Assembly (NCBI RefSeq): GCF_010365105.1
Contig: NZ_JAAFGZ010000005.1
Span: forward strand, 1-64,000
Direction: 5' to 3'
Origin: Polaromonas sp.
Lineage (GTDB): Bacteria; Pseudomonadota; Gammaproteobacteria; Burkholderiales; Burkholderiaceae_C
Length of the DNA: 64,000 bases
Below, piece by piece: positions 1 through 64,000 of the stretch. The notes beneath the pieces are model-generated. The model was not told where the DNA came from, made no database searches, and worked only from the letters and a program-made list of their open reading frames with translations. Positions within the stretch are counted from its first letter, which is position 1. Each line of letters opens with the position of its first letter. The translations under genes were made by a program, and so were the position numbers.

Positions 1-53
1 GAAGCGAAGGCCCGTCAGAGCGTTCAGCTCTGATCCGCTCCCGCCCCCCAGGC

Positions 54-95
54 AACTTTCTTTGGTGACTTTCTTTTTTGCCAGAAAAGAAAGTT
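54..95. repeat. AT-rich palindromic repeat (hairpin)
   Basis: A perfect 10-base inverted repeat, ACTTTCTTTT (68-77) and AAAAGAAAGT (85-94), encloses a 7-base loop. A second AACTTTCTTT copy at 54-63 can pair with the same right arm. Similar AAGAAAGT palindromes are common between genes in Burkholderiales (general knowledge). It lies downstream of the minus-strand fliA and may stop transcripts from either side. No coding potential is supported here. Confidence 0.6.
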
Positions 96-143
96 ACCCC
101 CCGCAGGGAAGGCGCTCACCCCTAAAACCACAAAAGAACCCAC

Positions 144-207
144 CCAAAGCCAAAGCCAAAGAACAAGAACAAGAACAAGAACAAGAACAAGAACAAGAAC
201 AAGAACA
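144..207. repeat. compound hexanucleotide microsatellite
   Basis: About three CCAAAG units (144-160) run directly into seven complete GAACAA units (161-202) plus a partial one. Because the unit is six bases long, slippage would never change a reading frame. The tract sits about 130 bases beyond the fliA stop codon. Read as protein it gives low-complexity EQ or LV repeats, which I treat as non-coding. The rest of 1-334 holds the hairpin at 54-95 and one 17-base palindrome copy. Confidence 0.85.
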
Positions 208-242
208 GAAAACGCAGCAATCAAATCACCCGGCAGATTTTT

Positions 243-259
243 GCTACTAAATTTATAGC
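243..259. repeat. 17-base dispersed palindrome, copy 1
   Basis: GCTACTAAATTTATAGC followed by TACCTGCAC matches the GCTAT-N7-ATAGC family seen at nine other places in the window, with a TGC-rich flank on one side as in several other copies. One base of the left arm is changed. It is intergenic. Confidence 0.55.
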
Positions 260-334
260 TACCTGCACATACCATTCTTGCGCAAACGGCCTATTTAATG
301 CTGAAAATCATTGACTGAACAACAGGAACGATCG

Positions 335-1078
335 CTAGGCCGACTTGGCCAGCAGGCCGCGCAGGCGGCTGATCACCTGGCTGTGCAGCTGGCATACCCG
401 CGACTCGCTGACTTCCATGACCGCGCCAATCTCGCGCAGGTTGAGTTCTTCCTCGTAGTACAGGCTCAGCAGCAGGCGTTCGCGCTCGGGCACGGCGTCG
501 ATCGCCTCGATCAGGCGCTGCCGCAGGCCGTTTTCCAGCAGCCTGGCCAGAGGGTCACCGGTTTGCGCACTCCCCTCCTGCCGGCTAGCGCACTGCTGGT
601 CAATAAAGGTGTTTTCCTGCTCGTTGCGGTCAAAGTCCTCGTAATACACCAGCTGGCAGCCCTGGATTTCCTGGAGCAGGCTCTGGTAGGCTGGCAAGGG
701 CAGCTGCAGCTCGGCGGCAATCTCGCCCTCGGTGGGGTGCCGTCCGCGCTTTTGTTCCTGTGACTGGATGGCCTTGGCCACGCTGCGCGAAGACTGCCGC
801 AAACCGCGCGACACCCAGTCGTTGGCTCGCAGTTCATCGAGCATGGCGCCCCGGATGCGCTGGCCGGCGTAGGTCTCGAACTTGGCGCCCTGGTCGTCCT
901 GGTAGCGGCTCGATGCATCAAGCAGGCCGATCATGCCGGCCTGGATCAGATCGTCCAGGTCCACGCTGGCCGGCAGTTTGGCAATCAGCTGCAGCGCCAG
1001 GCGCCGCACCAGGGGCGCATATTGCGTCAGCAGGCCAGCGGTGCCGGCGGGGTCAATTTTTCCCTGGCATGTGTACAT
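335..1078 (-). CDS. fliA: RNA polymerase sigma-28 factor FliA
   Basis: Flagellar sigma factor that directs RNA polymerase to late flagellar and chemotaxis promoters. The 247-residue protein has the sigma-70 region 2 block (YAPLVRRLALQLIAKLP, then DLIQAGMIGLLDA and the FETYAGQRIRGAMLDELR stretch), region 3, and a region 4 helix-turn-helix near the C-terminus (LREIGAVMEVSESRVCQLHS). I chose the ATG at 1078 because family members begin MYxxQGK; TTG 1105 and ATG 1096 are possible upstream starts. It is the last gene of the minus-strand flh/che run, 53 bases after flhG. The anti-sigma factor gene flgM is not in the window. Confidence 0.95.
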   Translation of the reverse strand: MYTCQGKIDPAGTAGLLTQYAPLVRRLALQLIAKLPASVDLDDLIQAGMIGLLDASSRYQDDQGAKFETYAGQRIRGAMLDELRANDWVSRGLRQSSRSVAKAIQSQEQKRGRHPTEGEIAAELQLPLPAYQSLLQEIQGCQLVYYEDFDRNEQENTFIDQQCASRQEGSAQTGDPLARLLENGLRQRLIEAIDAVPERERLLLSLYYEEELNLREIGAVMEVSESRVCQLHSQVISRLRGLLAKSA

Positions 1079-1131
1079 TGAGGAAGCGTCCTGCATTTCT
1101 GACAATCTGATGAGGGGTACGGGCAGCAGCT

Positions 1132-1830
1132 TCAGTAGAGGCCGGCCGATGGTTGGGTTTCATGGGCCGCCCTTTGGCTGGAAGGCTGAAAGGGTGTACG
1201 GTCTGCGGCTGCCGGACACGGCCAGTTCACCAGGTCCGAGGCAATCTGCAAGAAGTCCCGGGCAGCGGCGCTGGCGCTGAAGGCCTGCACGACGCTCAGC
1301 TTGAGCCGCCCGGCCTGCGCCAGAAAGGGATCGGCCCGGACAAATCCTGCAGGTTCAAGCGCCATGCCAAGGTAGCGGCTGCCGGTGGAGGCCAAGTTGG
1401 CGAGCAGGCGCCGGGCCTGGGCCGGGTCGGCGGCCTCGTTGACCAGCACCCGCAGGTTTGCCAGCGCATGGGCATAGTGCAGCTTCTTGATGCACAGGTA
1501 GGTTTGCGTGATCGCTTCGCTGCTGGCCGGGCAGACCACCAGGATATGGTCGGCACTGGCAGCCAGTGGCGACAGTGCGCCGTCGCTGTCCACGACGGCA
1601 TCCACCAGTACCAGCTGGCCACCGCGCGCCGGCGGTGCCAGCTGCGGGCCGTTGCGCTCATCCAGCAGCAGCACGTCCCGGCCCAGCTGCGTGAGGGCTG
1701 CTGCCAGGTTGAGCGCGACGCTGCAGGCGCCGCTGTTGCATGCGCCATCGACCAGCGTGACACGCCGTGCGGTATGGCCAGCCATCAGCCGCCGCAGTCC
1801 GTCGGCCTGGTCGGTCACTGGTTTTTCCAC
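1132..1830 (-). CDS. flhG: FlhG/FleN-like MinD-family protein with degenerate ATP site
   Basis: FlhG normally controls flagellar number as a MinD-type ATPase and stimulates the FlhF GTPase through an N-terminal DQAxxLR helix. That helix is present (DQADGLRR, residues 7-14). The deviant Walker A is not: where the family has GKGGVGKT this protein has GACNSGAC (residues 29-36), so both lysines are alanine. At 232 residues it is also short, with the usual DADLGLAN segment missing. The GTG start at 1830 lies inside the flhF end (16-base overlap) and has AAGGA upstream. Probably an FlhF activator without an ATP switch (inference). Confidence 0.8.
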   Translation of the reverse strand: MEKPVTDQADGLRRLMAGHTARRVTLVDGACNSGACSVALNLAAALTQLGRDVLLLDERNGPQLAPPARGGQLVLVDAVVDSDGALSPLAASADHILVVCPASSEAITQTYLCIKKLHYAHALANLRVLVNEAADPAQARRLLANLASTGSRYLGMALEPAGFVRADPFLAQAGRLKLSVVQAFSASAAARDFLQIASDLVNWPCPAAADRTPFQPSSQRAAHETQPSAGLY

Positions 1831-4262
1831 ACGCCGTTCCTTGTGCCGCCATCGGCTGCGTGTTGAACTGCTGACACCGGAGCCGACTCGCCGTTTTCCA
1901 GCGCATCCAGCAGCACATAGAGTTTGCCCAGGCCTTCCAGCAGGACCGCACCCGGTACCGGCTGGGCCGGCTTGAACGTCTGCCCGGCCAGTTGTGCAAT
2001 GACCCTGCGCGCTGGTTCTGCCCACGCCTGCGGGGACTGCTGCAGCCTGAATACCGTCAGGCAGGTGTGCGCAAGCACCCGCAGGCGGTCAAGCCGGAGC
2101 GCATCGCCGGAGCCGGAGTCATCTTCGGGGTTGGTCAGCGACTGCTCAAGCAGCAGAAAATATGCCCTGGCGTCTGCCTGCCAGCCTGCCCACTGGATCA
2201 GTTGCTGCGCTTTTGCCTGCACCATGACACTGGCCAGCAGGTAGCTGTGCGCCACCAGCTTGCCGCTGGCCGCATCGACGATTCGCCGGACCACGCAGCG
2301 CTGCATCGTCGCATCTGCGGGCCTGCCGACGCAGCCCGATGCGGGCTGCGCAAACACATTGACCATCATTTCCGCCACCGACAGCAGGCCGGCCCTGCCG
2401 CGAAACGACACCGGCTCCGGCGCACTGAACGTCATACCGGGAAGCAGTTCATGCAGCGTTGCCGACACGCCGTCTTCGGCCAGCGCCACCTGCAGGCCGG
2501 CCGGTGCGCAAGCCATCCAGGCCAGGCCGCAAGCGTGCCATGTCTGGACGCGGTCGAATGAGGCCATGCCGGGCAACAGGTGGACCACCGGCTTGTTGTC
2601 AAGCTGTCGCAGTTCCGAAGCAGCGCAAGCTCCCATTTCAGCTTCAGCCCCGCCAGACGCCAGCAGGGCAGCAAAAGGCAGACCCGTGCCGTCAGACAGC
2701 AGGGCCGTGAGTCGCACTCCTGCAAGGGCTTCTTTCCCGGCCGGCAGACTGGTTTCACCGTGGCTTGCCAGCACGTAGCCGCTGCAATGGCGCTGGCTGT
2801 CGGCTGCGGCCCGGGACAGCAGCATCCGGCTGATCGCGCCTTCTTCCTGTGGTGGTTCTGCCGGTTCATCGGACAGCTGGCGGCAAAGCGCGCGGCCCGC
2901 ATCAAAGCCGATGTCGGCCGCCGACAGCGCCGCCGCATTCAAGGTCAGTTCCTGGGCGTTGTGGGCCAGGGTGCGGATCAGCTGCTGGCACTGCGAACGC
3001 AGGCGCCGGCTGACCGCTTCGGCAGCCGCCACTTTCTCGTCGGTACGCGCGGGTTGCTCGTCCAGGTCGGCCTCGCCCGGAACAAACCAGGCGCTCTGGC
3101 TCCTGGCCTCGAAGACGCTGTCGATCAGCTGCCGGCGGTCGCCCAGGACCAGGTTTTCCGGCACCTTCTGCCCGCTGGAGACATAGTGGACCGGCAACTG
3201 GTGGCGGATCACGATGTCGATCAGCGCGCCGGGATGCGTCGCTTCGTCCACCTTGGTCAGGATGCAGCCGGCCAGGCTGCTGCTGCCTGACGCCTGGGCA
3301 CCGTGACGATAGGCCTTCACCACTTCATTGAGCGTGTCGCCATGGCTGGCCGCATTGAGCAGCAGCAGGCGCTTGACCGGGCGGCTGGCGCCGCACAGCA
3401 TGGCGATCTGGTCGGACACGGCGCGGTCGCGCTGGCTCATGCCGACCGTGTCGATCAGCACCATGTGCTTGTCGTGCAGGCTGGCGAGCACCGTTTCCAG
3501 GTCGCCCGCATCCTTGACCGCATGCACCGCCACGCCCAGGATCTGCCCGTAGATGCGCAACTGCTCGTAGGCGCCGATGCGGTAGCTGTCGGTGGTGATC
3601 AGCGCGAGTTTGTCAGCTCCGAAGCGCATCACGCAGCGCGCTGCCAGCTTGGCCGTGGTGGTGGTCTTGCCGACGCCGGTCGGCCCCATCAGGGCATACA
3701 CGCCGCCTTCGTTCATCAGCGCGTCCTCGTCCTCCAGCATCGGCATCTGGCAGGCCATGGCCGACTTGAGGTAGTCCAGCCCGCCGGCATGGTTCAGGCC
3801 GGCCGGCAGGTCGGCCAGCAGGTCTCTGGCCAGGCGGGCGCTGAAACCGGCGCCCAGCAAGGTGCGCAGCAACTGGCCGCGCAGCGGGTCGCGCCGCTGG
3901 GTCTTGTTCCATGCCAGCCCGGCCAGCTGCTCTTCGATCATGCCGCGCATGGAATGGATTTCGCGCAGGACGCTGGCATCGCCGCTGCCCGCATCCAGCA
4001 CAGTCAGGGAAGTGGGCGAAACGTCAGCCGCCGGCAGGGGTGGAAGGGGCGGCGCTGCAAGCGCAAGGGAAACGGCGTCTGCCGCAGCGGGGGCGGCGGG
4101 CGCCTCCAGGGAAGCGACTATTTCGACCCCGTCGGCGGTCACGGTGCTCGACACGATGAAGGCATCGGGCCCCAGTTGCTCGCGCATCAGCCGCAGCGCC
4201 TTCAGGATGGAAGGCGCCACGATGGCCAGGGTTTGCGCTTCTGCCGGCTTGTCGCTGGTCAT
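1815..4262 (-). CDS. flhF: flagellar biosynthesis GTPase FlhF with long C-terminal extension
   Basis: SRP-type GTPase that places the flagellum at the pole. Order: N-terminal region (1-100), then the NG domain with P-loop GPTGVGKT (193-200), DTVG (271-274) and TKVD (336-339), ending near residue 390. About 415 further residues follow, giving 815 in total, whereas FlhF proteins are usually 350-500. The extension has no recognised motif and its reading frame stays open to the flhG junction, so it appears genuinely translated. The ATG overlaps the flhA stop by 4 bases, implying translational coupling. Confidence 0.9.
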   Translation of the reverse strand: MTSDKPAEAQTLAIVAPSILKALRLMREQLGPDAFIVSSTVTADGVEIVASLEAPAAPAAADAVSLALAAPPLPPLPAADVSPTSLTVLDAGSGDASVLREIHSMRGMIEEQLAGLAWNKTQRRDPLRGQLLRTLLGAGFSARLARDLLADLPAGLNHAGGLDYLKSAMACQMPMLEDEDALMNEGGVYALMGPTGVGKTTTTAKLAARCVMRFGADKLALITTDSYRIGAYEQLRIYGQILGVAVHAVKDAGDLETVLASLHDKHMVLIDTVGMSQRDRAVSDQIAMLCGASRPVKRLLLLNAASHGDTLNEVVKAYRHGAQASGSSSLAGCILTKVDEATHPGALIDIVIRHQLPVHYVSSGQKVPENLVLGDRRQLIDSVFEARSQSAWFVPGEADLDEQPARTDEKVAAAEAVSRRLRSQCQQLIRTLAHNAQELTLNAAALSAADIGFDAGRALCRQLSDEPAEPPQEEGAISRMLLSRAAADSQRHCSGYVLASHGETSLPAGKEALAGVRLTALLSDGTGLPFAALLASGGAEAEMGACAASELRQLDNKPVVHLLPGMASFDRVQTWHACGLAWMACAPAGLQVALAEDGVSATLHELLPGMTFSAPEPVSFRGRAGLLSVAEMMVNVFAQPASGCVGRPADATMQRCVVRRIVDAASGKLVAHSYLLASVMVQAKAQQLIQWAGWQADARAYFLLLEQSLTNPEDDSGSGDALRLDRLRVLAHTCLTVFRLQQSPQAWAEPARRVIAQLAGQTFKPAQPVPGAVLLEGLGKLYVLLDALENGESAPVSAVQHAADGGTRNGVWKNQ

Positions 4263-6349
4263 GCCTTGCCTCCAATCGTGGCGGTGACGCGGATGGTGCG
4301 GGTGTCAGGAATCTCGGCATGCGACAGCACCCTGAGCTCGGGCAGGCTGCGGCGCAAAAAGCGCGCCAGCAATACCCGCAGCGGATGCTGCACCACCAGC
4401 ACGGCCGGCAGGCCCAGCTGCGCCTGGCGCGCCATGGCTGCCTGGGTTTGCTGCAGCAGGTTGTCGGCCAGGCCGGGCTCCAGGCCATTGCTGTTGGAAA
4501 GCGCCTGCAGCAGCATGCGGTCGAGCGCGCTGTCCAGGCCGATCACCTGCAACTGCTCGTTGCCGGGGTAGAGGTCCTGGATGATCGCGCGGCCCAGGGC
4601 CAGGCGGATCAGCGAGGTCAGCTCTGTGGTGTCGGACACGGCCGGCGCATGCTCGGCCAGCGTGTCCAGGATGGTGCGCATGTCGCGGATCGGCACGCTC
4701 TCGTCGAGCAGGTTCTGCAACACCTTCTGAACGCTGGTCAGCGGCAGCGCCTTGGGCACCAGGTCCTGCACCAGCATCGGCGACTCCTTGCCGATGCGGT
4801 CGAGCAGCTGCTGCACTTCCTGGCGCCCGAGCAGTTCGGCCGAATGTGAATGGATCAGGTGGTTCAGGTGCGTGGCCACCACGGTGCTCGCGTCGACCAC
4901 GGTGTAGCCGTAAATCTGCGCCTGCTCGCGCAGGCTGGCATCGATCCAGATGGCCGGCAGGCCAAAGGCCGGGTCCTTGGTGGGCGTGCCGGGCAGCGTG
5001 GCGCTGACCTGCCCCGGATTGATCGCCATCCACTGGCCAGGCGTCGCTTCGCCGCGCCCGATCTCGACGCCCTTGAGCTTGACCACATAGGCATTCGGCT
5101 TGATCTCCAGGTTGTCACGGATATGCACCACGGGCACCAGGAAGCCGATGTCCTGCGCAAACTTCTTGCGGATGCTCTTGATGCGGCCCAGCAATTCGCC
5201 GTTTTGGGACATGTCCACCAGCGAAATCAGCCGGTAGCCGACTTCCAGCCCGAGCGGATCGACCAGCGCCACATCGTCCCAGCTGGCTTCCTGCGACTCC
5301 GCCGCAATCGGCGCAGGCGCGGGTGCTGCGGTAACTGCTGCGGTACTGACCGCCGCTTTTTGCATCACGCGCCGCCCCATCCAGATCAGGCCGCCGGCAA
5401 TCAGGAGAAAAGCCAGGTTCGGCATTCCCGGAATCATGCCCATCATGCCGATGACGCCGGCCGTCAGGAACAATACCTGCGGATTGGCGAACAGCTGGCC
5501 GGTGAGCTGGCCGCCGACGTCCTCGTCGGTGGTCACGCGCGAGACGATCACGCCGGCGGCGGTGGAAATGACCAGTGCCGGAATCTGCCCGACCAGACCA
5601 TCGCCGATGGCCAGCAGCGTGTAGGTGGTGGCGGCATCCGAAAAGCTCATGTCGTGCTGGGCCACGCCCACCACCAGGCCGCCGATGATGTTGATGACCA
5701 GGATCAGCAGGCCGGCCACGGCATCGCCGCGCACGAACTTGCTGGCGCCATCCATCGAGCCGTAGAAGTCGGCCTCCTGCGAGACCTCGGCGCGGCGCTT
5801 GCGGGCCACGTCCTCGCCGATCAGGCCGGCATTCAGGTCGGCGTCAATGGCCATCTGCTTGCCCGGCATGGCGTCGAGCGTGAAGCGCGCGCCGACCTCG
5901 GCAATGCGGCCCGCGCCCTTGGTGATGACCATGAAGTTGATCACCACAAGGATGATGAACACCATCACGCCAACGGCAAAGTTGCCACCCACCAGAAAGT
6001 GGCCGAAGGCCTCGATCACCTTGCCGGCGGCATCCGGGCCGGTGTGGCCTTGCATCAGCACGACGCGGGTGGACGCGACATTGAGCGACAGGCGCAGCAG
6101 CGTGGTGAAGAGCAGCACCGCCGGAAAGGCGGCAAAGTCCAGCGCCTTCATGGTGTACATGCTGACCAGCAGCACCATGATCGACAGCGCGATGTTGAAG
6201 GTGAACAGCAGGTCCAGCAAAAAGGGCGGCAGCGGCAGCACCATCATGCTCAGGATCAGGATGATCAGGATCGGGCCGACCAGGCCCTTGCCCTTGTCGG
6301 CGCCCATCATCATGGCCGGCAGCCGTCGCAGGGAATCCATCGCGCTCAT
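4259..6349 (-). CDS. flhA: flagellar type III export gate protein FlhA
   Basis: Inner-membrane component of the flagellar export gate; its cytoplasmic domain docks chaperone-substrate complexes. The 696-residue length is typical. The N-terminal half (residues 1-330) is strongly hydrophobic with about eight membrane segments and contains the conserved stretches FNIALSIMVLLVSMY, LLRLSLNVASTRVVL and the FHIPEP-type loop GARFTLDAMPGKQMAID. The C-terminal half is soluble. The start overlaps the flhB stop by 4 bases and the end overlaps flhF by 4 bases. Confidence 0.97.
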   Translation of the reverse strand: MSAMDSLRRLPAMMMGADKGKGLVGPILIILILSMMVLPLPPFLLDLLFTFNIALSIMVLLVSMYTMKALDFAAFPAVLLFTTLLRLSLNVASTRVVLMQGHTGPDAAGKVIEAFGHFLVGGNFAVGVMVFIILVVINFMVITKGAGRIAEVGARFTLDAMPGKQMAIDADLNAGLIGEDVARKRRAEVSQEADFYGSMDGASKFVRGDAVAGLLILVINIIGGLVVGVAQHDMSFSDAATTYTLLAIGDGLVGQIPALVISTAAGVIVSRVTTDEDVGGQLTGQLFANPQVLFLTAGVIGMMGMIPGMPNLAFLLIAGGLIWMGRRVMQKAAVSTAAVTAAPAPAPIAAESQEASWDDVALVDPLGLEVGYRLISLVDMSQNGELLGRIKSIRKKFAQDIGFLVPVVHIRDNLEIKPNAYVVKLKGVEIGRGEATPGQWMAINPGQVSATLPGTPTKDPAFGLPAIWIDASLREQAQIYGYTVVDASTVVATHLNHLIHSHSAELLGRQEVQQLLDRIGKESPMLVQDLVPKALPLTSVQKVLQNLLDESVPIRDMRTILDTLAEHAPAVSDTTELTSLIRLALGRAIIQDLYPGNEQLQVIGLDSALDRMLLQALSNSNGLEPGLADNLLQQTQAAMARQAQLGLPAVLVVQHPLRVLLARFLRRSLPELRVLSHAEIPDTRTIRVTATIGGKA

Positions 6350-7488
6350 GCCGGGCTTCCTTCGGGGTCGAGTGTTTCAGGCACTGGCAGGTTCTTCGGC
6401 ATGGGCGGCAGGATGCCGCCTTGCGTCGTCTGGCGGTGCAGCTGGTAGGCCCAGGCCAGCACTTCGGCCACGGCGGCATACAGGGCGACCGGAATCTCCG
6501 CATCGAGCCGGGTATGGCGGTACAGCGCACGCGTCAGCGGCGGCGCCTCAAGCACCGGGATGTTGTGCTCCTGTGCCAGCGCGCGGATGCGCAGGGCTAC
6601 AAGATCGGCCCCTTTGGCAATCACGCGCGGTGCGCGCATGTCCTTGTCGCTGTACTTGAGGGCGACGGCAAAATGCGTCGGGTTGGTGACGATGATGTCG
6701 GCCTTGGGCACCTCGGCCATCATGCGGCGCTTGGCCATCTGCTGTTGCTGGCGGCGGATTTGCGCCTTGACCTGCGGGTCGCCGTCGCTTTCCTTTTGTT
6801 CCTGGCGCAAGTCCTCGCGCGACATGCGCAGCTTTTTATGGTGGCTCCAGAGCTGGTAGGGCACGTCGATGCCCGCCACCAGCAGCAGCGAGCCGATGAT
6901 CATCGCGCAGGTCCTGGCCACGAGCTGCAGGGTATGCGCCAGCGCCTCGTGCACCGGCTCGCCCATCAGCGCCATGATGACGGGCAGATTGCCGGAAATC
7001 ACCCACCAGGCAATGCTGCCGACCAGCATGGACTTGACCAGGGTCTTGACCAGCTCGGCCAGCGTCTCGGTCGAGAACATGCGGCCAATGCCGGCCACCG
7101 GATTCAGCTTGGAAAACTTCGGCATCAGCGACTTGCCAGAGAGCAGCCAGCCGCCCAGCAGCATGGGCGCAACCAGCGCAGCCACCATCATGGCGGCCAG
7201 CAGCGGCGCCAGCGCCTGGAATGCATGGACGATGGTGCTGCCGGCCTGCACCATCATGTGCGAGGCGTCGAATGCCGAGGCGCGTTCGAACTGCAGGCCG
7301 TTGCGCAGTGCGCTGCCCAGATGGTCGGCCATCAAGCCGCCGCTGGCCCACAGGCAACCCAGCCCGGTGGACAGCATCACAAAAGTTCCGAGTTCCCGCG
7401 AGCGGGCAACCTGCCCTTCCTCACGGGCCTTTTCCAGCCGCCGGGGCGAGGCCGGTTCGGTTTTTTCGAGATCACTTTCTTCCGCCAT
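6346..7488 (-). CDS. flhB: flagellar export switch protein FlhB
   Basis: Membrane protein of the export gate that switches substrate specificity from rod/hook to filament after self-cleavage. The autocleavage site NPTH is at residues 269-272, inside the conserved DIIVTNPTHFAVALKY block. Four hydrophobic segments precede it and a charged linker (about 215-260) joins the halves. The 380-residue length matches the family. I start at ATG 7488, preceded by GGAG 5 bases upstream; a TTG lies immediately before it. The Shine-Dalgarno bases fall inside a palindrome (see 7494-7522). Confidence 0.97.
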   Translation of the reverse strand: MAEESDLEKTEPASPRRLEKAREEGQVARSRELGTFVMLSTGLGCLWASGGLMADHLGSALRNGLQFERASAFDASHMMVQAGSTIVHAFQALAPLLAAMMVAALVAPMLLGGWLLSGKSLMPKFSKLNPVAGIGRMFSTETLAELVKTLVKSMLVGSIAWWVISGNLPVIMALMGEPVHEALAHTLQLVARTCAMIIGSLLLVAGIDVPYQLWSHHKKLRMSREDLRQEQKESDGDPQVKAQIRRQQQQMAKRRMMAEVPKADIIVTNPTHFAVALKYSDKDMRAPRVIAKGADLVALRIRALAQEHNIPVLEAPPLTRALYRHTRLDAEIPVALYAAVAEVLAWAYQLHRQTTQGGILPPMPKNLPVPETLDPEGSPA

Positions 7489-7493
7489 CAATG

Positions 7494-7522
7494 CTCCGAA
7501 GCTTCGGACGCAAAGCCGTCCG
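7494..7522 (-). promoter_or_regulatory. alternative hairpins over the flhB ribosome binding site
   Basis: TCCGAAGCTTCGGA (7495-7508) is a perfect 14-base palindrome whose 3' arm, on the minus strand, includes most of the GGAG that serves flhB. An overlapping stem pairs 7505-7510 with 7517-7522, and the two hairpins exclude each other. This arrangement could gate flhB translation; that is inference from the sequence alone. Confidence 0.35.
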
Positions 7523-7611
7523 ACTTGCAGAATTATTGAGGCGCAAGGCCCGGGCCATTAGGCCAAACAAGCCGGCGATAAAGCTGTTCCTCGGTCAATA
7601 GGACAGGCTGC

Positions 7612-8253
7612 CTAGAAGCCCAGGCTGGCCAGCAGGTCGTCCACCTGGTTCTGGTCATCGACCGCGTCTGGCTGGCCGGCGACGGTCTGCGGTCCGTGCA
7701 GCAGCCCATGGGGGGTGTCCTGGCGTTTTTCAGGCGGCGCATTGTCGATCAGCAATTGCAGCAGCTGCGTGTCCATGTCCTGGATCACGTGCATCATCTT
7801 CTTGATGACCTGGCCCGTCAGGTCCTGAAAATCCTGCGCCATCATGATTTCCATCAACTGGGCATTGGTGGCGCTGACCTGTTGCGGCACGGCAGCCAGG
7901 TAGGCGCGGTTGTCGAGCACCAGTTCGCGAGCTGCATCGAGTTCGACGGGATGCTCGAACCAGGCATCCCAGCGCCTGGTCAATGCCTTGGCCTGGCTGG
8001 CCAGGCCGTCCTGGATGGGCTGGGCCACGTCGATGGCATTGAGCGCCCTTTCCGCAGCGCGCTCGGTCATTTGCGCGATGTATCCAAGACGGTCTCGCGC
8101 ATTGGGAATGGCCTCGGCCACCTTGGCGATACCCTTGTCCAGACCCAACTCGCGGATGCTCTCTCGCATCTGGCGCGTCAACTGCCCAATGCGGTTGATG
8201 AGTTGCTCGGCTGAATCGGGAACAGTTTCGCCAGAAATATTTTCCTGCACCAT
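7612..8253 (-). CDS. cheZ: CheY-P phosphatase CheZ
   Basis: Removes the phosphoryl group from CheY-P and so ends the motor-reversal signal. The 213-residue protein contains the active-site helix [14 protein letters not shown], with Asp144 and Gln148 spaced as in enterobacterial CheZ (Asp143/Gln147). The C-terminal CheY-binding tail [11 protein letters not shown] is also present. The start is ATG 8253, one base after the cheY stop, so the two genes are tightly coupled. An upstream in-frame ATG at 8367 would overlap cheY heavily and was not used. Confidence 0.95.
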
Positions 8254-8254
8254 G

Positions 8255-8653
8255 TCACGCACTCTCTTTCGCGATTTTTTCAAAAATCTTGGTGATCTTC
8301 TCTTCCAGCGTGATGGCAGTGAACGGCTTGACCACATAGCCGTTGGCGCCTGACTGGGCCGCGGCAATGATGTTTTCCTTTTTGGCTTCGGCCGTCACCA
8401 TCAGCACCGGCAGCTTGGCCATGGACGGATCGGCGCGAATCGCCTGCAGCATGGCCAGGCCGTCCATGTTCGGCATGTTCCAGTCGGACACGACAAAGCC
8501 GTAGTTGCCGGCCCTGAGCTTTTCAAGGCCGATGGCGCCGTCCTCGGCCTCGTCGACATTGACGAACTCCAGCTCTTTCAGCAGGTTGCGAATGATCCGG
8601 CGCATGGTCGGAAAATCATCCACCACCAGGATTTTTATGCTTTTGTCTACCAC
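8255..8653 (-). CDS. cheY: chemotaxis response regulator CheY
   Basis: Single-domain receiver that binds the flagellar switch when phosphorylated. The 132-residue protein has the acidic pair in VVDD (residues 10-13), phospho-acceptor Asp57 in VVSDWNMP, Thr87 and Lys109, all diagnostic of CheY. The start is GTG 8653 with GGAG eight bases upstream; the frame is open further 5' but the receiver begins here. It lies 81 bases after cheB and one base before cheZ. Confidence 0.95.
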
Positions 8654-8734
8654 GTTCACTCCAAAAATTGATTGTTCAACACATGCTGCAGGCAAGCAAC
8701 GCTGCCTGTACGCAAAAAACTTTCCGGCATTTCG

Positions 8735-9820
8735 CTACACCCGGTTGGCCTGCAGCCCCAGCGAACGCAGGTGCGCCATCACGCGCTGGCTCATGTCCTG
8801 AAGCGGCACGACCTCGTGCGCAGCGCCCAGTGCAATGGCCTCGCGCGGCATGCCAAAGACCACGCAGCTCGCCTCGTCCTGCGCCAGCGTGTAGCTGCCT
8901 GCCTGGCGCATGCGCAACAGGCCGTCGGCGCCGTCGCGGCCCATGCCGGTCAGGATCACGCCGATGGCATTTTTTCCGGCATGGCGGGCTGCCGAATCGA
9001 ACAGCACATCGACTGACGGCCGGTGCCGGTTGACCGGTGGCGCCAGGTCCACCTGGGCCACATAGTTGGCGCCGCTGCGCACCAGCGACAGATGAAATCC
9101 GCCCGGCGCAATGTAGGCATGGCCGGGCAATATGCGCTCGCCCTGCACCGCTTCGGACACCACGATGCGGCACAGGCCGTTCAGGCGCTCGGCAAATGAA
9201 TGGGTGAAACCTGCCGGCATGTGCTGCGCGATCATGATGCCCGGGCAGTCCGGCGGAAGGGGCTGCAGCACCTCCCGGATGGCTTCGGTCCCGCCGGTGG
9301 AAGCGCCAATGATGATGAGCTTTTCGGTGCTCAGCAACGGGCTGCGCAGCAGTGGCGCCTCGGCGGCGGCACCTGCGCTGCTGCCCGGCGCCGAACGCCT
9401 TGCCGGCAGCAGCCGTGCTGCGGCGGCGATGCGTATCTTGCCGGCGATCAGCTCGGTGTAGGAAAGCAGTCCATCGCGAATGCCCAGGCGCGGTTTGGTC
9501 ACGAAGTCGATCGCACCCAGTTCCAGTGCGCGCAGCGCTGCCTCGGAGCCATGTTCCGTCAGCGACGAGACCATGACGACCGGCATGGGGCGCAGGCGCA
9601 TCAGCCGTTCCAGAAATTCCAGCCCGTCCATGCGCGGCATTTCCACGTCCAGCGTCATCACGTCCGGGTTGTGCTGCTTGACCAGGTCGCGCGCGATCAG
9701 CGGGTCGGATGCCGTTGCCACCACCACCATGTCGCTCTGGCTGTTGATGATCTCGGTCATCAGGCTGCGGATCAATGCCGAATCGTCAACGCAGAGCACC
9801 CTGATTTTCTTGTCCGTCAT
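8735..9820 (-). CDS. cheB: chemoreceptor glutamate methylesterase/deamidase CheB
   Basis: Two-domain adaptation enzyme. The N-terminal receiver carries phospho-acceptor Asp58 ([12 protein letters not shown]). The C-terminal methylesterase carries catalytic Ser174 (IGASTGG), His200 (AQHMP) and the Asp of [11 protein letters not shown] short Ala/Ser-rich linker joins them (about 140-160). The 361-residue length is standard. The ATG overlaps the cheD stop by 4 bases. Confidence 0.97.
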
Positions 9821-10476
9821 AAAGTCCAGCCCATCTTTTTGTCAAGCGTGTACGCAGCGCCTGCAGCCAGTCTGCCGTCCCTGCTGCTGCCTTGCTGCCT
9901 GAGCAGCGCGCTGGCCAGTGCCTGCTCCTCGCGCTGCACCAGAAAAGCATCGTCCTGCTGGCGCAATTTTCTGACCGCCACCCGGCCGGAGAAAGGGAAA
10001 AAGTTGATTCGGCGCGGCAGCTTTCCGCGCAAGTCCTGTGCGGCAATACGGATACGCTTGTCCAGCAGGTAGCGCAGCACGAAGTCGGCATTGCGTTCGC
10101 CAATGTTGAGCAGCGTCATGCTGGCCAGCACGGCCCCGCCGCCAAAAACCTTGGCTTCCAGGCGCTCGCGCCGCGCCCCGGCCCGGACCACTTCGCTGAG
10201 CAGCACCTGCATCGCATGCGCGCCATAGCGCATGGCGGCGGTGGCATCAAAAAGCAGCGGGTCGGCTGCATCGGGCAGCATGAAGTGGTTCATGCCGCCA
10301 ATGCCCGAGACGCTGTCACGCAGGCAGGCCGCCACACACGAACCGAGCACAGTCGTCAGCACCATGTCTTCGGACGTGACGTAATACTCCCCCGGCAGCA
10401 GCTTGACTGCCGACAGGCTGAATTCACGGTCGAAATAATGACGCGTGGCCAGGGGTTCGGCTTCTGCCGTGATCAT
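9817..10476 (-). CDS. cheD: chemoreceptor glutamine deamidase CheD
   Basis: Deamidates glutamines of chemoreceptors, acting with CheB and CheR in adaptation. The 219-residue protein has the cysteine-hydrolase core: Cys47 in [11 protein letters not shown] and His64 in GGMNHFMLP, with the KVFGGG block following. It is coupled on both sides by 4-base overlaps to cheR upstream and cheB downstream. The last 30 residues beyond the deamidase fold look unstructured. Confidence 0.95.
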
Positions 10477-11342
10477 GCCGCGCCTCTGGACAGGCTGTTG
10501 GCCAGGCCATAGACCGTCTGGCCGCGCAGCCGCAAGGTCTGCTGGGCAAAGGAAAAGTTTTCCGAATGCCCGGCAAACAGCAGGGCATGGGGCTTCATCA
10601 GGGGGACAAAGCGCTGCAGGATTTTTTCCTGCGTCGGCTTGTCGAAATAGATCATCACATTACGGCAAAAGATGGCATCAAACGGGCCTTTGAGCGGCCA
10701 TTTCGGATCAAGCAGGTTAAGTTGCGAAAACCTGACCAGGGCGGCCACTTCCGGCCGTATCCGCACCTTGCCGGCATGCGCGCCGGAGCCCTTGAGGAAA
10801 AACCGCTTCAGGCGTTGCGCAGGCAGCTTGCTGGCCTGTTCCAGCGTGAAAATGCCGTCCACCGCCTTGGCCAGCACCTGCGTGTCGATGTCCGTGGCCA
10901 CCACGCTGCAAGCGCTGGCGCGGCTTCCCAGTGTTTCGATCAGCGTCATCGCGATCGAATATGGCTCCTCACCGGTCGATGCGGCCGAGCACCAGATGGT
11001 GACCGGCTGCGCAGACTGGAGGACATGCTCGGCAAGCAGGGGGAAATGGTGCGCTTCGCGAAAAAAGGCCGTCAGGTTGGTGGTCAGCGCATTGGTGAAC
11101 AGCTCCCACTCGTGGCTGCGCGGATCGGCCTCCAGAAAGCCCAGGTAGGCCGAAAACTCGCGCATCTCCAGTTCGCGCAGGCGGCGCGACAGGCGGCTGT
11201 AGACCATCTGCCGCTTTTGCACGCTCAGGGAAATGCCGGCTCGCTGGTGAATCAGCAGGCGAATCCGGGCAAAGTCCGTGTCGGTCAACAGAAAATCGGG
11301 GCCTGCCGGCGAAAGCGCAGCAGCGCGGGGGGATGGATTCAT
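10473..11342 (-). CDS. cheR: chemoreceptor methyltransferase CheR
   Basis: S-adenosylmethionine-dependent enzyme that methylates chemoreceptor glutamates. The 289-residue protein has the N-terminal helical CheR_N region and the SAM-binding motif [16 protein letters not shown], followed by [13 protein letters not shown] and the terminal [10 protein letters not shown] block. It is the first gene of the che/flh run. A 166-base gap separates it from the HDOD gene upstream and probably holds the promoter, although I saw no clear sigma-28 motif. cheA, cheW and receptor genes are not in the window. Confidence 0.96.
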
Positions 11343-11508
11343 GGCAGGCTTGTGGGTTCAGGAGATCATTCACCATTGCTGCCCGAAGGCAAGCAATGCG
11401 CAGGCACCAATGTAGCCAGCAAACGCTCCTTTCGATGCCCCGAAAAGCATGCCAAACAGCGCCCATCTTTGCACATGGACCCGGCTCAGCCAGCCACTCC
11501 AGTTCCCG

Positions 11509-12705
11509 TTAAAGGTTCAGGTCCTGCGCCCACACCATGGCCGACCCGTGGGCCTTGTTCACCTGCGAAGGCGCCATGAACAAGGCGTCGGCAAGGGCTG
11601 GCGCAGAGCCGCCCTCGCCCTCGCACGCCTCTGCCAGCGCCAGCAAGGGCCCGTAGATGTCCCCCCGGTAAAGCAAGGCCTGGACAATCGCATCGGACAG
11701 CGACACCTGGCGCATCAGTTGATGCATCGGAGTCCCCATAAGCTGGTCCAGCAATGAGAAAAGTCCCACGACAAACAGGTTTCCCGCTTCGCCCGATGGG
11801 AGCAGGCCCACGCCCAGCAGTTCGACAAACCGTCCACGCACAATGGCCGTCTGGAGCAATGCCCGCGAAGACCCCGCCGAGCCGGTGGTTGCCAGCAACA
11901 GGGCCAGCCAGCGGTACAGCGGTTGGTAGCCCAGCATCGTGATGGCATGGCGCAGCGATTCGATTTCGATCTGAAGCCCGAAACCGGCGCTATTGATGTA
12001 GCGGAGCAGCTTGTAGGAAAGCATTGCGTCGCGCTGGAGAACCTTTTCCAGTTCGCGGATATCGGCGAAGTTCTGGACCATCGTCATCAGCTGCAGGATC
12101 AGCACCGTTTGCGAACCCATTTCGGCGATTCGCGGCAGGCTTCGCGGCGACGCACACAGATTTTCAAAAAACCCCGCCAGGCCAAGCGCCGCACAGGCAT
12201 CAAACCCGTTCCAGTCCGACACCTTGTCGACCATCAGTTCCAGCGCAGGCTCGGCGAGCGTTGCCAGACTGGCAATCCGTGCCAGGTCGGGATGTGCCAG
12301 ATCAGCCGTGACATAGGTCATCAGCGAAAGCAGGCCGTCGCTCGAATCAAACAGCGCCACATCCGGATGGCGCAGCGCCAGTCGAAAGCCCTGGGCATGC
12401 AGCGAAAGTGCCAGCTCGATGCCTTCCGGGCAGGCCAGTTCCGCCTGGCCGAACATCAGGACCGTTGTGGCGGGATTGAGGTATTGCAGTCCATCGGCAG
12501 ACAGGGCAGCCGCATCGATGTCAATGAAAAACTGGCAGGACCCGGCCTGATGGGGAAACTGCGCCATCAGCGCCAGCAAAGGTTGCATGGTCCGGTCTGG
12601 CGGCGCAGTGTCCACCTGGGCGTCCTGCCATGAAAGGCGGTAGCCCCGCACGCGCTGGGTGGCGTCGATCAGGGGCGTTCGCGAAAGATAGTTGTCAGGG
12701 TTCAT
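11509..12705 (-). CDS. EAL-like/HDOD domain signalling protein (YuxH type)
   Basis: The 398-residue protein resembles the YuxH family. Residues 1-190 look like a degenerate EAL (c-di-GMP phosphodiesterase) domain, with FFIDIDAAAL and VLMFGQAELA in place of intact catalytic motifs. Residues 195-398 form an HDOD domain (MTMVQNFADIRELEKVLQ then LSYKLLRYINSAGFG). Such proteins usually act as non-catalytic signalling partners. It sits just upstream of cheR on the same strand, so a link to motility or c-di-GMP is plausible but inferred. Confidence 0.8.
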   Translation of the reverse strand: MNPDNYLSRTPLIDATQRVRGYRLSWQDAQVDTAPPDRTMQPLLALMAQFPHQAGSCQFFIDIDAAALSADGLQYLNPATTVLMFGQAELACPEGIELALSLHAQGFRLALRHPDVALFDSSDGLLSLMTYVTADLAHPDLARIASLATLAEPALELMVDKVSDWNGFDACAALGLAGFFENLCASPRSLPRIAEMGSQTVLILQLMTMVQNFADIRELEKVLQRDAMLSYKLLRYINSAGFGLQIEIESLRHAITMLGYQPLYRWLALLLATTGSAGSSRALLQTAIVRGRFVELLGVGLLPSGEAGNLFVVGLFSLLDQLMGTPMHQLMRQVSLSDAIVQALLYRGDIYGPLLALAEACEGEGGSAPALADALFMAPSQVNKAHGSAMVWAQDLNL

Positions 12706-12986
12706 GGGCTGAAGTTCAGCAGTATCCGGCGTTGAATGTGTGTGGTTATGCGGCTGCAGTCAGTTGTGTTCCAGGCCCTGCCCTGTTCCGGGCAAAGGAT
12801 GGCAAAAGACCGGCGCCAGGCGTCAATATTCAATGCAAAAGGACAGCAGCGTCGCAGCACAGGAATGTTGCGCTGCATGATTCTCAGGCAGGCTCTCCGG
12901 GCTGCAGGCGGCGAACAAGTGCTTGATCAGCCCTTTGTTTCCAGGATTCAAACGGGCCGTCCACGCCCTGACCTTGCCCAGGGATT

Positions 12987-14162
12987 TCAGGAACCCAGGA
13001 ATTCACCAATAGGCTTGAGGTCTTCGACCCGGTCGCACACCGACTTGACGATCATCAGGATCGGAATGCCGAGCAACAGGCCCCACACCCCCCAGAGCCA
13101 ACCCCAGGCCAGCAGGCCCATGAACACAGCGACCGGGCTGAGCCGGCTGGCGCGGCTGGTCAGCCAGGGCGTGAGCAGATTGCCCACCAGCGTGTGGATG
13201 ACGATTGACGTGCCGCCCACGGCCATCGCCATGTTGATCGATCCGAACTGCAGGAAAGCCACCAGCGCCGAAGCGGCCGCAGTGACCAGCGAGCCGATGT
13301 AGGGAATGAGGTTGAGCACGCAGGCGACCACGCCCCAGACGGCGGCATTGTCCAGCCCGAGGAGCATCAGCGCGACGGCGGTCAGCACGCCGACCAGCAG
13401 GCTGGTCAGCAACTGCACCTGCAGGTAGCGCTGGATCTGCCCGGCAATCTCATGCAGCGCCTGCAGCGTGATTTTTTTCTTGCTCAGGCTCGGCCCGGCC
13501 AGCTTGACCAGCTTGCGCCGGAAGGTATCGCCCGAAAGCATCAGGAAATAGGTCAGGAACACCACCACCGCAATTTGTCCGAGCAGGGCCAGCAGGCCGA
13601 TGGTGCCGGTCCACAGGTAGTCCTTGATGTTGAAGCGCGGCGCCTCGATCACCACCCGGGTCGCGCCCCGGTTGGGGCCGGTGACGGCGGCACTTTCGCG
13701 CGTGGCCTGCTCGATCTGGGCGGCCGCCTTCTGCACCGTTTCCAGCGCGCTGTTTGACTTGCCGCTGCCTGACCTGAGCGCCTGCCCGAGCTTTTGCGCC
13801 GCCGCCGGCAGGGCCTCGATCAGTTGCGCGGCTTCAAGCCGCAGCTGGTAGGCGCCGGAAACCATCGCGCCCAGAATGCCCAGCAGCAGCACAGCCGAAC
13901 TCAACCAGCGGGGCACACGCCTGGTCTCCATCCAGTTGACGAGCGGCGAAAAGGCATAGCTGAACAGCACGCTGAGCATGATCGGGATGAGCACGACCCG
14001 CGCCCACTGGAGCACGAAAAGGCTGACCAGGATGGCCAGGAGCACCAGCGACATGTTGCGCACATCCACCGGCATGTGCAAAAGAAACCGTTCCGGTTCG
14101 GGAAAGTCCGTGACATCGGGTTCGGCAACGACCGGATCGTCTGCAATGGTTTCTTCGGTCAT
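12987..14162 (-). CDS. AI-2E family (PerM-type) transporter
   Basis: A 391-residue inner-membrane protein with about seven to eight hydrophobic segments. It has the family hallmarks of a long amphipathic middle region (about 140-230) and the C-terminal signature GLLAWGWLWGVWGLLLGIPILMIVK split over the last helices. The family includes the Na+/H+ antiporter PerM, and a role in autoinducer export was suggested for one member, so the substrate here is unknown. The ATG at 14162 has GAGGA nine bases upstream. Flanking gaps (12706-12986, 14163-14374) show no gene. Confidence 0.85.
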   Translation of the reverse strand: MTEETIADDPVVAEPDVTDFPEPERFLLHMPVDVRNMSLVLLAILVSLFVLQWARVVLIPIMLSVLFSYAFSPLVNWMETRRVPRWLSSAVLLLGILGAMVSGAYQLRLEAAQLIEALPAAAQKLGQALRSGSGKSNSALETVQKAAAQIEQATRESAAVTGPNRGATRVVIEAPRFNIKDYLWTGTIGLLALLGQIAVVVFLTYFLMLSGDTFRRKLVKLAGPSLSKKKITLQALHEIAGQIQRYLQVQLLTSLLVGVLTAVALMLLGLDNAAVWGVVACVLNLIPYIGSLVTAAASALVAFLQFGSINMAMAVGGTSIVIHTLVGNLLTPWLTSRASRLSPVAVFMGLLAWGWLWGVWGLLLGIPILMIVKSVCDRVEDLKPIGEFLGS

Positions 14163-14374
14163 TTGTCATCCTCGTGAGGTTTGGGTGCTTGCACCCGGCA
14201 TTCTGTCAGCAACAGCGGTACGTTTGGGTTGAAAGCATTGCACCCGAAATGCCGGCAACGCACCATAGGACGCCTCCCCGCAAACCGGACAGTGGCAGGA
14301 GTCACCGGCTGCCAGCGGCCGCCGTAATCCGGCCGGGCAAGGCCTTCATCCGCCGCCAGAAGGCACCCACGGAA

Positions 14375-15118
14375 TCAGCCGGCAATGGCGTCCCGGACGG
14401 CGCCAAGCTGGCGGCGCGACACCGCCAGCAACTCATCCAGGCCATTGAGCCGCACGGCCCAGCCCTCGCCTTCCTCGGGATCGAAATGCTTTTCCAGCGC
14501 GCGCACCGCGCTTCTGGCAATCAGCGCATTGCGGTGAATCCGCACGAACCGGCCGCCAAAACGCGCTTCCAGCTCGCTCAGCGAGCCGTCCAGGATGTAG
14601 CTGCGCCTGAGGGTGCGCACCGTGATGTACTTCAATTCGGCCTTGAAATACAGCACTTCGGCCATCGGCACGCGCTCGGTGCGGCCCCGGTCCTGGATCA
14701 GCAGTGTTTCTTCAGCCATTTCGGGCTCTTGCGCAAGCCTGTTATGCATCACACGCTCTACTTTTTGTAGCGCCTGGCGCAGCCGCTCCAGCCGCACCGG
14801 CTTGGTCAGGTAGTCCACTGCGTCCAGCTCGAAAGCCTGCACCGCATGGCCGGCATGCGCGGTGACGAACACCACGGCAGGCGGCCGGGGCAGGCTGGCA
14901 ATCAGCCGGGCCAGCGCCAGGCCGTCAACGCCGGGCATGTGGATGTCAAGCAGCACCGCGTCAAACGACTGGTGCTGCAGCGCATTCATTGCCTGCACCG
15001 CGTCGCCCGCCTCGGCGGCCACTACCGACGCCGGCGACGTGCAGTCGCCCAGCAAGGTGCGCAGGCGCAACCTGGCCAGCGCCTCATCGTCTACCAGCAG
15101 AATTTTCAAGGCGTTCAC
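14375..15118 (-). CDS. LytTR-family response regulator (AlgR-like)
   Basis: A 247-residue regulator with an N-terminal receiver (ILLVDDEALARLRL, phospho-acceptor Asp58 in AVLLDIHMPGVDG) and a C-terminal LytTR DNA-binding domain (about 140-247, with FVRIHRNALIARSAV). The GTG start at 15118 overlaps the kinase TGA as GTGA, so translation is coupled. In Pseudomonas the AlgR/FimS pair also lies beside argH, as here, and controls pili and exopolysaccharide; the targets in this organism are unknown. Confidence 0.88.
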   Translation of the reverse strand: MNALKILLVDDEALARLRLRTLLGDCTSPASVVAAEAGDAVQAMNALQHQSFDAVLLDIHMPGVDGLALARLIASLPRPPAVVFVTAHAGHAVQAFELDAVDYLTKPVRLERLRQALQKVERVMHNRLAQEPEMAEETLLIQDRGRTERVPMAEVLYFKAELKYITVRTLRRSYILDGSLSELEARFGGRFVRIHRNALIARSAVRALEKHFDPEEGEGWAVRLNGLDELLAVSRRQLGAVRDAIAG

Positions 15119-16185
15119 AAGGGAATCTCCAGCCGGACCTGAAACAGCCCGTTCTTGCAAGCCGTCCTGAACTGGGCCTGCACATCATGCAGCAGGAACA
15201 GACGCTCGCGTACATTGGCCAGCGCCAGCCCATGGCCCGGCCGTCCGCTTCCGGCGGGTGTCGAATTGGTCACCTTGATGACCACGGTGCTGCCGTGCCG
15301 GCTCGTTGAGATGAGGATTCTTGCGCCGCTGGCACTGGGCTCCACGCCGTGCAACACGGCATTTTCAACCAGCGGCTGCAGGAGCAGCGGTGGCAGCCGG
15401 GCCGTGTCTGCGCCGGGGTCCAGGTTCCACTGCACGCGCAACCTGTCGCCAAAGCGGACCTGCTCGATGTCCAGGTAGCGCTGCGCCAGCAAAATTTCCT
15501 GCGCCAGCGTAACCGACTCGGCCGGGTCGGCCAGCGCGCTCCTGAACAACTCGCTCAGGTCTTCCAGCACCGCCTCGGCCCTGGCCGGCTCCGCACGCAC
15601 CAGCGCAATCGCGCTGTTCAGCGTGTTGAACAAAAAATGTGGCCGGATGCGCGACTGCAACTCGGCCAGACGGGCAGCCGTGGCCGCAGGCGTCCTGGCC
15701 TTGGCACGCCAGAACAGGCCTGCCAGCACCAGCGCCGACAGCAGCACGCCGGCGGCACCGCTGGCCCACCACGGCGCAATGGGCAGCATGCCCATCAGCG
15801 CCAGCAGGCCGCAGGCATAGAGCCCTGCAGCAGCTCCCAGGACGGTCCCGGCCAGCCATTGCCCCGGAACCTGCAACCGGTTCAAACGGGCCTTGAAAGC
15901 GCAGACGGCGATCAGCCAGGCCAGTGTGGCGGGCAGCACGCCGCCGGTCAGCAGCGAAAACCGCAGCAGCCAGTCCAGCGGGTCCGAGGTGCCAAACATC
16001 GCACCCACGCCGGCAACCGCCTGTACCAGCAGGACCACCCGCAGCACGACGCCCACATGACACGCGTCGAACAGGCTGGCACCCGGCGTTAAAGGCGAGG
16101 CAGCCACCAGCGCATCGGACGGTGTCAAGCCGCCATGCAGGGTGGAATCGTCAAAGTTCTGGGAGACAGTGGCGGGCTTCATCAT
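15115..16185 (-). CDS. LytS/FimS-type sensor histidine kinase (AlgZ-like)
   Basis: A 356-residue inner-membrane kinase. Four to five hydrophobic segments span about residues 45-160. The His_kinase domain follows, with phospho-acceptor His183 in the motif RIRPHFLFNTLNS, and the ATPase part has LQPLVENAVLHG and a glycine box GSGRPGHGLALANVRERL. It has no large periplasmic sensor, as in FimS/AlgZ. It is coupled to the LytTR regulator by a 4-base overlap and transcribed divergently from argH (197-base gap). Confidence 0.88.
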   Translation of the reverse strand: MMKPATVSQNFDDSTLHGGLTPSDALVAASPLTPGASLFDACHVGVVLRVVLLVQAVAGVGAMFGTSDPLDWLLRFSLLTGGVLPATLAWLIAVCAFKARLNRLQVPGQWLAGTVLGAAAGLYACGLLALMGMLPIAPWWASGAAGVLLSALVLAGLFWRAKARTPAATAARLAELQSRIRPHFLFNTLNSAIALVRAEPARAEAVLEDLSELFRSALADPAESVTLAQEILLAQRYLDIEQVRFGDRLRVQWNLDPGADTARLPPLLLQPLVENAVLHGVEPSASGARILISTSRHGSTVVIKVTNSTPAGSGRPGHGLALANVRERLFLLHDVQAQFRTACKNGLFQVRLEIPL

Positions 16186-16382
16186 TAAAAAGAAGGGTTG
16201 CGGTTCTTCAGTCCGGGTTGATTTTCAGGCCATCAGGCGCGCAGATAAAATTACCGGGATGAGTATTGCACCGGTCGAGGCTTTCAGGCCCTTGGGCTGA
16301 AGACTATTTCAGCCACCGGCTCAGCCCCAACACAGCGCTCGTTTCAACCCGCCCAGAGCCTGTCCCTTCAAGAAAGCCCGCC

Positions 16383-17792
16383 ATGAATCAATTCGACAAA
16401 AAATCCCAAGCCTGGTCTGCCCTGTTTTCCGAGCCCATGAGCGACCTGGTCAAGCGCTACACCTCCAGCGTGTTTTTTGACAAGCGGCTGTGGCAGGCCG
16501 ACATTGCCGGCTCGCTGGCGCACGCCGACATGCTGGCCGCGCAAGGCATCATTGCCCCCGCCGACCATGACGCCATCCAGTACGGCATGGCGCAAATCAC
16601 GCGCGAGATCGAAGCCGGCGAATTTGAATGGAAGCTCGACCTTGAGGACGTTCACCTGAACATCGAGGCGCGGCTGACCCAATTAGTGGGCGACCCCGGC
16701 AAGCGCCTGCACACCGGCCGCTCGCGCAACGACCAGGTCGCCACCGACGTCCGACTGTGGCTTCGTGGCGAGATCGACCTGATTGGCGGCCTGCTGATTG
16801 ATCTGCAAAAGGCGCTGGTCGAGATGGCCGATAAAAACGTCGAAGTGATTTTGCCCGGCTTCACCCACCTGCAGGTCGCCCAGCCGGTCAGTTTTGGCCA
16901 CCACATGCTGGCCTACGTCGAGATGTTCAGCCGCGACGCCGAACGCATGAATGAAGTGCGTCGCCGGGTGAACCGCCTGCCGCTGGGCGCCGCCGCCCTG
17001 GCCGGCACCAGCTACCCGCTGGACCGCGAGCGCGTTGCCACCACCTTGGGCATGGTTGACGAGCAAGGCCAGCCGCAGGTCTGCCAGAACAGCCTGGACG
17101 CCGTCAGCGACCGCGACTTTGCGATTGAATTCACGGCAGCTGCGTCGCTGGCGATGGTTCACATCAGCCGCTTCAGCGAAGAGCTGATTCTCTGGATGAG
17201 CCAGAACTTCAGTTTCATCCACATCGCCGACCGCTTCACCACCGGCTCGTCGATCATGCCGCAGAAGAAAAACCCCGACGTGCCCGAACTGGCACGCGGC
17301 AAGACCGGCCGCGTCGTCGGCCACCTGATGGGCCTGATCACGCTGATGAAGGGCCAGCCGCTGGCCTACAACAAGGACAACCAGGAAGACAAGGAGCCGC
17401 TGTTCGACACCGTCGATACGCTGAAGGACACGCTGCGCATCTTTGCCGACATGGTCGGCGGCATCACCGTCAAGCCTGAAGCGATGGAACGCGCCGCCCT
17501 GCGCGGCTACGCCACCGCCACCGACCTGGCCGACTACCTGACGAAAAAAGGCCTGCCCTTCCGCGACGCCCACGAAACCGTCGCCCACGCTGTCAAGGCC
17601 GCCACGGCGCATCAGGTGGACTTGTCGGAACTGCCGCTGGCGGTGTTGCAGGAGTTCAACCCGTCGATTGAAAAGGATGTGTATGACGTGCTGAGCCTGC
17701 GTGGTTCGCTGAATGCGCGGAATATTCTGGGTGGTACGGCACCCGTGCAAGTGCGGGCGCAGATTGCGCGGCACCGGGCGCGGCTGGGGTGA
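16383..17792 (+). CDS. argH: argininosuccinate lyase
   Basis: Cleaves argininosuccinate to arginine and fumarate, the last step of arginine synthesis. The 469-residue protein has the fumarase/aspartase superfamily signature [11 protein letters not shown] (about residues 285-295), the TGRSRNDQ substrate loop and HxLxxAQ-type [16 protein letters not shown] block. ATG 16383 was chosen because the family begins near here and upstream codons lack a binding site. The codon use and GC match the core genome, in contrast with the cassette block that begins about 250 bases downstream. Confidence 0.96.
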
Positions 17793-17827
17793 TTTTTCTG
17801 GGGTCAGCGGGGCTTTGTTGCTGATGA

Positions 17828-17874
17828 TTATTCGGGTTCAGCTTATGCGGACAGCATTGTCCTCGCCCGAATAA
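17828..17874. repeat. long inverted repeat at the argH/cassette boundary
   Basis: TTATTCGGG (17828-17836) and CCCGAATAA (17866-17874) are perfect inverted copies 29 bases apart. Inside them GGACA (17849-17853) pairs with TGTCC (17858-17862), giving a nested stem. No T-run follows, so a classical terminator is not supported. It lies 36 bases after argH and about 170 bases before the first cassette boundary. Confidence 0.5.
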
Positions 17875-18043
17875 CTCAATGTCATCGTATTTAGCGGATT
17901 CCGCCGTGCGAAGTTCGTCCGTGAAATTTTTGGTTTGCCTGAATGCTGAACAGCTATGGCTTCAAATGGAAAATCTGGACTATCGAGTAAATGGCACGGC
18001 ATTGGGGAGTGCTGTGGCAATAAGATGATGTCGTCCAATTAAC

Positions 18044-18050
18044 GTTAAAT
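18044..18050 (+). mobile_element. integron-type recombination core site GTTAAAT (left edge of cassettes)
   Basis: GTTAAAT preceded by AAC fits the GTTRRRY core at which integron integrases recombine. The first cassette gene starts four bases later (ATG 18054), as is typical for cassettes. I could not identify a matching left arm, so it may be the edge of an attI or the right end of an eroded attC. Confidence 0.45.
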
Positions 18051-18053
18051 CTC

Positions 18054-18566
18054 ATGAGCAGACCATCCTCCCCATTCGCCAAAGCAAACACGCTGAAGGC
18101 ACTTTTGCTGTTCGTCACGGCCGAAAAAAAGTACCTCGATTTAGCGGTCGCGCATGGAATGGCAGTCAACTTGCAAGCACCAGACTTGCGCCGAGCCTTT
18201 GACCAAGGCCAGTTTCCAAAGGTGGGATGGGAGAACGAGGCGCGGGAATCCGCGCATAAGTTTGCAGCTGAGCTTCGTAGAGGAATTGCATCTGCTTTCA
18301 TCGCAACTTTTCTTGTCGATGGTGTCGGTGTTGCCATCGCCTGGATGCTTGGCAAGGTGGGAGCGCACATGAATGCTGATCCAGGCAAGATTTTGAGTGC
18401 ATCAGGCGGCTTCCTTGCGGCATGGGCCACGCTTTGGGAGCTTGGCGGGTACGCGAAGACATACAGCGGCGAAGCGCTTCACGAGGTACTCCATCCGCTG
18501 TTCTTTCGCATTGCCTTTCTTCCTGGTGTAGCGTTAGCAACGGCAGGGCAACTCTGGTGGCAATGA
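18054..18566 (+). CDS. cassette-borne hypothetical membrane protein 1
   Basis: A 170-residue protein of unknown function. Residues 1-75 are soluble and helical in appearance; hydrophobic stretches lie at about 78-101 (GIASAFIATFLVDGVGVAIA), 113-134 and 149-169. The gene fills its segment exactly: it begins 4 bases after a GTTRRRY core and its stop is one base before the attC-like site at 18568. GC content looks lower than in argH, indicating acquisition. No family recognised. Confidence 0.7.
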   Translation: MSRPSSPFAKANTLKALLLFVTAEKKYLDLAVAHGMAVNLQAPDLRRAFDQGQFPKVGWENEARESAHKFAAELRRGIASAFIATFLVDGVGVAIAWMLGKVGAHMNADPGKILSASGGFLAAWATLWELGGYAKTYSGEALHEVLHPLFFRIAFLPGVALATAGQLWWQ

Positions 18567-18567
18567 C

Positions 18568-18625
18568 GCCTAACCAATCATTGCAGTGGATGGGCTTCGC
18601 CGTCCACTGAATTCAAACGTCAAGC
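18568..18625 (+). mobile_element. attC-like site 1
   Basis: 58 bases opening with the 7-base core GCCTAAC (fits RYYYAAC) and closing with GTCAAGC (one mismatch to GTTRRRY). Between them CAGTGGATGG (18584-18593) and CCGTCCACTG (18600-18609) form a 10-pair stem with one G-T pair and a GCTTCG loop. Size, core placement and hairpin match integron attC sites. It starts one base after the stop of the preceding gene. Confidence 0.75.
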
Positions 18626-18717
18626 AGATGAAAAATGCCACACTCACACACCCGCTACCCGTACAAGACGATTACAGTGCTTGATATCTGAAAAACATAG
18701 ACTACGTGGAGAAAGTT

Positions 18718-19107
18718 ATGACAGACAAGAAAAGTATCCTGGTGATTGGGGTGCAACCTACGCTCATGGATTTTTCTGATCCAGACTACGCCGCTTACCC
18801 TGGCATGAACGCGGCGAAGGTATTGGCCGGCCTCAAAGCTTCTGAAGACAGCTTGACTGACCGAGGCTACGACGTGCAAATGTGTCTTACCGATTTTGGT
18901 GAAACTGCTGAAGCAGTTGTTCGGGACCAACTGGAACAAAAACGGTTCGATTGCATCGTCATTGGGGCAGGCATACGAACAATCGCAGGAAACTTTTTAT
19001 TGTTTGAAAAGTTGATAAACGTTGTACACGCGCACGCTCCTCAAGCCAAGCTGTGCTTCAACACTGGGCCGACTGACACCACTGAGGCAGTACAGCGCTG
19101 GCTCTGA
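18718..19107 (+). CDS. cassette-borne conserved hypothetical protein 2
   Basis: A 129-residue soluble protein. It opens with a hydrophobic strand and glycine (KKSILVIGVQP) and has a second strand FDCIVIGAGIRT, suggesting a small Rossmann-like or flavodoxin-like alpha/beta fold (inference). The phrase FLLFEKLINVVHAHAPQAK looks strongly conserved; I believe relatives exist in unrelated bacteria but cannot confirm it here. The start is ATG 18718 with GGAG seven bases upstream; ATG 18706 is in frame but less well placed. Flanked by attC-like sites on both sides. Confidence 0.75.
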   Translation: MTDKKSILVIGVQPTLMDFSDPDYAAYPGMNAAKVLAGLKASEDSLTDRGYDVQMCLTDFGETAEAVVRDQLEQKRFDCIVIGAGIRTIAGNFLLFEKLINVVHAHAPQAKLCFNTGPTDTTEAVQRWL

Positions 19108-19144
19108 AATGCAAGACGACTTTGTGCTTTCGCAAGGTAGAGTT

Positions 19145-19202
19145 GCCTTACCATTCGTTGCAACGGACTGCCTTCGACAGCGGTGAAACTCCAACGTTAG
19201 TC
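19145..19202 (+). mobile_element. attC-like site 2
   Basis: Another 58-base site: GCCTTAC at the left (one mismatch to RYYYAAC), AACGTTAGTC at the right, and a central TTCG loop flanked by ACTGCC and GACAGC. Its length equals that of attC-like site 1. It lies 37 bases after the stop of cassette gene 2. The right core deviates from GTTRRRY at one base. Confidence 0.7.
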
Positions 19203-19281
19203 ATCAAGGAGCGCCTGCGATATAGACAAAAGCCAGGCAGAAGTCGTTTGCGATGCCGTAGCAGAGGAAGCACAAAAACAG

Positions 19282-19319
19282 GAAACCGGGCGCAAGAACA
19301 CTGCAACTCGCCCGGTTTC
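19282..19319. repeat. 11-base perfect inverted repeat before a cassette gene
   Basis: GAAACCGGGCG (19282-19292) and CGCCCGGTTTC (19309-19319) pair perfectly around a 16-base loop, ending four bases before the ATG at 19324. On the minus strand the stem is followed by TGTTTTTGTG, so it could terminate minus-strand transcripts. On the plus strand it could hinder ribosome access to the gene. Confidence 0.5.
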
Positions 19320-19323
19320 GATC

Positions 19324-19704
19324 ATGTACCGGTTTCCCGAACTCAATTCATTCGAGGCCTGGGAGCGTCCAATCGTCATAGCCAAGTCCACAAAGCGCGC
19401 AATGCGCAATAAGTCAGTTCTGCTGGCCTGGGCTGTCTCCACCGCAGTCGTTCTGGTGCTGGCCTACTTTGCAATGACTGCGTACAAAGGCACTTCACTT
19501 TTCCTGCTCTGGCCAGGCGCACTTGCAGTCTGTGCGCCCATGTACTTCTATCGTCGCAAAGTCATTCGGAAGTTGGTTTACAAGCGCTCACGGCTGCGTG
19601 TTCGTAGCAAAAGCGAAGAGTCCCCCAGTGACGCCTGGCCCTTTTTTCAGGCGGACCCGCCTGCGACGATTCGGTCCACTGAAGTCAAACGTCAAGTTGC
19701 ATAA
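19324..19704 (+). CDS. cassette-borne hypothetical membrane protein 3
   Basis: A 126-residue protein with two hydrophobic helices (about 32-54, LLAWAVSTAVVLVLAYFAM, and 59-77) followed by a strongly basic stretch (RRKVIRKLVYKRSRLRVRS). No family recognised. The last 25 codons run through a degenerate attC-like site, so the C-terminus is encoded by recombination-site sequence, as happens in some cassettes. No good ribosome binding site is visible; a hairpin immediately precedes the start. Confidence 0.55.
   Translation: MYRFPELNSFEAWERPIVIAKSTKRAMRNKSVLLAWAVSTAVVLVLAYFAMTAYKGTSLFLLWPGALAVCAPMYFYRRKVIRKLVYKRSRLRVRSKSEESPSDAWPFFQADPPATIRSTEVKRQVA
19633..19697 (+). mobile_element. degenerate attC-like site 3
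   Basis: It starts with GCCTGGC (two mismatches to the left core) and ends with GTCAAGT. The tail CCACTGAAGTCAAACGTCAA is nearly identical to the tail of attC-like site 1 (CCACTGAATTCAAACGTCAA), which shows common origin. GGACC (19653-19657) pairs with GGTCC (19673-19677). It overlaps the end of the preceding gene. Confidence 0.55.
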
Positions 19705-19722
19705 ACGACCCTGTTTTTCCCT

Positions 19723-20385
19723 ATGCGTCCAGAAGTCGAATACCCATCAAATCGATTGCAAACCGTAGCCGGCAAAGCGCTGGCATCTCTGTGCTTGGCC
19801 TATGCGGCCGTCTTGGGGGTCGGACTGCTCACCCTGCCGTCGCCAGACAAGCAGATTCAGGATCCCTGGTTCACGCTCATGGAAATTCTGATTCTCGCAA
19901 TTGCACCAGCAATGGTTGCATTCACGGTAGGCATCCACTCGGCCGCATCTGCGGAGAGAAAACCTTTGGCACTGCTTGGCGTGATCTTCATGAGCATGTG
20001 TGCCGCGCTCACTTCATCAGTTCATTTTGCGATATTGACGCTCAGCCGCCAGCCCGAGATGGCAGCTACCGCATGGGCAGGGCTGGTCTTCTCTTTCACC
20101 TGGCCGTCTGTGGTCTACGCCCTGGACATTTTGGCGTGGGACGTATTCTTTCCTCTGGGGGCCTTGTTTGCTGCGTTTGCAGTTCCGGGCACTGGGCGCA
20201 GGCGGTGGGTGCGCCAACTGCTCTACGCGAGTTCTGCTCTTGCATTCCTTGGGCTATTGGGTATACCGTTAGCCAACATGAACATCAGGAACGTCGGAAT
20301 CATTGGCTATGTGGTTCTTTTCCCGATGGCCGCTGCTCTGTATGGCACCACGTTCAAACCGTCAGGCACCCAGGGAGCGACCTGA
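19723..20385 (+). CDS. cassette-borne hypothetical multi-pass membrane protein 4
   Basis: A 220-residue protein with about six predicted membrane helices (near 17-36, 50-70, 82-103, 115-145, 160-180 and 185-207) and a short soluble N-terminus. I recognise no family; the overall layout resembles small DUF-type membrane proteins often found in integron cassettes. It begins 25 bases after the attC-like site 3 core and its stop adjoins the attC remnant at 20385. Codon use includes more A/T-ending codons than the flanking core genes. Confidence 0.7.
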   Translation: MRPEVEYPSNRLQTVAGKALASLCLAYAAVLGVGLLTLPSPDKQIQDPWFTLMEILILAIAPAMVAFTVGIHSAASAERKPLALLGVIFMSMCAALTSSVHFAILTLSRQPEMAATAWAGLVFSFTWPSVVYALDILAWDVFFPLGALFAAFAVPGTGRRRWVRQLLYASSALAFLGLLGIPLANMNIRNVGIIGYVVLFPMAAALYGTTFKPSGTQGAT

Positions 20386-20424
20386 GCACTTGGTCGAGCG
20401 GACCCACTTCGGCATGCCGCTTGA
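20386..20424 (+). mobile_element. attC remnant 4
   Basis: Directly after the stop codon, TCGAGCGG (20394-20401) pairs with CCGCTTGA (20417-20424), allowing one G-T pair, around a TTCGG-containing loop. The GGTCGAGCGGACCC string resembles attC left arms. No right-hand GTTRRRY core follows, so the site appears truncated and probably inactive. Confidence 0.4.
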
Positions 20425-20532
20425 GGGCCCTGTTTCATTTTCGGGATTGCGTTGCTTCTGGCTTGAGTTCCATGCGCCTTCGATTTGATTTGAAGGCTTT
20501 TGTGTCATTCAGACTTTTCACAAGGACCAAAA

Positions 20533-20997
20533 ATGCATCGTTCAAAACTAATCGCAGCGACGCTGGTCTCATGCCTGCTCGGATGTACATCCGCTATCGC
20601 AGCAGATCCGACCACTGCAAATGACGCCTTCAAGCCCTACAAGCTCGTCGGAGGCTGGGACTTCACAAGCGGAAACAGCGGGCGCAAATACTCCGGCGAT
20701 GTCCGGATTGAAGTCAACACACTTGCGGCGAATGGCGTCATGCATGGAAAGGTTTCCTTCGACGGACGACAGACAAATGACAATTGCAGCACACGTGGCG
20801 TCTTCAATGATGATCCGGTTGAGGCCGAAATTCGAAAGACAGCGGTTGGCTACGATGTGTCGTTCATGCTGAAGTGTTCGAAAGGAGAAAGTCCTCAATT
20901 GCGCCAATGGACACTTGCGTGCGAGGGCGACACCTGCACCAGACCCGAAGTTCTTCCGAATGGCAAGGGCATGCTCACAGTCAAACAAGTGGACTGA
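20533..20997 (+). CDS. cassette-borne putative lipoprotein 5
   Basis: A 154-residue exported protein. The signal peptide (residues 1-18) ends in a lipobox, SCLLGC, with Cys18 the predicted lipidated residue. The mature part is soluble, has three further cysteines (in DNCSTRG, MLKCSKG and ACEGDTC) and reads like a beta-rich domain, but I recognise no family. The start is ATG 20533 with AAGGA eight bases upstream; an upstream in-frame codon at 20500 would disrupt the signal peptide. An eroded attC tail follows. Confidence 0.75.
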   Translation: MHRSKLIAATLVSCLLGCTSAIAADPTTANDAFKPYKLVGGWDFTSGNSGRKYSGDVRIEVNTLAANGVMHGKVSFDGRQTNDNCSTRGVFNDDPVEAEIRKTAVGYDVSFMLKCSKGESPQLRQWTLACEGDTCTRPEVLPNGKGMLTVKQVD

Positions 20998-21027
20998 CGA
21001 CCCTTGCCACTGAAGTCAACGCTCAAC
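20989..21027 (+). mobile_element. eroded attC-like tail 5
   Basis: GTGG (20989-20992) can pair with CCAC (21007-21010), and the tail CCACTGAAGTCAACGCTCAA matches the tails of sites 1 and 3 except for a small deletion and a changed core. It is the rightmost clear trace of the cassette block. Confidence 0.4.
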
Positions 21028-21149
21028 CCCTTTCTCAAACGAAACGCCAACGGCAGGCCACCAGGCATGTTCTGTGAAACGCAGCATTTCTCCCAGTCCA
21101 GGCCTGGCATCCTTCCGTTGTCACCCGCTTGTCTTGAATCCCAGATCTT

Positions 21150-21461
21150 ATGAAATCACCCGTTGTCCTTAGCGCCGGAGCACAGGCCGCAGTCGCTGCG
21201 CTCATCATGCTGGGCATGGTCGGCGGCTCTCTGATCGCGGCCTACTCCGGGTTCGGCACGTCGCCGCGCCATGGAGGTCCGTCAACTTTCGTCCCGGCAC
21301 CTCAGGCTTACTTGCTGGCTGCCACGATGTACGGCATGTCTGCCATCGGCTTGCTCGCCTTGCTCAGCAACCGAAAAGCCTCGCGCACTGTGATCACCCT
21401 TGCTGCGGTCGCGTATGCCATTGCTGCAGCAGGCCTGACAGCGGTGTTGTCTCCGAACTGA
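21150..21461 (+). CDS. small hypothetical membrane protein
   Basis: A 103-residue protein with three hydrophobic segments (about 12-32, 49-68 and 77-97) and no charged domain of note. It resembles short integron-cassette membrane proteins but I do not recognise a family. It lies after the last attC trace; no attC-like site follows within 21462-21648, where the only structure is a 6-base hairpin TTCCTG/CAGGAA at 21514-21531. Whether it belongs to the cassette block is uncertain. Confidence 0.6.
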   Translation: MKSPVVLSAGAQAAVAALIMLGMVGGSLIAAYSGFGTSPRHGGPSTFVPAPQAYLLAATMYGMSAIGLLALLSNRKASRTVITLAAVAYAIAAAGLTAVLSPN

Positions 21462-21648
21462 GACACTGTGGGCAAAGGGGTGTCTGGCACATGTGTCGTT
21501 TTGATTTGGCGGCTTCCTGAATGAACAGGAACCGGATTTCAATGATTTCAATCACAGCTATCAACAAGTAACGGAATTTAAACTTTTAAATGTGTCGTCA
21601 ACCCGTCTTTGAATCCCGCATGAATGTGCGTTGATCAGTCAGGCTTCC

Positions 21649-21969
21649 ATGAACCCACCCACTACTCCCGACGGGCGCTACTTTGTCGTTCGCGGCCGGC
21701 TGTGGCGGGCCACCCATCCATCCCTGCCTGAAGACGTGCGCGGCGCACTGGTGCAGCAACTCATGAACGCCCGGCGCGCCGTGAAGACGGCTCTTGGCGC
21801 CCAAGACATAGCCAGACTTGCGCAAGCCCGGGCAGAAGTCAACGCAGCGAAAATCGCGCTGGGCGAACGCGGCCCGGTCTGGTGGACCGATGGCGCCAGG
21901 GATTTCAACCGGCACCTAGTCAAAAATACACCGTATGCCGAGTGGTATCAACGCCTTGAGGGGTCCTAG
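21649..21969 (+). CDS. conserved small hypothetical protein
   Basis: A 106-residue soluble protein starting MNPPTTPDGRYFVVRGRLWR. It contains an Ala/Arg-rich helical middle (LMNARRAVKTAL) and a conserved end (GERGPVWWTDGA, then HLVKNTPYAEWY). I recall close relatives as a widespread uncharacterised protein in Burkholderiales; function unknown. ATG 21649 is preferred to the in-frame ATG at 21631 because the conserved part begins there. GC returns to core-like levels, so I place it outside the cassette array. Confidence 0.75.
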   Translation: MNPPTTPDGRYFVVRGRLWRATHPSLPEDVRGALVQQLMNARRAVKTALGAQDIARLAQARAEVNAAKIALGERGPVWWTDGARDFNRHLVKNTPYAEWYQRLEGS

Positions 21970-21987
21970 ACATGAGAACCACATCCA

Positions 21988-23166
21988 ATGAATTTGCCTT
22001 CCCGTGACGGGTTCAACGCTTTGTTGAGTGCTGACTGGTGGCGCGGTTTCCTGCCGGCGCGTACCCGTATCAACAACCGCGAGCGGCTTCGCATCGTGGC
22101 AGGCTCGCTTTTCGGAATTTTCCTGACCGGGCTGCTGTGCTTTTATTTTGGCCAGAGTTCAGTGGTGCAAAAACTTCCCTGGCTGGTCGCACCGCTGGGG
22201 GCGAGCGCGGTGCTGGTGTTTGCCGTTCCTGCCGGGCCGATGTCGCAGCCATGGCCCGTGGTGGGTGGCAACACCTTGTCGGCGCTGGTGGGCATTGCCG
22301 GCGTACACGGCATGCACCTTCTGGGCTCGCCGGAGTTGGCCGCTGCGCTGGCCGTGGCTACGGCCATTGCCGTGATGCTGGCGATGCGCTGCCTGCATCC
22401 GCCCGGCGGCGCCATGGCTCTGATGATGGTAATGGGGGGAATCCGTGAGCCGGCATTTGCGCTGTACCCGGTATTGCTCAACTGCCTCTTGCTGGTGCTG
22501 GCCGGCATTGGCTACAACAATGCCACGCGCCGGCACTACCCGCACAGTCAGCTAAAGCCTGCCGCGGCGCCCACTTCACCCACCGACCAGATGCTCGACG
22601 CGGACCTGGACGCGGTGCTGGCACGTTACAACCAGGTGCTGGACGTGAGCCGTGACGATCTCAAGGCGCTGCTGGTGGAGACCCAGCTGCGCGCTTACGA
22701 GCGCAAGCTGACCCAGATGCGCTGCGCAGACATCATGTCCCGCGACCTGGTGACTGTGGCGTTTGACACGCCACTGCAGCAGGCGTGGGCGCTTCTGCGC
22801 GAACGCCGCATCAAGGCCCTGCCGGTGGTGGACAAATCCTTTCGCATCGCGGGCATCATCACACTGGCCGATTTCATGCGCGCGGCTGAACTGGATGTCT
22901 ATGAAGGCTTTGGCGACAAGTTGCGAAATCTGGTGCGCACGACAGCCAATGTCTTCTCCAGCAAGCCCAAACTGGTCGGCCAGATCATGACGCGCAACGT
23001 GCGGGTGGCCAGCATGGAGAGGTATCTGGTGGAACTGCTGCCGCTGTTTGGCAGCACGGGCCATCACCATATTCCCATCGTGGACGAGGACAAACGCCTG
23101 GTCGGCATGATCACCCAGTCCGACCTGGTTGCTGTGCTGGGAAGGGCCGCTGACCCTGCGGCCTAA
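21988..23166 (+). CDS. HPP family membrane protein with CBS domain pair
   Basis: A 392-residue protein. Residues 30-190 are an HPP domain: four to five membrane helices and the name-giving CLHPPGGA motif (about 137-144). Residues 240-392 hold two CBS modules (MRCADIMSRDLVTVAFDTPL and GQIMTRNVRVASMERYLVEL), which usually bind adenine nucleotides. A plant/cyanobacterial HPP protein transports nitrite, but the substrate for HPP-CBS proteins is not established. The gene starts 18 bases after the preceding stop, so the two are probably co-transcribed. Confidence 0.85.
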   Translation: MNLPSRDGFNALLSADWWRGFLPARTRINNRERLRIVAGSLFGIFLTGLLCFYFGQSSVVQKLPWLVAPLGASAVLVFAVPAGPMSQPWPVVGGNTLSALVGIAGVHGMHLLGSPELAAALAVATAIAVMLAMRCLHPPGGAMALMMVMGGIREPAFALYPVLLNCLLLVLAGIGYNNATRRHYPHSQLKPAAAPTSPTDQMLDADLDAVLARYNQVLDVSRDDLKALLVETQLRAYERKLTQMRCADIMSRDLVTVAFDTPLQQAWALLRERRIKALPVVDKSFRIAGIITLADFMRAAELDVYEGFGDKLRNLVRTTANVFSSKPKLVGQIMTRNVRVASMERYLVELLPLFGSTGHHHIPIVDEDKRLVGMITQSDLVAVLGRAADPAA

Positions 23167-23505
23167 GCTGGGCGCATGCTGGCCAGAATGCAGATTTTTT
23201 TAGACTCGGTTTGACTCGCCCCGCTGGCCAGTCGCCTTGGCGCGAAGCATGGTTGGTCAGCATATCGAGGTGTTGCTTTTCTCCCTGGCTGTGTTCAACA
23301 AAATAGATCGACAGGCCAGATTTTTTGCATTCGCGCTTCATAAAACTGCAGTACAGGCTATCGATTGACCTGATTATGTAACGCACATATACTAAAAGAC
23401 ACGATTAGATACTCATATCAATACTCTGGTCAGCACCTGCTTTTTGAGGTGCTGCTTCGTCAAAACCATGCGCTTTTGTGGCAGAGCAAATAACCAGGAT
23501 TACCG
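23167..23505. other. intergenic region, 339 bases
   Basis: No convincing gene. It contains T- and A-rich stretches (around 23190 and 23370-23410) unlike the flanks, and a stem CAGCACCT (23431-23438) / AGGTGCTG (23447-23454) with an 8-base loop, 51 bases before the next start codon. An open frame on the minus strand (23386 to 23111) reads into the HPP gene and lacks any recognisable domain. Confidence 0.5.
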
Positions 23506-24015
23506 ATGTTTTCAAACCCGAATCGCCGGCTGTGTTTGCTGAGCGTCGCGGCCTTTTTCCTTGCCAAACCAGCCCATGCGCTGGACGACCCCAAAGGAAA
23601 GGTCGTTTTGACCGTCAGCGGCAATATCAAGGTCAAAACCGCCGGTGATTTGGCCAAATTCGACATGGACATGCTGGCGGCCCTTCCCCAGCACAGCTTC
23701 TTGACCATGACCCCCTGGTACCCGGAGAAGAAAAAGTTCACCGGGCCGTTGCTGCGCGACGTTCTGGCAGCTGTCGGCGCGCAGGGAAAAACCTTCAAGG
23801 CAGTCTCCCTGAACGATTACAAGGTCGAGATTCCCGTCGCGGATATCCAGCAGTTCCCGGTGATCCTGGCGCGCCTGATGGATGACAAACCGATGGCGAC
23901 AAGAGACAAGGGGCCGCTGTTCATTGTTTACCCGTATGACAGCAACATCGTGCTTCAAGCAAACTTGTATTACAACCGCTCTGCCTGGCAAATTCGTGCT
24001 CTCGAAGTGCAGTGA
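23506..24015 (+). CDS. exported sulfite-oxidase-fold (molybdopterin-binding-like) protein without cysteine
   Basis: A 169-residue periplasmic protein. Signal peptide residues 1-25 (cleavage probably after AHA). The mature domain matches the oxidoreductase molybdopterin-binding fold: VLTVSGNIKVKT near the start and a closing block KGPLFIVYPYDSN...NRSAWQIRALEV. Enzymes of this fold ligate molybdenum through a conserved cysteine, and the mature protein here has none, so catalysis is doubtful. Its stop overlaps the GTG of a histidine kinase gene, suggesting it serves as a sensor partner (inference). Confidence 0.75.
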   Translation: MFSNPNRRLCLLSVAAFFLAKPAHALDDPKGKVVLTVSGNIKVKTAGDLAKFDMDMLAALPQHSFLTMTPWYPEKKKFTGPLLRDVLAAVGAQGKTFKAVSLNDYKVEIPVADIQQFPVILARLMDDKPMATRDKGPLFIVYPYDSNIVLQANLYYNRSAWQIRALEVQ

Positions 24016-25469
24016 CTGAAGCCGTCCAGCATCCTCTATTACGCTACGTGTTTTCGGGCCGCTGGGCAGTGGGTGTGACGGCGTTGCTGATAGCCGTGTT
24101 TGTAGCTGTCGGCTGGATACAGGCGCGTCAGAGCCAGCGAATCGACGGCACCATTGCCTACAAGGAAGAAAATATCTCGTGGATTTTCTTCCAGCTTGAA
24201 TACGAGTACACCGCGCTTCGCGACAGCCTGCGTCAGGCACGGCGCTACCCCCAGGCCATCAATGCCGAGGCGCTGCGCCAGGGTTATGAAATTTTCGTCA
24301 GCCGCTTCTCGCTGGTGCAATCCATGCAGCTCAGCAGACCGGATGTATCGCTGCCGAACCAGCCGCATACCTCTGAACTGATCGCACAATTCATTGGTCG
24401 CGCCGATCCCTTCCTTTCAGAAAATTCGCCTTCCCGCCTGACGCCGGACGTCATCGCCATCCTGTTGAACGAAGTCGAGCCGCTTGTCGACCCCATCCAT
24501 GACCTGTCATTGCTCACCATTGAGGTGGTGGGAGAAAGTAATCAAAACCGCGATGCTGTGGCGCGTGAACAGGTTCACATCAGCATTGCGCTGAACATTT
24601 TTCAGGGTTTGCTGACGCTGGCCTTCGCGGTCATATTGCTTTGCAAAATTCGTTCGCTCAAAAAACGCAGCGACGAGTTGGGTCGGGCAAAAGACGAAAT
24701 CCTTTTGCTCAACAGCGAACTGGAAGACCGGGTGCGCCAGCGCACCCTCCAGCTTGAAGCGGCCAACCAGGCCCTGGAAACGTTCTCGTATTCGGTGTCA
24801 CACGACCTTCGCGCACCCCTGAAAACGATTGACGGATTCAGCCATTTGCTGGAGCGGGCGGTGGCCGACAAGGCGGGCGAAAAAGGCAAGCATTACATGC
24901 ACCGTATCCGCAATGGCGTGCGGCACATGGGCGAGCTGATCGATGGTCTGCTGTCACTGGCGCAACTGTCACGCGACACGCTGCAGTTCAGCCAGGTTGA
25001 CCTGAGCGCACTGGCCAGGCGCGTTGCGCAGGAGTGCCAGGAACGCGAGCCATGCCGCCGGGCAGAAATCCACATTCAGGACGCAATGGTCGCCACGGGT
25101 GACTGGCGCCTGTTGGGGGTGGTGGTGCAGAACCTGCTGAGCAATGCCTGGAAATTCACGTCCAAGCGCGAACTGACCCGGATCGACATCGGCTGCGCGA
25201 CGAACGCAGACAACGAAACCGTCTATTTTGTCAAAGACAATGGCGCCGGCTTTGACATGGCGTACGCCGAGAAGCTTTTTGGCACCTTCGAGCGGCTGCA
25301 TTCACCCTCGGATTTTGAAGGAACCGGCATCGGCCTGGCCACTGTGAAACGCATTATTGAACGGCACGGCGGCCGTGTCTGGGCTGAAAGCAAGGTAGAT
25401 GACGGCGCTGTGTTCTATTTCACGCTGGCTGATGTCAAGACAAGGCCACCCGGTGACGTCTTGCGATAG
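24012..25469 (+). CDS. membrane sensor histidine kinase coupled to the sulfite-oxidase-fold protein
   Basis: A 485-residue kinase. Membrane helices at about 17-37 and 190-212 bracket a periplasmic helical domain. A coiled coil (215-255) leads into HisKA with phospho-acceptor His264 (YSVSHDLRAPLKTIDGFS), then HATPase_c with VVQNLLSNAWKFT, DNGAGFDM and GTGIGLATVKRI. The HDLRAPL type is typical of phytochrome-like kinases. No response regulator gene is adjacent. The GTG start overlaps the upstream stop as GTGA, so the pair is translated together. Confidence 0.88.
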   Translation: MTEAVQHPLLRYVFSGRWAVGVTALLIAVFVAVGWIQARQSQRIDGTIAYKEENISWIFFQLEYEYTALRDSLRQARRYPQAINAEALRQGYEIFVSRFSLVQSMQLSRPDVSLPNQPHTSELIAQFIGRADPFLSENSPSRLTPDVIAILLNEVEPLVDPIHDLSLLTIEVVGESNQNRDAVAREQVHISIALNIFQGLLTLAFAVILLCKIRSLKKRSDELGRAKDEILLLNSELEDRVRQRTLQLEAANQALETFSYSVSHDLRAPLKTIDGFSHLLERAVADKAGEKGKHYMHRIRNGVRHMGELIDGLLSLAQLSRDTLQFSQVDLSALARRVAQECQEREPCRRAEIHIQDAMVATGDWRLLGVVVQNLLSNAWKFTSKRELTRIDIGCATNADNETVYFVKDNGAGFDMAYAEKLFGTFERLHSPSDFEGTGIGLATVKRIIERHGGRVWAESKVDDGAVFYFTLADVKTRPPGDVLR

Positions 25470-25706
25470 GGTTTTGGCGTCATGGCAGTGGTGTCAGCCC
25501 CGCAGCCGCATCCTGAATGCATTGCCGTAGATCGGCGTGGAGGAAACCGCAGGCAAAGGTGTGATTTCAGAATTCATGGCGCGATGTTGAGGACCGCGCC
25601 AATCGAATAGCACGATTGTGTTTTTTCAATCCTTGGCCAAGCTGTCCAGCCCCGGCATTCCCGTACACTGCCTGCCCCGCATCCTGCACTCCGCAAGGCC
25701 GCTCCC

Positions 25707-27362
25707 ATGTCTGCTGAATCTTCTCAAGTCTGCGTCAAACAGTTCCGGCAGGTCTTGCTCTGGCCTTTGCGGCTGATGCCGGTTCGCGGTTCCGAAGGCC
25801 GGCATGCCAAACCCTGGGAATTGCTGGCAAGCATGGGCGAGGCGTCGCCCTGGCGGGAAGTGGTCGATGAATACAGCGGCGGCAGCGGCCGCTTTCACGA
25901 GCGCCACTACAACGAGTTCGTCAGTTTTCTGCCTTATGTGCAGCGGTTTTTGTACGGCGAGGGGCGCAGCCAGCCCGGCGCGGTCGCCACCGCCGGCTCG
26001 CCCATGCGGGTGTTTCGCCGCAGCGATGTCAAGGCCCTTCGCGCCGTGACGCATGCGGGTGCGGCGCCCGTCATGCTCGACATTGCCCATGTCGATCTGT
26101 ATTTTTTTCTGGACTTGGACCTGGTGCTGCTCAATGTCGAGGTCAGCGCCAGCGACCTGACGCTGGTGCAGGCGCAAGAGCTGCTGTACCGCTTTGGCCG
26201 TGGCTACCCGGCCAGCTGGGACGCCGACGGCAACGCCCAGCACTGCCTGCTCAGCGCTGAATGGCTGGGCCTGGGCGGCCAGGTGCTGGCGCAGTCGGAC
26301 GCCAGCCAGCGCGAGGTGTTCATGGCGCATGTCAGCCAGCACCGCGCGCCGCGCGTGGCCGCGCACTGGGCCTGGCTGCTCGAACCGCTGGTGGGCGACC
26401 ATTCCGGCAAGGCCGGAAGCCTGCGCTACCGGCAGATCGAGTACTACCGGATGCCGCAGCTGGCCTTTCTGGCCGTGGACAACCCGCTTGCCGTGAGCCG
26501 CAACGACTTCATCCGCCTGGCGCTGGTGCTCGGGCCACCCGACGCTACCCTTGACACCCGCACGCCTTACGCCGAAGCCCAGCCGGGCGACTTTGAAAGG
26601 CGCTTTTGCTACGACCGCTTCTGGCGCGAAGGCGGCGCCGCACCCCACACGCGCTACCTGTGCAGCGGCCATTCGCTGGTGGTGCTGGGCGATGCGAACA
26701 GCCCGTTTTTCGTCTGCCCCGAACGCGGCGTGCTGGCGCAGTTCCGGCACCAGCATTTTTTGCTGTTCCTGATTGCGCATTTCCAGAAGGCGGCGCTTTT
26801 GATGTTCTCGGACCGGCTGGCCGAGGCGCTGAAGAACCTGGACATTGCCGACGCCGCCAGCGTGCGCACCTTCAAGCGCACGATACGCAACAGCTTTGCC
26901 AGCTTTTTGCGCTTCACGCACCGCTACTGGTTTCATGACATTTCCGAGCAGGGCCAGGTGCGCGCGCTGTTTCGCCTGTGCGCCGGGCATCTGGAGGTCG
27001 ATTCCCTGTACCAGGAGGTCAAGGAGCGCATTGGCGAGATGAACAACTACCTGGACGCCGACAGCCTGCGCCGCCAGGCCAACACGGTGGTGCGCCTGAC
27101 GGTGGTGACCATCTTCGGCCTCATCGGCACGGTGACGACGGGTTTCCTGGGCATGAACCTGCTGGCCGAGGCCGACGCGCCGATGGGCCGCAAGCTGTGG
27201 ATTTTTGCCATCGTCTTTGTGCTGGCGCTGGTGCTGACGTTCTACACCATGGCCAAGTCCAAGCGGCTGTCGGACTTTCTGGACGTGCTGTCCGACGAGC
27301 GCGCCACGACCTGGCAGAAAGTCAGTGCGCTCGGGCTGGTGTGGCGGCGCAACGGCGACTGA
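25707..27362 (+). CDS. CorA-like divalent cation transporter family protein
   Basis: A 551-residue protein with a large soluble N-terminal part (1-455) and two C-terminal membrane helices (about 465-490 and 502-525). Between the helices is GMN within TGFLGMNLL, the CorA pore signature, although the usual YGMN is replaced by LGMN. A long helical stretch (KERIGEMNNYLDADSLRRQA) before the first helix fits the CorA stalk. It is much longer than CorA (about 320). Metal specificity cannot be read. It stands alone, with 237 and 225 bases of non-coding DNA either side. Confidence 0.75.
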   Translation: MSAESSQVCVKQFRQVLLWPLRLMPVRGSEGRHAKPWELLASMGEASPWREVVDEYSGGSGRFHERHYNEFVSFLPYVQRFLYGEGRSQPGAVATAGSPMRVFRRSDVKALRAVTHAGAAPVMLDIAHVDLYFFLDLDLVLLNVEVSASDLTLVQAQELLYRFGRGYPASWDADGNAQHCLLSAEWLGLGGQVLAQSDASQREVFMAHVSQHRAPRVAAHWAWLLEPLVGDHSGKAGSLRYRQIEYYRMPQLAFLAVDNPLAVSRNDFIRLALVLGPPDATLDTRTPYAEAQPGDFERRFCYDRFWREGGAAPHTRYLCSGHSLVVLGDANSPFFVCPERGVLAQFRHQHFLLFLIAHFQKAALLMFSDRLAEALKNLDIADAASVRTFKRTIRNSFASFLRFTHRYWFHDISEQGQVRALFRLCAGHLEVDSLYQEVKERIGEMNNYLDADSLRRQANTVVRLTVVTIFGLIGTVTTGFLGMNLLAEADAPMGRKLWIFAIVFVLALVLTFYTMAKSKRLSDFLDVLSDERATTWQKVSALGLVWRRNGD

Positions 27363-27532
27363 GCGCGGCGGGCAAGACTCGGGTTCCGGCGTATGAACGA
27401 CCTGGATTTTTACGGAAACACAAATGATTTTGGCCTTTTTCGCACGTCCCGCCTGCACCTCACGCTATCAAAACAGCAGCGTTCAAGCAACGTCCGGGCA
27501 CCGTGCTGGACCCAGGCAGCCGGAGCGCGCGT

Positions 27533-27549
27533 TTTAAGTCCCGTCTAAG
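27533..27549 (+). promoter_or_regulatory. direct-repeat operator TTTAAG-N5-TCTAAG upstream of the two-component operon
   Basis: Two hexamers with a 5-base spacer, 38 bases before the regulator start codon. The same motif with the same spacing occurs at 29595-29611 upstream of the protease gene. Direct repeats of this form and spacing (11-base period) are typical of OmpR-family regulators such as PmrA/QseB. Likely autoregulatory site of the adjacent regulator (inference). Confidence 0.65.
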
Positions 27550-27587
27550 CTGCACCCATCAGACTGTGCAACTTCAAGGAAACCCCC

Positions 27588-28247
27588 ATGCGCTTACTGC
27601 TGGTTGAAGACGACGCGATGATTGGCGAGGCGGTGCTGCAGGTGCTGCGCGCCGAACACTACGCCGTCGATTGGGTGCGCGATGGCGTCATGGCCGACGC
27701 AGCGCTCAAGAGCGAACAATACGACATGGTGCTGCTCGACCTGGGCCTGCCCCAACGCGACGGACTGGAGGTGCTTCGCGCCTTGCGCAAGCGGCGCGAC
27801 GCGGTACCGGTGCTGGTGGCCACGGCGCGCGACGGCGTGGCCGAGCGCATCGCCGGGCTGGATGCTGGCGCCGACGACTATGTGCTCAAGCCCTATGACA
27901 TTGACGAATTGCTGGCGCGCATCCGCGCCCTGCTGCGCCGCAGTGCCGGCCGGGGCGAGCCGGTGTTTGCGCACAAGGGCGTCAGCCTGAACCCGGCGAC
28001 GCGCGAAGCCATGGTTCACGGCCAGCAGGTGTCGCTGTCGGCGCGCGAATGGGCGGTGCTGGAAGCGCTGATTGCCCGGCCCGGCGCGGTGCTGTCGCGC
28101 GCCCAGCTGGAGGAAAAGCTGTTCAGCTGGAAGGACGACATCAGCAGCAATGCGGTCGAGGTGTATGTCCACGGCCTGCGCAAGAAACTCGGCAACGACT
28201 TCATCCAGAACGTTCGCGGCCTGGGCTACGTGGTGCCCAAGGAATGA
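27588..28247 (+). CDS. OmpR-family response regulator (QseB/TctD-like)
   Basis: A 219-residue transcription regulator. The receiver domain opens MRLLLVEDDAMIGEAV with phospho-acceptor Asp51 (MVLLDLGLPQRDG) and Lys near ADDYVLKPYD. The winged-helix DNA-binding domain (about 125-219) ends in VEVYVHGLRKKLG and IQNVRGLGYVV. It forms one unit with the kinase gene through an ATGA overlap. It probably controls itself and the htrA-like gene via the shared TTTAAG-N5-TCTAAG sites. Confidence 0.93.
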   Translation: MRLLLVEDDAMIGEAVLQVLRAEHYAVDWVRDGVMADAALKSEQYDMVLLDLGLPQRDGLEVLRALRKRRDAVPVLVATARDGVAERIAGLDAGADDYVLKPYDIDELLARIRALLRRSAGRGEPVFAHKGVSLNPATREAMVHGQQVSLSAREWAVLEALIARPGAVLSRAQLEEKLFSWKDDISSNAVEVYVHGLRKKLGNDFIQNVRGLGYVVPKE

Positions 28248-29599
28248 ACGCCACGCATTCCCTCAAACGCCGCCTGCTGTGGTTCGTGCTGGTGGCGATC
28301 CTGCTGGCGGCGGTGTTGCAGGCCGTCACCGCTTACCGGGGTGCGCTGCGCCAGGCCGATGCGCTGTTCGATGACCATCTGCAGCAGATGGCGCGCTCGC
28401 TGCGCGGCGGCATTCCGCTGGGGCTGCCGCAGGCCGGGGCCGAAGAAGATTCAGGCTACGACCTGTTCGTGCAGATCTGGGGTCAGGACGGCACGCAGAT
28501 TTTCCGATCCACCCGCTCGGCCTTGCCGCCGCGCGCAGTGCTGGGCTTTTCGGATGTCGAGGCGCACGGCAACCGCTACCGGGTGTACACGCTGCAAACA
28601 CCCTTGCAGACCGTGCAGATCGCGCAGGACCTGAGCGCGCGCACCGCCCGCGCGCGGGCGCTGGCGCTGCGCGCCGTGCTGCCGCTTGCCTGGCTCACGC
28701 CGCTGCTGATGCTGGCAGTCTGGTGGATCATCAAGCGCTCGCTGGCACCCATCGAACGCACGCGCCTGGCCGTCGCCAGCCGCGCCGCCGATGATTTTTC
28801 ACCGCTCGAAGGCGCCGGCCTGCCCGACGAAGTGCAGCCGCTGGTCGATGAACTCAACCTGCTGTTCGGCCGGGTGCGGCACGCCTTCGAGGCGCAGAAA
28901 AACTTTGTCGCCGATGCAGCGCATGAACTGCGCTCGCCCCTGACGGCGCTCAAGCTCCAGGCGCAAACATTGCGCCGCGTGGACGACGACCCTGCCGCGC
29001 GCGAAGAGGGCGTGGCGCGCCTGAACCTGGGGCTGGACCGGGCCATCCGGGGCGTCGAGCAACTGCTGCTGCTGGCGCGCGAGGAAGCCGGTCCGGCCCC
29101 GACCGGCGGCACCCAGCAGGTCGATCTGCATCAGGTGGTGCAACTGGCCGTGGCTGATACCTTGCCGCAGGCGCGGCGGGGGCAGATCGATTTGGGGCTG
29201 GTTGAAAACCCTTCCGGGCAGGCCGTGCCTCCCGTCAGCGGCCAGATGGAGGCGCTGTGCATCCTGCTGCGCAACCTGCTGGAAAACGCCGTCAAGTACA
29301 CGCCGCCGGGCGGCCAGGTCGATGTGTCGCTGGCGCTGGTGGACGGCAGCCCGGTGCTGAGCGTCGAAGACAGTGGACCGGGCATTGCGCCGGAACTCCG
29401 GCCGCGCGTGTTCGACCGTTTCTTTCGCGCCAGCGACACGGCGCAGCAAAGCGGCAGCGGCCTGGGGCTGGCCATCGTCAAGGCGATTGCCGACAGGCAC
29501 GGCGCGGTGCTGACACTGGGCGAATCGCCCCGCCTGGGCGGCCTGAAGGTGGAGGTGCGATTTGCGCCCGCCACACCTTGCCATGCTGATCAACTTTAA
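28244..29599 (+). CDS. sensor histidine kinase (QseC/TctE-like)
   Basis: A 451-residue inner-membrane kinase. Helix 1 (about 10-29) and helix 2 (143-164) flank a small periplasmic sensor of about 110 residues. A HAMP-like linker follows, then HisKA with His227 in FVADAAHELRSPLTALK, and the ATPase domain with LLRNLLENAVKYTP, VEDSGPGI and GSGLGLAIVKAI. The start is ATG 28244, overlapping the regulator stop by 4 bases; frames open further upstream are artefacts of GC-rich sequence. Confidence 0.93.
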   Translation: MNATHSLKRRLLWFVLVAILLAAVLQAVTAYRGALRQADALFDDHLQQMARSLRGGIPLGLPQAGAEEDSGYDLFVQIWGQDGTQIFRSTRSALPPRAVLGFSDVEAHGNRYRVYTLQTPLQTVQIAQDLSARTARARALALRAVLPLAWLTPLLMLAVWWIIKRSLAPIERTRLAVASRAADDFSPLEGAGLPDEVQPLVDELNLLFGRVRHAFEAQKNFVADAAHELRSPLTALKLQAQTLRRVDDDPAAREEGVARLNLGLDRAIRGVEQLLLLAREEAGPAPTGGTQQVDLHQVVQLAVADTLPQARRGQIDLGLVENPSGQAVPPVSGQMEALCILLRNLLENAVKYTPPGGQVDVSLALVDGSPVLSVEDSGPGIAPELRPRVFDRFFRASDTAQQSGSGLGLAIVKAIADRHGAVLTLGESPRLGGLKVEVRFAPATPCHADQL

Positions 29600-29611
29600 G
29601 TTTCGTCTAAG
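29595..29611 (+). promoter_or_regulatory. direct-repeat operator TTTAAG-N5-TCTAAG upstream of the htrA-like gene
   Basis: Same hexamers and spacer as at 27533-27549, and the flanking CGTCTAAGC is also shared. A possible -10 element CATACT lies at 29622-29627, which would put the operator in the -35 region, the usual place for activation by OmpR-type regulators. The first hexamer overlaps the kinase stop codon region. Confidence 0.65.
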
Positions 29612-29674
29612 CCTGCGTCTCCATACTTGTCTGCATCGGTACCAATGCGTGCCTTACCCGACAGGAGCTTTCCC

Positions 29675-31198
29675 ATGACATCAGCCGTTTCAAGCAATAC
29701 CCGCCTGGTTGCCGCACTGCTGGCCGCTGGTGCCATTGGCGGCGCCGGGGTCGGCGCGTTCAACGCCATGCATACGACAGCCGCAGCGGCCATCTCGCCG
29801 CCCGCTTTCGTCGCCGCAGTCCCCGGGGCCACACCCGTGGCCCTGCCCGATTTTTCGCAGATCACCGAGCGCTACGGCCCGTCGGTGGTCAACATCAGCG
29901 TCACCGGCACCACCAAGGTATCCAACGACTCGCCATTGGCGCAAGACGGCGGCGGCGACGCGCAGGACGATCCGCTCAATGGCCCGCTCGGCGAATTATT
30001 CCGCCGCTTTCAGCAAGGCCAGGGGCACCCGGGTACAGGCCGGGGCGGACCTGGCGCACAGCAGGAAATGCCGACGCGCGGCCAGGGCTCGGGATTCATC
30101 GTCAGCGCCGACGGCATCATTTTGACCAATGCGCATGTGGTGCGCGGCGCGAAGGAAGTTACCGTCAAACTGACTGACCGGCGCGAGTTCCGCGCCAAGG
30201 TGCTGGGGGCCGACGCCAAGACCGACATTGCCGTGCTGAAGATCGAGGCCAGCAACCTGCCGGTTGCCAAGCTGGGCAAGACCAGCGAGCTGAAGGTCGG
30301 CGAATGGGTACTGGCCATCGGCTCGCCCTTCGGTTTTGAAAACACCGTGACCGCCGGCGTCGTCAGCGCCAAGGGCCGGTCCTTGCCCGACGACAGCGCC
30401 GTGCCCTTCATCCAGACCGATGTCGCCATCAACCCCGGCAACTCGGGCGGCCCGCTGTTCAACGCACGCGGCGAAGTGGTCGGCATCAACTCGCAAATCT
30501 ACACCCGCAGCGGCGGCTACCAGGGCGTGTCGTTTGCCATCCCGATCGACATCGCCAACAAGATCAAGAACCAGATCGTCGCCACCGGCAAGGTCGAGCA
30601 TGCCAAGCTGGGCGTGGCGGTGCAGGAGGTCAACCAGGCCTTTGCCGACTCCTTCAAGCTCGACAAGCCCGAAGGTGCGCTGGTGTCGTCGGTCGAAAAA
30701 GGCAGCCCGGCCGACAAGGCTGGGCTGATGTCGGGCGACGTGATCCGCCAGGTGAACGGCCAGCCCATCGTGTCATCGGGCGACCTGCCGGCGGTGATTG
30801 GCCTGGCGACGCCGGGCGACACCGTCACGCTGGGCGTGTGGCGCCAGGGGGCATCCAGGGAACTGAGCGCCAAGCTGGCCAATGCCGACGACAAGTCCGC
30901 GCAGGTCGCCAGCAAGAAAGAACCGGCGGGACAGGGAAAACTGGGCCTGGCATTGCGTCCGCTGCAGCCCGACGAGCAGCAGGAAGCCGGCACCGACAGC
31001 GGACTGGTGGTGCAGCAGGCCAGCGGCCCGGCGGCCCAGGCCGGCGTGCAGGCGGGCGATGTGCTGCTGTCGATCAACGGCATTCCGGTGAAGAACATCG
31101 AGCAGGTGCGCGCTACCGTGGCGAAATCGCAAAAATCGGTGGCGCTGCTGATCCTGCGCGGCGACACGCGGATTTTTGTGCCGGTTGATTTGGGCTGA
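29675..31198 (+). CDS. periplasmic serine protease of the DegP/HtrA (Do) family
   Basis: A 507-residue envelope quality-control protease/chaperone. Signal or anchor segment at 10-30. The trypsin-like domain has His154 (TNAHVV), Asp184 (TDIAVLK) and Ser257 (NPGNSGGP). Two PDZ domains follow (about 305-395 and 410-505). A Gly/Gln-rich loop (105-135) lies in the LA-loop region. ATG 29675 has AGGAG nine bases upstream. The operator shared with the upstream two-component system suggests induction by envelope stress. A strong terminator follows. Confidence 0.95.
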   Translation: MTSAVSSNTRLVAALLAAGAIGGAGVGAFNAMHTTAAAAISPPAFVAAVPGATPVALPDFSQITERYGPSVVNISVTGTTKVSNDSPLAQDGGGDAQDDPLNGPLGELFRRFQQGQGHPGTGRGGPGAQQEMPTRGQGSGFIVSADGIILTNAHVVRGAKEVTVKLTDRREFRAKVLGADAKTDIAVLKIEASNLPVAKLGKTSELKVGEWVLAIGSPFGFENTVTAGVVSAKGRSLPDDSAVPFIQTDVAINPGNSGGPLFNARGEVVGINSQIYTRSGGYQGVSFAIPIDIANKIKNQIVATGKVEHAKLGVAVQEVNQAFADSFKLDKPEGALVSSVEKGSPADKAGLMSGDVIRQVNGQPIVSSGDLPAVIGLATPGDTVTLGVWRQGASRELSAKLANADDKSAQVASKKEPAGQGKLGLALRPLQPDEQQEAGTDSGLVVQQASGPAAQAGVQAGDVLLSINGIPVKNIEQVRATVAKSQKSVALLILRGDTRIFVPVDLG

Positions 31199-31221
31199 TC
31201 CGGTCGCGCCACGGCCAACTG

Positions 31222-31254
31222 AAAAAGGCGGACTGAACAGTCCGCCTTTTTTTT
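31222..31254 (+). terminator. intrinsic terminator after the htrA-like gene
   Basis: AAAAAGGCGGACT (31222-31234) pairs perfectly with AGTCCGCCTTTTT (31239-31251) around a GAAC loop, and the T-run continues to 31254. It lies 24 bases after the protease stop codon. Confidence 0.92.
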
Positions 31255-31330
31255 ACGACGAATCTCGCCCGGCCACGGCAGAGCTTGGCAAATTAATCGG
31301 CTACGCTCCACCTCCTGACCAGGAGTTAAC

Positions 31331-34300
31331 GTGGCGCAAATCCTTCCCCAAATCATCTCGGCCCTGATAGCCGCCACGGCCCTGCAGGCGCAAGCGCTGC
31401 AAATTACCAGCCTGTCCCCCCAAGGCGAGGTCGCCCAAGTCCGGCAGGTCGTCGTCAAATTCGACGAGGCGGCGGTCAACTTCGGCGACCCCAAAGCCCC
31501 GGCCCCGCTGGCCCTGCGCTGCAGCGACGCGCAGGCGGCCCAAGGCACTGGCCGCTGGACCGGCAACCGCGAATGGATTTTTGAGTTCGACCAGGACCTG
31601 CCGCCCGGCGTGCGCTGCACCGTCACAGCCGTGTCAGGCTTCAAATCGCCCTCTTCCGCCCTGCTGACGGGCACCAGCAGCTATCAATTCAATAGCGGCG
31701 GGCCGTTTATCAAAAACCTGCGCCCCGGAACCTACCAACCCATCGACGAAGAACAGTATTTCGTGCTGGAACTGAACGGGCCGGCCACGCTGGCCAGCCT
31801 GCAGCACAACGTCTGGTGTTCGATGGAAGGCCTGGGCGAGCGCGTGCCGGTGCGGCTGATCGAGGGCAGCGAACGGGGCGCGCTGCTGAAGTCGCAACAC
31901 CTGGACAAGGCTGCCGCCCAGGACCCGCTGCGGATTGCCACGCTGGCCTGCAACCGGCGCCTCACGCCCGCGACCAAAGTGCAACTGGTCTATGGCCAGG
32001 GCGTGCGCACGCCCAGCGGCATCCCCAACTCGGTCGAGAAACGTTACGACTTCACGGTGCGCGAGCCCTTCACCGCCAGCTTCAGCTGCGAGCGTGAAAA
32101 TGCCCAGTCGGCGTGTTTGCCCATCCGGCCCATGCGGCTGGGCTTCAATGCGCCGGTGCCGCGCAAGCTGGCCGAGGCGATTCGCCTGAAGTCTGCCAGC
32201 GGCGAGTTCAAGCCGGCCTTTGAAGCAGACGTCGGCGATGGCGACAGCCTGGTCACGGAACTCAGTTTCAAGCCCCTCTTTGCCGAGCGGGGCCAATTCA
32301 CGCTGCAACTGCCCGCAGGCTTCAAGGACGCGTCAAGCCGCCCACTGGCCAACGCCGGCAGTTTTCCGATGCAGGTCGCGACCGGCGCCATGCCGCCGCT
32401 GGCCAAGTTTGCCGCTGCGCCGTTCGGCATCCTGGAGCGCTTTGCCGAACCGGGCAGCCAGGCGGGCGACCCGGCGCTGCTGCCCGTCACGCTGCGCAAT
32501 GTCGAGGCGAATTTGCCGCTGAAGGACTTGGCGCCAGGCCGGGTCAGCGACCTGCAGCCGCAAGGCGACGCCGACATCATTGCCTGGTTCCGCAAGGTGC
32601 AGCGCTATGACCGCTACGAGGTGGAGCGCAAGCTGGCGGCCGCCGACAGCAAAACCCCGCTGCCCCGGCCGCTGGAGAAGCTGGACAAAAACGACCGGGA
32701 TGCGGTGCAGTCGCGCATGGTGTCGCTGCTGGGCGGCCAGCCGGGCGTCAAGACACTGGACTTGCCCAAACCCGTCACTGCCTCCGGCAGCGCCGCAACG
32801 GCGGGTGCCCTGCGCCCGTTTGAAGTCATCGGCATTCCGCTGTCGCCCGGCTTTCATGTGGTCGAGATCGCCTCGCAGCAGCTTGGCGCGTCGCTGCTCG
32901 ACGAGCGCCACGGCGCCAGCCGCACGATGTACGTGCGCACCTCGGCGCTGGTGACCAACCTGGGCGTTCACTTCAAGCTGGGCCGCGAGAACGCGCTGGC
33001 CTGGGTCACCACGCTCGACAAGGGCGCGCCCGTGGCCGGGGCGGTGGTGCGCGTCTCCAGCTGCCAGGGCGTCGAGCTGGCCAAGGCCACGACCGATGCG
33101 CAGGGCATTGCCCGGTTCACCGGCCTGTCGTCCGACCCGCCGCGCTGCGCCGGCGACGAGGGCGGCAATGCCTACTTTGTCAGCGCGCGCGCTGCGCAGG
33201 CCGGCATGGAGGACATGGCGTTCACCTGGAGCGACTGGCACAAGGGCATCGAGTCCTGGCGCTTCAACGTGCCGACCCGCAGCGACCCGTCGCCAGATAC
33301 GCGCGTCCACACGATTTTTGACCGCACGCTTTTCAGGGCTGGCGACACCGTGTCGATGAAGCATGTGCTGCGCAACGAAACCGGCCCCGGTTTCGGCCTG
33401 CCCGCGCTGAAGCCGGACACCTTGGTCATCACCCACACCGGCAGCGGCCAGCAAACCACGCAGGCCGTCACCTGGCGCAAGACCGCCACCGGCGGGCTGA
33501 GTGCGGAAAACACCTTTTCGATTCCGCCCGCCGCCAAGCTCGGCGTGTACGAGGTGCAGCTCAAGGGCCAGCGCAAAACCTCCGACGGCAACCAGGAGGA
33601 AATCGTGAGCAGCGGCCAGTTCCGCGTCGAGGAATTTCGCCTGCCGGTGCTGGCCGGGCGCATCACGCCGGCCAACCCGCAGGCGCTGGTGAATGTCAAG
33701 GCCGTGCCTGCCGATGTGCAGGTCAGCTACGTGGCGGGCGGCCCGGCGGTGAACCTGCCGGTGCGCGTGTCGGCGCTGGTGCGCGGCAAAACCCTGCGCT
33801 ACAGCGACTACGAGGAATTCAGCTTTTCGCCGCCGCGCGCCGTACGCTCTGAAACCACCGAAGGCGAGGAAGAAACCAGCGCCGCGCAAGACCAGCGCGT
33901 GATTGCCGACAAGCTGCCGCTGACGCTGGACCGCAACGGCGCGGGCAAGCTCACCATTCCCGACGTGCCGGTCGGCAAGCAGGCGCAGGAGTTGCTGCTG
34001 GAAGCCAGCTACGCCGACCCGAACGGCGAAGTGCAGACGCTGCGCAGCGTCTCGACGCTATGGCCGGCCGGCGTGGTGGCCGGCATCAAGACCGAAGGCT
34101 GGGCTTCTAGCAGCCAGAAAGTCAAGTTCCAGGCGCTGGCCCTGAACCTGAACGGCAAGCCTGCCGCCGGGATTGCGCTGGACGTGAAGGCCGTCGCCCG
34201 CATCGTCACCACCAGCCGCAAGCGCATGGTCGGTGGCTTCTACACCTACGACAACCAGACCAACCTGAAGGATCTGGGCAGCGTCTGCAGCGGCAAGAGC

Positions 34301-37300
34301 GACGCACGCGGGCTCCTGTTGTGCGAGGCCAAACTCGGCGAGCCGGGCGAAGTCGAACTCGTCGTGACGGCGAAGGACCAGGACGGCCACATCATCCAGG
34401 CCGCCAGCTCGGTCTATGTCACGCGGCAGGGAGAACTCTGGTTCGGCGGCGAGAACCACGACCGCATGGACGTGCTGCCCGAAAAGAAAATCTACCAGCC
34501 CGGCGAGACGGCCGTGTTCCAGGTGCGCATGCCGTTTCGCTTTGCCACCGCGCTGGTGTCGATTGAACGCGAAGGCATCATCGAGACGCAGGTGGTGCAG
34601 CTCAACGGCCAGGACCCGACGGTGCGCCTGCAGGTCAAGGAAAGCTGGGGGCCGAACGTCTATGTCAGCGTGCTGGCGCTGCGCGGGCGGCTGCGCGAAG
34701 TGCCGTGGTACAGCTTTTTCACCTGGGGCTTCAAGGCGCCGCGCGAGTGGTGGACCTCGTTCTGGTACGAAGGCCGGGAATATGTGGCGCCGACTGCGCT
34801 GGTCGATCTGAGCAAGCCCGCCTTCCGGCTGGGGCTGGCGGAAATCCGCGTCGGCACGAAGGCGCACCAGCTGGATGTCAGCGTGAAAGCCGACAAGGAC
34901 AGCTATGCGGTGCGTGGCCAGGCGCAGGTCACGGTCAACGTCAAGCTGCCCAACGGCCAGCCCGCCGCCAATGCCGAAGTGGCGCTGGCCGCCGTCGATG
35001 AAGCACTGCTGGAGCTGATGCCCAACACCTCGTGGAACCTGCTGGACGCCATGCTGCAACGCCGTTCGTGGGGCGTGGAAACGGCAACGGCGCAGATGGA
35101 AATCATTGGCCGGCGGCATTACGGCCGCAAGGCCGTGGCGGCGGGCGGCGGCGGCGGGCGCAGCAACACGCGCGAGCTGCTCGACACGCTGCTGCTGTGG
35201 AACCCGAAGGTGCAGCTCGACGCCCAGGGCCGGGCGGTGGTGACCGTGCCGCTCAACGATGCGCTGACGAGCTTTCGCATCGTGGCTGTCGCCGACGCCT
35301 CCACCGGCCTGTTCGGCACCGGCCAGACGACGATCAAGGCGACGCAGGACTTGCAGATCATCAGCGGCCTGCCGCCCCTGGTGCGCGAGGGCGATGAGTT
35401 TCGCGCGCAAGTCACGCTGCGCAACACGACGAAAACGGCGATGAAAGTCGAGGTCAGCCCGCGCGCGACGCTGCTCGACCTGCCGCCGCAAACGGTCGAT
35501 ATTCCGGCCGGCGAGGCGCGTGAAGTCGCCTGGAGTGTCACCGCCCCGGCGCAACCCGGGCTGACGCGCGCCGAAGCCATGCTGTGGGAAATCCAGGCCA
35601 AAGACACGCTGGGCGGCGCGCGCGACGGCCTCAAGGCCAGCCAGCGCCTCATTCCCGCCGTACCGCTGACGGTGCAGCAGGCCACCCTGGTGCAGGTCGA
35701 TGGCAGCTTCAAGCTCAACGTGAACCCGCCGCTGGACGCCCTGCCCGGTCGTGGCGGCCTGAAGCTGTCGCTGCAACCCAAACTCGCCGAAGGCATGGAC
35801 GGCGTGCGCGACTGGTTCGCGGCCTATCCTTTCGTCTGCCTGGAGCAGCAAACCAGCAAGGCGATTGGCCTGCGCGACGGCAAGCTGTGGCAAACGGTCG
35901 CGGCGCAACTGCCCGGCTACCTCGACAGCGACGGCCTGGCCAGCTACTTTCCGCCGCGTGACGGCGACGCGGCGCGCGGCAGCGACACGCTGACGGCTTA
36001 CTTTCTGGCCGCCACGCACGAGGCAACCGCATTGAGTCCGGCGTTTGCCCTGCCCGACGAGGCGCGTGCGGCGATGGAGCGCGGCTTGACCGCCTTCGTC
36101 GAGGGCCGCATCCAGCGCGATTTCTGGAGCCCCCGAAAAGACCTGGACGTGCGCAAACTGGCCGCGCTTGAAGCGCTGTCGCGCTACGGCAAGGCGCAAG
36201 GCCGCATGACGGGCAGCATCACCATTGCGCCCAACCAGTGGCCGACGCATGCAGTGATCGACTGGCTGAACATCCTCAAGCGCGTGTCCGACGTGCCGCA
36301 GCGCGAGGAACGCCTGGCCGAGGCAAACCAGATTTTGAAATCGCGCCTGTCATTTCAAGGCACCAAGCTGATCTTCAGCACCGAAAAAGACGATTACTGG
36401 TGGTGGCTGATGGTCAACGGCGATGTCAACACGGCACGCCTGATGCTGGCCGTGATGGACGACCCCGCCTGGGCGGGCGACATGCCCCGGCTGGCCAACG
36501 GCTTCATCGGCCGCCAGCAAAAAGGCGCGTGGCACACCACCACGGCCAACCTCTGGGGCGGGCTGGCGCTGGACAAGTTCTCGGCGAAGTTTGAAGCCGT
36601 GCCGGTGACGGGCATGACCCAGGCAGCGCTGGCCAGCGCATCGGCCACGGCCAAACCCGCCAGCGTGGACTGGCGCAAGGTCGAGCGCATCACGTCCGCC
36701 GATGCTTCAGGCTCCGCGCACCAGACGACGTTCTTTGGCGCACCGGCCGCGCCCGGCATGCTGCGCAACAACAGCCTGTTTTTACCTTGGGGCAGCCCGG
36801 CGAAGGACACGCTGACGGTGACGCATGAAGGCAGCGGCAAGCCCTGGCTCACGCTGCAGTCGCTGGCGGCGGTGGCGTTGAAAGCGCCGTTCAATGCCGG
36901 CTACCAGATCAGCAAGACCATCACGCCGGTCGAGCAGGCGGTGAAGGGCCAGTACACGCGCGGCGACGTGCTGCGCATCACGCTTGAAGTCAACGCCTCG
37001 GCCGACATGCGCTGGGTTGCCATCACCGACCCGATTCCGGGCGGCGCGACGATCCTGGGCACGGGCCTGGGGCGCGATTCGCAAATGGCCACCCGCAGCG
37101 AGAAAAACACCGGGGCCGGCTGGCCGGCGTTCGAGGAACGCAGCTTCGAGGCCTATCGCAGCTATTACGAGTACCTGCCCAAGGGCGTGGTGAAGATGGA
37201 CTACACCGTGCGGCTGAACAACGTCGGCAGCTTCGCGCTGCCGCCGAGCCGGGTCGACGCGCTGTATGCGCCCGAGATGTTTGGCGAGGCGCCCAATGCG

Positions 37301-37327
37301 CGAGTGAAGGTGGAGGCGGCGAAATAG
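31331..37327 (+). CDS. bacterial alpha-2-macroglobulin (YfhM-like, thioester-containing)
   Basis: A very large periplasmic protein (1998 residues) thought to trap invading proteases. Signal peptide 1-23 ends ALQAQA, with no lipobox cysteine, so unlike the E. coli homologue it is probably not a lipoprotein. Several macroglobulin-type beta domains come first; the thioester motif CLEQ is at 1503-1506 within YPFVCLEQQTSKAIGL, followed by the helical thioester domain. GTG start 31331 with AGGAG upstream. In many bacteria this gene directly precedes pbpC; here a BCCT transporter gene lies between. One 17-base palindrome copy falls in frame near residue 118. Confidence 0.93.
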   Translation: MAQILPQIISALIAATALQAQALQITSLSPQGEVAQVRQVVVKFDEAAVNFGDPKAPAPLALRCSDAQAAQGTGRWTGNREWIFEFDQDLPPGVRCTVTAVSGFKSPSSALLTGTSSYQFNSGGPFIKNLRPGTYQPIDEEQYFVLELNGPATLASLQHNVWCSMEGLGERVPVRLIEGSERGALLKSQHLDKAAAQDPLRIATLACNRRLTPATKVQLVYGQGVRTPSGIPNSVEKRYDFTVREPFTASFSCERENAQSACLPIRPMRLGFNAPVPRKLAEAIRLKSASGEFKPAFEADVGDGDSLVTELSFKPLFAERGQFTLQLPAGFKDASSRPLANAGSFPMQVATGAMPPLAKFAAAPFGILERFAEPGSQAGDPALLPVTLRNVEANLPLKDLAPGRVSDLQPQGDADIIAWFRKVQRYDRYEVERKLAAADSKTPLPRPLEKLDKNDRDAVQSRMVSLLGGQPGVKTLDLPKPVTASGSAATAGALRPFEVIGIPLSPGFHVVEIASQQLGASLLDERHGASRTMYVRTSALVTNLGVHFKLGRENALAWVTTLDKGAPVAGAVVRVSSCQGVELAKATTDAQGIARFTGLSSDPPRCAGDEGGNAYFVSARAAQAGMEDMAFTWSDWHKGIESWRFNVPTRSDPSPDTRVHTIFDRTLFRAGDTVSMKHVLRNETGPGFGLPALKPDTLVITHTGSGQQTTQAVTWRKTATGGLSAENTFSIPPAAKLGVYEVQLKGQRKTSDGNQEEIVSSGQFRVEEFRLPVLAGRITPANPQALVNVKAVPADVQVSYVAGGPAVNLPVRVSALVRGKTLRYSDYEEFSFSPPRAVRSETTEGEEETSAAQDQRVIADKLPLTLDRNGAGKLTIPDVPVGKQAQELLLEASYADPNGEVQTLRSVSTLWPAGVVAGIKTEGWASSSQKVKFQALALNLNGKPAAGIALDVKAVARIVTTSRKRMVGGFYTYDNQTNLKDLGSVCSGKSDARGLLLCEAKLGEPGEVELVVTAKDQDGHIIQAASSVYVTRQGELWFGGENHDRMDVLPEKKIYQPGETAVFQVRMPFRFATALVSIEREGIIETQVVQLNGQDPTVRLQVKESWGPNVYVSVLALRGRLREVPWYSFFTWGFKAPREWWTSFWYEGREYVAPTALVDLSKPAFRLGLAEIRVGTKAHQLDVSVKADKDSYAVRGQAQVTVNVKLPNGQPAANAEVALAAVDEALLELMPNTSWNLLDAMLQRRSWGVETATAQMEIIGRRHYGRKAVAAGGGGGRSNTRELLDTLLLWNPKVQLDAQGRAVVTVPLNDALTSFRIVAVADASTGLFGTGQTTIKATQDLQIISGLPPLVREGDEFRAQVTLRNTTKTAMKVEVSPRATLLDLPPQTVDIPAGEAREVAWSVTAPAQPGLTRAEAMLWEIQAKDTLGGARDGLKASQRLIPAVPLTVQQATLVQVDGSFKLNVNPPLDALPGRGGLKLSLQPKLAEGMDGVRDWFAAYPFVCLEQQTSKAIGLRDGKLWQTVAAQLPGYLDSDGLASYFPPRDGDAARGSDTLTAYFLAATHEATALSPAFALPDEARAAMERGLTAFVEGRIQRDFWSPRKDLDVRKLAALEALSRYGKAQGRMTGSITIAPNQWPTHAVIDWLNILKRVSDVPQREERLAEANQILKSRLSFQGTKLIFSTEKDDYWWWLMVNGDVNTARLMLAVMDDPAWAGDMPRLANGFIGRQQKGAWHTTTANLWGGLALDKFSAKFEAVPVTGMTQAALASASATAKPASVDWRKVERITSADASGSAHQTTFFGAPAAPGMLRNNSLFLPWGSPAKDTLTVTHEGSGKPWLTLQSLAAVALKAPFNAGYQISKTITPVEQAVKGQYTRGDVLRITLEVNASADMRWVAITDPIPGGATILGTGLGRDSQMATRSEKNTGAGWPAFEERSFEAYRSYYEYLPKGVVKMDYTVRLNNVGSFALPPSRVDALYAPEMFGEAPNARVKVEAAK
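31680..31696. repeat. 17-base dispersed palindrome, copy 2 (inside the macroglobulin gene)
   Basis: GCTATCAATTCAATAGC fits GCTAT-N7-ATAGC exactly and is read in frame as part of SYQFNSG in the N-terminal region of the protein. It could be coincidence, but the match to the intergenic copies at 53309 and 47520 is close. Confidence 0.55.
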
Positions 37328-37473
37328 CCATTGACCGACACGGTTGGAGCCGCGCAAGGCGTACCATGCGCCGCACACCCGATTCGCCTGCACCTTGCCG
37401 CACCCGGCTGGCCCCTGCTGCGCCAGGGCGCTTGAAGCCGGGCAGCCCTTGAGCCCATCCAGGAGTCCACCGC

Positions 37474-39549
37474 ATGCAAGTCCCTTCTTCCACTCCTTCC
37501 GCTGCCCCCGGCATCATGCCCAATTCTCCCGCTCCGACAAGCGCGCCGCTGACCACACTGGTGCCGCAGGTCGTCGTGCCGGCGCTGCTGGTGCTGGGCG
37601 GCCTGCTGGTGTTTTGCGGCATGTTCCCGCAGCGCGCCGACCTGTTTTTCTCGGGCGCGCAGAGCTGGGTGGTCAGCCACTTTGACTGGTTCTACACCAG
37701 CGCGGTCACGGTGTTTCTGGTGTTCCTGCTGATGGTGGCGGCCAGCCGCTTTGGCGACATCCGGCTCGGCCCCGATGACGCCCTGCCCGAGTTCAACTTC
37801 CTGTCATGGACCGCGATGCTGTTTGCCGCCGGCATGGGCATTGGCCTGATGTACTTTGGCGTGGGCGAGCCGCTGCAGCACTACCTCAAGCCGCCGACGC
37901 AGCTCGGCGGCACGCCGGCAGCGGCCAAGGAGGCGTTGCAGGTGACGTTTTTCCACTGGGGCTTTCACGCCTGGGCGGTGTACGGCACCATGGGCCTGGT
38001 GCTGGCCTACTTCGGCTTTCGCTACAACCTGCCACTGACGCTGCGCTCGGGCCTGTACCCGCTGCTCAAGGAGCGCATCAACGGCCCGATCGGTCACGGC
38101 GTCGATGCCTTTGCGCTGGTCGGCACCATTGCCGGCATTGCCACCACGCTGGGCTACGGCGCGCTGCAGCTGGCGGCCGGGCTGAACAAGGTCGGCGGCT
38201 GGGACACCTCGACCAACGCCTTTCGCATCGGCATCATCGTCGTCGTGGTGGCGCTGGCCGGCATCTCGGCGGTCAGCGGGCTGGACAAGGGCGTGCGCCG
38301 CCTGAGCGAGTTCAACCTGTCGCTGTCATTCCTGCTGCTGGGCTTTGTCATCATCACCGGGCCAACCGTTTACCTGTTCCAGGCGCTGAGCGAAAACATT
38401 GGCGGCTACCTGTCCAACCTGGCCAACATGTCGCTGCGCACCTTTGTCTATGAGCCGACGCGCGACGAAGGCTGGTTCGGCGGCTGGACCATCCTCTACT
38501 GGGCCTGGTGGATTTCCTGGTCGCCGTTTGTCGGCATGTTCATCGCCCGCATCTCGCGCGGCCGCACGATTCGCCAGTTCATCATCGGCGTGCTGCTGGT
38601 GCCCACGGCCTTCAACCTGCTGTGGATGACGGCGTTTGGCAACGGCGCCATCTGGATCGACACGCAGGTGGCGCAGGGCGCGCTGGCGCAGACCGTGGGC
38701 AATGTCGATGCGCTGCTGTTCCGCTTTTTTGACTTTTTGCCGCTGACCGTGCCGGTGTCGTGGCTGGCGATTTTGCTGATTGGCGTGTTTTTTGTCACCT
38801 CGGCCGACTCCGGCGCCTTTGTCGTCGATGCGATTGCCTCGCGCGGCAACCCGCGCTCGCCGGTCTGGCAGCGCCTGTTCTGGGCGGCGGTGCTGGGCGT
38901 GACCGCCGCCGTGCTGCTGCTGGCCGGCGGGCTGGGCGCGCTGCAGGCCATGACGCTGGTGGCCGCGCTGCCGGTGGCGGTCATCATGCTGGCGCTGTGC
39001 TACGGCCTCTGGCGCGGCCTGCAGGCCGACGTGGCGCATTCGACGCAAGATTTGGCGCCGGCCACCAACTTCTGGAGCGGCCAGCACTGGCGCAAACGGC
39101 TGGAGCAGATCGTGCACCAGTCCACGCGCGAGGACGTGCTGAACTTCATGCAGACCGGCGTGCTGCAGGCCATGCGCGATGTGGCGCGCGAGCTGGGCCA
39201 GCGCGGCGTGGCCGCCAGCGTGCACGAGGACGGCCTGGCCGAAGGCGTGCTGCGCCTGACGATTCCCGACCCGGCGCTGCGCGACTTTGTCTATGGCGTG
39301 AAGGCCGTGAGCCGCGCGGTGCCGGTGTTCATGGTGCGCGAAGCGGCGCGCGAGACCGAGCGCGACCAGGTATTCGAGCCCATGACCTTCTTCGAGGACG
39401 GCCGCCAGGGCTACGACATCCAGTACCTGCGCCCCGAGGAAATCATCGTGGACATCCTGCGCCACTACGAGCGCTACCGCTCGGTCAGCCTCAACCAGCG
39501 CACCCAGTTGCTGAATCGCGCGCCGGGCCATACCGAGCCGCTGCTGTGA
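37474..39549 (+). CDS. BCCT family choline/betaine/carnitine transporter
   Basis: A 691-residue inner-membrane transporter for quaternary ammonium osmolytes. Twelve membrane helices between about residues 33 and 520 contain the family stretch GMGIGLMYFGVGEPLQHY (about 119-136) and the Trp-rich block ILYWAWWISWSPFVGMFIARISRG. A cytoplasmic C-terminal domain of about 170 residues follows, as in BetT-type members where it senses osmolarity. AGGAG lies 8 bases before the ATG. The stop is 24 bases before pbpC. Confidence 0.93.
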   Translation: MQVPSSTPSAAPGIMPNSPAPTSAPLTTLVPQVVVPALLVLGGLLVFCGMFPQRADLFFSGAQSWVVSHFDWFYTSAVTVFLVFLLMVAASRFGDIRLGPDDALPEFNFLSWTAMLFAAGMGIGLMYFGVGEPLQHYLKPPTQLGGTPAAAKEALQVTFFHWGFHAWAVYGTMGLVLAYFGFRYNLPLTLRSGLYPLLKERINGPIGHGVDAFALVGTIAGIATTLGYGALQLAAGLNKVGGWDTSTNAFRIGIIVVVVALAGISAVSGLDKGVRRLSEFNLSLSFLLLGFVIITGPTVYLFQALSENIGGYLSNLANMSLRTFVYEPTRDEGWFGGWTILYWAWWISWSPFVGMFIARISRGRTIRQFIIGVLLVPTAFNLLWMTAFGNGAIWIDTQVAQGALAQTVGNVDALLFRFFDFLPLTVPVSWLAILLIGVFFVTSADSGAFVVDAIASRGNPRSPVWQRLFWAAVLGVTAAVLLLAGGLGALQAMTLVAALPVAVIMLALCYGLWRGLQADVAHSTQDLAPATNFWSGQHWRKRLEQIVHQSTREDVLNFMQTGVLQAMRDVARELGQRGVAASVHEDGLAEGVLRLTIPDPALRDFVYGVKAVSRAVPVFMVREAARETERDQVFEPMTFFEDGRQGYDIQYLRPEEIIVDILRHYERYRSVSLNQRTQLLNRAPGHTEPLL

Positions 39550-39573
39550 CCGCCGCGCCAGCCTGAGGTTTGC

Positions 39574-41910
39574 ATGAAGCACAGCACTCGATGGCCACAG
39601 GGCACCCGCCGTGAGGGAAATTTTTTCCTCAAAAGCACTTTTGCTATTTTTTTAATAGCTTCTTGCGCCCTATCCGCTTGCGCAGCAGCCACTTTTGACC
39701 AAATAAAGCGCGATTTCAAGCCGTCCGACACCCTGATACTCGACCGCAACGGCGAATTGCTCCAGCGCGTGCGAACCGATGCCAGTGTGCGGCGCGGCCA
39801 ATGGATCGCCCTGGCCGACATCTCGCCGGCCTTGCGCACAGCGCTGGTGCTCAGTGAGGACAAGCGGTTTTACGAACACAGCGGCGTGGACTGGCGGGCG
39901 GTGTCCGGTGCGGCCTGGGCCAACCTGTGGAACACGAAAACGCGGGGCGCGTCCACGCTCAGCATGCAGCTGGCCGGGCTGATGGATGACGACCTGCGCG
40001 CCAGCAACAGCGGACGCAGCATCACGCAAAAAATCGGCCAGACCTTTGCCGCCCAGGTGCTGGAGCAACGCTGGCGCAAGGACCAGATCCTGGAGGCGTA
40101 CCTTAACCTGGTGCCGTTTCGCGGCGAGCTGGTCGGCATCGACGCGCTCAGCCGCACGCTGTTTGGCAAGGCGGCGCACGGGCTGGACGAGCGCGAAGCC
40201 GCCGTGGCCGCAGCGCTGGTGCGCGCGCCCAATGCCAGGGCCGCGCAGGTGGCGCAACGCGCCTGCGGTGTGCTCAAACTGATGCAGCCCGGCGCGAAGA
40301 TCGACTGCGACGGGCTGGACCTGTTTGCCACGGGCGCACTGCAGCGCCGGGATTTTCAGGCCAGCGAAGGGATGGCGCCGCATCTGGCGCGCCGGCTTGT
40401 GGCGCGGGGACAGGCCCCGAACCCGAACCCCCAAACCATCACGTCCACCCTGCGCGCCCCGCTGCAGCGCTTTGCGGTGCAAACCCTGCAGCAGCACCTG
40501 CGCGAGCTGCGCGGCCGCCATGTCGAGGACGGCGCCGTCGTCGTGCTCGACAACGCCAGCGGCGAGGTGCTGGCCTGGGTGGGTTCTTCGGGAACGCTCA
40601 GCGCCGCCGCCGAAGTCGATGGCGTGCTGGCGCTGCGCCAGCCGGGCTCGACGCTCAAGCCTTTCCTGTACGCGCAGGCGATTGCCGAGCGGCGCCTCAC
40701 GGCGGCGTCGCTGCTGGAGGACTCCTCGGCGCAAATCCCCACGGCGGGCGGCCTCTACATTCCGCAAAACTACGACCGCCAGTTCAAGGGCCTGGTCTCA
40801 AGCCGCACCGCGCTGGCCGCGTCGCTCAACGTGCCGGCCGTACGCACGCTGGTGATGGTCTCGCCCGAGGCCTTTCACCGGCAGCTGCGCGCCGTCGGAC
40901 TGCCGCTGACGGAGTCGGGTGACTACTACGGCTACAGCCTGGCGCTGGGCAGCGCCGAGGTGTCGCTGCTGTCGCTCGCCAACGCCTACCGCACGCTGGC
41001 CAATGGCGGGCGCTTTGGCGAGGTTCAATTCGGGGAAGCCTCACCCCTGCCCTCTCCCATGGGGAGAGGGCGCAAAACCGCCGAAATTCATTCAGACCCC
41101 GCTTCCCCGACTGGCGCCCGCTCCTCCCTTGAGCCGGTTGGGGCGAAAGCAGCTGTTGACCCGCGCGCCGCCTTCATCGTCAGCGACATCCTGGCCGACC
41201 CGCTGGCGCGCGCCCGCACCTTCGGCACCGACTCCATCCTGGCGACGCGTTTCTGGACAGCAGTGAAAACCGGCACCAGCAAGGACATGCGCGACAACTG
41301 GGCGATGGGTTTTTCGCAACGCTACACCGTCGGCGTGTGGGTCGGCAATGCCAGCGGCGCGCCGATGTGGGACGTCAGCGGCACCAGTGGCGCCGCGCCG
41401 GTCTGGGCGGCGCTGATGAACCACCTGCACCAGACCGAACCCAGTCGCGCGCCCATCCCGCCGCCGGGTGTGCTACAGGTCCGCACGACGTTTGGCAGCC
41501 AGCTGGAAGCGGCGCGCAGCGAATGGTTCATCCAGGGCACCGAACAATCGCTATTTGCTATGGATTCAATAGCTGAAAGTGTAGGCAGGACGGGCGGAAA
41601 AGGCCTGAAAGCCTTGAATTCCGCAACGCCGCCGCGCATCACCGCGCCCGCGTCGGGCACCATCATCGCGCTGGACCCGGACATTCCGCCGGCGCACCAG
41701 CGCCTGACGTTCAGCGCGCAGGGGCACAGCCTGCGCTGGCGGATGGACGGCCGGGAGTTTGCGCGCGGCACCGAGGTTCGCTGGCTGCCCTGGCCGGGCC
41801 GGCATGTGGTGCAGCTGCTGGACGCCGGTGGCCAGGTGGCTGACGAGATCCGGATCGAGGTCCGAGGTGCCGGTGTACGGGCCGCCATTCAGAAACCAAA
41901 TCACAGATAG
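39574..41910 (+). CDS. pbpC: penicillin-binding protein 1C
   Basis: A 778-residue bifunctional peptidoglycan enzyme. The glycosyltransferase domain (about 45-215) has the catalytic Glu95 in LVLSEDKRFYEHSG. The transpeptidase has Ser359-x-x-Lys362 (PGSTLKPF) and Lys-Thr-Gly at 565-567; a C-terminal BiPBP_C domain follows. Three segments are derived from repeats: the signal peptide (FAIFLIASCALSACA) contains a 17-base palindrome, an insert at about 488-528 contains a CCCTCTCCC hairpin, and residues about 660-680 contain another palindrome. The 3' end overlaps the convergent ATPase gene by 10 bases. Confidence 0.93.
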   Translation: MKHSTRWPQGTRREGNFFLKSTFAIFLIASCALSACAAATFDQIKRDFKPSDTLILDRNGELLQRVRTDASVRRGQWIALADISPALRTALVLSEDKRFYEHSGVDWRAVSGAAWANLWNTKTRGASTLSMQLAGLMDDDLRASNSGRSITQKIGQTFAAQVLEQRWRKDQILEAYLNLVPFRGELVGIDALSRTLFGKAAHGLDEREAAVAAALVRAPNARAAQVAQRACGVLKLMQPGAKIDCDGLDLFATGALQRRDFQASEGMAPHLARRLVARGQAPNPNPQTITSTLRAPLQRFAVQTLQQHLRELRGRHVEDGAVVVLDNASGEVLAWVGSSGTLSAAAEVDGVLALRQPGSTLKPFLYAQAIAERRLTAASLLEDSSAQIPTAGGLYIPQNYDRQFKGLVSSRTALAASLNVPAVRTLVMVSPEAFHRQLRAVGLPLTESGDYYGYSLALGSAEVSLLSLANAYRTLANGGRFGEVQFGEASPLPSPMGRGRKTAEIHSDPASPTGARSSLEPVGAKAAVDPRAAFIVSDILADPLARARTFGTDSILATRFWTAVKTGTSKDMRDNWAMGFSQRYTVGVWVGNASGAPMWDVSGTSGAAPVWAALMNHLHQTEPSRAPIPPPGVLQVRTTFGSQLEAARSEWFIQGTEQSLFAMDSIAESVGRTGGKGLKALNSATPPRITAPASGTIIALDPDIPPAHQRLTFSAQGHSLRWRMDGREFARGTEVRWLPWPGRHVVQLLDAGGQVADEIRIEVRGAGVRAAIQKPNHR
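39643..39659. repeat. 17-base dispersed palindrome, copy 3 (encodes pbpC signal peptide)
   Basis: GCTATTTTTTTAATAGC followed by TTCTTGCGC. The reverse complement gives the GCGCAAGxA-GCTAT flank seen at 47520 and 53309. It is translated as AIFLIAS in the hydrophobic core of the PbpC signal sequence. Confidence 0.75.
41050..41070. repeat. CCCTCTCCC palindromic repeat inside pbpC
   Basis: CCCTCTCCC (41050-41058) and GGGAGAGGG (41062-41070) form a 9-pair stem with a 3-base loop, preceded by TCACCCCTG. Such CCCTCTCCC repeats are usually intergenic. Here one is in frame within the transpeptidase domain (protein reads LPSPMGRGRK). Confidence 0.75.
41557..41573. repeat. 17-base dispersed palindrome, copy 4 (inside pbpC)
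   Basis: GCTATGGATTCAATAGC followed by TGAAAGTGTAGGCAGG. It is translated in frame (AMDSIAE) between the transpeptidase domain and the C-terminal BiPBP_C domain, with neighbouring low-complexity residues (RTGGKGLKALNS) probably part of the same inserted element. Confidence 0.75.
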
Positions 41911-43892
41911 GCCATGCGCGCCTGGCGCAGATCAATCAGCCCCTGAACGTATTTTTCAAGTGCGTCATGGCGCAAGCTGCGCATGCCGGCGCTGATGGCG
42001 GACTCGTATATTTCGGTGGGCCTGGCATTGCGCTGGATCAGCAGACGTATGGCCGGGCTGTTTTCCAGGATTTCGTAGATGCCCATCCGCCCTTTGTAGC
42101 CCTTGCCGCCGCAGCGGTCGCAGCCCTGCGCCGTCCTGGCCTCGATCTCGTTGGGCGTCTGTACCCCGGCGGCGGCCAGCAGGCGGCGGGCACCCTCTTC
42201 CTCGCTCAAAGGCGAGGCATGCACATATTCCCGGACCAGTTCGGCGAACTGCTCGGCGTGCATCGCTTCCTTTTGCGCGCAATGCGGACACAGTGACCGG
42301 ACCAGCCGCTGGGCGACGATGCCGACCAGCGAATCGGCAAAGTTCATCGCGTCCATGCCCAGGTCAAGCAGGCGCACGACACTCTCGGAAGCGCTGTTGG
42401 TGTGCAGCGTTGACAGCACCAGGTGGCCGGTCAGCGACGCTTCAATCACGATCTTGGCGGTTTCGGTGTCACGGATTTCGCCAATCATGATGACATCCGG
42501 GTCGGCCCGCAAAAACCCGCGCATGGCACTGGCGAACGTCAACCCGATCTTCGGATTGACCTGCACCTGGCGCAGGCCGGCCTGGGTGATCTCGATCGGG
42601 TCTTCGGCGGTCCAGATCTTGCGCTCCTCGGTGTTGATCTCGGCCAGCATCGAATGCAGCGTGGTGGTCTTGCCCGACCCGGTCGGACCAGCCGCCAGGA
42701 TCAGGCCGAAGGAGCGCGCCGACATGCGCGCCACCGCTTCGGCATCGCGCGGCTGCAGGCCCAGCTTGCCCAGCGGCACCGGCTTTGACGAGGCCAGGAG
42801 CCGCATCACCACGTCTTCCATGCCGTCGTGCGTGGGCATGATGGACACCCGCAGCTCCAGCGGATCGCCGCCGAGCTCGCTGAAACTGATCTTTCCGTCC
42901 TGCGGCCTGCGGTGCTCTGAAATATCGAGCCGGGCCATGATCTTGATGCGCGAAACCATGGCTGATCGCAGCGCGGGCGAAAGCTTCTGGTACAGCTCCA
43001 GGTCACCGTCGCGGCGCAGGCGGATGCGGGTGAATTCCTCGCCAGGATTGGTCTCGATGTGAATGTCCGACGCATGCAGCGCCTGCGCGTCCAGGATCAG
43101 GCGCGTGACGAGTTGCACCATGTCCGGCGACACGCCGGATTCATCAGCCGCTTGCGGTTCGCCCTGTCCCTGTCCCTGGCCCCGCCCGGTTTCACTCACC
43201 AGTGGCTTCATGCCTTCGTCGTGGACGCTGACGGCATTGGTGGCCGCAGGCGGCGTGTTCAATGCCTTGCGAACAAAGGCCTGGTGCATCTTGAAAAGGT
43301 CATGCTCGGGTGCCATCATGGGCGCATGAGGGTCCATGCGTTCAAGCCGCGCCGCAATCGCATCACGGTCGGCCCAGACTAGGCGCACGCTGCGGCTGGT
43401 CAGGCTGCGCAGGCGGTTGCGCATGGTTTCGTCGGTGGGGTACCAGGTTGCCACGATCAGCGTTTCATCGGCTTCTCCCAGGAACAGCAGGTCATGGGCA
43501 CGCATTTTTTGCAGCAGCTGCGCATCGAACACATGGTCGGGCAGCATGAAGTGGGCGGCATCCACCTCGACGATGCCGGCGGTGCGCGCCAGCGCATGGT
43601 GCAGGTCTTCGGGCGTCATCAGCAGCCGCTCGACCAGTTCGTGGGAACGGCTGCGCAACAATTGCGGGTCCTCATCGGCCAGCATCTGAATCTCGCGGGG
43701 ATGGAGCACGCCCAGCTGCTCCAGGGCCGTCGCCAGCGTGATGACGGGTTCCGACTCCAGGATCTGCGCCGCCTTGAGTAACTGGCTCAGGGTGTTGGGC
43801 CGTGGCTTTTCATGCACCAGGGAGTCAGGAAGGGTCGGAAGGAATCCGGAGTTTGTCAGCAAGATGGTTCTTTGAAGTGGAGACAATTTCAT
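41901..43892 (-). CDS. GspE/PilB-family secretion ATPase (stand-alone)
   Basis: A 663-residue cytoplasmic hexameric-type ATPase. Order: N-terminal T2SSE_N-like domain (to about 200), a linker rich in G and Q, then the motor domain with Walker A GPTGSGKTTT (about 398-407), Walker B region VIMIGEIRDTETA, the His box, and a zinc site of two CxxC pairs (LCPHCAQ and CDRCGGKG). Such proteins energise type II secretion or type IV pili. No gsp or pil genes are near, so its machine is unknown. ATG 43892 was chosen where the family begins; 41901 overlaps pbpC tail to tail. Confidence 0.9.
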   Translation of the reverse strand: MKLSPLQRTILLTNSGFLPTLPDSLVHEKPRPNTLSQLLKAAQILESEPVITLATALEQLGVLHPREIQMLADEDPQLLRSRSHELVERLLMTPEDLHHALARTAGIVEVDAAHFMLPDHVFDAQLLQKMRAHDLLFLGEADETLIVATWYPTDETMRNRLRSLTSRSVRLVWADRDAIAARLERMDPHAPMMAPEHDLFKMHQAFVRKALNTPPAATNAVSVHDEGMKPLVSETGRGQGQGQGEPQAADESGVSPDMVQLVTRLILDAQALHASDIHIETNPGEEFTRIRLRRDGDLELYQKLSPALRSAMVSRIKIMARLDISEHRRPQDGKISFSELGGDPLELRVSIMPTHDGMEDVVMRLLASSKPVPLGKLGLQPRDAEAVARMSARSFGLILAAGPTGSGKTTTLHSMLAEINTEERKIWTAEDPIEITQAGLRQVQVNPKIGLTFASAMRGFLRADPDVIMIGEIRDTETAKIVIEASLTGHLVLSTLHTNSASESVVRLLDLGMDAMNFADSLVGIVAQRLVRSLCPHCAQKEAMHAEQFAELVREYVHASPLSEEEGARRLLAAAGVQTPNEIEARTAQGCDRCGGKGYKGRMGIYEILENSPAIRLLIQRNARPTEIYESAISAGMRSLRHDALEKYVQGLIDLRQARMAYL

Positions 43893-44028
43893 TGTGCGAG
43901 CTTGTGAAAAACAAACACTGATGCGTGTCAACAGGCTTGCCTGCACCTGCCCTTGTCAAGCCGCTACCCAGCCCATGGCCCCTTGAACCGCCGGGTGCGC
44001 CACAAACCCGCCACCCGTGGACAGTTGA

Positions 44029-44056
44029 AATAAATTTCTTCCCTGCAAAATTTATT
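44029..44056. promoter_or_regulatory. inverted-repeat operator candidate upstream of the lactate dehydrogenase-type gene
   Basis: AATAAATTT (44029-44037) and AAATTTATT (44048-44056) are perfect inverted copies separated by 10 bases, in otherwise GC-rich DNA, 55 bases before the start codon at 44112. The geometry suits a dimeric regulator. No regulator gene is adjacent. Confidence 0.45.
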
Positions 44057-44111
44057 CACTCGCCAAACGCGCTCAAACCGCTAGCATCAGATGCTTCAGG
44101 AGACAAGCCAA

Positions 44112-45272
44112 ATGACCGTAATCACCAACATCGAAGACCTGCGCGTACTGGCGCAAAAACGCGTTCCGCGCATGTTCTACGACTACGCCGATTCGGGCTC
44201 GTGGACCGAGGGCACCTACCGCGCCAACGAGGCGGATTTCCAGAAGATCAAGCTGCGCCAGCGCGTGGCGGTGAACATGGAAAACCGCACCACGGCCACG
44301 AAAATGGTCGGCATCGACGTGAAGATGCCGGTGGCGATTGCGCCCGTCGGCCTGACCGGCATGCAGCATGCCGACGGCGAGATCAAGGCGGCCAAGGCGG
44401 CTGAAAAGTTCGGCATTCCCTTCATCCTCTCGACCATGAGCATCTGCTCGATCGAGGATATCGCCGCCAACACGCAGCGCCCTTTCTGGTTCCAGCTCTA
44501 CATGATGCGCGACCGCGAGGCCATGGCCGCCATGATCGAGCGCACCCGCAAGGCCGGCTGCGATGCGCTGGTGCTGACGCTGGACCTGCAGGTCATCGGC
44601 CAGCGCCACAAGGACCTGAAGAACGGCCTGACGGCACCGCCCCGGCCGACGATTGCCAACATCATCAACCTCATGATGAAGCCGCGCTGGTGCCTGGGCA
44701 TGGCCGGCACGCGCCGCCACACCTTCGGCAACCTGGTCGGCCATGTCAAGGGCGTGAGCGACATGAATTCGCTGGCCTCCTGGACCAATGAGCAGTTCGA
44801 CCCGCGCCTGTCATGGGCCGACGTCGCCTGGGTCAAGGAAAAATGGGGCGGCAAGCTGATTCTGAAGGGCATCCAGGATGTTGAAGACGCCCGGCTGGCG
44901 GTGCAAAGCGGCGCCGACGCCATCGTCGTGAGCAACCACGGCGGCCGCCAGCTCGACGGCGCGCCGTCAAGCATCTCGGCGCTGCCCGAGATCGTCGAAG
45001 CCGTGGGCCCGGACATCGAAGTGTGGATGGACGGCGGCATCCGTTCCGGCCAGGATGTGCTCAAGGCCTGGGCGCTGGGCGCGCGCGGCACGCTGATTGG
45101 CCGTGCCATGGTGTACGGCCTGGGCGCCATGGGCGAAGCCGGCGTGACCAAGGCGCTGCAGATCATCCACAAGGAACTCGACATCACCATGGCGTTTTGC
45201 GGCCGCACCGACATCAACACAGTGGACAAAAGCATCCTGCTGCCAGGGACGTTCGACTTCAAGAACCCTTGA
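44112..45272 (+). CDS. lldD: FMN-dependent alpha-hydroxy acid dehydrogenase (L-lactate dehydrogenase LldD type)
   Basis: Oxidises L-lactate or a related 2-hydroxy acid, passing electrons to the respiratory chain. The 386-residue protein has the N-terminal region with FYDYADSGSWTEGTYRAN, the substrate/FMN residues of VAIAPVGLTGMQHADGE, and the active-site motif SNHGGRQLDG (274-283, catalytic His276), then WMDGGIRSGQDVLKAWALGA. AGGAGA lies 8 bases before ATG 44112. Membrane-bound (LldD) and soluble oxidases are not easy to separate by eye; substrate is inferred. Confidence 0.87.
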   Translation: MTVITNIEDLRVLAQKRVPRMFYDYADSGSWTEGTYRANEADFQKIKLRQRVAVNMENRTTATKMVGIDVKMPVAIAPVGLTGMQHADGEIKAAKAAEKFGIPFILSTMSICSIEDIAANTQRPFWFQLYMMRDREAMAAMIERTRKAGCDALVLTLDLQVIGQRHKDLKNGLTAPPRPTIANIINLMMKPRWCLGMAGTRRHTFGNLVGHVKGVSDMNSLASWTNEQFDPRLSWADVAWVKEKWGGKLILKGIQDVEDARLAVQSGADAIVVSNHGGRQLDGAPSSISALPEIVEAVGPDIEVWMDGGIRSGQDVLKAWALGARGTLIGRAMVYGLGAMGEAGVTKALQIIHKELDITMAFCGRTDINTVDKSILLPGTFDFKNP

Positions 45273-45319
45273 CCGCAGCCTGGAGGCGGCAGCTCTGCGC
45301 CCAGGTTGACAGCGCTTGA

Positions 45320-46141
45320 TCAGCGCTTGAGGAAATCCAGCAGATCGCGCGTCACGCGCTCCTTCTCGGTGACCAGCAGGCCATGTGCCGCGCCTTCGTA
45401 TTCCAGCAGGGTTGACCCGGCAATGCCCTTGGCCGCTGCCCGGCCGGCGGCGTCGATCGGCACGGTCTTGTCGCCGGTGCCGTGGATGATCAGTGTCGGC
45501 ACCTTGAATGCGGCCAGGTCCGGTCGGAAGTCGGTGGTGGCAAATGCTGCCGCGCAGGCCAGCGTGGCCTTCAGGCTGGCCTGCATCGCCACCTGGCGCG
45601 ACCAGTCGATGACTTCGTCGCTGACCGGGCTGGACAGCATGCCGACGCCGTAGAAATCCTCGAAGAACTTGCCGAAGAATTCGGCGCGGTCTTCCTTCAT
45701 GCCCCGGGTCATCTTGTCGAACACCGCCTGGGCCGTGCCTTTGGGGTTGTCGTCGGTTTTCAGCATTAACGGCACGACCGACGACACCAGCACCGCCTTG
45801 GCCACCGATTTGCCGCCATGGCGCGACATGTAGCGCGCCACCTCGCCGCCGCCCATCGAAAAGCCGGCCAGCACCGCATCCTGCGCGCCGGTCTGCTCGA
45901 TCACGGCGGCCAGGTCGTCGGACAGCGTGTCGTAGTCGTAGCCGCTCCACGGTTGCGAGGAACGGCCAAAACCCCGACGGTCATAGGCGATGGCACGGTA
46001 GCCGGCGTCCGCCAGTGCCATGGCATGGTCGTCCCAGCTGTCGGCCGACAGCGGCCAGCCATGCAGCAGGATGACGGGCTGGCCGCTGCCCCAGTCCTTG
46101 ACGTACAACTCGGTCTGGTCGAGAGTGGTGACGGTGTTCAT
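45320..46141 (-). CDS. alpha/beta hydrolase (non-heme chloroperoxidase/esterase-like)
   Basis: A 273-residue soluble hydrolase. Oxyanion region VILLHGWPLSADSWDDH (23-39), nucleophile Ser95 in AGFSMGGGEVARY, the Asp in IIHGTGDKTVPID and the His in YEGAAHGLL form the catalytic triad. The sequence strongly resembles cofactor-free haloperoxidases/arylesterases of the Pfam alpha/beta hydrolase 1 family. ATG 46141 is preferred to the in-frame start at 46177. It is convergent with the lactate dehydrogenase-type gene and has no operon partner. Confidence 0.88.
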   Translation of the reverse strand: MNTVTTLDQTELYVKDWGSGQPVILLHGWPLSADSWDDHAMALADAGYRAIAYDRRGFGRSSQPWSGYDYDTLSDDLAAVIEQTGAQDAVLAGFSMGGGEVARYMSRHGGKSVAKAVLVSSVVPLMLKTDDNPKGTAQAVFDKMTRGMKEDRAEFFGKFFEDFYGVGMLSSPVSDEVIDWSRQVAMQASLKATLACAAAFATTDFRPDLAAFKVPTLIIHGTGDKTVPIDAAGRAAAKGIAGSTLLEYEGAAHGLLVTEKERVTRDLLDFLKR

Positions 46142-46325
46142 GGCGGCGGTTTCCTTGAAAAGGGTTGAACCGCTCATTCTTCAGGCATGCACTTGCCGGC
46201 GGTGTCGGTGAAAGCGGCCACCGGCTGTCAGCCCCCGTCGTCAAGAATCAAACACCCGTCCAGCGCTGGTCAAAGGGCAAGCGTGTAGCGTGCCAGGATG
46301 CTGGTCTGTCCCCGCAGCCTCCTGC

Positions 46326-47324
46326 TCAGTCGAGAGACAGGTGTCGTTCGCGGATCAGCTTGTGCCAGAACTTCGTTTCACGCCCGATGAAGCTGGCCAG
46401 CTGTGGTCCGTTGGACGGCGCGACTTCCAGGCCAAACTCCTCCAGCCGCGATTTCACTTCCGGCACCAGGATGGCTTTTTGCATCTCGGCCGACAGCAAT
46501 GCCGCGATGTCGGGCGGCGTGCCTTTCGGAACAAACAGCCCCTGCCAGGCGACAGCCGAGAAATTCGGCACGCCCGACTCGGCCAGCGTCGGCACGTTGG
46601 GCAAGGCGGCAATGCGCTGGGGCGACAACACCGCCAGAGCGCGCACCTTGCCGGCGCGAATCTGCGCCAGGCCGCCGGCGGTATCGACGATCATCATGGG
46701 CAACTGCCCGCCCATCACGTCCTGGATCGCCATGGCCGTGCCCCGGTAGGGCACATGCACGATGTAGCTGCCGGTGCGCTCCTTGATCAGCTCCATCGCC
46801 AGGTGGTGCGGGCTGCCGGCGCCGGGCGAGGCATAGCTGTAAACGCCCGGAGAGCGCTTGACCGCCGCCAGCCACTGGCGCGCGCTGGTGAACGGGCTAT
46901 CGGGGTTGACCACCAGAATCAGCGGAAAGCCGGCCATGTAGCCCAGCGGCGTGAAGTCGTCTGGGCTGTAGGGCAGCTTCTTGTACAGCGCGGTGTTCAG
47001 CACCATGGCGCCGTTGTCGCCCGTCACCATCGTGTAGCCGTCGGCGGGCGCCTTGGACGCCGCGTCGGTGCCGATGATGCCGGCCGCGCCGGGGCGGTTG
47101 TCGATGATGATGGACTGGCCGAGCTGCCTGCCCATCTGCAGGGACAGGTGGCGCGCCAGGAAATCCTGGCCGCCACCGGCCGGGTAGGCGACGATCCAGC
47201 GGATCGGCTTGGCCGGCCAGGCCTTTTGCGCCAGCGCCTGCGGGCTGGCCAGGGCCAGCGCAGCGGCAGCGCCCAGCGCGGTGTGGAGCATGGAACGGCG
47301 GGACAAGGCAATGGGAACGGTCAC
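46326..47324 (-). CDS. Bug-family (TctC-like) periplasmic solute-binding protein
   Basis: A 332-residue exported receptor. An RR-containing signal peptide (LSRRSMLHTALGAAAALALA, cleavage after ALAQ) precedes a typical Bug domain: PIRWIVAYPAGGGQD, VIIDNRPGAAGIIGTD-like block, GYTMVTGDNG and ALAVLSPQRIAALPNVPTLAE. Bug proteins bind carboxylates or other small anions and are greatly expanded in Burkholderiales, often without linked transporter genes, as here. GTG start 47324 with GAGG upstream. Ligand unknown. Confidence 0.92.
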   Translation of the reverse strand: MTVPIALSRRSMLHTALGAAAALALASPQALAQKAWPAKPIRWIVAYPAGGGQDFLARHLSLQMGRQLGQSIIIDNRPGAAGIIGTDAASKAPADGYTMVTGDNGAMVLNTALYKKLPYSPDDFTPLGYMAGFPLILVVNPDSPFTSARQWLAAVKRSPGVYSYASPGAGSPHHLAMELIKERTGSYIVHVPYRGTAMAIQDVMGGQLPMMIVDTAGGLAQIRAGKVRALAVLSPQRIAALPNVPTLAESGVPNFSAVAWQGLFVPKGTPPDIAALLSAEMQKAILVPEVKSRLEEFGLEVAPSNGPQLASFIGRETKFWHKLIRERHLSLD

Positions 47325-47711
47325 GAAAACACCTCTGGAAAGTTCAACAACGGGGGCTGCGTTGCCCGGAAAAAAAACGCCGCCTCAACGCGCAATTTGC
47401 GTGCCGTGATTGTGACCCCTGCACCTGCGGCGGAACTGACGAGTCGCCCCGCGAGGTGGATGGCGAACTGGTTTCATGGCCTCAATCAGCCCTTGGCGCA
47501 TGCCGGGCTTGTGCAAGCAGCTATGAAATCAATAGCCGATGACGGGAAATATATCTGCCGACAGACCGCAGGGTTTTTACTCCTTGAGGACGTTGACTCC
47601 AATGGCAGCGTGGCGCCTGAACGGAAAACAAGCTGCAGAACATTCGCACCCGGCGGCGCAAGGGCTTTCTGCCACGAAAGCGTCGCCCGAAGCGCGGCAC
47701 AATCCTGTGCT
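47325..47711. other. intergenic region, 387 bases
   Basis: Divergent gap between the Bug receptor and dinB, presumably carrying both promoters. It contains one 17-base palindrome copy with its GCAAGCA flank. I saw no clear LexA box (CTG-N10-CAG) or other operator that I would stand by, although dinB genes are often SOS-regulated. The plus-strand frame is open throughout but its translation has no domain. Confidence 0.5.
47520..47536. repeat. 17-base dispersed palindrome, copy 5
   Basis: GCTATGAAATCAATAGC preceded by TGCAAGCA. Intergenic, upstream of dinB. It preserves both the palindrome and the typical left flank of the family. Confidence 0.8.
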
Positions 47712-48983
47712 GTGACTCCCGAGCCTGCAACAACCGCCCACAAGCTCCCCGCCCTGCCCCGGCGCATTGCCCACCTTGACATGGATGCCTTCTTCGCATC
47801 GGTCGAGCTGCTGCGCTATCCGCAGCTCAAGGGCCTGCCGGTGGTGATTGGCGGCGGGCGGCGCACGGTCGATGAAGCGCTGATGGCCCAGCATGGCGAG
47901 CGGGCGCTGCGCTTTATTCCGGTGGCTGAATTCCCGCTGCTGAAAGACTACGTAGGCCGGGGCGTCATCACCACCGCCACCTATCCTGCGCGTCAATTTG
48001 GCGTCGGTTCAGCCATGGGCCTGATGAAGGCGGCCCGGCTGTGCCCGCAGGCGATCGTGCTGCCGGTTGATTTCGACGAGATTCGCCGCTTCTCGCGACT
48101 TTTCAAAAGCACGATTGCCGAGGTCGCGCCCCTGGTGCAGGACCGGGGCATCGACGAGGTGTACATCGACTTCACCGACGTGCCGGGTGGCCAGCGGGAG
48201 GGCGGACGGGCGCTGGCCCGGCTGATCCAGCGGGCGATCTTTGAAAAGACCGGCCTGACCTGCTCCATCGGCGTGGCGCCCAACAAGCTGCTGGCCAAGA
48301 TGGCGAGCGAGTTCGACAAGCCCAACGGCATTTCGATTGTCCAGCAGGCCGATCTGCAAGGCCGCATCTGGCCGCTCAACGTGCGCAAGATCAACGGCAT
48401 TGGCCCCAAGGCGGGTGAAAAGCTGGCCGCCCTGGGCATCCAGACCATCGGCGAGCTGGCCGCGCAGGACCGGCAATTCCTGATCGGCCAGTTTGGCAAG
48501 GCTTCGGGCGCCTGGATGCACGAGGTGGCCTGGGGCCGCGACGACAGCCCGGTCGAGACGACCAGCGAGCCGGTCAGCATGAGCCGCGAAACCACCTTCG
48601 AGCGCGATTTGCATGCGGTGCGTGACAAGGCCGAATTGGGCGCGATCTTTACCCGTCTGTGCGAGCAGGTGGCAGCCGATTTGCAGCACAAGGGCTATGT
48701 CGCCAGGACCATCGGCATTAAGCTGCGCTACAACGACTTCAGGATTGCCACGCGCGACCAGACAGCACCGGCCCATACCGACGACGCCCGCACCATTCGC
48801 CAGATTGCCGGCCAGTGCCTCAAGCGCGTGCCGCTGGATCAGCGGTTGCGATTGCTCGGGGTTCGCGCCGGCGCGCTGACAAAAGCGGGTCAGGCGCCTG
48901 TTTATGAAGAAAAAAGCCCTTCTGCGCAGACCGGACGGGCGCAGGCAGCTACCAAAACCATAGTGAACTACACACTTTTCTAA
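47712..48983 (+). CDS. dinB: DNA polymerase IV (Y-family, DinB)
   Basis: Error-prone translesion polymerase. About 423 residues from the GTG at 47712. Catalytic acidic residues lie in HLDMDAFFASVE (Asp23) and in IDEVYIDFTD; the helix-hairpin-helix KINGIGPKAGEKLAALGI and a little-finger domain follow. An insert of about 30 residues after VVIGGG (RRTVDEALMAQHGERALRF) relative to the E. coli enzyme is, to my knowledge, common in betaproteobacterial DinB. The start is uncertain: no strong ribosome binding site is visible. The C-terminal end runs through a degenerate 17-base palindrome copy. Confidence 0.88.
   Translation: MTPEPATTAHKLPALPRRIAHLDMDAFFASVELLRYPQLKGLPVVIGGGRRTVDEALMAQHGERALRFIPVAEFPLLKDYVGRGVITTATYPARQFGVGSAMGLMKAARLCPQAIVLPVDFDEIRRFSRLFKSTIAEVAPLVQDRGIDEVYIDFTDVPGGQREGGRALARLIQRAIFEKTGLTCSIGVAPNKLLAKMASEFDKPNGISIVQQADLQGRIWPLNVRKINGIGPKAGEKLAALGIQTIGELAAQDRQFLIGQFGKASGAWMHEVAWGRDDSPVETTSEPVSMSRETTFERDLHAVRDKAELGAIFTRLCEQVAADLQHKGYVARTIGIKLRYNDFRIATRDQTAPAHTDDARTIRQIAGQCLKRVPLDQRLRLLGVRAGALTKAGQAPVYEEKSPSAQTGRAQAATKTIVNYTLF
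48948..48964. repeat. 17-base dispersed palindrome, copy 6 (variant, at the dinB 3' end)
   Basis: GCTACCAAAACCATAGT preceded by GCGCAGGCA. Both arms carry one change but spacing and left flank are conserved. It is read as part of the last 15 residues of DinB (RAQAATKTIVNYTLF). Confidence 0.55.
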
Positions 48984-49367
48984 CCGGGGCAGTGCGCCAT
49001 GCCCGGCAAAGTGCAGCAACTGGACAGTGACACGGAAAAAGTGCCGAGCCGGCGGGGAAAGCCCCGAGAACCAGGGTGGTGGGCCACATGGTGCATCACC
49101 CTGAGTCCATTTTTGTTGAGACGGCGTCCGCTAGCCTGCGAATAGTTGAATTTCACGCGATCAGGCGGTGCAGGCCTGCTCCGCGGATGCGCAGACGATC
49201 CACAAGATACACAGGGTCGGCTTCGTGGTCATGATGCTGCTGGACACCGCGCTGTCCTGACAGCATTGCATCAGCAAAAAAGAACATCCCCGAGACATCT
49301 GCCTTGGTGGAAGGTGCCTTCGGGGAAGTCAACGGCGTGCCCTGTCAGGCCGCCTGAAAAAACCATT
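48984..49367. other. intergenic region, 384 bases
   Basis: Convergent gap between dinB and the Gly-rich protein gene. It contains several inverted repeats (CAGGGTG/CACCCTG near 49079-49105 and CCCCGA/TCGGGG near 49289-49325) without T-runs. No gene, RNA or mobile element recognised. Confidence 0.45.
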
Positions 49368-49688
49368 TCAGTTGCGGTCTGCTCGGGCGAGGCGCGTGGC
49401 CATGGTGGAGCCCGTGCCAGTGCCAGTGCCTGTGCCGCCGCTGCTGTTGCTCGTCATGCCAGCACCCGAATTCATGTTGGCGCCGGAAACCGTGGCTGTA
49501 CCACCCATGCCGGAGGCCCCGCCAATGCCTGTCGCGCCGGCGCCGGTCGTGCTGCCCGGGGTGGTGCTGGAAGCTGCAGGTCCGGTTTGCGCCTGCGCTA
49601 ATCCGAAGCTGCCGGCCAATGCGGCCACTGCCAAGGCAGTGGCCATCAAGAGCGCCGAAAAAACCCAACAATTCTGGCCAACTACCAT
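49368..49688 (-). CDS. small Gly/Ser/Thr-rich exported protein
   Basis: A 106-residue protein from ATG 49688. Residues 1-30 form a signal peptide (FSALLMATALAVAALAGSFG, cleavage probably after AQA). The rest is low complexity, with repeated GT, GA and SS units (for example GTGTGTGTGS) and almost no charged residues until the end (MATRLARADRN). No family recognised. The composition suggests a disordered secreted or surface-linked peptide. It could also be a chance open frame, but the signal peptide argues for a gene. Confidence 0.5.
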   Translation of the reverse strand: MVVGQNCWVFSALLMATALAVAALAGSFGLAQAQTGPAASSTTPGSTTGAGATGIGGASGMGGTATVSGANMNSGAGMTSNSSGGTGTGTGTGSTMATRLARADRN

Positions 49689-49757
49689 GGCCTTCACGGA
49701 CGAAAATTCGGTGATCTTTGCCAAGCGATCACTGCATCGGCGAAAAAAATCTTTTCC

Positions 49758-49774
49758 GCTATTTTCCTGATAGC
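49758..49774. repeat. 17-base dispersed palindrome, copy 7
   Basis: GCTATTTTCCTGATAGC, intergenic, between the divergently read Gly-rich protein and DUF3034 genes. It has both 5-base arms intact. Confidence 0.7.
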
Positions 49775-49956
49775 AAACAATCGAATTGCAGCAAGCGGGA
49801 AATGTCTTTTTGACATAAAAATTTTCTGCCCAATTGCCAGCTGATCCGTTGCTTGCAGGCTGAACAGGCAGCCCGGTGAATCCAGCCCCGCATGGACTGC
49901 GTATCAAGTGCTCACACAAAACACGTTTTCATACGACTAGCCAGGACCGAACCTTG

Positions 49957-50880
49957 ATGCACACCCGACCCGCCTTTGCGCTGCTTGCAGCCTGCGCCCT
50001 GCTTCTGGGCAGCGCCAACGCACAGGCCGACACCGGCAAACTGCTGCTGACCGGAGGCGTCAGCACGATCGAAGGCGCGGCCGGTGGCGGACTCACGCCG
50101 TGGGCGGTGATAGGCAGCAATGCGACCGAAGGCGAAGTGGGCGCTTCGGCCTATCTGACGAAAGTCGGCACGCGCGACTACGGCCTGAACAGCTACGGCG
50201 CGGCCGTCGGCATTCATGACCGCTACGAGCTGTCCATCGCGCAGCAGGACCTGGACACGCGCGGCACCGGCACGGCGCTGGGCCTGCCCGGCCTGCACCT
50301 GAAACAGACCATCGTCGGCGCCAAGCTGCGCGTGCTCGGCGACGCGGTGCTTGACAGCGACACGCTGGTGCCACAGGTGGCCGTTGGCGTGCAGTTCCGG
50401 CAACTCGGCTCGACCGGCCTGGATGCCACCCTGGATGCACTGGGCGCCAAACGCCACGGCACCGATTTTTACGTCAGCGCCACCAAGCTGCTGCTGGGCC
50501 AGAGCCTGCTGCTCAATGGCACGCTGCGCGCCACCCAGGCCAACCAGAACGGCCTGCTGGGCTTTGGCGCCAGGCTGGGCGGCGACGAAAGCGGCTACCG
50601 CCTGCAGCCCGAGCTTTCAGCGGCCTATCTGCTGAGCCGTAACGTTGCCGTGGGCGCCGAATACCGTTTCATGCGCAACCGGCTGGAAAACGCCGGCCGC
50701 GTCGCCGGGCTGGGCAATGGCCTGCGCGCCAGCGACTGGAAGGATGTGTTCATCGCCTGGGCGCCGAACAAGCATTTTTCGCTGACGCTGGCCTATGTCG
50801 ATCTGGGCGTGATCGTGCCGGCCACCACCGGCAGCCGCCGGCAGACCGGTTACTACCTGTCGGCACAGGCCGCTTTCTAA
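49957..50880 (+). CDS. DUF3034 family outer-membrane-like protein
   Basis: A 307-residue exported protein. Signal peptide 1-24 (cleavage near ANA-QA). The mature part opens GKLLLTGGVSTIEGAAGGGLTPWAVIG, the signature I associate with DUF3034, and consists of alternating amphipathic strands ending in an aromatic residue (Phe307), as in beta-barrel outer-membrane proteins. Function unknown. It heads a plus-strand cluster with an exported truncated hemoglobin and a cupredoxin-like protein, with gaps of 34 and 12 bases. Confidence 0.82.
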   Translation: MHTRPAFALLAACALLLGSANAQADTGKLLLTGGVSTIEGAAGGGLTPWAVIGSNATEGEVGASAYLTKVGTRDYGLNSYGAAVGIHDRYELSIAQQDLDTRGTGTALGLPGLHLKQTIVGAKLRVLGDAVLDSDTLVPQVAVGVQFRQLGSTGLDATLDALGAKRHGTDFYVSATKLLLGQSLLLNGTLRATQANQNGLLGFGARLGGDESGYRLQPELSAAYLLSRNVAVGAEYRFMRNRLENAGRVAGLGNGLRASDWKDVFIAWAPNKHFSLTLAYVDLGVIVPATTGSRRQTGYYLSAQAAF

Positions 50881-50914
50881 ACCCACGCCCGCCGACCCCA
50901 CGCAAGGAATCCCC

Positions 50915-51358
50915 GTGAAAAAACCCCTTCTCGCTTTCATCCTGGCCGCAGCCGGCTGCCTGACAGCTGGCCTGTCCAGCGCCCAGACGACTTCAATGAA
51001 CGACCAGCTCTACAAAGCCTTTGGCGAAAAAGCCGGCTTGGTGACGCTGATGGACGACTTCATGACGCGTTTGCTGGCGGACCCGCGCACCGGCCCGCAC
51101 TTCAAGCCGGCCAACCAGCAGCATGTCAAGGAGCAACTGGTCGAGCAGTTTTGTGCGCTCGGCGGCGGTCCCTGCGTTTACCAGGGCGCCGACATGAAAA
51201 CCGCACATGCCGAACTGGACATCCGCAAGTCGGACTTTCATGCGCTGGTCGAGGTACTGCAGCGCAGCATGGACGCGCAAGGAATTGCCTTTGCCCGGCA
51301 AAACCAGATGCTGGCCCTGCTGGCACCCATGCACAGCGACACCATCACGGTTCGCTAA
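50915..51358 (+). CDS. exported group 1 truncated hemoglobin
   Basis: A 147-residue protein with an N-terminal signal sequence (1-23; either cleaved after SSA or lipidated at Cys15, although the lipobox AAGC is atypical). The globin part (28-147) has LYKAFGEKAGLVTLMDDF, the gly-containing ALGGGPCVYQG turn, and the proximal His98 in DMKTAHAELDI, all characteristic of trHbN. Export is unusual for globins, which are normally cytoplasmic. GTG start. Likely works with the adjacent cupredoxin-like and DUF3034 proteins in periplasmic O2/NO or electron chemistry (inference). Confidence 0.85.
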   Translation: MKKPLLAFILAAAGCLTAGLSSAQTTSMNDQLYKAFGEKAGLVTLMDDFMTRLLADPRTGPHFKPANQQHVKEQLVEQFCALGGGPCVYQGADMKTAHAELDIRKSDFHALVEVLQRSMDAQGIAFARQNQMLALLAPMHSDTITVR

Positions 51359-51370
51359 ACAGGAAGCATC

Positions 51371-52030
51371 ATGAAAAAATTACTGATTTCCAGCGCCTTG
51401 CTGGTTCTATGCACAGGCGCGCTGGCCGGCAGCCTGAGCGTTGCGGTCGTTGACAAGGAAGGCAAACCCGTGCCTGACGCCATCGTGCGGGTCTTTCCAT
51501 CTGACAAATCGGCACAGCCCAAGACAGCGTTGCCCGCGCAGGCCACCATCACGCAGGAAAAAATGCAGTTCCTGCCCAACGTGACGCTGGTGCCCGTGGG
51601 CGCCAAACTGAGTTTCATCAACAACGACCCGTGGGACCACCATGTGCGTTCGTCGCCTGCGGGCCTGGGCCAGTTCAATGCCACGCAGGCGGGCTTTGAA
51701 TTGCGCCTTGAAGGCAAGAGCGCCGGCAAGCCGTCCAAACCCGCCGAGGTCACGCTGCCCAAGGCAGGCGCGCTGAGCGCCACGCTGCTGGGCTGCTTCA
51801 TTCATGGCTCGATGCGCGGCTATGTCTATGCCAGCGAGACGCCCTGGGCCGCCAAGACCAGCGCCGAAGGGCTGGCCGTGTTCGACGACCTGCCCGAGGG
51901 CGCAGCGCAGGTGAAGGTCTGGCAGGCAGACCAGCTGATCGACCTGGCGCCACAGTCGTTCAGCGTGTCGGCGTTGCCCGGCAAGCTGGGCATGCAGCTT
52001 GGCGTGGTGCCTCGCCGACGCCGGAGTTAA
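51371..52030 (+). CDS. exported cupredoxin-like protein (methylamine utilisation MauL-like annotation group)
   Basis: A 219-residue periplasmic protein. Signal peptide 1-19 (cleavage after ALA). A plastocyanin-like fold is suggested by the candidate copper ligands His in DPWDHHVRSS and Cys-x-x-His-x-x-Met in LLGCFIHGSMRGYVY. A C-terminal carboxypeptidase-regulatory-like part (EGLAVFDDLPEGAAQVKVWQ) follows. Relatives are often named methylamine utilisation protein but nothing else for methylamine use is present. It starts 12 bases after the globin stop. Confidence 0.8.
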   Translation: MKKLLISSALLVLCTGALAGSLSVAVVDKEGKPVPDAIVRVFPSDKSAQPKTALPAQATITQEKMQFLPNVTLVPVGAKLSFINNDPWDHHVRSSPAGLGQFNATQAGFELRLEGKSAGKPSKPAEVTLPKAGALSATLLGCFIHGSMRGYVYASETPWAAKTSAEGLAVFDDLPEGAAQVKVWQADQLIDLAPQSFSVSALPGKLGMQLGVVPRRRRS

Positions 52031-52114
52031 ACCTCCCGACACAAATACGGTGCCAATCGGCGTTGACAAAAACTTTCTCGAAACTTACTTTGAACGCCTC
52101 GCATGGAGGTTTTC

Positions 52115-52426
52115 ATGTCATCAACCGGCCAGTTTCAGAACAGAAGGCCCTGGGACCGCGTCACGCTGGCGCAACTGCAGCGCGTCAAGCAGTGGCGTGA
52201 AGCGCAGTACGGTGCGCATCCGCTGGAGCGCCAGGTTTGGGAGGCGGTGCTGACGCTGTGGATGACGGGCTGGATGGGCTGGCTGCCTGCGTTTGCCTTC
52301 GACGCCGACTGGGCCTACCCGCTGTGTCTGTTGGGCATGTACGCACCCAGCCTGTATGTGTACTGGCGTGCGCGCGCCCATGCGTCGCAGCGTCTCAGGT
52401 GTGACTGGATTGATCTGCTTCGCTGA
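52115..52426 (+). CDS. small hypothetical membrane protein
   Basis: A 103-residue protein. The N-terminal third is soluble (RVTLAQLQRVKQWREAQYGA), then two hydrophobic segments (about 40-62 and 66-86, WAYPLCLLGMYAPSLYVYW) and a basic tail. ATG 52115 has GGAGG five bases upstream, an excellent ribosome binding site. No family recognised. It lies 13 bases before the enoyl-CoA hydratase-type gene and 84 after the cupredoxin gene. Confidence 0.7.
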   Translation: MSSTGQFQNRRPWDRVTLAQLQRVKQWREAQYGAHPLERQVWEAVLTLWMTGWMGWLPAFAFDADWAYPLCLLGMYAPSLYVYWRARAHASQRLRCDWIDLLR

Positions 52427-52439
52427 TTAAAGTGCGGAC

Positions 52440-53285
52440 ATGAACAATCTCACCTGCTTCAAACTGACCATTTCCGGGCACATTGCCCACTTGGTGCTCA
52501 GCCGCCCCGATACGCTGAACACCATGAACCCGGCTTTCTGGCGCGAGCTGGACCAGGTGCTGATGCAGCTGCACAAGTCGGCCGACGCCCGCGTGCTGGT
52601 GATCTCCAGCACCGGCAAGCATTTCAGCGCGGGCATGGCGCTGGACACCTTTGCCGGCAGCAGCACGCTGGACGACCAGAGCGCCGAAGGCCGCGCCGCC
52701 ATCTTCGACCTGCTGGCCGGCATGCAGGCCACGTTTACCCAACTCGAAACCCTGCGCATCCCGGTGATAGCCGCGATCCAGGGCGGCTGCATTGGCGGCG
52801 CAGTTGACATGGTGACGGCCTGCTGCCTGCGCTATGCCACGGCCGATGCGTTTTTCTGCATCCAGGAAATCAACATCGGCATGGTGGCCGACGTGGGCAC
52901 GCTGCAGCGCCTGCCCAAGCTGATGCCGCTGGCGGTGGTGAAAGAGCTGGCCTATACCGGCCGCAAGCTGGGCGCCGCCAGGGCGCTGGCCTATGGTCTG
53001 GTCAATGAAGTGTTCGACTCGCCCGAAGCCCTGCTGGCTGGCGCGATGCAATGCGCCAGGGAGATTGCCGCCAAGCCGCCCGTTGCCATCTGGGGCACCA
53101 AGCAGGCGGTGCATTACGCACGCGACCATTCGGTGGACGACGCGCTCAAGCAGATGGGCTGGCTGCAAGGCGCGATCTGGAGCAACCAGCATGTGCGCGA
53201 ATCCATGCGGGCGATGAAGGAAAAGCGCGCCGGCAGCTTTCCCGACCTCGCCGCACTTCAATATTTCAATGAAAACGGCCTGTAG
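52440..53285 (+). CDS. enoyl-CoA hydratase/isomerase family protein (dienoyl-CoA isomerase-like)
   Basis: A 281-residue crotonase-fold enzyme. Oxyanion-hole segments are HFSAGMALDTF (60-70) and IQGGCIGGAVDMV (118-130). The motif EINIGMVADVGTLQRLPKL (about 144-162) matches delta3,5-delta2,4-dienoyl-CoA isomerases (ECH1 type), which shift double bonds during unsaturated fatty acid oxidation; the Asp of ADVGT is a catalytic residue there. It is not in an operon with other beta-oxidation genes. A 17-base palindrome copy follows its stop codon. Confidence 0.87.
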   Translation: MNNLTCFKLTISGHIAHLVLSRPDTLNTMNPAFWRELDQVLMQLHKSADARVLVISSTGKHFSAGMALDTFAGSSTLDDQSAEGRAAIFDLLAGMQATFTQLETLRIPVIAAIQGGCIGGAVDMVTACCLRYATADAFFCIQEINIGMVADVGTLQRLPKLMPLAVVKELAYTGRKLGAARALAYGLVNEVFDSPEALLAGAMQCAREIAAKPPVAIWGTKQAVHYARDHSVDDALKQMGWLQGAIWSNQHVRESMRAMKEKRAGSFPDLAALQYFNENGL

Positions 53286-53308
53286 CGCATACCGGGCTGG
53301 CGCAAGCA

Positions 53309-53325
53309 GCTATTGATTCAATAGC
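53309..53325. repeat. 17-base dispersed palindrome, copy 8
   Basis: GCTATTGATTCAATAGC preceded by GCGCAAGCA, the best-preserved copy, lying between two convergent genes (crotonase-family and HupE-like). It could act as a bidirectional terminator stem. Confidence 0.85.
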
Positions 53326-53338
53326 ATTAACCCGCCTA

Positions 53339-54592
53339 TCAACCGATCCGTTGCCAGAACCACCAGCTGGCCAGCAGGACCAGCAGCACCGATCCGCCGC
53401 GCACCACCACCTGGGCGTACCACGACCTGCCCACCAGCACCTGCGACACCAGCACCCAGCCCAGCACGGCCGTCAGCTGACCGGCTTCCACGCCCAGGTT
53501 GAACCCGGCCAGCGCCCAGGGCAGCAGCCCGCCGGGCGCTGCGGCTTCGAGCAGCAGGCCGGCAAAGCCAAAGCCGTGGACCATGCCAAACAGCAACGCC
53601 AGCACGTCAAAGCGGATCCATTTCACCGGCCGCAGGTTGAGCAGCGCGGTCACCACAATCGACAGCGCAATCGCCGGCTCGACCCACAGCGGCGACGCCT
53701 GCGTCAAGCCAAACGTCGCCAATATCAGGGTGATGGAATGGCCCACCGTGAAGGCCGTCACGGTGCGCAGCAGGGCCATCCAGGTGGCACGGTTGGCATA
53801 GACCGCCGCCCTGCGCTCAGGATGCTCGCGCAGCAGCGCGGCGGGTGGACTGCGCTGCAAACTCAGCTGCAGCGGCAGCACCAGCGCCAGCAGGAAAGCC
53901 AGATGGTCATAGCCCTGCAGCAAATGGTGAACCCCGAGGCTGAAATAGTCGCGCAGCGCCGACCAGCGGTTGGAGGCGCCGGGGCTCTGGGCCTGCGCAC
54001 CGCCTTCGGCCACTGCTACGCTTGTCACCCCGGAACTGAGCAACAGGCTGCCCTGCTGCGGCGACACGGTGCTCAGCAGGTCCTTGCCGCCAATGCGGCC
54101 AGCCACCAGCAGGCGATGGGTCGAATCCTGGTCTTTCAGCAGTACATAGTGAAAGCGCAGGGCTTGTCCGGCGGGGCAGCGGGCGGTTGCTGCGGCGCGC
54201 AGATAAACACCATCGCTGCGGCGCTCCAGGCCGTCGCTTTGCCAATCGAGCCGGCACGCTCCCGGCGCGCCAGCGGGCACCTCCAGCCTGGCCTGCTGGT
54301 TGAACAAGGCCAGCGCCTGCGGCGTTGCGGCCTTGGCTTCGCCCCAGGTCACGCGGCCGTCGGCATTGGCGTCCATCGGCACGACCAGGTCCAGGTCCCG
54401 AATCGCCACCGCCAGCACGAACCTGAGGTCCCGGAGCGATCCGGCGCTTTCGGCACTTTCGGCGGCTGGCTGCTGCACCTCCAGGTAGGCATCACTGCCC
54501 TTGTGCGCCCGTGCGGGGCTGCAAGCCAGCCCCAGGGCCAGCGCCAGCAGCCAGCCGGTTTGCCTCAGCGGGCGAAGCAGCGCCCGCATCAT
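53339..54592 (-). CDS. HupE/UreJ-like membrane protein with periplasmic N-terminal domain
   Basis: A 417-residue protein. Signal peptide 1-29 (ending ARA-HKG), a periplasmic domain of about 180 residues, and then seven or so membrane helices of the HupE/UreJ_2 type with the histidine motifs GVHHLLQGYDHLAFLLAL, VGHSITLILATFG and MVHGFGFAGLLLEAA. The related HupE/UreJ proteins transport nickel, so metal transport is a possible role (inference). Its ATG overlaps the stop of the TPR gene (ATGATGA), implying coupling. Confidence 0.82.
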   Translation of the reverse strand: MMRALLRPLRQTGWLLALALGLACSPARAHKGSDAYLEVQQPAAESAESAGSLRDLRFVLAVAIRDLDLVVPMDANADGRVTWGEAKAATPQALALFNQQARLEVPAGAPGACRLDWQSDGLERRSDGVYLRAAATARCPAGQALRFHYVLLKDQDSTHRLLVAGRIGGKDLLSTVSPQQGSLLLSSGVTSVAVAEGGAQAQSPGASNRWSALRDYFSLGVHHLLQGYDHLAFLLALVLPLQLSLQRSPPAALLREHPERRAAVYANRATWMALLRTVTAFTVGHSITLILATFGLTQASPLWVEPAIALSIVVTALLNLRPVKWIRFDVLALLFGMVHGFGFAGLLLEAAAPGGLLPWALAGFNLGVEAGQLTAVLGWVLVSQVLVGRSWYAQVVVRGGSVLLVLLASWWFWQRIG

Positions 54593-55767
54593 TTGGCGGC
54601 CTTGGCCGTGGCGGCGATGGCCGCAAGTCGCACATCATGCAGGCCGGCCGCCTGAATGGCACTGCCAATTTCTGCCAGCGCCAGTTTGTCATTGGCCTGC
54701 CTGGCGCTTTGCAGCGCGACCCACCAGTCCAGCGGCTCGCGCTGCAGCTGGAGGTTGCGCCTGGCCAATGGCAGCGCACTTGCTGCATCGTCGTCCAGCC
54801 ACAAGGCCGCCAGCGCCAGTTCGCGCCCGTGCAGCGTTGTGTCGTCACCGCGCCGCGCCAACTCGTCCATGCGCGACTGCAGCACCTGGCGCCCGGCTTT
54901 CCAGCGCGCATCCCCCAGGCGCTTCCAGGCGGTGGCCTGGCGCAGTACGACGGCATCGGTTTCAGGCAGCGGCGTGAGCAGCTTCAGCGCCTGGGCGGTC
55001 TTGCCGGTGCGCAGCAGCAGGTCGCTGAAGGCAATGGCGGTGTAAAGATCGTGCTCGGCCGCCAGGCTGCGCGTGTAGGCGTCGGCGGCTTGCGCATCGC
55101 GCCCAGAGCGCTCATCGCTTTCCGCCAGCAGCGACAGCAACCAGCTGCGCTGGCCGGCATCGGTGGTCTGGTTGATCAGCGCCTGAAAGCCTTGCCCTGC
55201 CATCGGGTTCTGGCCCTGCAGCGACTGGGTCTCCAGGCGGCAGGCGTCGGCATACAGCGCCTGACCTGCACGCGCCACCGCATCGCAGGCGGCCAGCGAC
55301 TCGGCATAGCGGGACGAAAGGCGTTCGAGCGACGCCAGGTTCAGCCAGCCCTGCGCGTGGCCGGGTGCGCGCGCCAGCGCCGCCGTGAGCACCTTTCGCG
55401 ACGCCGCAAATTCATGCCGGCCCTGCTGCACGGTGGCTTGCAAAACGGCCAGATCGGCGGGTGCATCAGGCCGGTCCCACCACGGGGCCAGCGTCGCCTG
55501 CGCACGGCCCCAATAGCGTGTGTCGCCGGTCTGCCGGGCCACGCCAATGTCTTCCCGGGCCTGCTTTGCCGCCGCCACCGGATCACTGGCCTGCACGCTG
55601 GCTGGCGACGCCGCAGTTGCCTGTGCCGGACGATGGCGCGTCACGGCCGGCAGGACTTCCAGAACTTCATCGTCGCGCACGGGCTGCACCGCAGTCGCCG
55701 CTGCGGCATTGATCTGTACCGCCAGCAGCAAACCTGCCAGCGCCATGAGTTTGGAAAAACGTTGCAT
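54589..55767 (-). CDS. exported TPR-repeat protein
   Basis: A 392-residue periplasmic protein. Signal peptide 1-22 (LMALAGLLLAVQINAAAA). The remainder is helical and built from tetratricopeptide-like repeats, for example in AQGWLNLASLERLSSRYAES and GRDAQADAYTRSLAAEHDLY. Such repeats mediate protein contacts. ATG 55767 is preferred; ATGs at 55818 and 55794 are in frame upstream. It lies between the small lipoprotein gene (after a terminator-like hairpin) and the HupE-like gene. Confidence 0.78.
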   Translation of the reverse strand: MQRFSKLMALAGLLLAVQINAAAATAVQPVRDDEVLEVLPAVTRHRPAQATAASPASVQASDPVAAAKQAREDIGVARQTGDTRYWGRAQATLAPWWDRPDAPADLAVLQATVQQGRHEFAASRKVLTAALARAPGHAQGWLNLASLERLSSRYAESLAACDAVARAGQALYADACRLETQSLQGQNPMAGQGFQALINQTTDAGQRSWLLSLLAESDERSGRDAQAADAYTRSLAAEHDLYTAIAFSDLLLRTGKTAQALKLLTPLPETDAVVLRQATAWKRLGDARWKAGRQVLQSRMDELARRGDDTTLHGRELALAALWLDDDAASALPLARRNLQLQREPLDWWVALQSARQANDKLALAEIGSAIQAAGLHDVRLAAIAATAKAAK

Positions 55768-55850
55768 CTTCGGTGCTTTCATCGGCGCAGACATCAGGCG
55801 CAGCACACCGGCCCACAAGCCGGTGCGCTGCCATCACCCAAAAAATTTAC

Positions 55851-55895
55851 AAAAAAAAATGGCCCGGCAATCGATGCATCTCGACTGCCGGGCCA
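55851..55895 (-). terminator. intrinsic terminator/attenuator between lipoprotein and TPR genes
   Basis: On the minus strand TGGCCCGGCA and TGCCGGGCCA (55886-55895 and 55860-55869) form a 10-pair stem extended by TCGA/TCGA, followed by nine T residues (55851-55859). It lies 16 bases after the lipoprotein stop. Read-through may still feed the TPR-HupE genes. Confidence 0.85.
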
Positions 55896-55910
55896 CATCA
55901 CCCCTTGCGT

Positions 55911-56162
55911 TTACTGCAAGGGTGCCGGTTCCGAGGTGTCGTCAGCCGCCAGGGTCAGCGGGTTGACGTCAACCGGGTCGGTGTTCTCGCCATTGCTGGC
56001 GATCAGTCCGTTGATGTAGCCGACCACATCGGTGATGGTCTGGGCGACCGGCCCGGGCGGCGGACCACCGGCGCCATGGTCGTCGTTGTTGCCGCCGCAG
56101 CCGGCGAGCAGCGCGGCGGACAGCGCGGCGCCGGCCATCAGTCTTGCGTTAATGGTGAACAT
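55911..56162 (-). CDS. small lipoprotein
   Basis: An 83-residue protein from ATG 56162, with AAGGAA upstream. Signal peptide ends in the lipobox LLAGC (Cys23), followed by GGNNDDHG and a proline/glycine stretch. The remaining part (VAQTITDVVGYINGLIASNGENTDPVD) is acidic. No named family. It lies 25 bases after the DUF4331 gene and is followed by a strong terminator, so it is co-transcribed mainly with DUF4331. Confidence 0.75.
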   Translation of the reverse strand: MFTINARLMAGAALSAALLAGCGGNNDDHGAGGPPPGPVAQTITDVVGYINGLIASNGENTDPVDVNPLTLAADDTSEPAPLQ

Positions 56163-56187
56163 GGTGTTTCCTTGTCTGGCGGGCCAA

Positions 56188-57717
56188 TTACTTGGTGCCC
56201 GCAAGCGGGGTGTTGAGGTAAGGGAAAACCTGCTTGAAGTCGGTCGCGCTGGCACGCACACCGTCCACAAAGGCCACGCCGCCGGCCGGTGCATCGGCGG
56301 GCTTGCAGCCCACCTTCAGCTTGTCGGTGTCGCCGGTCAGCACGCACAGCGCGCCCATGGCCACCCGCAGCGACACGTCCACCACGTCGTCGCCCAGGCG
56401 ACGGCCGTTCGGGAAGCCGGCGTTGTCGCCTGCCGCCACGCCCAGCGCATTTTGCGAAGCAGCTGGCGTGGCAGCAATCGACGTGTTCAGCCGCAGCATC
56501 TCGGCCAGCGGACCGCCCATGCCCAGGCCCGTGATGTTGGCCGGCCGGTTGACCGTGGGCAGTCCGGTCAGGAAGGCGCTCATCAGGTCGGTGCGCGGGA
56601 AGTTGGTGGGCGCCTTGGCGCCAAACAGCTTTTCAAGCAACGCGGGCAGCGTCGGATTGGTCACGTAGTCGGCAAAGTTTGCGGCATCGTTGAACGGCTT
56701 GTTACCGTTGAACTTGTCCTTGTCCTTCAAGCCGATCACGACCTCGTTCACCAGCGGCATGCCCAGACGCGACACCTGCGTCCAGGCACCACCGGCTTTT
56801 TCGCTGGCCTGCAGGCCGGACGGCGGTGCGCCATTGAGCAGGCGGCCCTGGCGCAGGCTGGCCGTGGTCCAGCCGCCAATGACCTTTTCACTGCCCTGCG
56901 TCAGGCAGCTGGCCGGCACTTCAAGCGCCAGCGAGGTGACGTTCTTGTCTTCCAGTTCGCCGAACTTGCCGCCTGCTGCCGCATTGGCCTCGTTGGTGAT
57001 GAAGGAAGCAGGCGCGTTGACCAAATCGAAAATCACACCCAGGTTGACCGAGAACGCTTCCTTGCGCTGGCCGACAAATACCTTGCCGGGCGTGGCGCAG
57101 CCGGGAATGTTGATGCTCTGGATGTAGGAGTTGGCATAGCCTTCGTAGCTGCCGCCGGGGAAGGTCTTGGTGCCGATGTAGTCGATCGGCTTGCCAAAGG
57201 TCTTGCCGCCACCAGCGGTCGTGACGGCCTCGCGTTTTCCGCTGCGGCGGTCGCCGCGTACCACGTTCAGGGTGAAGCTTTCGGTGTAGCTCAGCGGCGC
57301 GTCGGGGGCATTGGTCACGGCGCCAGCCTGGCGCAGGGGAATCGACACGTTCTTGCCGCCGATGGGCAAGGTGATGCCGGCGCCATTGTTGGCCAGTTCG
57401 TTCTTGAACTGGAACTGGAAGGTGATGTCTTCCTTGCCGTCACCGTTGTTGTCCAGATGGATTTCATACAGCGCGTTCGGGTCGAGCGAGAAATAATTGG
57501 GGCCGCCGTAGGCATCCTGCAGCGGCAGGTAGTTGGCAATCAGCGTGACGTTGCCGGTCTTGCCCGCCTCGTAGCTGTTGAACATGTAGAAGTCGGTGCC
57601 ATCGACCTTGGGGGCGGTGGTGATGAACGGCGCTTCGCGGTGGCTAGACGCCATGGCGCCGCCGGCGGCGGCGAGCAGCAGGCACGCGCTGGCGATACGC
57701 CCAATTTTCGTTTTCAT
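56188..57717 (-). CDS. exported DUF4331 family protein
   Basis: A 509-residue secreted protein. Signal peptide 1-23 (cleavage AMA-SS). The mature start SSHREAPFITTAPKVDGTDFYMF is the DUF4331 signature, and the domain covers nearly the whole protein. Function unknown. AAGGAG lies 7 bases before the ATG. DUF4331, a small lipoprotein, a TPR protein and a HupE-like protein in this order form a recurring set in proteobacteria, to my knowledge. The 317-base gap upstream (57718-58034) holds its promoter and two repeats. Confidence 0.88.
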   Translation of the reverse strand: MKTKIGRIASACLLLAAAGGAMASSHREAPFITTAPKVDGTDFYMFNSYEAGKTGNVTLIANYLPLQDAYGGPNYFSLDPNALYEIHLDNNGDGKEDITFQFQFKNELANNGAGITLPIGGKNVSIPLRQAGAVTNAPDAPLSYTESFTLNVVRGDRRSGKREAVTTAGGGKTFGKPIDYIGTKTFPGGSYEGYANSYIQSINIPGCATPGKVFVGQRKEAFSVNLGVIFDLVNAPASFITNEANAAAGGKFGELEDKNVTSLALEVPASCLTQGSEKVIGGWTTASLRQGRLLNGAPPSGLQASEKAGGAWTQVSRLGMPLVNEVVIGLKDKDKFNGNKPFNDAANFADYVTNPTLPALLEKLFGAKAPTNFPRTDLMSAFLTGLPTVNRPANITGLGMGGPLAEMLRLNTSIAATPAASQNALGVAAGDNAGFPNGRRLGDDVVDVSLRVAMGALCVLTGDTDKLKVGCKPADAPAGGVAFVDGVRASATDFKQVFPYLNTPLAGTK

Positions 57718-57886
57718 GTTGATCTCCTTGTTTTCGGGTTTACAGCGGTTGCTGTGCCAGAAGGTACGTCAACCAGCTGCAAACCGGATTCAGGAGAAAT
57801 TCAAAACAGGGTTAGAGGCGAATTCGTCCTACAAATTGGCGCTGGAACACGTCTGGAATTGTTACTTGGCCAAAAAAGCGGGAAAT

Positions 57887-57943
57887 GTCGGGTTACGCCT
57901 TCGGCTAACCCGACCTGCGCAAGAGCTTCGCAGTTTCGCAGGT
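57887..57943. repeat. twin hairpin repeat element (GTCGGGTTA type)
   Basis: GTCGGGTTA (57887-57895) pairs with TAACCCGAC (57906-57914) around CGCCTTCGGC. A second stem, ACCTGCG (57913-57919) with CGCAGGT (57937-57943), follows at once. Repeats starting GTCGGGTTACGCC are widespread between genes in several proteobacteria (general knowledge). Located upstream of the DUF4331 gene and downstream of queF, in the 317-base gap. Confidence 0.7.
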
Positions 57944-58015
57944 CGGCCTGGCGAAGCGCAAGCCGATATCTGCAAGCAAAAACAGCACTTTGCGCACACC
58001 CCATAATCGTGATCA

Positions 58016-58032
58016 GCTATCGATTAAATAGC
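58016..58032. repeat. 17-base dispersed palindrome, copy 9
   Basis: GCTATCGATTAAATAGC, immediately downstream (on the minus strand) of the queF stop codon, two bases away. Both arms are intact. Confidence 0.75.
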
Positions 58033-58034
58033 AA

Positions 58035-58880
58035 TCACTGCCGCGCCGTACGCACATTCGGCGGCATGGCCTGCGGGTGGCTGGTGCGAAACGGGTTGAT
58101 GTCGAGCCCGCCCCGTCGCGTGTAGCGCGCATACACCGTCAGCTTGACCGGCTTGCAGCGCGTCCAGAGGTCCATGAAGATGCGCTCGACGCACTGCTCG
58201 TGGAATTCGTTGTGGTTGCGGTAGCTGACGAGGTACTGCAGCAGCCCTTCCTGGTTGATCTGCGGGCCGCTGTAGCTGATGCGCACGCTGCCCCAGTCGG
58301 GCTGGCCGGTCACCAGGCAGTTGCTTTTCAGCAAATTGCTGGTCAGCACCTCGGTCACCGGCGGCTCGTCAAACACGGCGCTCAGCAGGTCGGGTGCGGG
58401 CGTGTAGCGGGTGCATTCCACATCGAGCCGGTCGAGGCTCAAGCCGTCGAGTTCTGCCACGTCCTCGCGGTCAAATAGCTCGGGCAGCAGCAGCCTCACG
58501 CCCACCGTCGCGGCATGCGGTGCGCCGCGCCAGGCGGCTTCGCTGATGTCGGCGCGCAGCCGCGCCTGCACGGCGGATGCATCGGCAAACCGGGTGTTGT
58601 TGAAGCTGTTCAGGTAGAGCTTGAAGGACTTGCTTTCCACGATGTTGGACGACTCGCAAGGCACGGTGAAATGCGCCAGCGCCAACTGCGGCTTGCCGCG
58701 CAGGTTGAGCCAGCTCAGCTCGAACGCGGTCCACAGGTCGGCGCCGAAAAACGGCGGCGCGGCGCCCACACCGATTTCCTCGCGCTTGGCCAGGCGCGGA
58801 ATCGGAAACAGCAGCGATGCGTCGTACTGGTCCACGTAGGCGGACGATTTGCCAAGTTCGGAATGCTCAGGAAGGTTCAT
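58035..58880 (-). CDS. queF: NADPH-dependent 7-cyano-7-deazaguanine reductase QueF
   Basis: Reduces preQ0 to preQ1 in queuosine synthesis for tRNA. The 281-residue length marks the two-domain (E. coli-like) type. The catalytic Cys188 and Asp195 lie in [17 protein letters not shown], and the substrate-binding Glu in [12 protein letters not shown]; the QueF motif [13 protein letters not shown] (about 82-94) binds NADPH. ATG 58880 fits the family start. It overlaps the end of the disrupted hydrolase gene upstream by 14 bases. Other queuosine genes are not nearby. Confidence 0.96.
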
Positions 58881-59798
58881 GTTTCGGTGCAGAGGTTGTC
58901 GGGTTGGCCGCATCAAGGTGCGGAATCAGCAAGGCCAGCAGGCGCTCGACCACGCCGGGCGGCAGGTCATGGCCCATGCCGTCGATGCCGGCCAGGTGCG
59001 CACCGGGAATGCGGCGGGCGGTGTCTTCGGCGCAGGCGAACGGCACCAAGGGGTCGGCCTTGCCGTGGACCACCAGCGTCGGGATGGTTTTCAGCCCGGC
59101 GAGTTCATCGGCGCGGTTGCGGTCGGCCAGCACGGCGACCATCTGCCGCATGATGCCGACCGGGTGCAGGCTGCGCCGGGCGGCCGCGCCGACAAGGTCG
59201 CGCCACTCGGCGTCGCGCATCGGGAAGCCGGGGCTGCCAATGGCCTTGAAGACACGCACCGAATGGTCGATGGCCGCATCCAGTCCTTTGCCGGCGGGCC
59301 GGCTCATCAACACGCGGCTGACCTCGGGGCCAGGCCCGGGCGCGCGCCGCTCGAACTCATGACGCTGGCCAGGCTCAGCACCCGTGCCGGCGCCAGCAAG
59401 GCCAGGCGCTGGGCAATCATCCCGCCCATGCTCGCGCCGACCACATGTGCTTTGCCGATGTCCAGGGCATCAAGCACGCCCAGCGCGTCCTGCGCCATGT
59501 CGCGCAGGCTGTAAGGCGGCGTGATGCGCCAGCCGAGCCGGTATTTCAGCCCCGCCCACAGCACCCGGGGCTTGCCCAGCGCATCGAAATGCTGGCTCAG
59601 CCCGGCGTCCCGGTTGTCAAAACGCACCACCCGGTAGCCCGCGTCAAGCAAGGCCTGCACCAGGGCCGGCGGCCAGGCAATCAGCTGCATGCCCAGGCCC
59701 ATGATGAGCAGTACGGCAGGACGCGGCCGGCCCTGTGCATCAAAGCCAGGGCCGCTGTCCTCGATTTCGATATCGATGCCGTTTGCTCTTTTTTTCAT
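58867..59798 (-). pseudogene. alpha/beta hydrolase interrupted by a frameshift
   Basis: Two minus-strand frames together make one complete hydrolase. The 5' part (59798 to about 59340) has RPAVLLIMGLGMQLIAWPP and the nucleophile Ser in VVGASMGGMIAQ, then runs to a premature stop at 59307. The 3' part continues in the -1 frame as GPGPEVSRVLMSRPAG and supplies the Asp (VVHGKADPLVP) and His (IDGMGHDLPPG). A one-base loss in the run of C/G near 59330-59350 would explain it. It is either a recent pseudogene or a sequencing error. The start codon lies in a 17-base palindrome variant. Confidence 0.8.
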
Positions 59799-59801
59799 AG
59801 C
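59785..59801. repeat. 17-base dispersed palindrome, copy 10 (variant, at the hydrolase start)
   Basis: GCTCTTTTTTTCATAGC has one change in the left arm. On the minus strand it contains the ATG at 59798 and codons for KKRA, so the hydrolase N-terminus appears to be derived from the element. Confidence 0.5.
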
Positions 59802-59874
59802 TGTATATGCAGTATTGACAAGCGGAAACTTGATGATTGACCAATATTCATCGTGAGCGGGCGCTGTGGCAAAT

Positions 59875-60651
59875 TCAAGCGCCCTGCGAGCGCCTGAACA
59901 CCAGCCGGTCGATGACCGACGCGCCGGCATCGAATGCATAGCCTTCCACCTCAAAACCCTTCAGCTGATCCACCGTGGTCAGCCTGTTTTCAACAGCGTA
60001 GCGCACCATCAGGCCGCGTGCGCGCTTGGCCATGAAACTGATGACCTTGTACCGGTCGCCCCGGAATTCCTCGAACACGCAGGTCACCACCCGCGCCTTC
60101 AGCACCTTGCGGCTGACCGACTTGAAGTATTCCTCGCTGGCCAGGTTTATGATCACGGGCGACACGTCGGAGGCGGCGCGTTCGTTCAGGTAGTCCGCAA
60201 TCTGCGCGCCCCAGAACTGGTAGAGGTTCTTGCCCTGCGCCGTCACCAGCGGCGTGCCCATTTCCAGCCGGTAAGGCTGCATCCAGTCGAGCGGCCGCAG
60301 CACGCCATACAGGCCGCTCAGGATGCACAGGTGCTGCTGCGCCCACTCCAGTTGCGCTTCGCTCAGGGTTTTCGCGTCCAGCCCCCCATACACATCACCA
60401 TTGAAAGCGAGCGCGGCCTGCTTCGAGTTGCTGGCGGTGAAGCGGGGCGACCAGGCTTCGTAGCGCGCCGCATTCAGCGCGGACAGCGCATCCGAGAGCT
60501 TCATCAGCGAGGCGATTTCCTGCGGCGACTTGGCGCGCATCACGCCGATCAGCTCGGCGACCTGCCGGATGAACAGCGGCTGGCTGTGCGGCACATGGCC
60601 AGCGGGCGTGGCGTAGTCGAGGGCTTTGGCGGGGGACAGCAAAAACAGCAT
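59875..60651 (-). CDS. yaaA: peroxide stress protein YaaA (DUF328/UPF0246)
   Basis: A 258-residue cytoplasmic protein that in E. coli lowers free iron and DNA damage under peroxide stress. It begins [13 protein letters not shown], the family signature, and contains [24 protein letters not shown] and YRLEMGTPL, with [12 protein letters not shown] and [13 protein letters not shown] toward the end. Length is standard. It is divergent from valS, with a 218-base gap holding both promoters. Confidence 0.95.
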
Positions 60652-60869
60652 GTTTCGAATTCTTCAGAATACACAAAAGGCCTGACTTTACACAGCTACA
60701 ACCGCCAACCCATGCGGCAGGTTTCAAAGCCCTGCGCTTGAGCGTCGCTGCACCGCGATGCAGGTCAGCCCGGTCGAATAAAATCAGGCCTATTTTTCTC
60801 AGCCCCGCGCCCGCCCATTCCACACACAACCCAAGGCGGCATCCCTGCGATGCCGTTTTTCATTGCCCC

Positions 60870-63788
60870 ATGACCCAAGCTGCCCCCCCTGCCCCGACCG
60901 CCCCTGCCACCGACGCTGTCAAGGTGTTTCCCCCCACGCCGGGACTCGACAGCCTTGCCAAGTCCTTCGAGCCTGCCGAGATTGAGAAGCACTGGGGGCC
61001 GCTGTGGGAGCAAAGCGGCCAGTACGAGCCGACGCTGGACGCCGCCAAACCGTCATTCGCCATCCAGCTGCCGCCGCCGAATGTGACCGGCACGCTGCAC
61101 ATGGGCCATGCGTTCAACCAGACCATCATGGATTCGCTGGCCCGCTACCACCGCATGTGCGGCGACAACACGCTGTGGGTGCCCGGCACCGACCACGCAG
61201 GCATTGCCACGCAGATCGTCGTCGAGCGCAAGCTGCAATCCGAAACCGGCAAGACCCGCCACGACATGGGCACCAGCCCCGCCGAGGCGCGCAAGAACTT
61301 CGTCAGCAAGGTCTGGGAGTGGAAGGAAGAGTCCGGCTCGACCATCACGCGCCAGATGCGCCGCATGGGCGACTCGGTGTCGTGGAAGCATGAATACTTC
61401 ACCATGGACCCGAAAATGTCCAAGGTCGTTACCTCGACCTTCGTGCAGCTGTACGAACAGGGACTGATCTACCGGGGCAAGCGGCTGGTGAACTGGGACC
61501 CGGTGCTGAAATCCGCCGTGTCCGACCTGGAAGTCGAAAGCGAGGAAGAAGACGGCTTCATGTGGCATATCCGCTACCCGCTGGCCGACGGCTCGGGCGA
61601 CATCACGGTCGCCACGACGCGCCCCGAAACCATGCTGGGCGACGTGGCCGTGATGGTGCATCCGGAAGACGAACGCTACATGCACCTGATCGGCCAGCAA
61701 GTCACGCTGCCGCTGTGCGACCGCACTATTCCGGTGATTGCCGACGATTACGTGGACAAGGACTTTGGCACCGGTGTGGTCAAGGTCACGCCCGCACATG
61801 ATGCGAACGACTATGCGGTGGGCCAGCGCCATCAACTGCCCATCATTTGCGTGCTGAGCCTGGACGCCGCCATCAACGACAACGCACCCGAAAAATACCG
61901 CAGAATGGACCGCTTCGTCGCCCGCAAGGCCGTCGTGGCCGACCTGGAAGCGCAGGGTTTCCTGGTCGAGGTCAAAAAACACAAGCTGATGGTGCCGCGC
62001 TGCACCCGCACCAGCCAGATCATCGAGCCGATGCTGACCGACCAGTGGTTTGTCGCCGTGAACAAGGTCAGCGACCAAGACCCGACCGGCAAATCCATTG
62101 CCCAGAAAGCCATTGACGCGGTGGACAGCGGCGCGGTCAAGTTCGTGCCCGAGCAGTGGGTCAACACCTACAACCAGTGGATGGGCAACATCCAGGACTG
62201 GTGCATCTCGCGCCAGCTCTGGTGGGGCCACCAGATTCCGGCCTGGTATGACGAAGACGGCAAGGTTTATGTGGCCGAAAACGAAGCCGCCGCGCAAGCC
62301 CAGGCCGCAGGCAAAACCTTGCGCCGCGATGAAGACGTGCTGGATACCTGGTATTCATCGGCGCTGGTGCCCTTCTCGTCCCTCGGCTGGCCGGAAAAGA
62401 CGAAAGAGCTGGATCTGTTCCTGCCTTCGAGCGTGCTGGTCACCGGCTACGACATCATCTTTTTCTGGGTCGCCCGGATGATCATGATGACGACGCACTT
62501 CACCGGCCAGGTGCCGTTCAAGCACGTGTACATCCACGGCCTGGTGAAGGACGCGCAGGGCAAGAAGATGAGCAAGTCCGAGGGCAATGTGCTTGACCCG
62601 GTGGACCTGATCGACGGCATTGAACTCGCGCCGCTGCTGGACAAGCGCTCGCAAGGCCTGCGCAAGCCCGAAACCGCGCCGCAGGTGCGCAAGAACACCG
62701 AAAAGGAATTCCCGGCCGGCATTCCCGCTTACGGCGCCGATGCGCTGCGTTTCACCTTTGCGTCGCTGGCCAGCCTGGGCCGCAGCATCAACTTCGACAG
62801 CAAGCGCTGCGAAGGCTACCGCAACTTTTGCAACAAGCTCTGGAACGCCACCCGCTTCACGCTGATGAACTGCGAAGGCCAGGACTGCGGCTTGAACGAG
62901 CACACCAAAGCCCAATGTGCGCCCGGCGGCGAGATGGAAAACTACCTTGACTTCTCGCAGGCCGACCGCTGGATTGCCTCGACCATGCAGCGCGTCGAGC
63001 TGGAAGTCGCCAAGGGCTTTGCCGACTACCGCCTGGACAACGTGGCCGGCCACATCTACCAGTTCATCTGGGACGAGTTCTGCGACTGGTACCTGGAAAT
63101 CGCCAAGGTGCAGATCCAGCAAGGCAGCGACGCGCAAAAGCGCGCCACGCGGCGCACGCTGATCCGCACGCTTGAAGGCATCCTGCGGCTGGCGCATCCC
63201 TTGATTCCGTTCATCACCGAGGAACTCTGGCAAAAGGTCGCGCCCGTGGCCGGCAAGGCCGGGCCGTTCATCGGCCAGGCGCCCTACCCGCAAAGCCAGC
63301 CCGAAAAGATCGACCCGCAGGCCGAGGCGCATGTCGCGAAGCTGAAAACACTGGTCGATGCCTGCCGCAACCTGCGCGGCGAAATGAAGGTCTCGCCCGC
63401 CACACGCCTGCCGCTGCTGGTCGTGGGCGACAACGCCTTCATCAATGCCGTGGCGCCCGTGCTCAGATCACTGGCCAAGCTCAGCGAGGTCAAGCTGTTT
63501 GCTACCGAGGCCGAATGGGTGCTGGCCGCCGAGGCCGCGCCCGTGGCCGTGGTCGGCGATGCGCGCGTCTGCCTTTACATGGAAGTCGATGTGGCCGCCG
63601 AAAAAGCCCGGCTGGGCAAGGAAGCGGCGCGGCTTGAAGGCGAGCTGGTCAAGGTGCAGGCCAAGCTGGCGAATGAAACCTTCGTCGCCAAGGTGCCGCC
63701 TGCCGTGCTGGAAACGGAACGCAGGCGGCTGACGGAATTCACCAGCACGCTGGAGAAGATTCGCGAGCAGCTGGCACGGCATCAATAA
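60870..63788 (+). CDS. valS: valyl-tRNA synthetase
   Basis: Class I aminoacyl-tRNA synthetase charging tRNA-Val. The 972-residue protein has the HIGH-type motif HMGH (77-80, in [14 protein letters not shown]), the editing domain with [13 protein letters not shown], the KMSKS motif at 566-570 ([10 protein letters not shown]), an anticodon-binding domain, and the C-terminal coiled coil ([20 protein letters not shown]) that is specific to ValRS. ATG 60870 begins a proline/alanine-rich leader of about 25 residues before the conserved start. No T-box or attenuator was seen upstream. Confidence 0.97.
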
Positions 63789-63911
63789 TGCAACAGCTCA
63801 TCACATTTCTACGATTTCACGGGGTTGGCTCAGGCCGGTCCGGGACATAGTCTGACACGGGCCAAGCCTTCAAAGCCAGACAATCGGTCCTTAATTTTTC
63901 AAGAAACGCCC

Positions 63912-64000
63912 ATGCAAAAACCCATTCTGAGAAAAGCTGTGTTTCCTGTCGCCGGCCTCGGAACCCGCTTTCTGCCCGCAACCAAGGCAAGCCCCAAGGA
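63912..64000 (+). CDS. galU: UTP--glucose-1-phosphate uridylyltransferase, 5' part
   Basis: Only the first 29 complete codons are in the window. They read [20 protein letters not shown] followed by LPATKASPK, the nucleotide-binding GxGTRxLPxTKxxPK signature of GalU, which makes UDP-glucose for polysaccharide and lipopolysaccharide synthesis. The gene continues beyond the window edge. The 123-base gap after valS shows no obvious terminator. Confidence 0.92.

What the first reader, a model, noticed from the sequence alone, without database searches (positions are those of the whole stretch)
18044..21027. Integrase-less integron cassette cluster (CALIN-like) next to argH
Seen: a GTTRRRY core four bases before the first gene; two 58-base sites with near-consensus cores and a TTCG-containing hairpin loop; three more sites in stages of decay; one stop codon per site placed at or near its left edge; all genes on one strand; lower GC than the flanks. 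Established: this is the architecture of integron gene cassettes with attC sites. No intI integrase or Pc promoter is visible, so the array is either an orphan cluster or was seeded by an integrase elsewhere. The five or six cassette proteins are all unknown.
Basis: partly seen in the sequence, partly recalled or inferred. Interest (0 to 1): 0.85.

Follow-up and report, generated by a model that had tools for sequence, protein, structure and literature searches.

The report
Integron landing site lacking its integrase
Next to argH this bacterium carries a gene-capture platform (an integron) that kept its landing site and some captured genes but has no recombinase gene beside it, and related genomes carry several such orphan platforms with at most one full recombinase gene found.

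Summary
A covariance model built only from attC sites of other loci finds 18568-18625 (50.6 bits, E 6e-10) and 19145-19202 (26.6 bits, E 4e-4). The third site is at chance level; the fourth and fifth get no support. The GTTRRRY at 18044 is the core of an attI: 17917-18047 matches a 135-base platform (intI start to attI) modelled from six other copies (E 2e-8, the only hit in 64 kb). So this is more than a plain CALIN: it is an integron platform without intI. The genome has one full-length intI, on another contig beside accD, with its own attI and array, and a third, intI-less platform on contig C22. In 87 genomes of the genus the platform occurs 26 times in 7 genomes, up to 10 per genome; 2 of 26 have an intact intI beside them. 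Best reading: integrons that lost intI, leaving dispersed attI platforms that an integrase elsewhere could still use. Against present use here: both attC sites have a damaged core, and two orthologous platform pairs elsewhere keep their attI end no better than spacer. New variant of a known kind.

The parts
16383..17792 (+). argH, left flank
   Evidence: TIGR00838 592 bits; homology to relative G019 ends at 17788
17828..17874 (.). hairpin TTATTCGGG..CCCGAATAA between argH and the platform; role unknown
   Evidence: sequence and fold
17918..17943 (+). left block of the platform; in complete integrons of this type it lies at the intI start codon
   Evidence: 27 of 31 bases shared with C68 over 17913-17943; 2 mismatches to the pattern
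17917..18047 (+). whole intI-less platform unit
   Evidence: model R2, 30.8 bits, E 2.1e-8, only hit up to E 10
18021..18026 (+). TAAGAT, possible -10 of a cassette promoter (not shown)
   Evidence: TANNAT at this place in 17 of 26 units; no promoter called here
18030..18050 (+). attI, core GTTAAAT at 18044-18050
   Evidence: 16 of 18 bases as in C68 attI; 2 of 19 mismatches to the consensus
18054..18566 (+). cassette 1 gene, 170 aa, unknown
   Evidence: open frame; no family
18568..18625 (+). attC1, R' core damaged (GTC)
   Evidence: R1 50.6 bits, E 5.9e-10
18718..19107 (+). cassette 2 gene, 129 aa (133 from GTG 18706), unknown
   Evidence: open frame; relatives in 9 other genomes of 399 in the family sample
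19145..19202 (+). attC2, R'' core damaged (TAC)
   Evidence: R1 26.6 bits, E 3.9e-4
19324..19704 (+). possible cassette 3 gene, 126 aa
   Evidence: open frame
19633..19697 (+). possible decayed attC3
   Evidence: R1 10.4 bits, E 3.1, not significant
19723..20385 (+). gene 4, 220 aa; cassette status unproven
   Evidence: open frame
20533..20997 (+). gene 5, about 154 aa; cassette status unproven
   Evidence: open frame
21150..21461 (+). gene 6, 103 aa; cassette status unproven
   Evidence: open frame
21647..23166 (+). right flank: small gene from 21649 and HPP-CBS gene 21988-23166
   Evidence: homology to G019 resumes at 21647; TM_HPP and CBS domains

Best explanation
The locus is an integron platform without an integrase gene. 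Shown: a 135-base unit that in complete integrons of this type lies between the intI start codon and the first cassette is present at 17917-18047 and ends in an attI with a GTTRRRY core; on the same strand follow two recognisable attC sites and cassette genes; no intI remnant is detectable between argH and the unit. The same genome has a complete integron beside accD and a third, intI-less platform on C22. Inferred: the argH copy comes from a complete integron that lost intI; its cassettes entered at attI by IntI-catalysed attI x attC recombination (established integron chemistry); the array has since decayed. Inferred and untested: IntI made from the accD locus could still act in trans on this attI and on the C22 platform.
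For: Independent attC model. Independent platform model. The window was picked for its attC sites, yet its left block keeps 25 of 29 bases against C68 and its attI 16 of 18, while the middle is at chance identity. Of 18 loci in other genera with the unit, 16 have intI or a part of it by tblastn and 16 an attC by R1, each of the 18 at least one of the two. Single intI over cut-off in this genome. Truncated intI 5' ends beside 2 of 24 solo units show that intI loss happens.
Against: No intI remnant at argH, so loss is inferred, not seen. No relative with a complete integron at argH in the sample, so the insertion itself is not shown. 17 of 24 solo units have no attC that R1 finds, partly because contigs end there. 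Only the first two of six genes are followed by a supported attC.
Confidence: 0.75

Rival explanations
1. Distributed integron: the intI-less attI platforms are working satellites served in trans by one IntI, not relics.
For: This genome and G070 have one intact intI and three units each. Two orthologous solo platforms (C22 / G070:C5:3369080 and G003:C32 / G066:C67) keep place and spacing but carry different cassettes. C22 shares a cassette with C68, 89% over 218 bases. 11 of 24 solo units have the attI motif with at most 4 of 19 mismatches, against 2 of 2000 random windows. G467, of another genus, has an intI and a separate solo platform with three attC sites.
Against: In both orthologous pairs the attI end is no better conserved than spacer (56% against 55%, 38% against 65%) and one partner's core is broken. 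Differential loss from an older array would also give different cassettes. Window attC cores are damaged. G003, with 10 units, shows no intI; G467's intI has a stop inside.
Confidence: 0.25
2. Plain CALIN made by cassette insertion at a non-attI genomic site (attG type) by the remote integrase.
For: An integrase is present elsewhere in the genome; such insertion is described in the literature (mentioned in PMC12444791, passages).
Against: A true attI with its flanking block is present at 17917-18047.
Confidence: 0.05
3. Segmental duplication of the Pint-attI-cassette part of the C68 integron into the argH site, never with intI.
For: Single intI, no intI remnant at argH; the unit's left edge coincides with the intI start in most copies.
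Against: The middle of the unit is at chance identity to C68, so it is no recent copy; none of the six window genes matches the C68 array by tblastn at E 0.05.
Confidence: 0.15
4. Chance palindromes among ordinary genes.
Against: Two independent models, E 6e-10 and 2e-8.
Confidence: 0.01

Closest known systems
[quoted passage not shown] IntegronFinder term)
   Same: Two attC sites, no intI nearby, cassette genes on one strand; [quoted passage not shown]
   Different: Has a recognisable attI and the block next to intI; attI is stated to be poorly described outside class 1 integrons.
Sedentary chromosomal integron of Burkholderiales (here: C68 beside accD; G070; other genera)
   Same: Same left block, attI and attC types.
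   Different: No intI in cis; short, decayed array.
Xanthomonas CALINs away from the ilvD integron
   Same: Arrays at fixed loci away from the single intI; about half of genomes (PMC12444791, passages).
   Different: The passages I saw do not report a dispersed attI platform unit; those loci were not compared here.
Integrons with lost or broken intI in Xanthomonas and Treponema
   Same: intI inactivated or gone, attC left (PMC12444791; PMC3607928; passages).
   Different: Here several platforms per genome, in trans to one intI.

Membership tests
Complete integron | intI in cis | tested here: not met
   No integron integrase in the argH-HPP interval
Complete integron | attI | tested here: met
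Complete integron | attC-bearing cassettes | tested here: met
   Two sites
Complete integron | cassette promoter Pc | tested here: inconclusive
   Conserved TANNAT, no promoter called on the + strand
CALIN | at least two attC sites | tested here: met
   Own model R1; IntegronFinder itself was not available
CALIN | no neighbouring intI | tested here: met
attG-type cassette insertion | insertion at a site that is not attI | tested here: not met
   attI present
Distributed integron (proposed) | several attI platforms, one intI in the genome | tested here: met
   draft assembly of 68 contigs
Distributed integron (proposed) | recombination at a solo attI by IntI from elsewhere | not testable with these tools
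   Only indirect: different cassettes at two orthologous platform pairs

The most novel reading that the evidence does not exclude
Some Burkholderiales run a distributed integron: one trans-acting IntI and several dispersed intI-less attI platforms, often placed just after the end of a codirectional gene, so that cassettes can land at many chromosomal sites. The argH locus is one such platform, now decaying.
Probability: 0.25. Interest if true: 0.82.

Novelty: new variant of a known kind. Interest (0 to 1): 0.6.

Why it matters
CALINs are about as common as complete integrons in the IntegronFinder 2.0 survey (2961 against 2760; PMC9024848), and their origin is hard to read because attI is rarely recognisable outside class 1. 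Here attI is recognisable, so an intI-less array can be traced to a true integron platform. Up to 10 such platforms per genome with at most one intact intI found raises a direct question: are they relics, or do several platforms share one integrase?

Tried and rejected
Rfam at gathering threshold: no match in the window. A simple core-plus-hairpin scan gave many false sites and was replaced by the covariance model. attG-type insertion: set aside because. intI remnant in 17790-17945: not found. Empty site in relatives: G019 keeps argH and the right flank but has another gene in between; the 18 other relatives compared have no match to the interval at E 0.01 (20 regions were fetched; G010 was left out). 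So no clean empty site. Plasmid origin: no match to the intI DNA in PLSDB at E 1e-20, and only short weak matches to the unit. Cassette function: nothing better than E 0.03 for the six proteins in Pfam, NCBIfam, PHROGs and PADLOC, and nothing below E 0.3 in PDB sequences, where only two of the six were tried. Cassette 2 relative at 90% identity in another genus: no attC beside it by R1, so it gives no support for cassette mobility. Selection on solo platforms: two orthologous pairs speak against it for the attI end. A structure job for cassette 2 was accepted but not finished; nothing is claimed from it. One search failed on wrong coordinates of mine and was repeated with the right ones.

Full report
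Where it is. The window is contig C38:1-64000 of a 4.5 Mb genome in 68 contigs. argH is 87-89% identical to loci titled Polaromonas and Variovorax in the three best rows, so the host is probably Polaromonas or a near relative; this is inference. The array lies inside a 197,820-base contig, not at a contig end.

The observation. I built a covariance model (R1) from 20 attC sites, 12 from the C68 array of this genome and 8 from relative G070, with no window sequence. With filters off over 64 kb it gives 18568-18625 at 50.6 bits (E 5.9e-10) and 19145-19202 at 26.6 bits (E 3.9e-4). The other seven hits have E 2 or worse, among them 19633-19697 (E 3.1). E-values from this tool are rough. Each of the two has one damaged core.

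The integrase. TIGR02249 finds one integrase over cut-off in this genome, on C68 (444 bits for its two segments). The open frame is 9836-10909 and ends 5 bases from a carboxyltransferase gene that I read as accD. On its other side R1 finds 17 attC sites at E 0.002 or better, 12 of which made the model. Relative G070 has 96% identical IntI in the same place.

The attI. Sequence at the C68 intI start and attI recurs in the window: 17913-17943 matches at 27 of 31 bases (score 42; highest of 500 shuffles 32), and 18030-18047 at 16 of 18. I then modelled the unit from six other copies (C68, C22, G070, G024, G003, G066). The window scores 30.8 bits at 17917-18047, E 2.1e-8, the only hit up to E 10. 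The middle of the window unit is at 44-53% identity to the other copies, near chance (shuffles average 44%, maximum 52.5%), while the left block keeps 25 of 29 bases against C68.

The unit belongs to integrons. In a sample of 399 genomes of the family, 17, own included, have the unit at E 0.001. For 18 places in other genera a locus was given. 16 of these 18 show intI or a part of it by tblastn (in L268 about 1 kb away, in L263 a fragment, L259 and L269 cut by contig ends, L260 in three pieces), and 16 of 18 an attC by R1 at E 0.1. Each of the 18 has at least one of the two. In ten of them with near-full-length intI, the alignment ends 12-70 bases from the unit.

Dispersed platforms. In 87 genomes of the genus the unit occurs at 26 places in 7 genomes, each with E 0.0024 or better: G003 10, G066 6, G000 3, G070 3, G024 2, G061 1, G092 1 (six of the 26 made the model; large samples are scored with stricter filters, so weak copies can be missed). 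2 of 26 have an intact intI beside them, C68 and G070:C5:639729. Of the other 24, two keep a truncated intI 5' end (G024:C9:3162268, tblastn E 4e-7; G070:C5:3711394, DNA score 42 against 28), and G003:C342 may (41 against 26); the window does not (20 against 24). 16 of 24 begin within 130 bases after a codirectional open frame of 90 or more codons; in two of these, C206 and C180, a longer frame on the other strand makes that doubtful. Random expectation was not computed. 11 of 24 have the attI motif with at most 4 mismatches of 19, against 2 of 2000 random pieces of the window, which may include the true site. TANNAT stands 3-4 bases before the motif in 17 of 26 units. The six R1 hits (E up to 2) in the 23 loci all lie downstream on the unit's strand; with the window that makes 7 of 24 solo units with an attC, and 17 without, partly because contigs end there.

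Who has an integrase. Of the seven genus genomes with units, G000 and G070 have intI over cut-off. G003, G061 and G092 show only matches below cut-off, of the kind that the same search also gives in 14 of 14 control genomes; G024 has a 75-aa fragment with a stop, and G066 a fragment with a stop. Several are fragmented assemblies, so absence is not certain. G467, of another genus, has an intI with a stop inside on C25 and a solo platform with three attC sites on C123.

Is it used in trans? For: two orthologous solo platforms keep their place beside a nitronate monooxygenase-like and a transglutaminase-like gene but carry different cassettes, and C22 shares a cassette with C68 at 89% over 218 bases. 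Against: in both pairs the attI end is no better conserved than spacer (56% against 55%, 38% against 65%), although the left block is a little better (69%, 76%), with the upstream gene at 92-93%; one partner's core is broken; differential loss would also give different cassettes; and the window's attC cores are damaged. I therefore prefer integrons that lost intI and give the distributed-integron reading 0.25.

The argH site. Of 20 argH-downstream regions taken from the genus, 19 were compared with the window; only G019 keeps the right flank, with another gene instead of the array and a broken HPP gene. R1 found no attC in the 10 of these regions that I scanned, and none of the 25 other unit places is at a located argH (argH was not located in G066, and G092 was not). 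The array is private to this genome in the sample.

Literature. CALINs are described as proposed degraded integrons (PMC9024848, passages). Xanthomonas genomes carry CALINs at loci other than ilvD, and mobilisation in trans by a functional IntI is stated (PMC12444791, passages). Treponema phagedenis keeps attC sites after intI loss (PMC3607928, passages). A MITE review (PMC10969869, passages) gave nothing on integrons in Polaromonas. I found no paper on dispersed solo attI platforms in the listings (one search was swamped by unrelated words); the library holds open-licence papers only.

Noticed in passing
L153:8312-8542 (G014): A second, 56% identical fragment of the argH C-terminus lies about 3 kb downstream of argH, as if something had inserted at the argH end.
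   Followed up: no
window 17790-21646 and L137-L156: The interval after argH differs in each of the 19 relatives compared; it looks like a variable site in this genus.
   Followed up: partly
window 17828-17874: A strong hairpin (TTATTCGGG..CCCGAATAA) between argH and the platform; no similar DNA for this part was listed in the genus sample.
   Followed up: partly
G070:C5:3711394-3711478 (L252): A platform with an intI 5' remnant is cut off after 85 bases and a transposase-like frame follows.
   Followed up: partly
G075:C24:31569-32540: An intI of a different type (53% identity to the C68 IntI) lies about 5 kb upstream of argH on the same contig.
   Followed up: no
L009:9811-9836 and copies: The left block holds a palindrome TTTAGG-TTTG-CCTAAA just ahead of the intI start; it is kept across genera and in many intI-less copies, so it may do more than serve intI.
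   Followed up: partly
L241 (G066:C180) and L239 (G003:C249): The two units share about 40 bases of left flank, the gene end at C249 recurring as a fragment at C180, which hints at how units spread.
   Followed up: no
L272:1304-1745 (G369): Cassette 2 gene at 86% DNA identity over 442 bases in another genus, without an attC by R1.
   Followed up: partly
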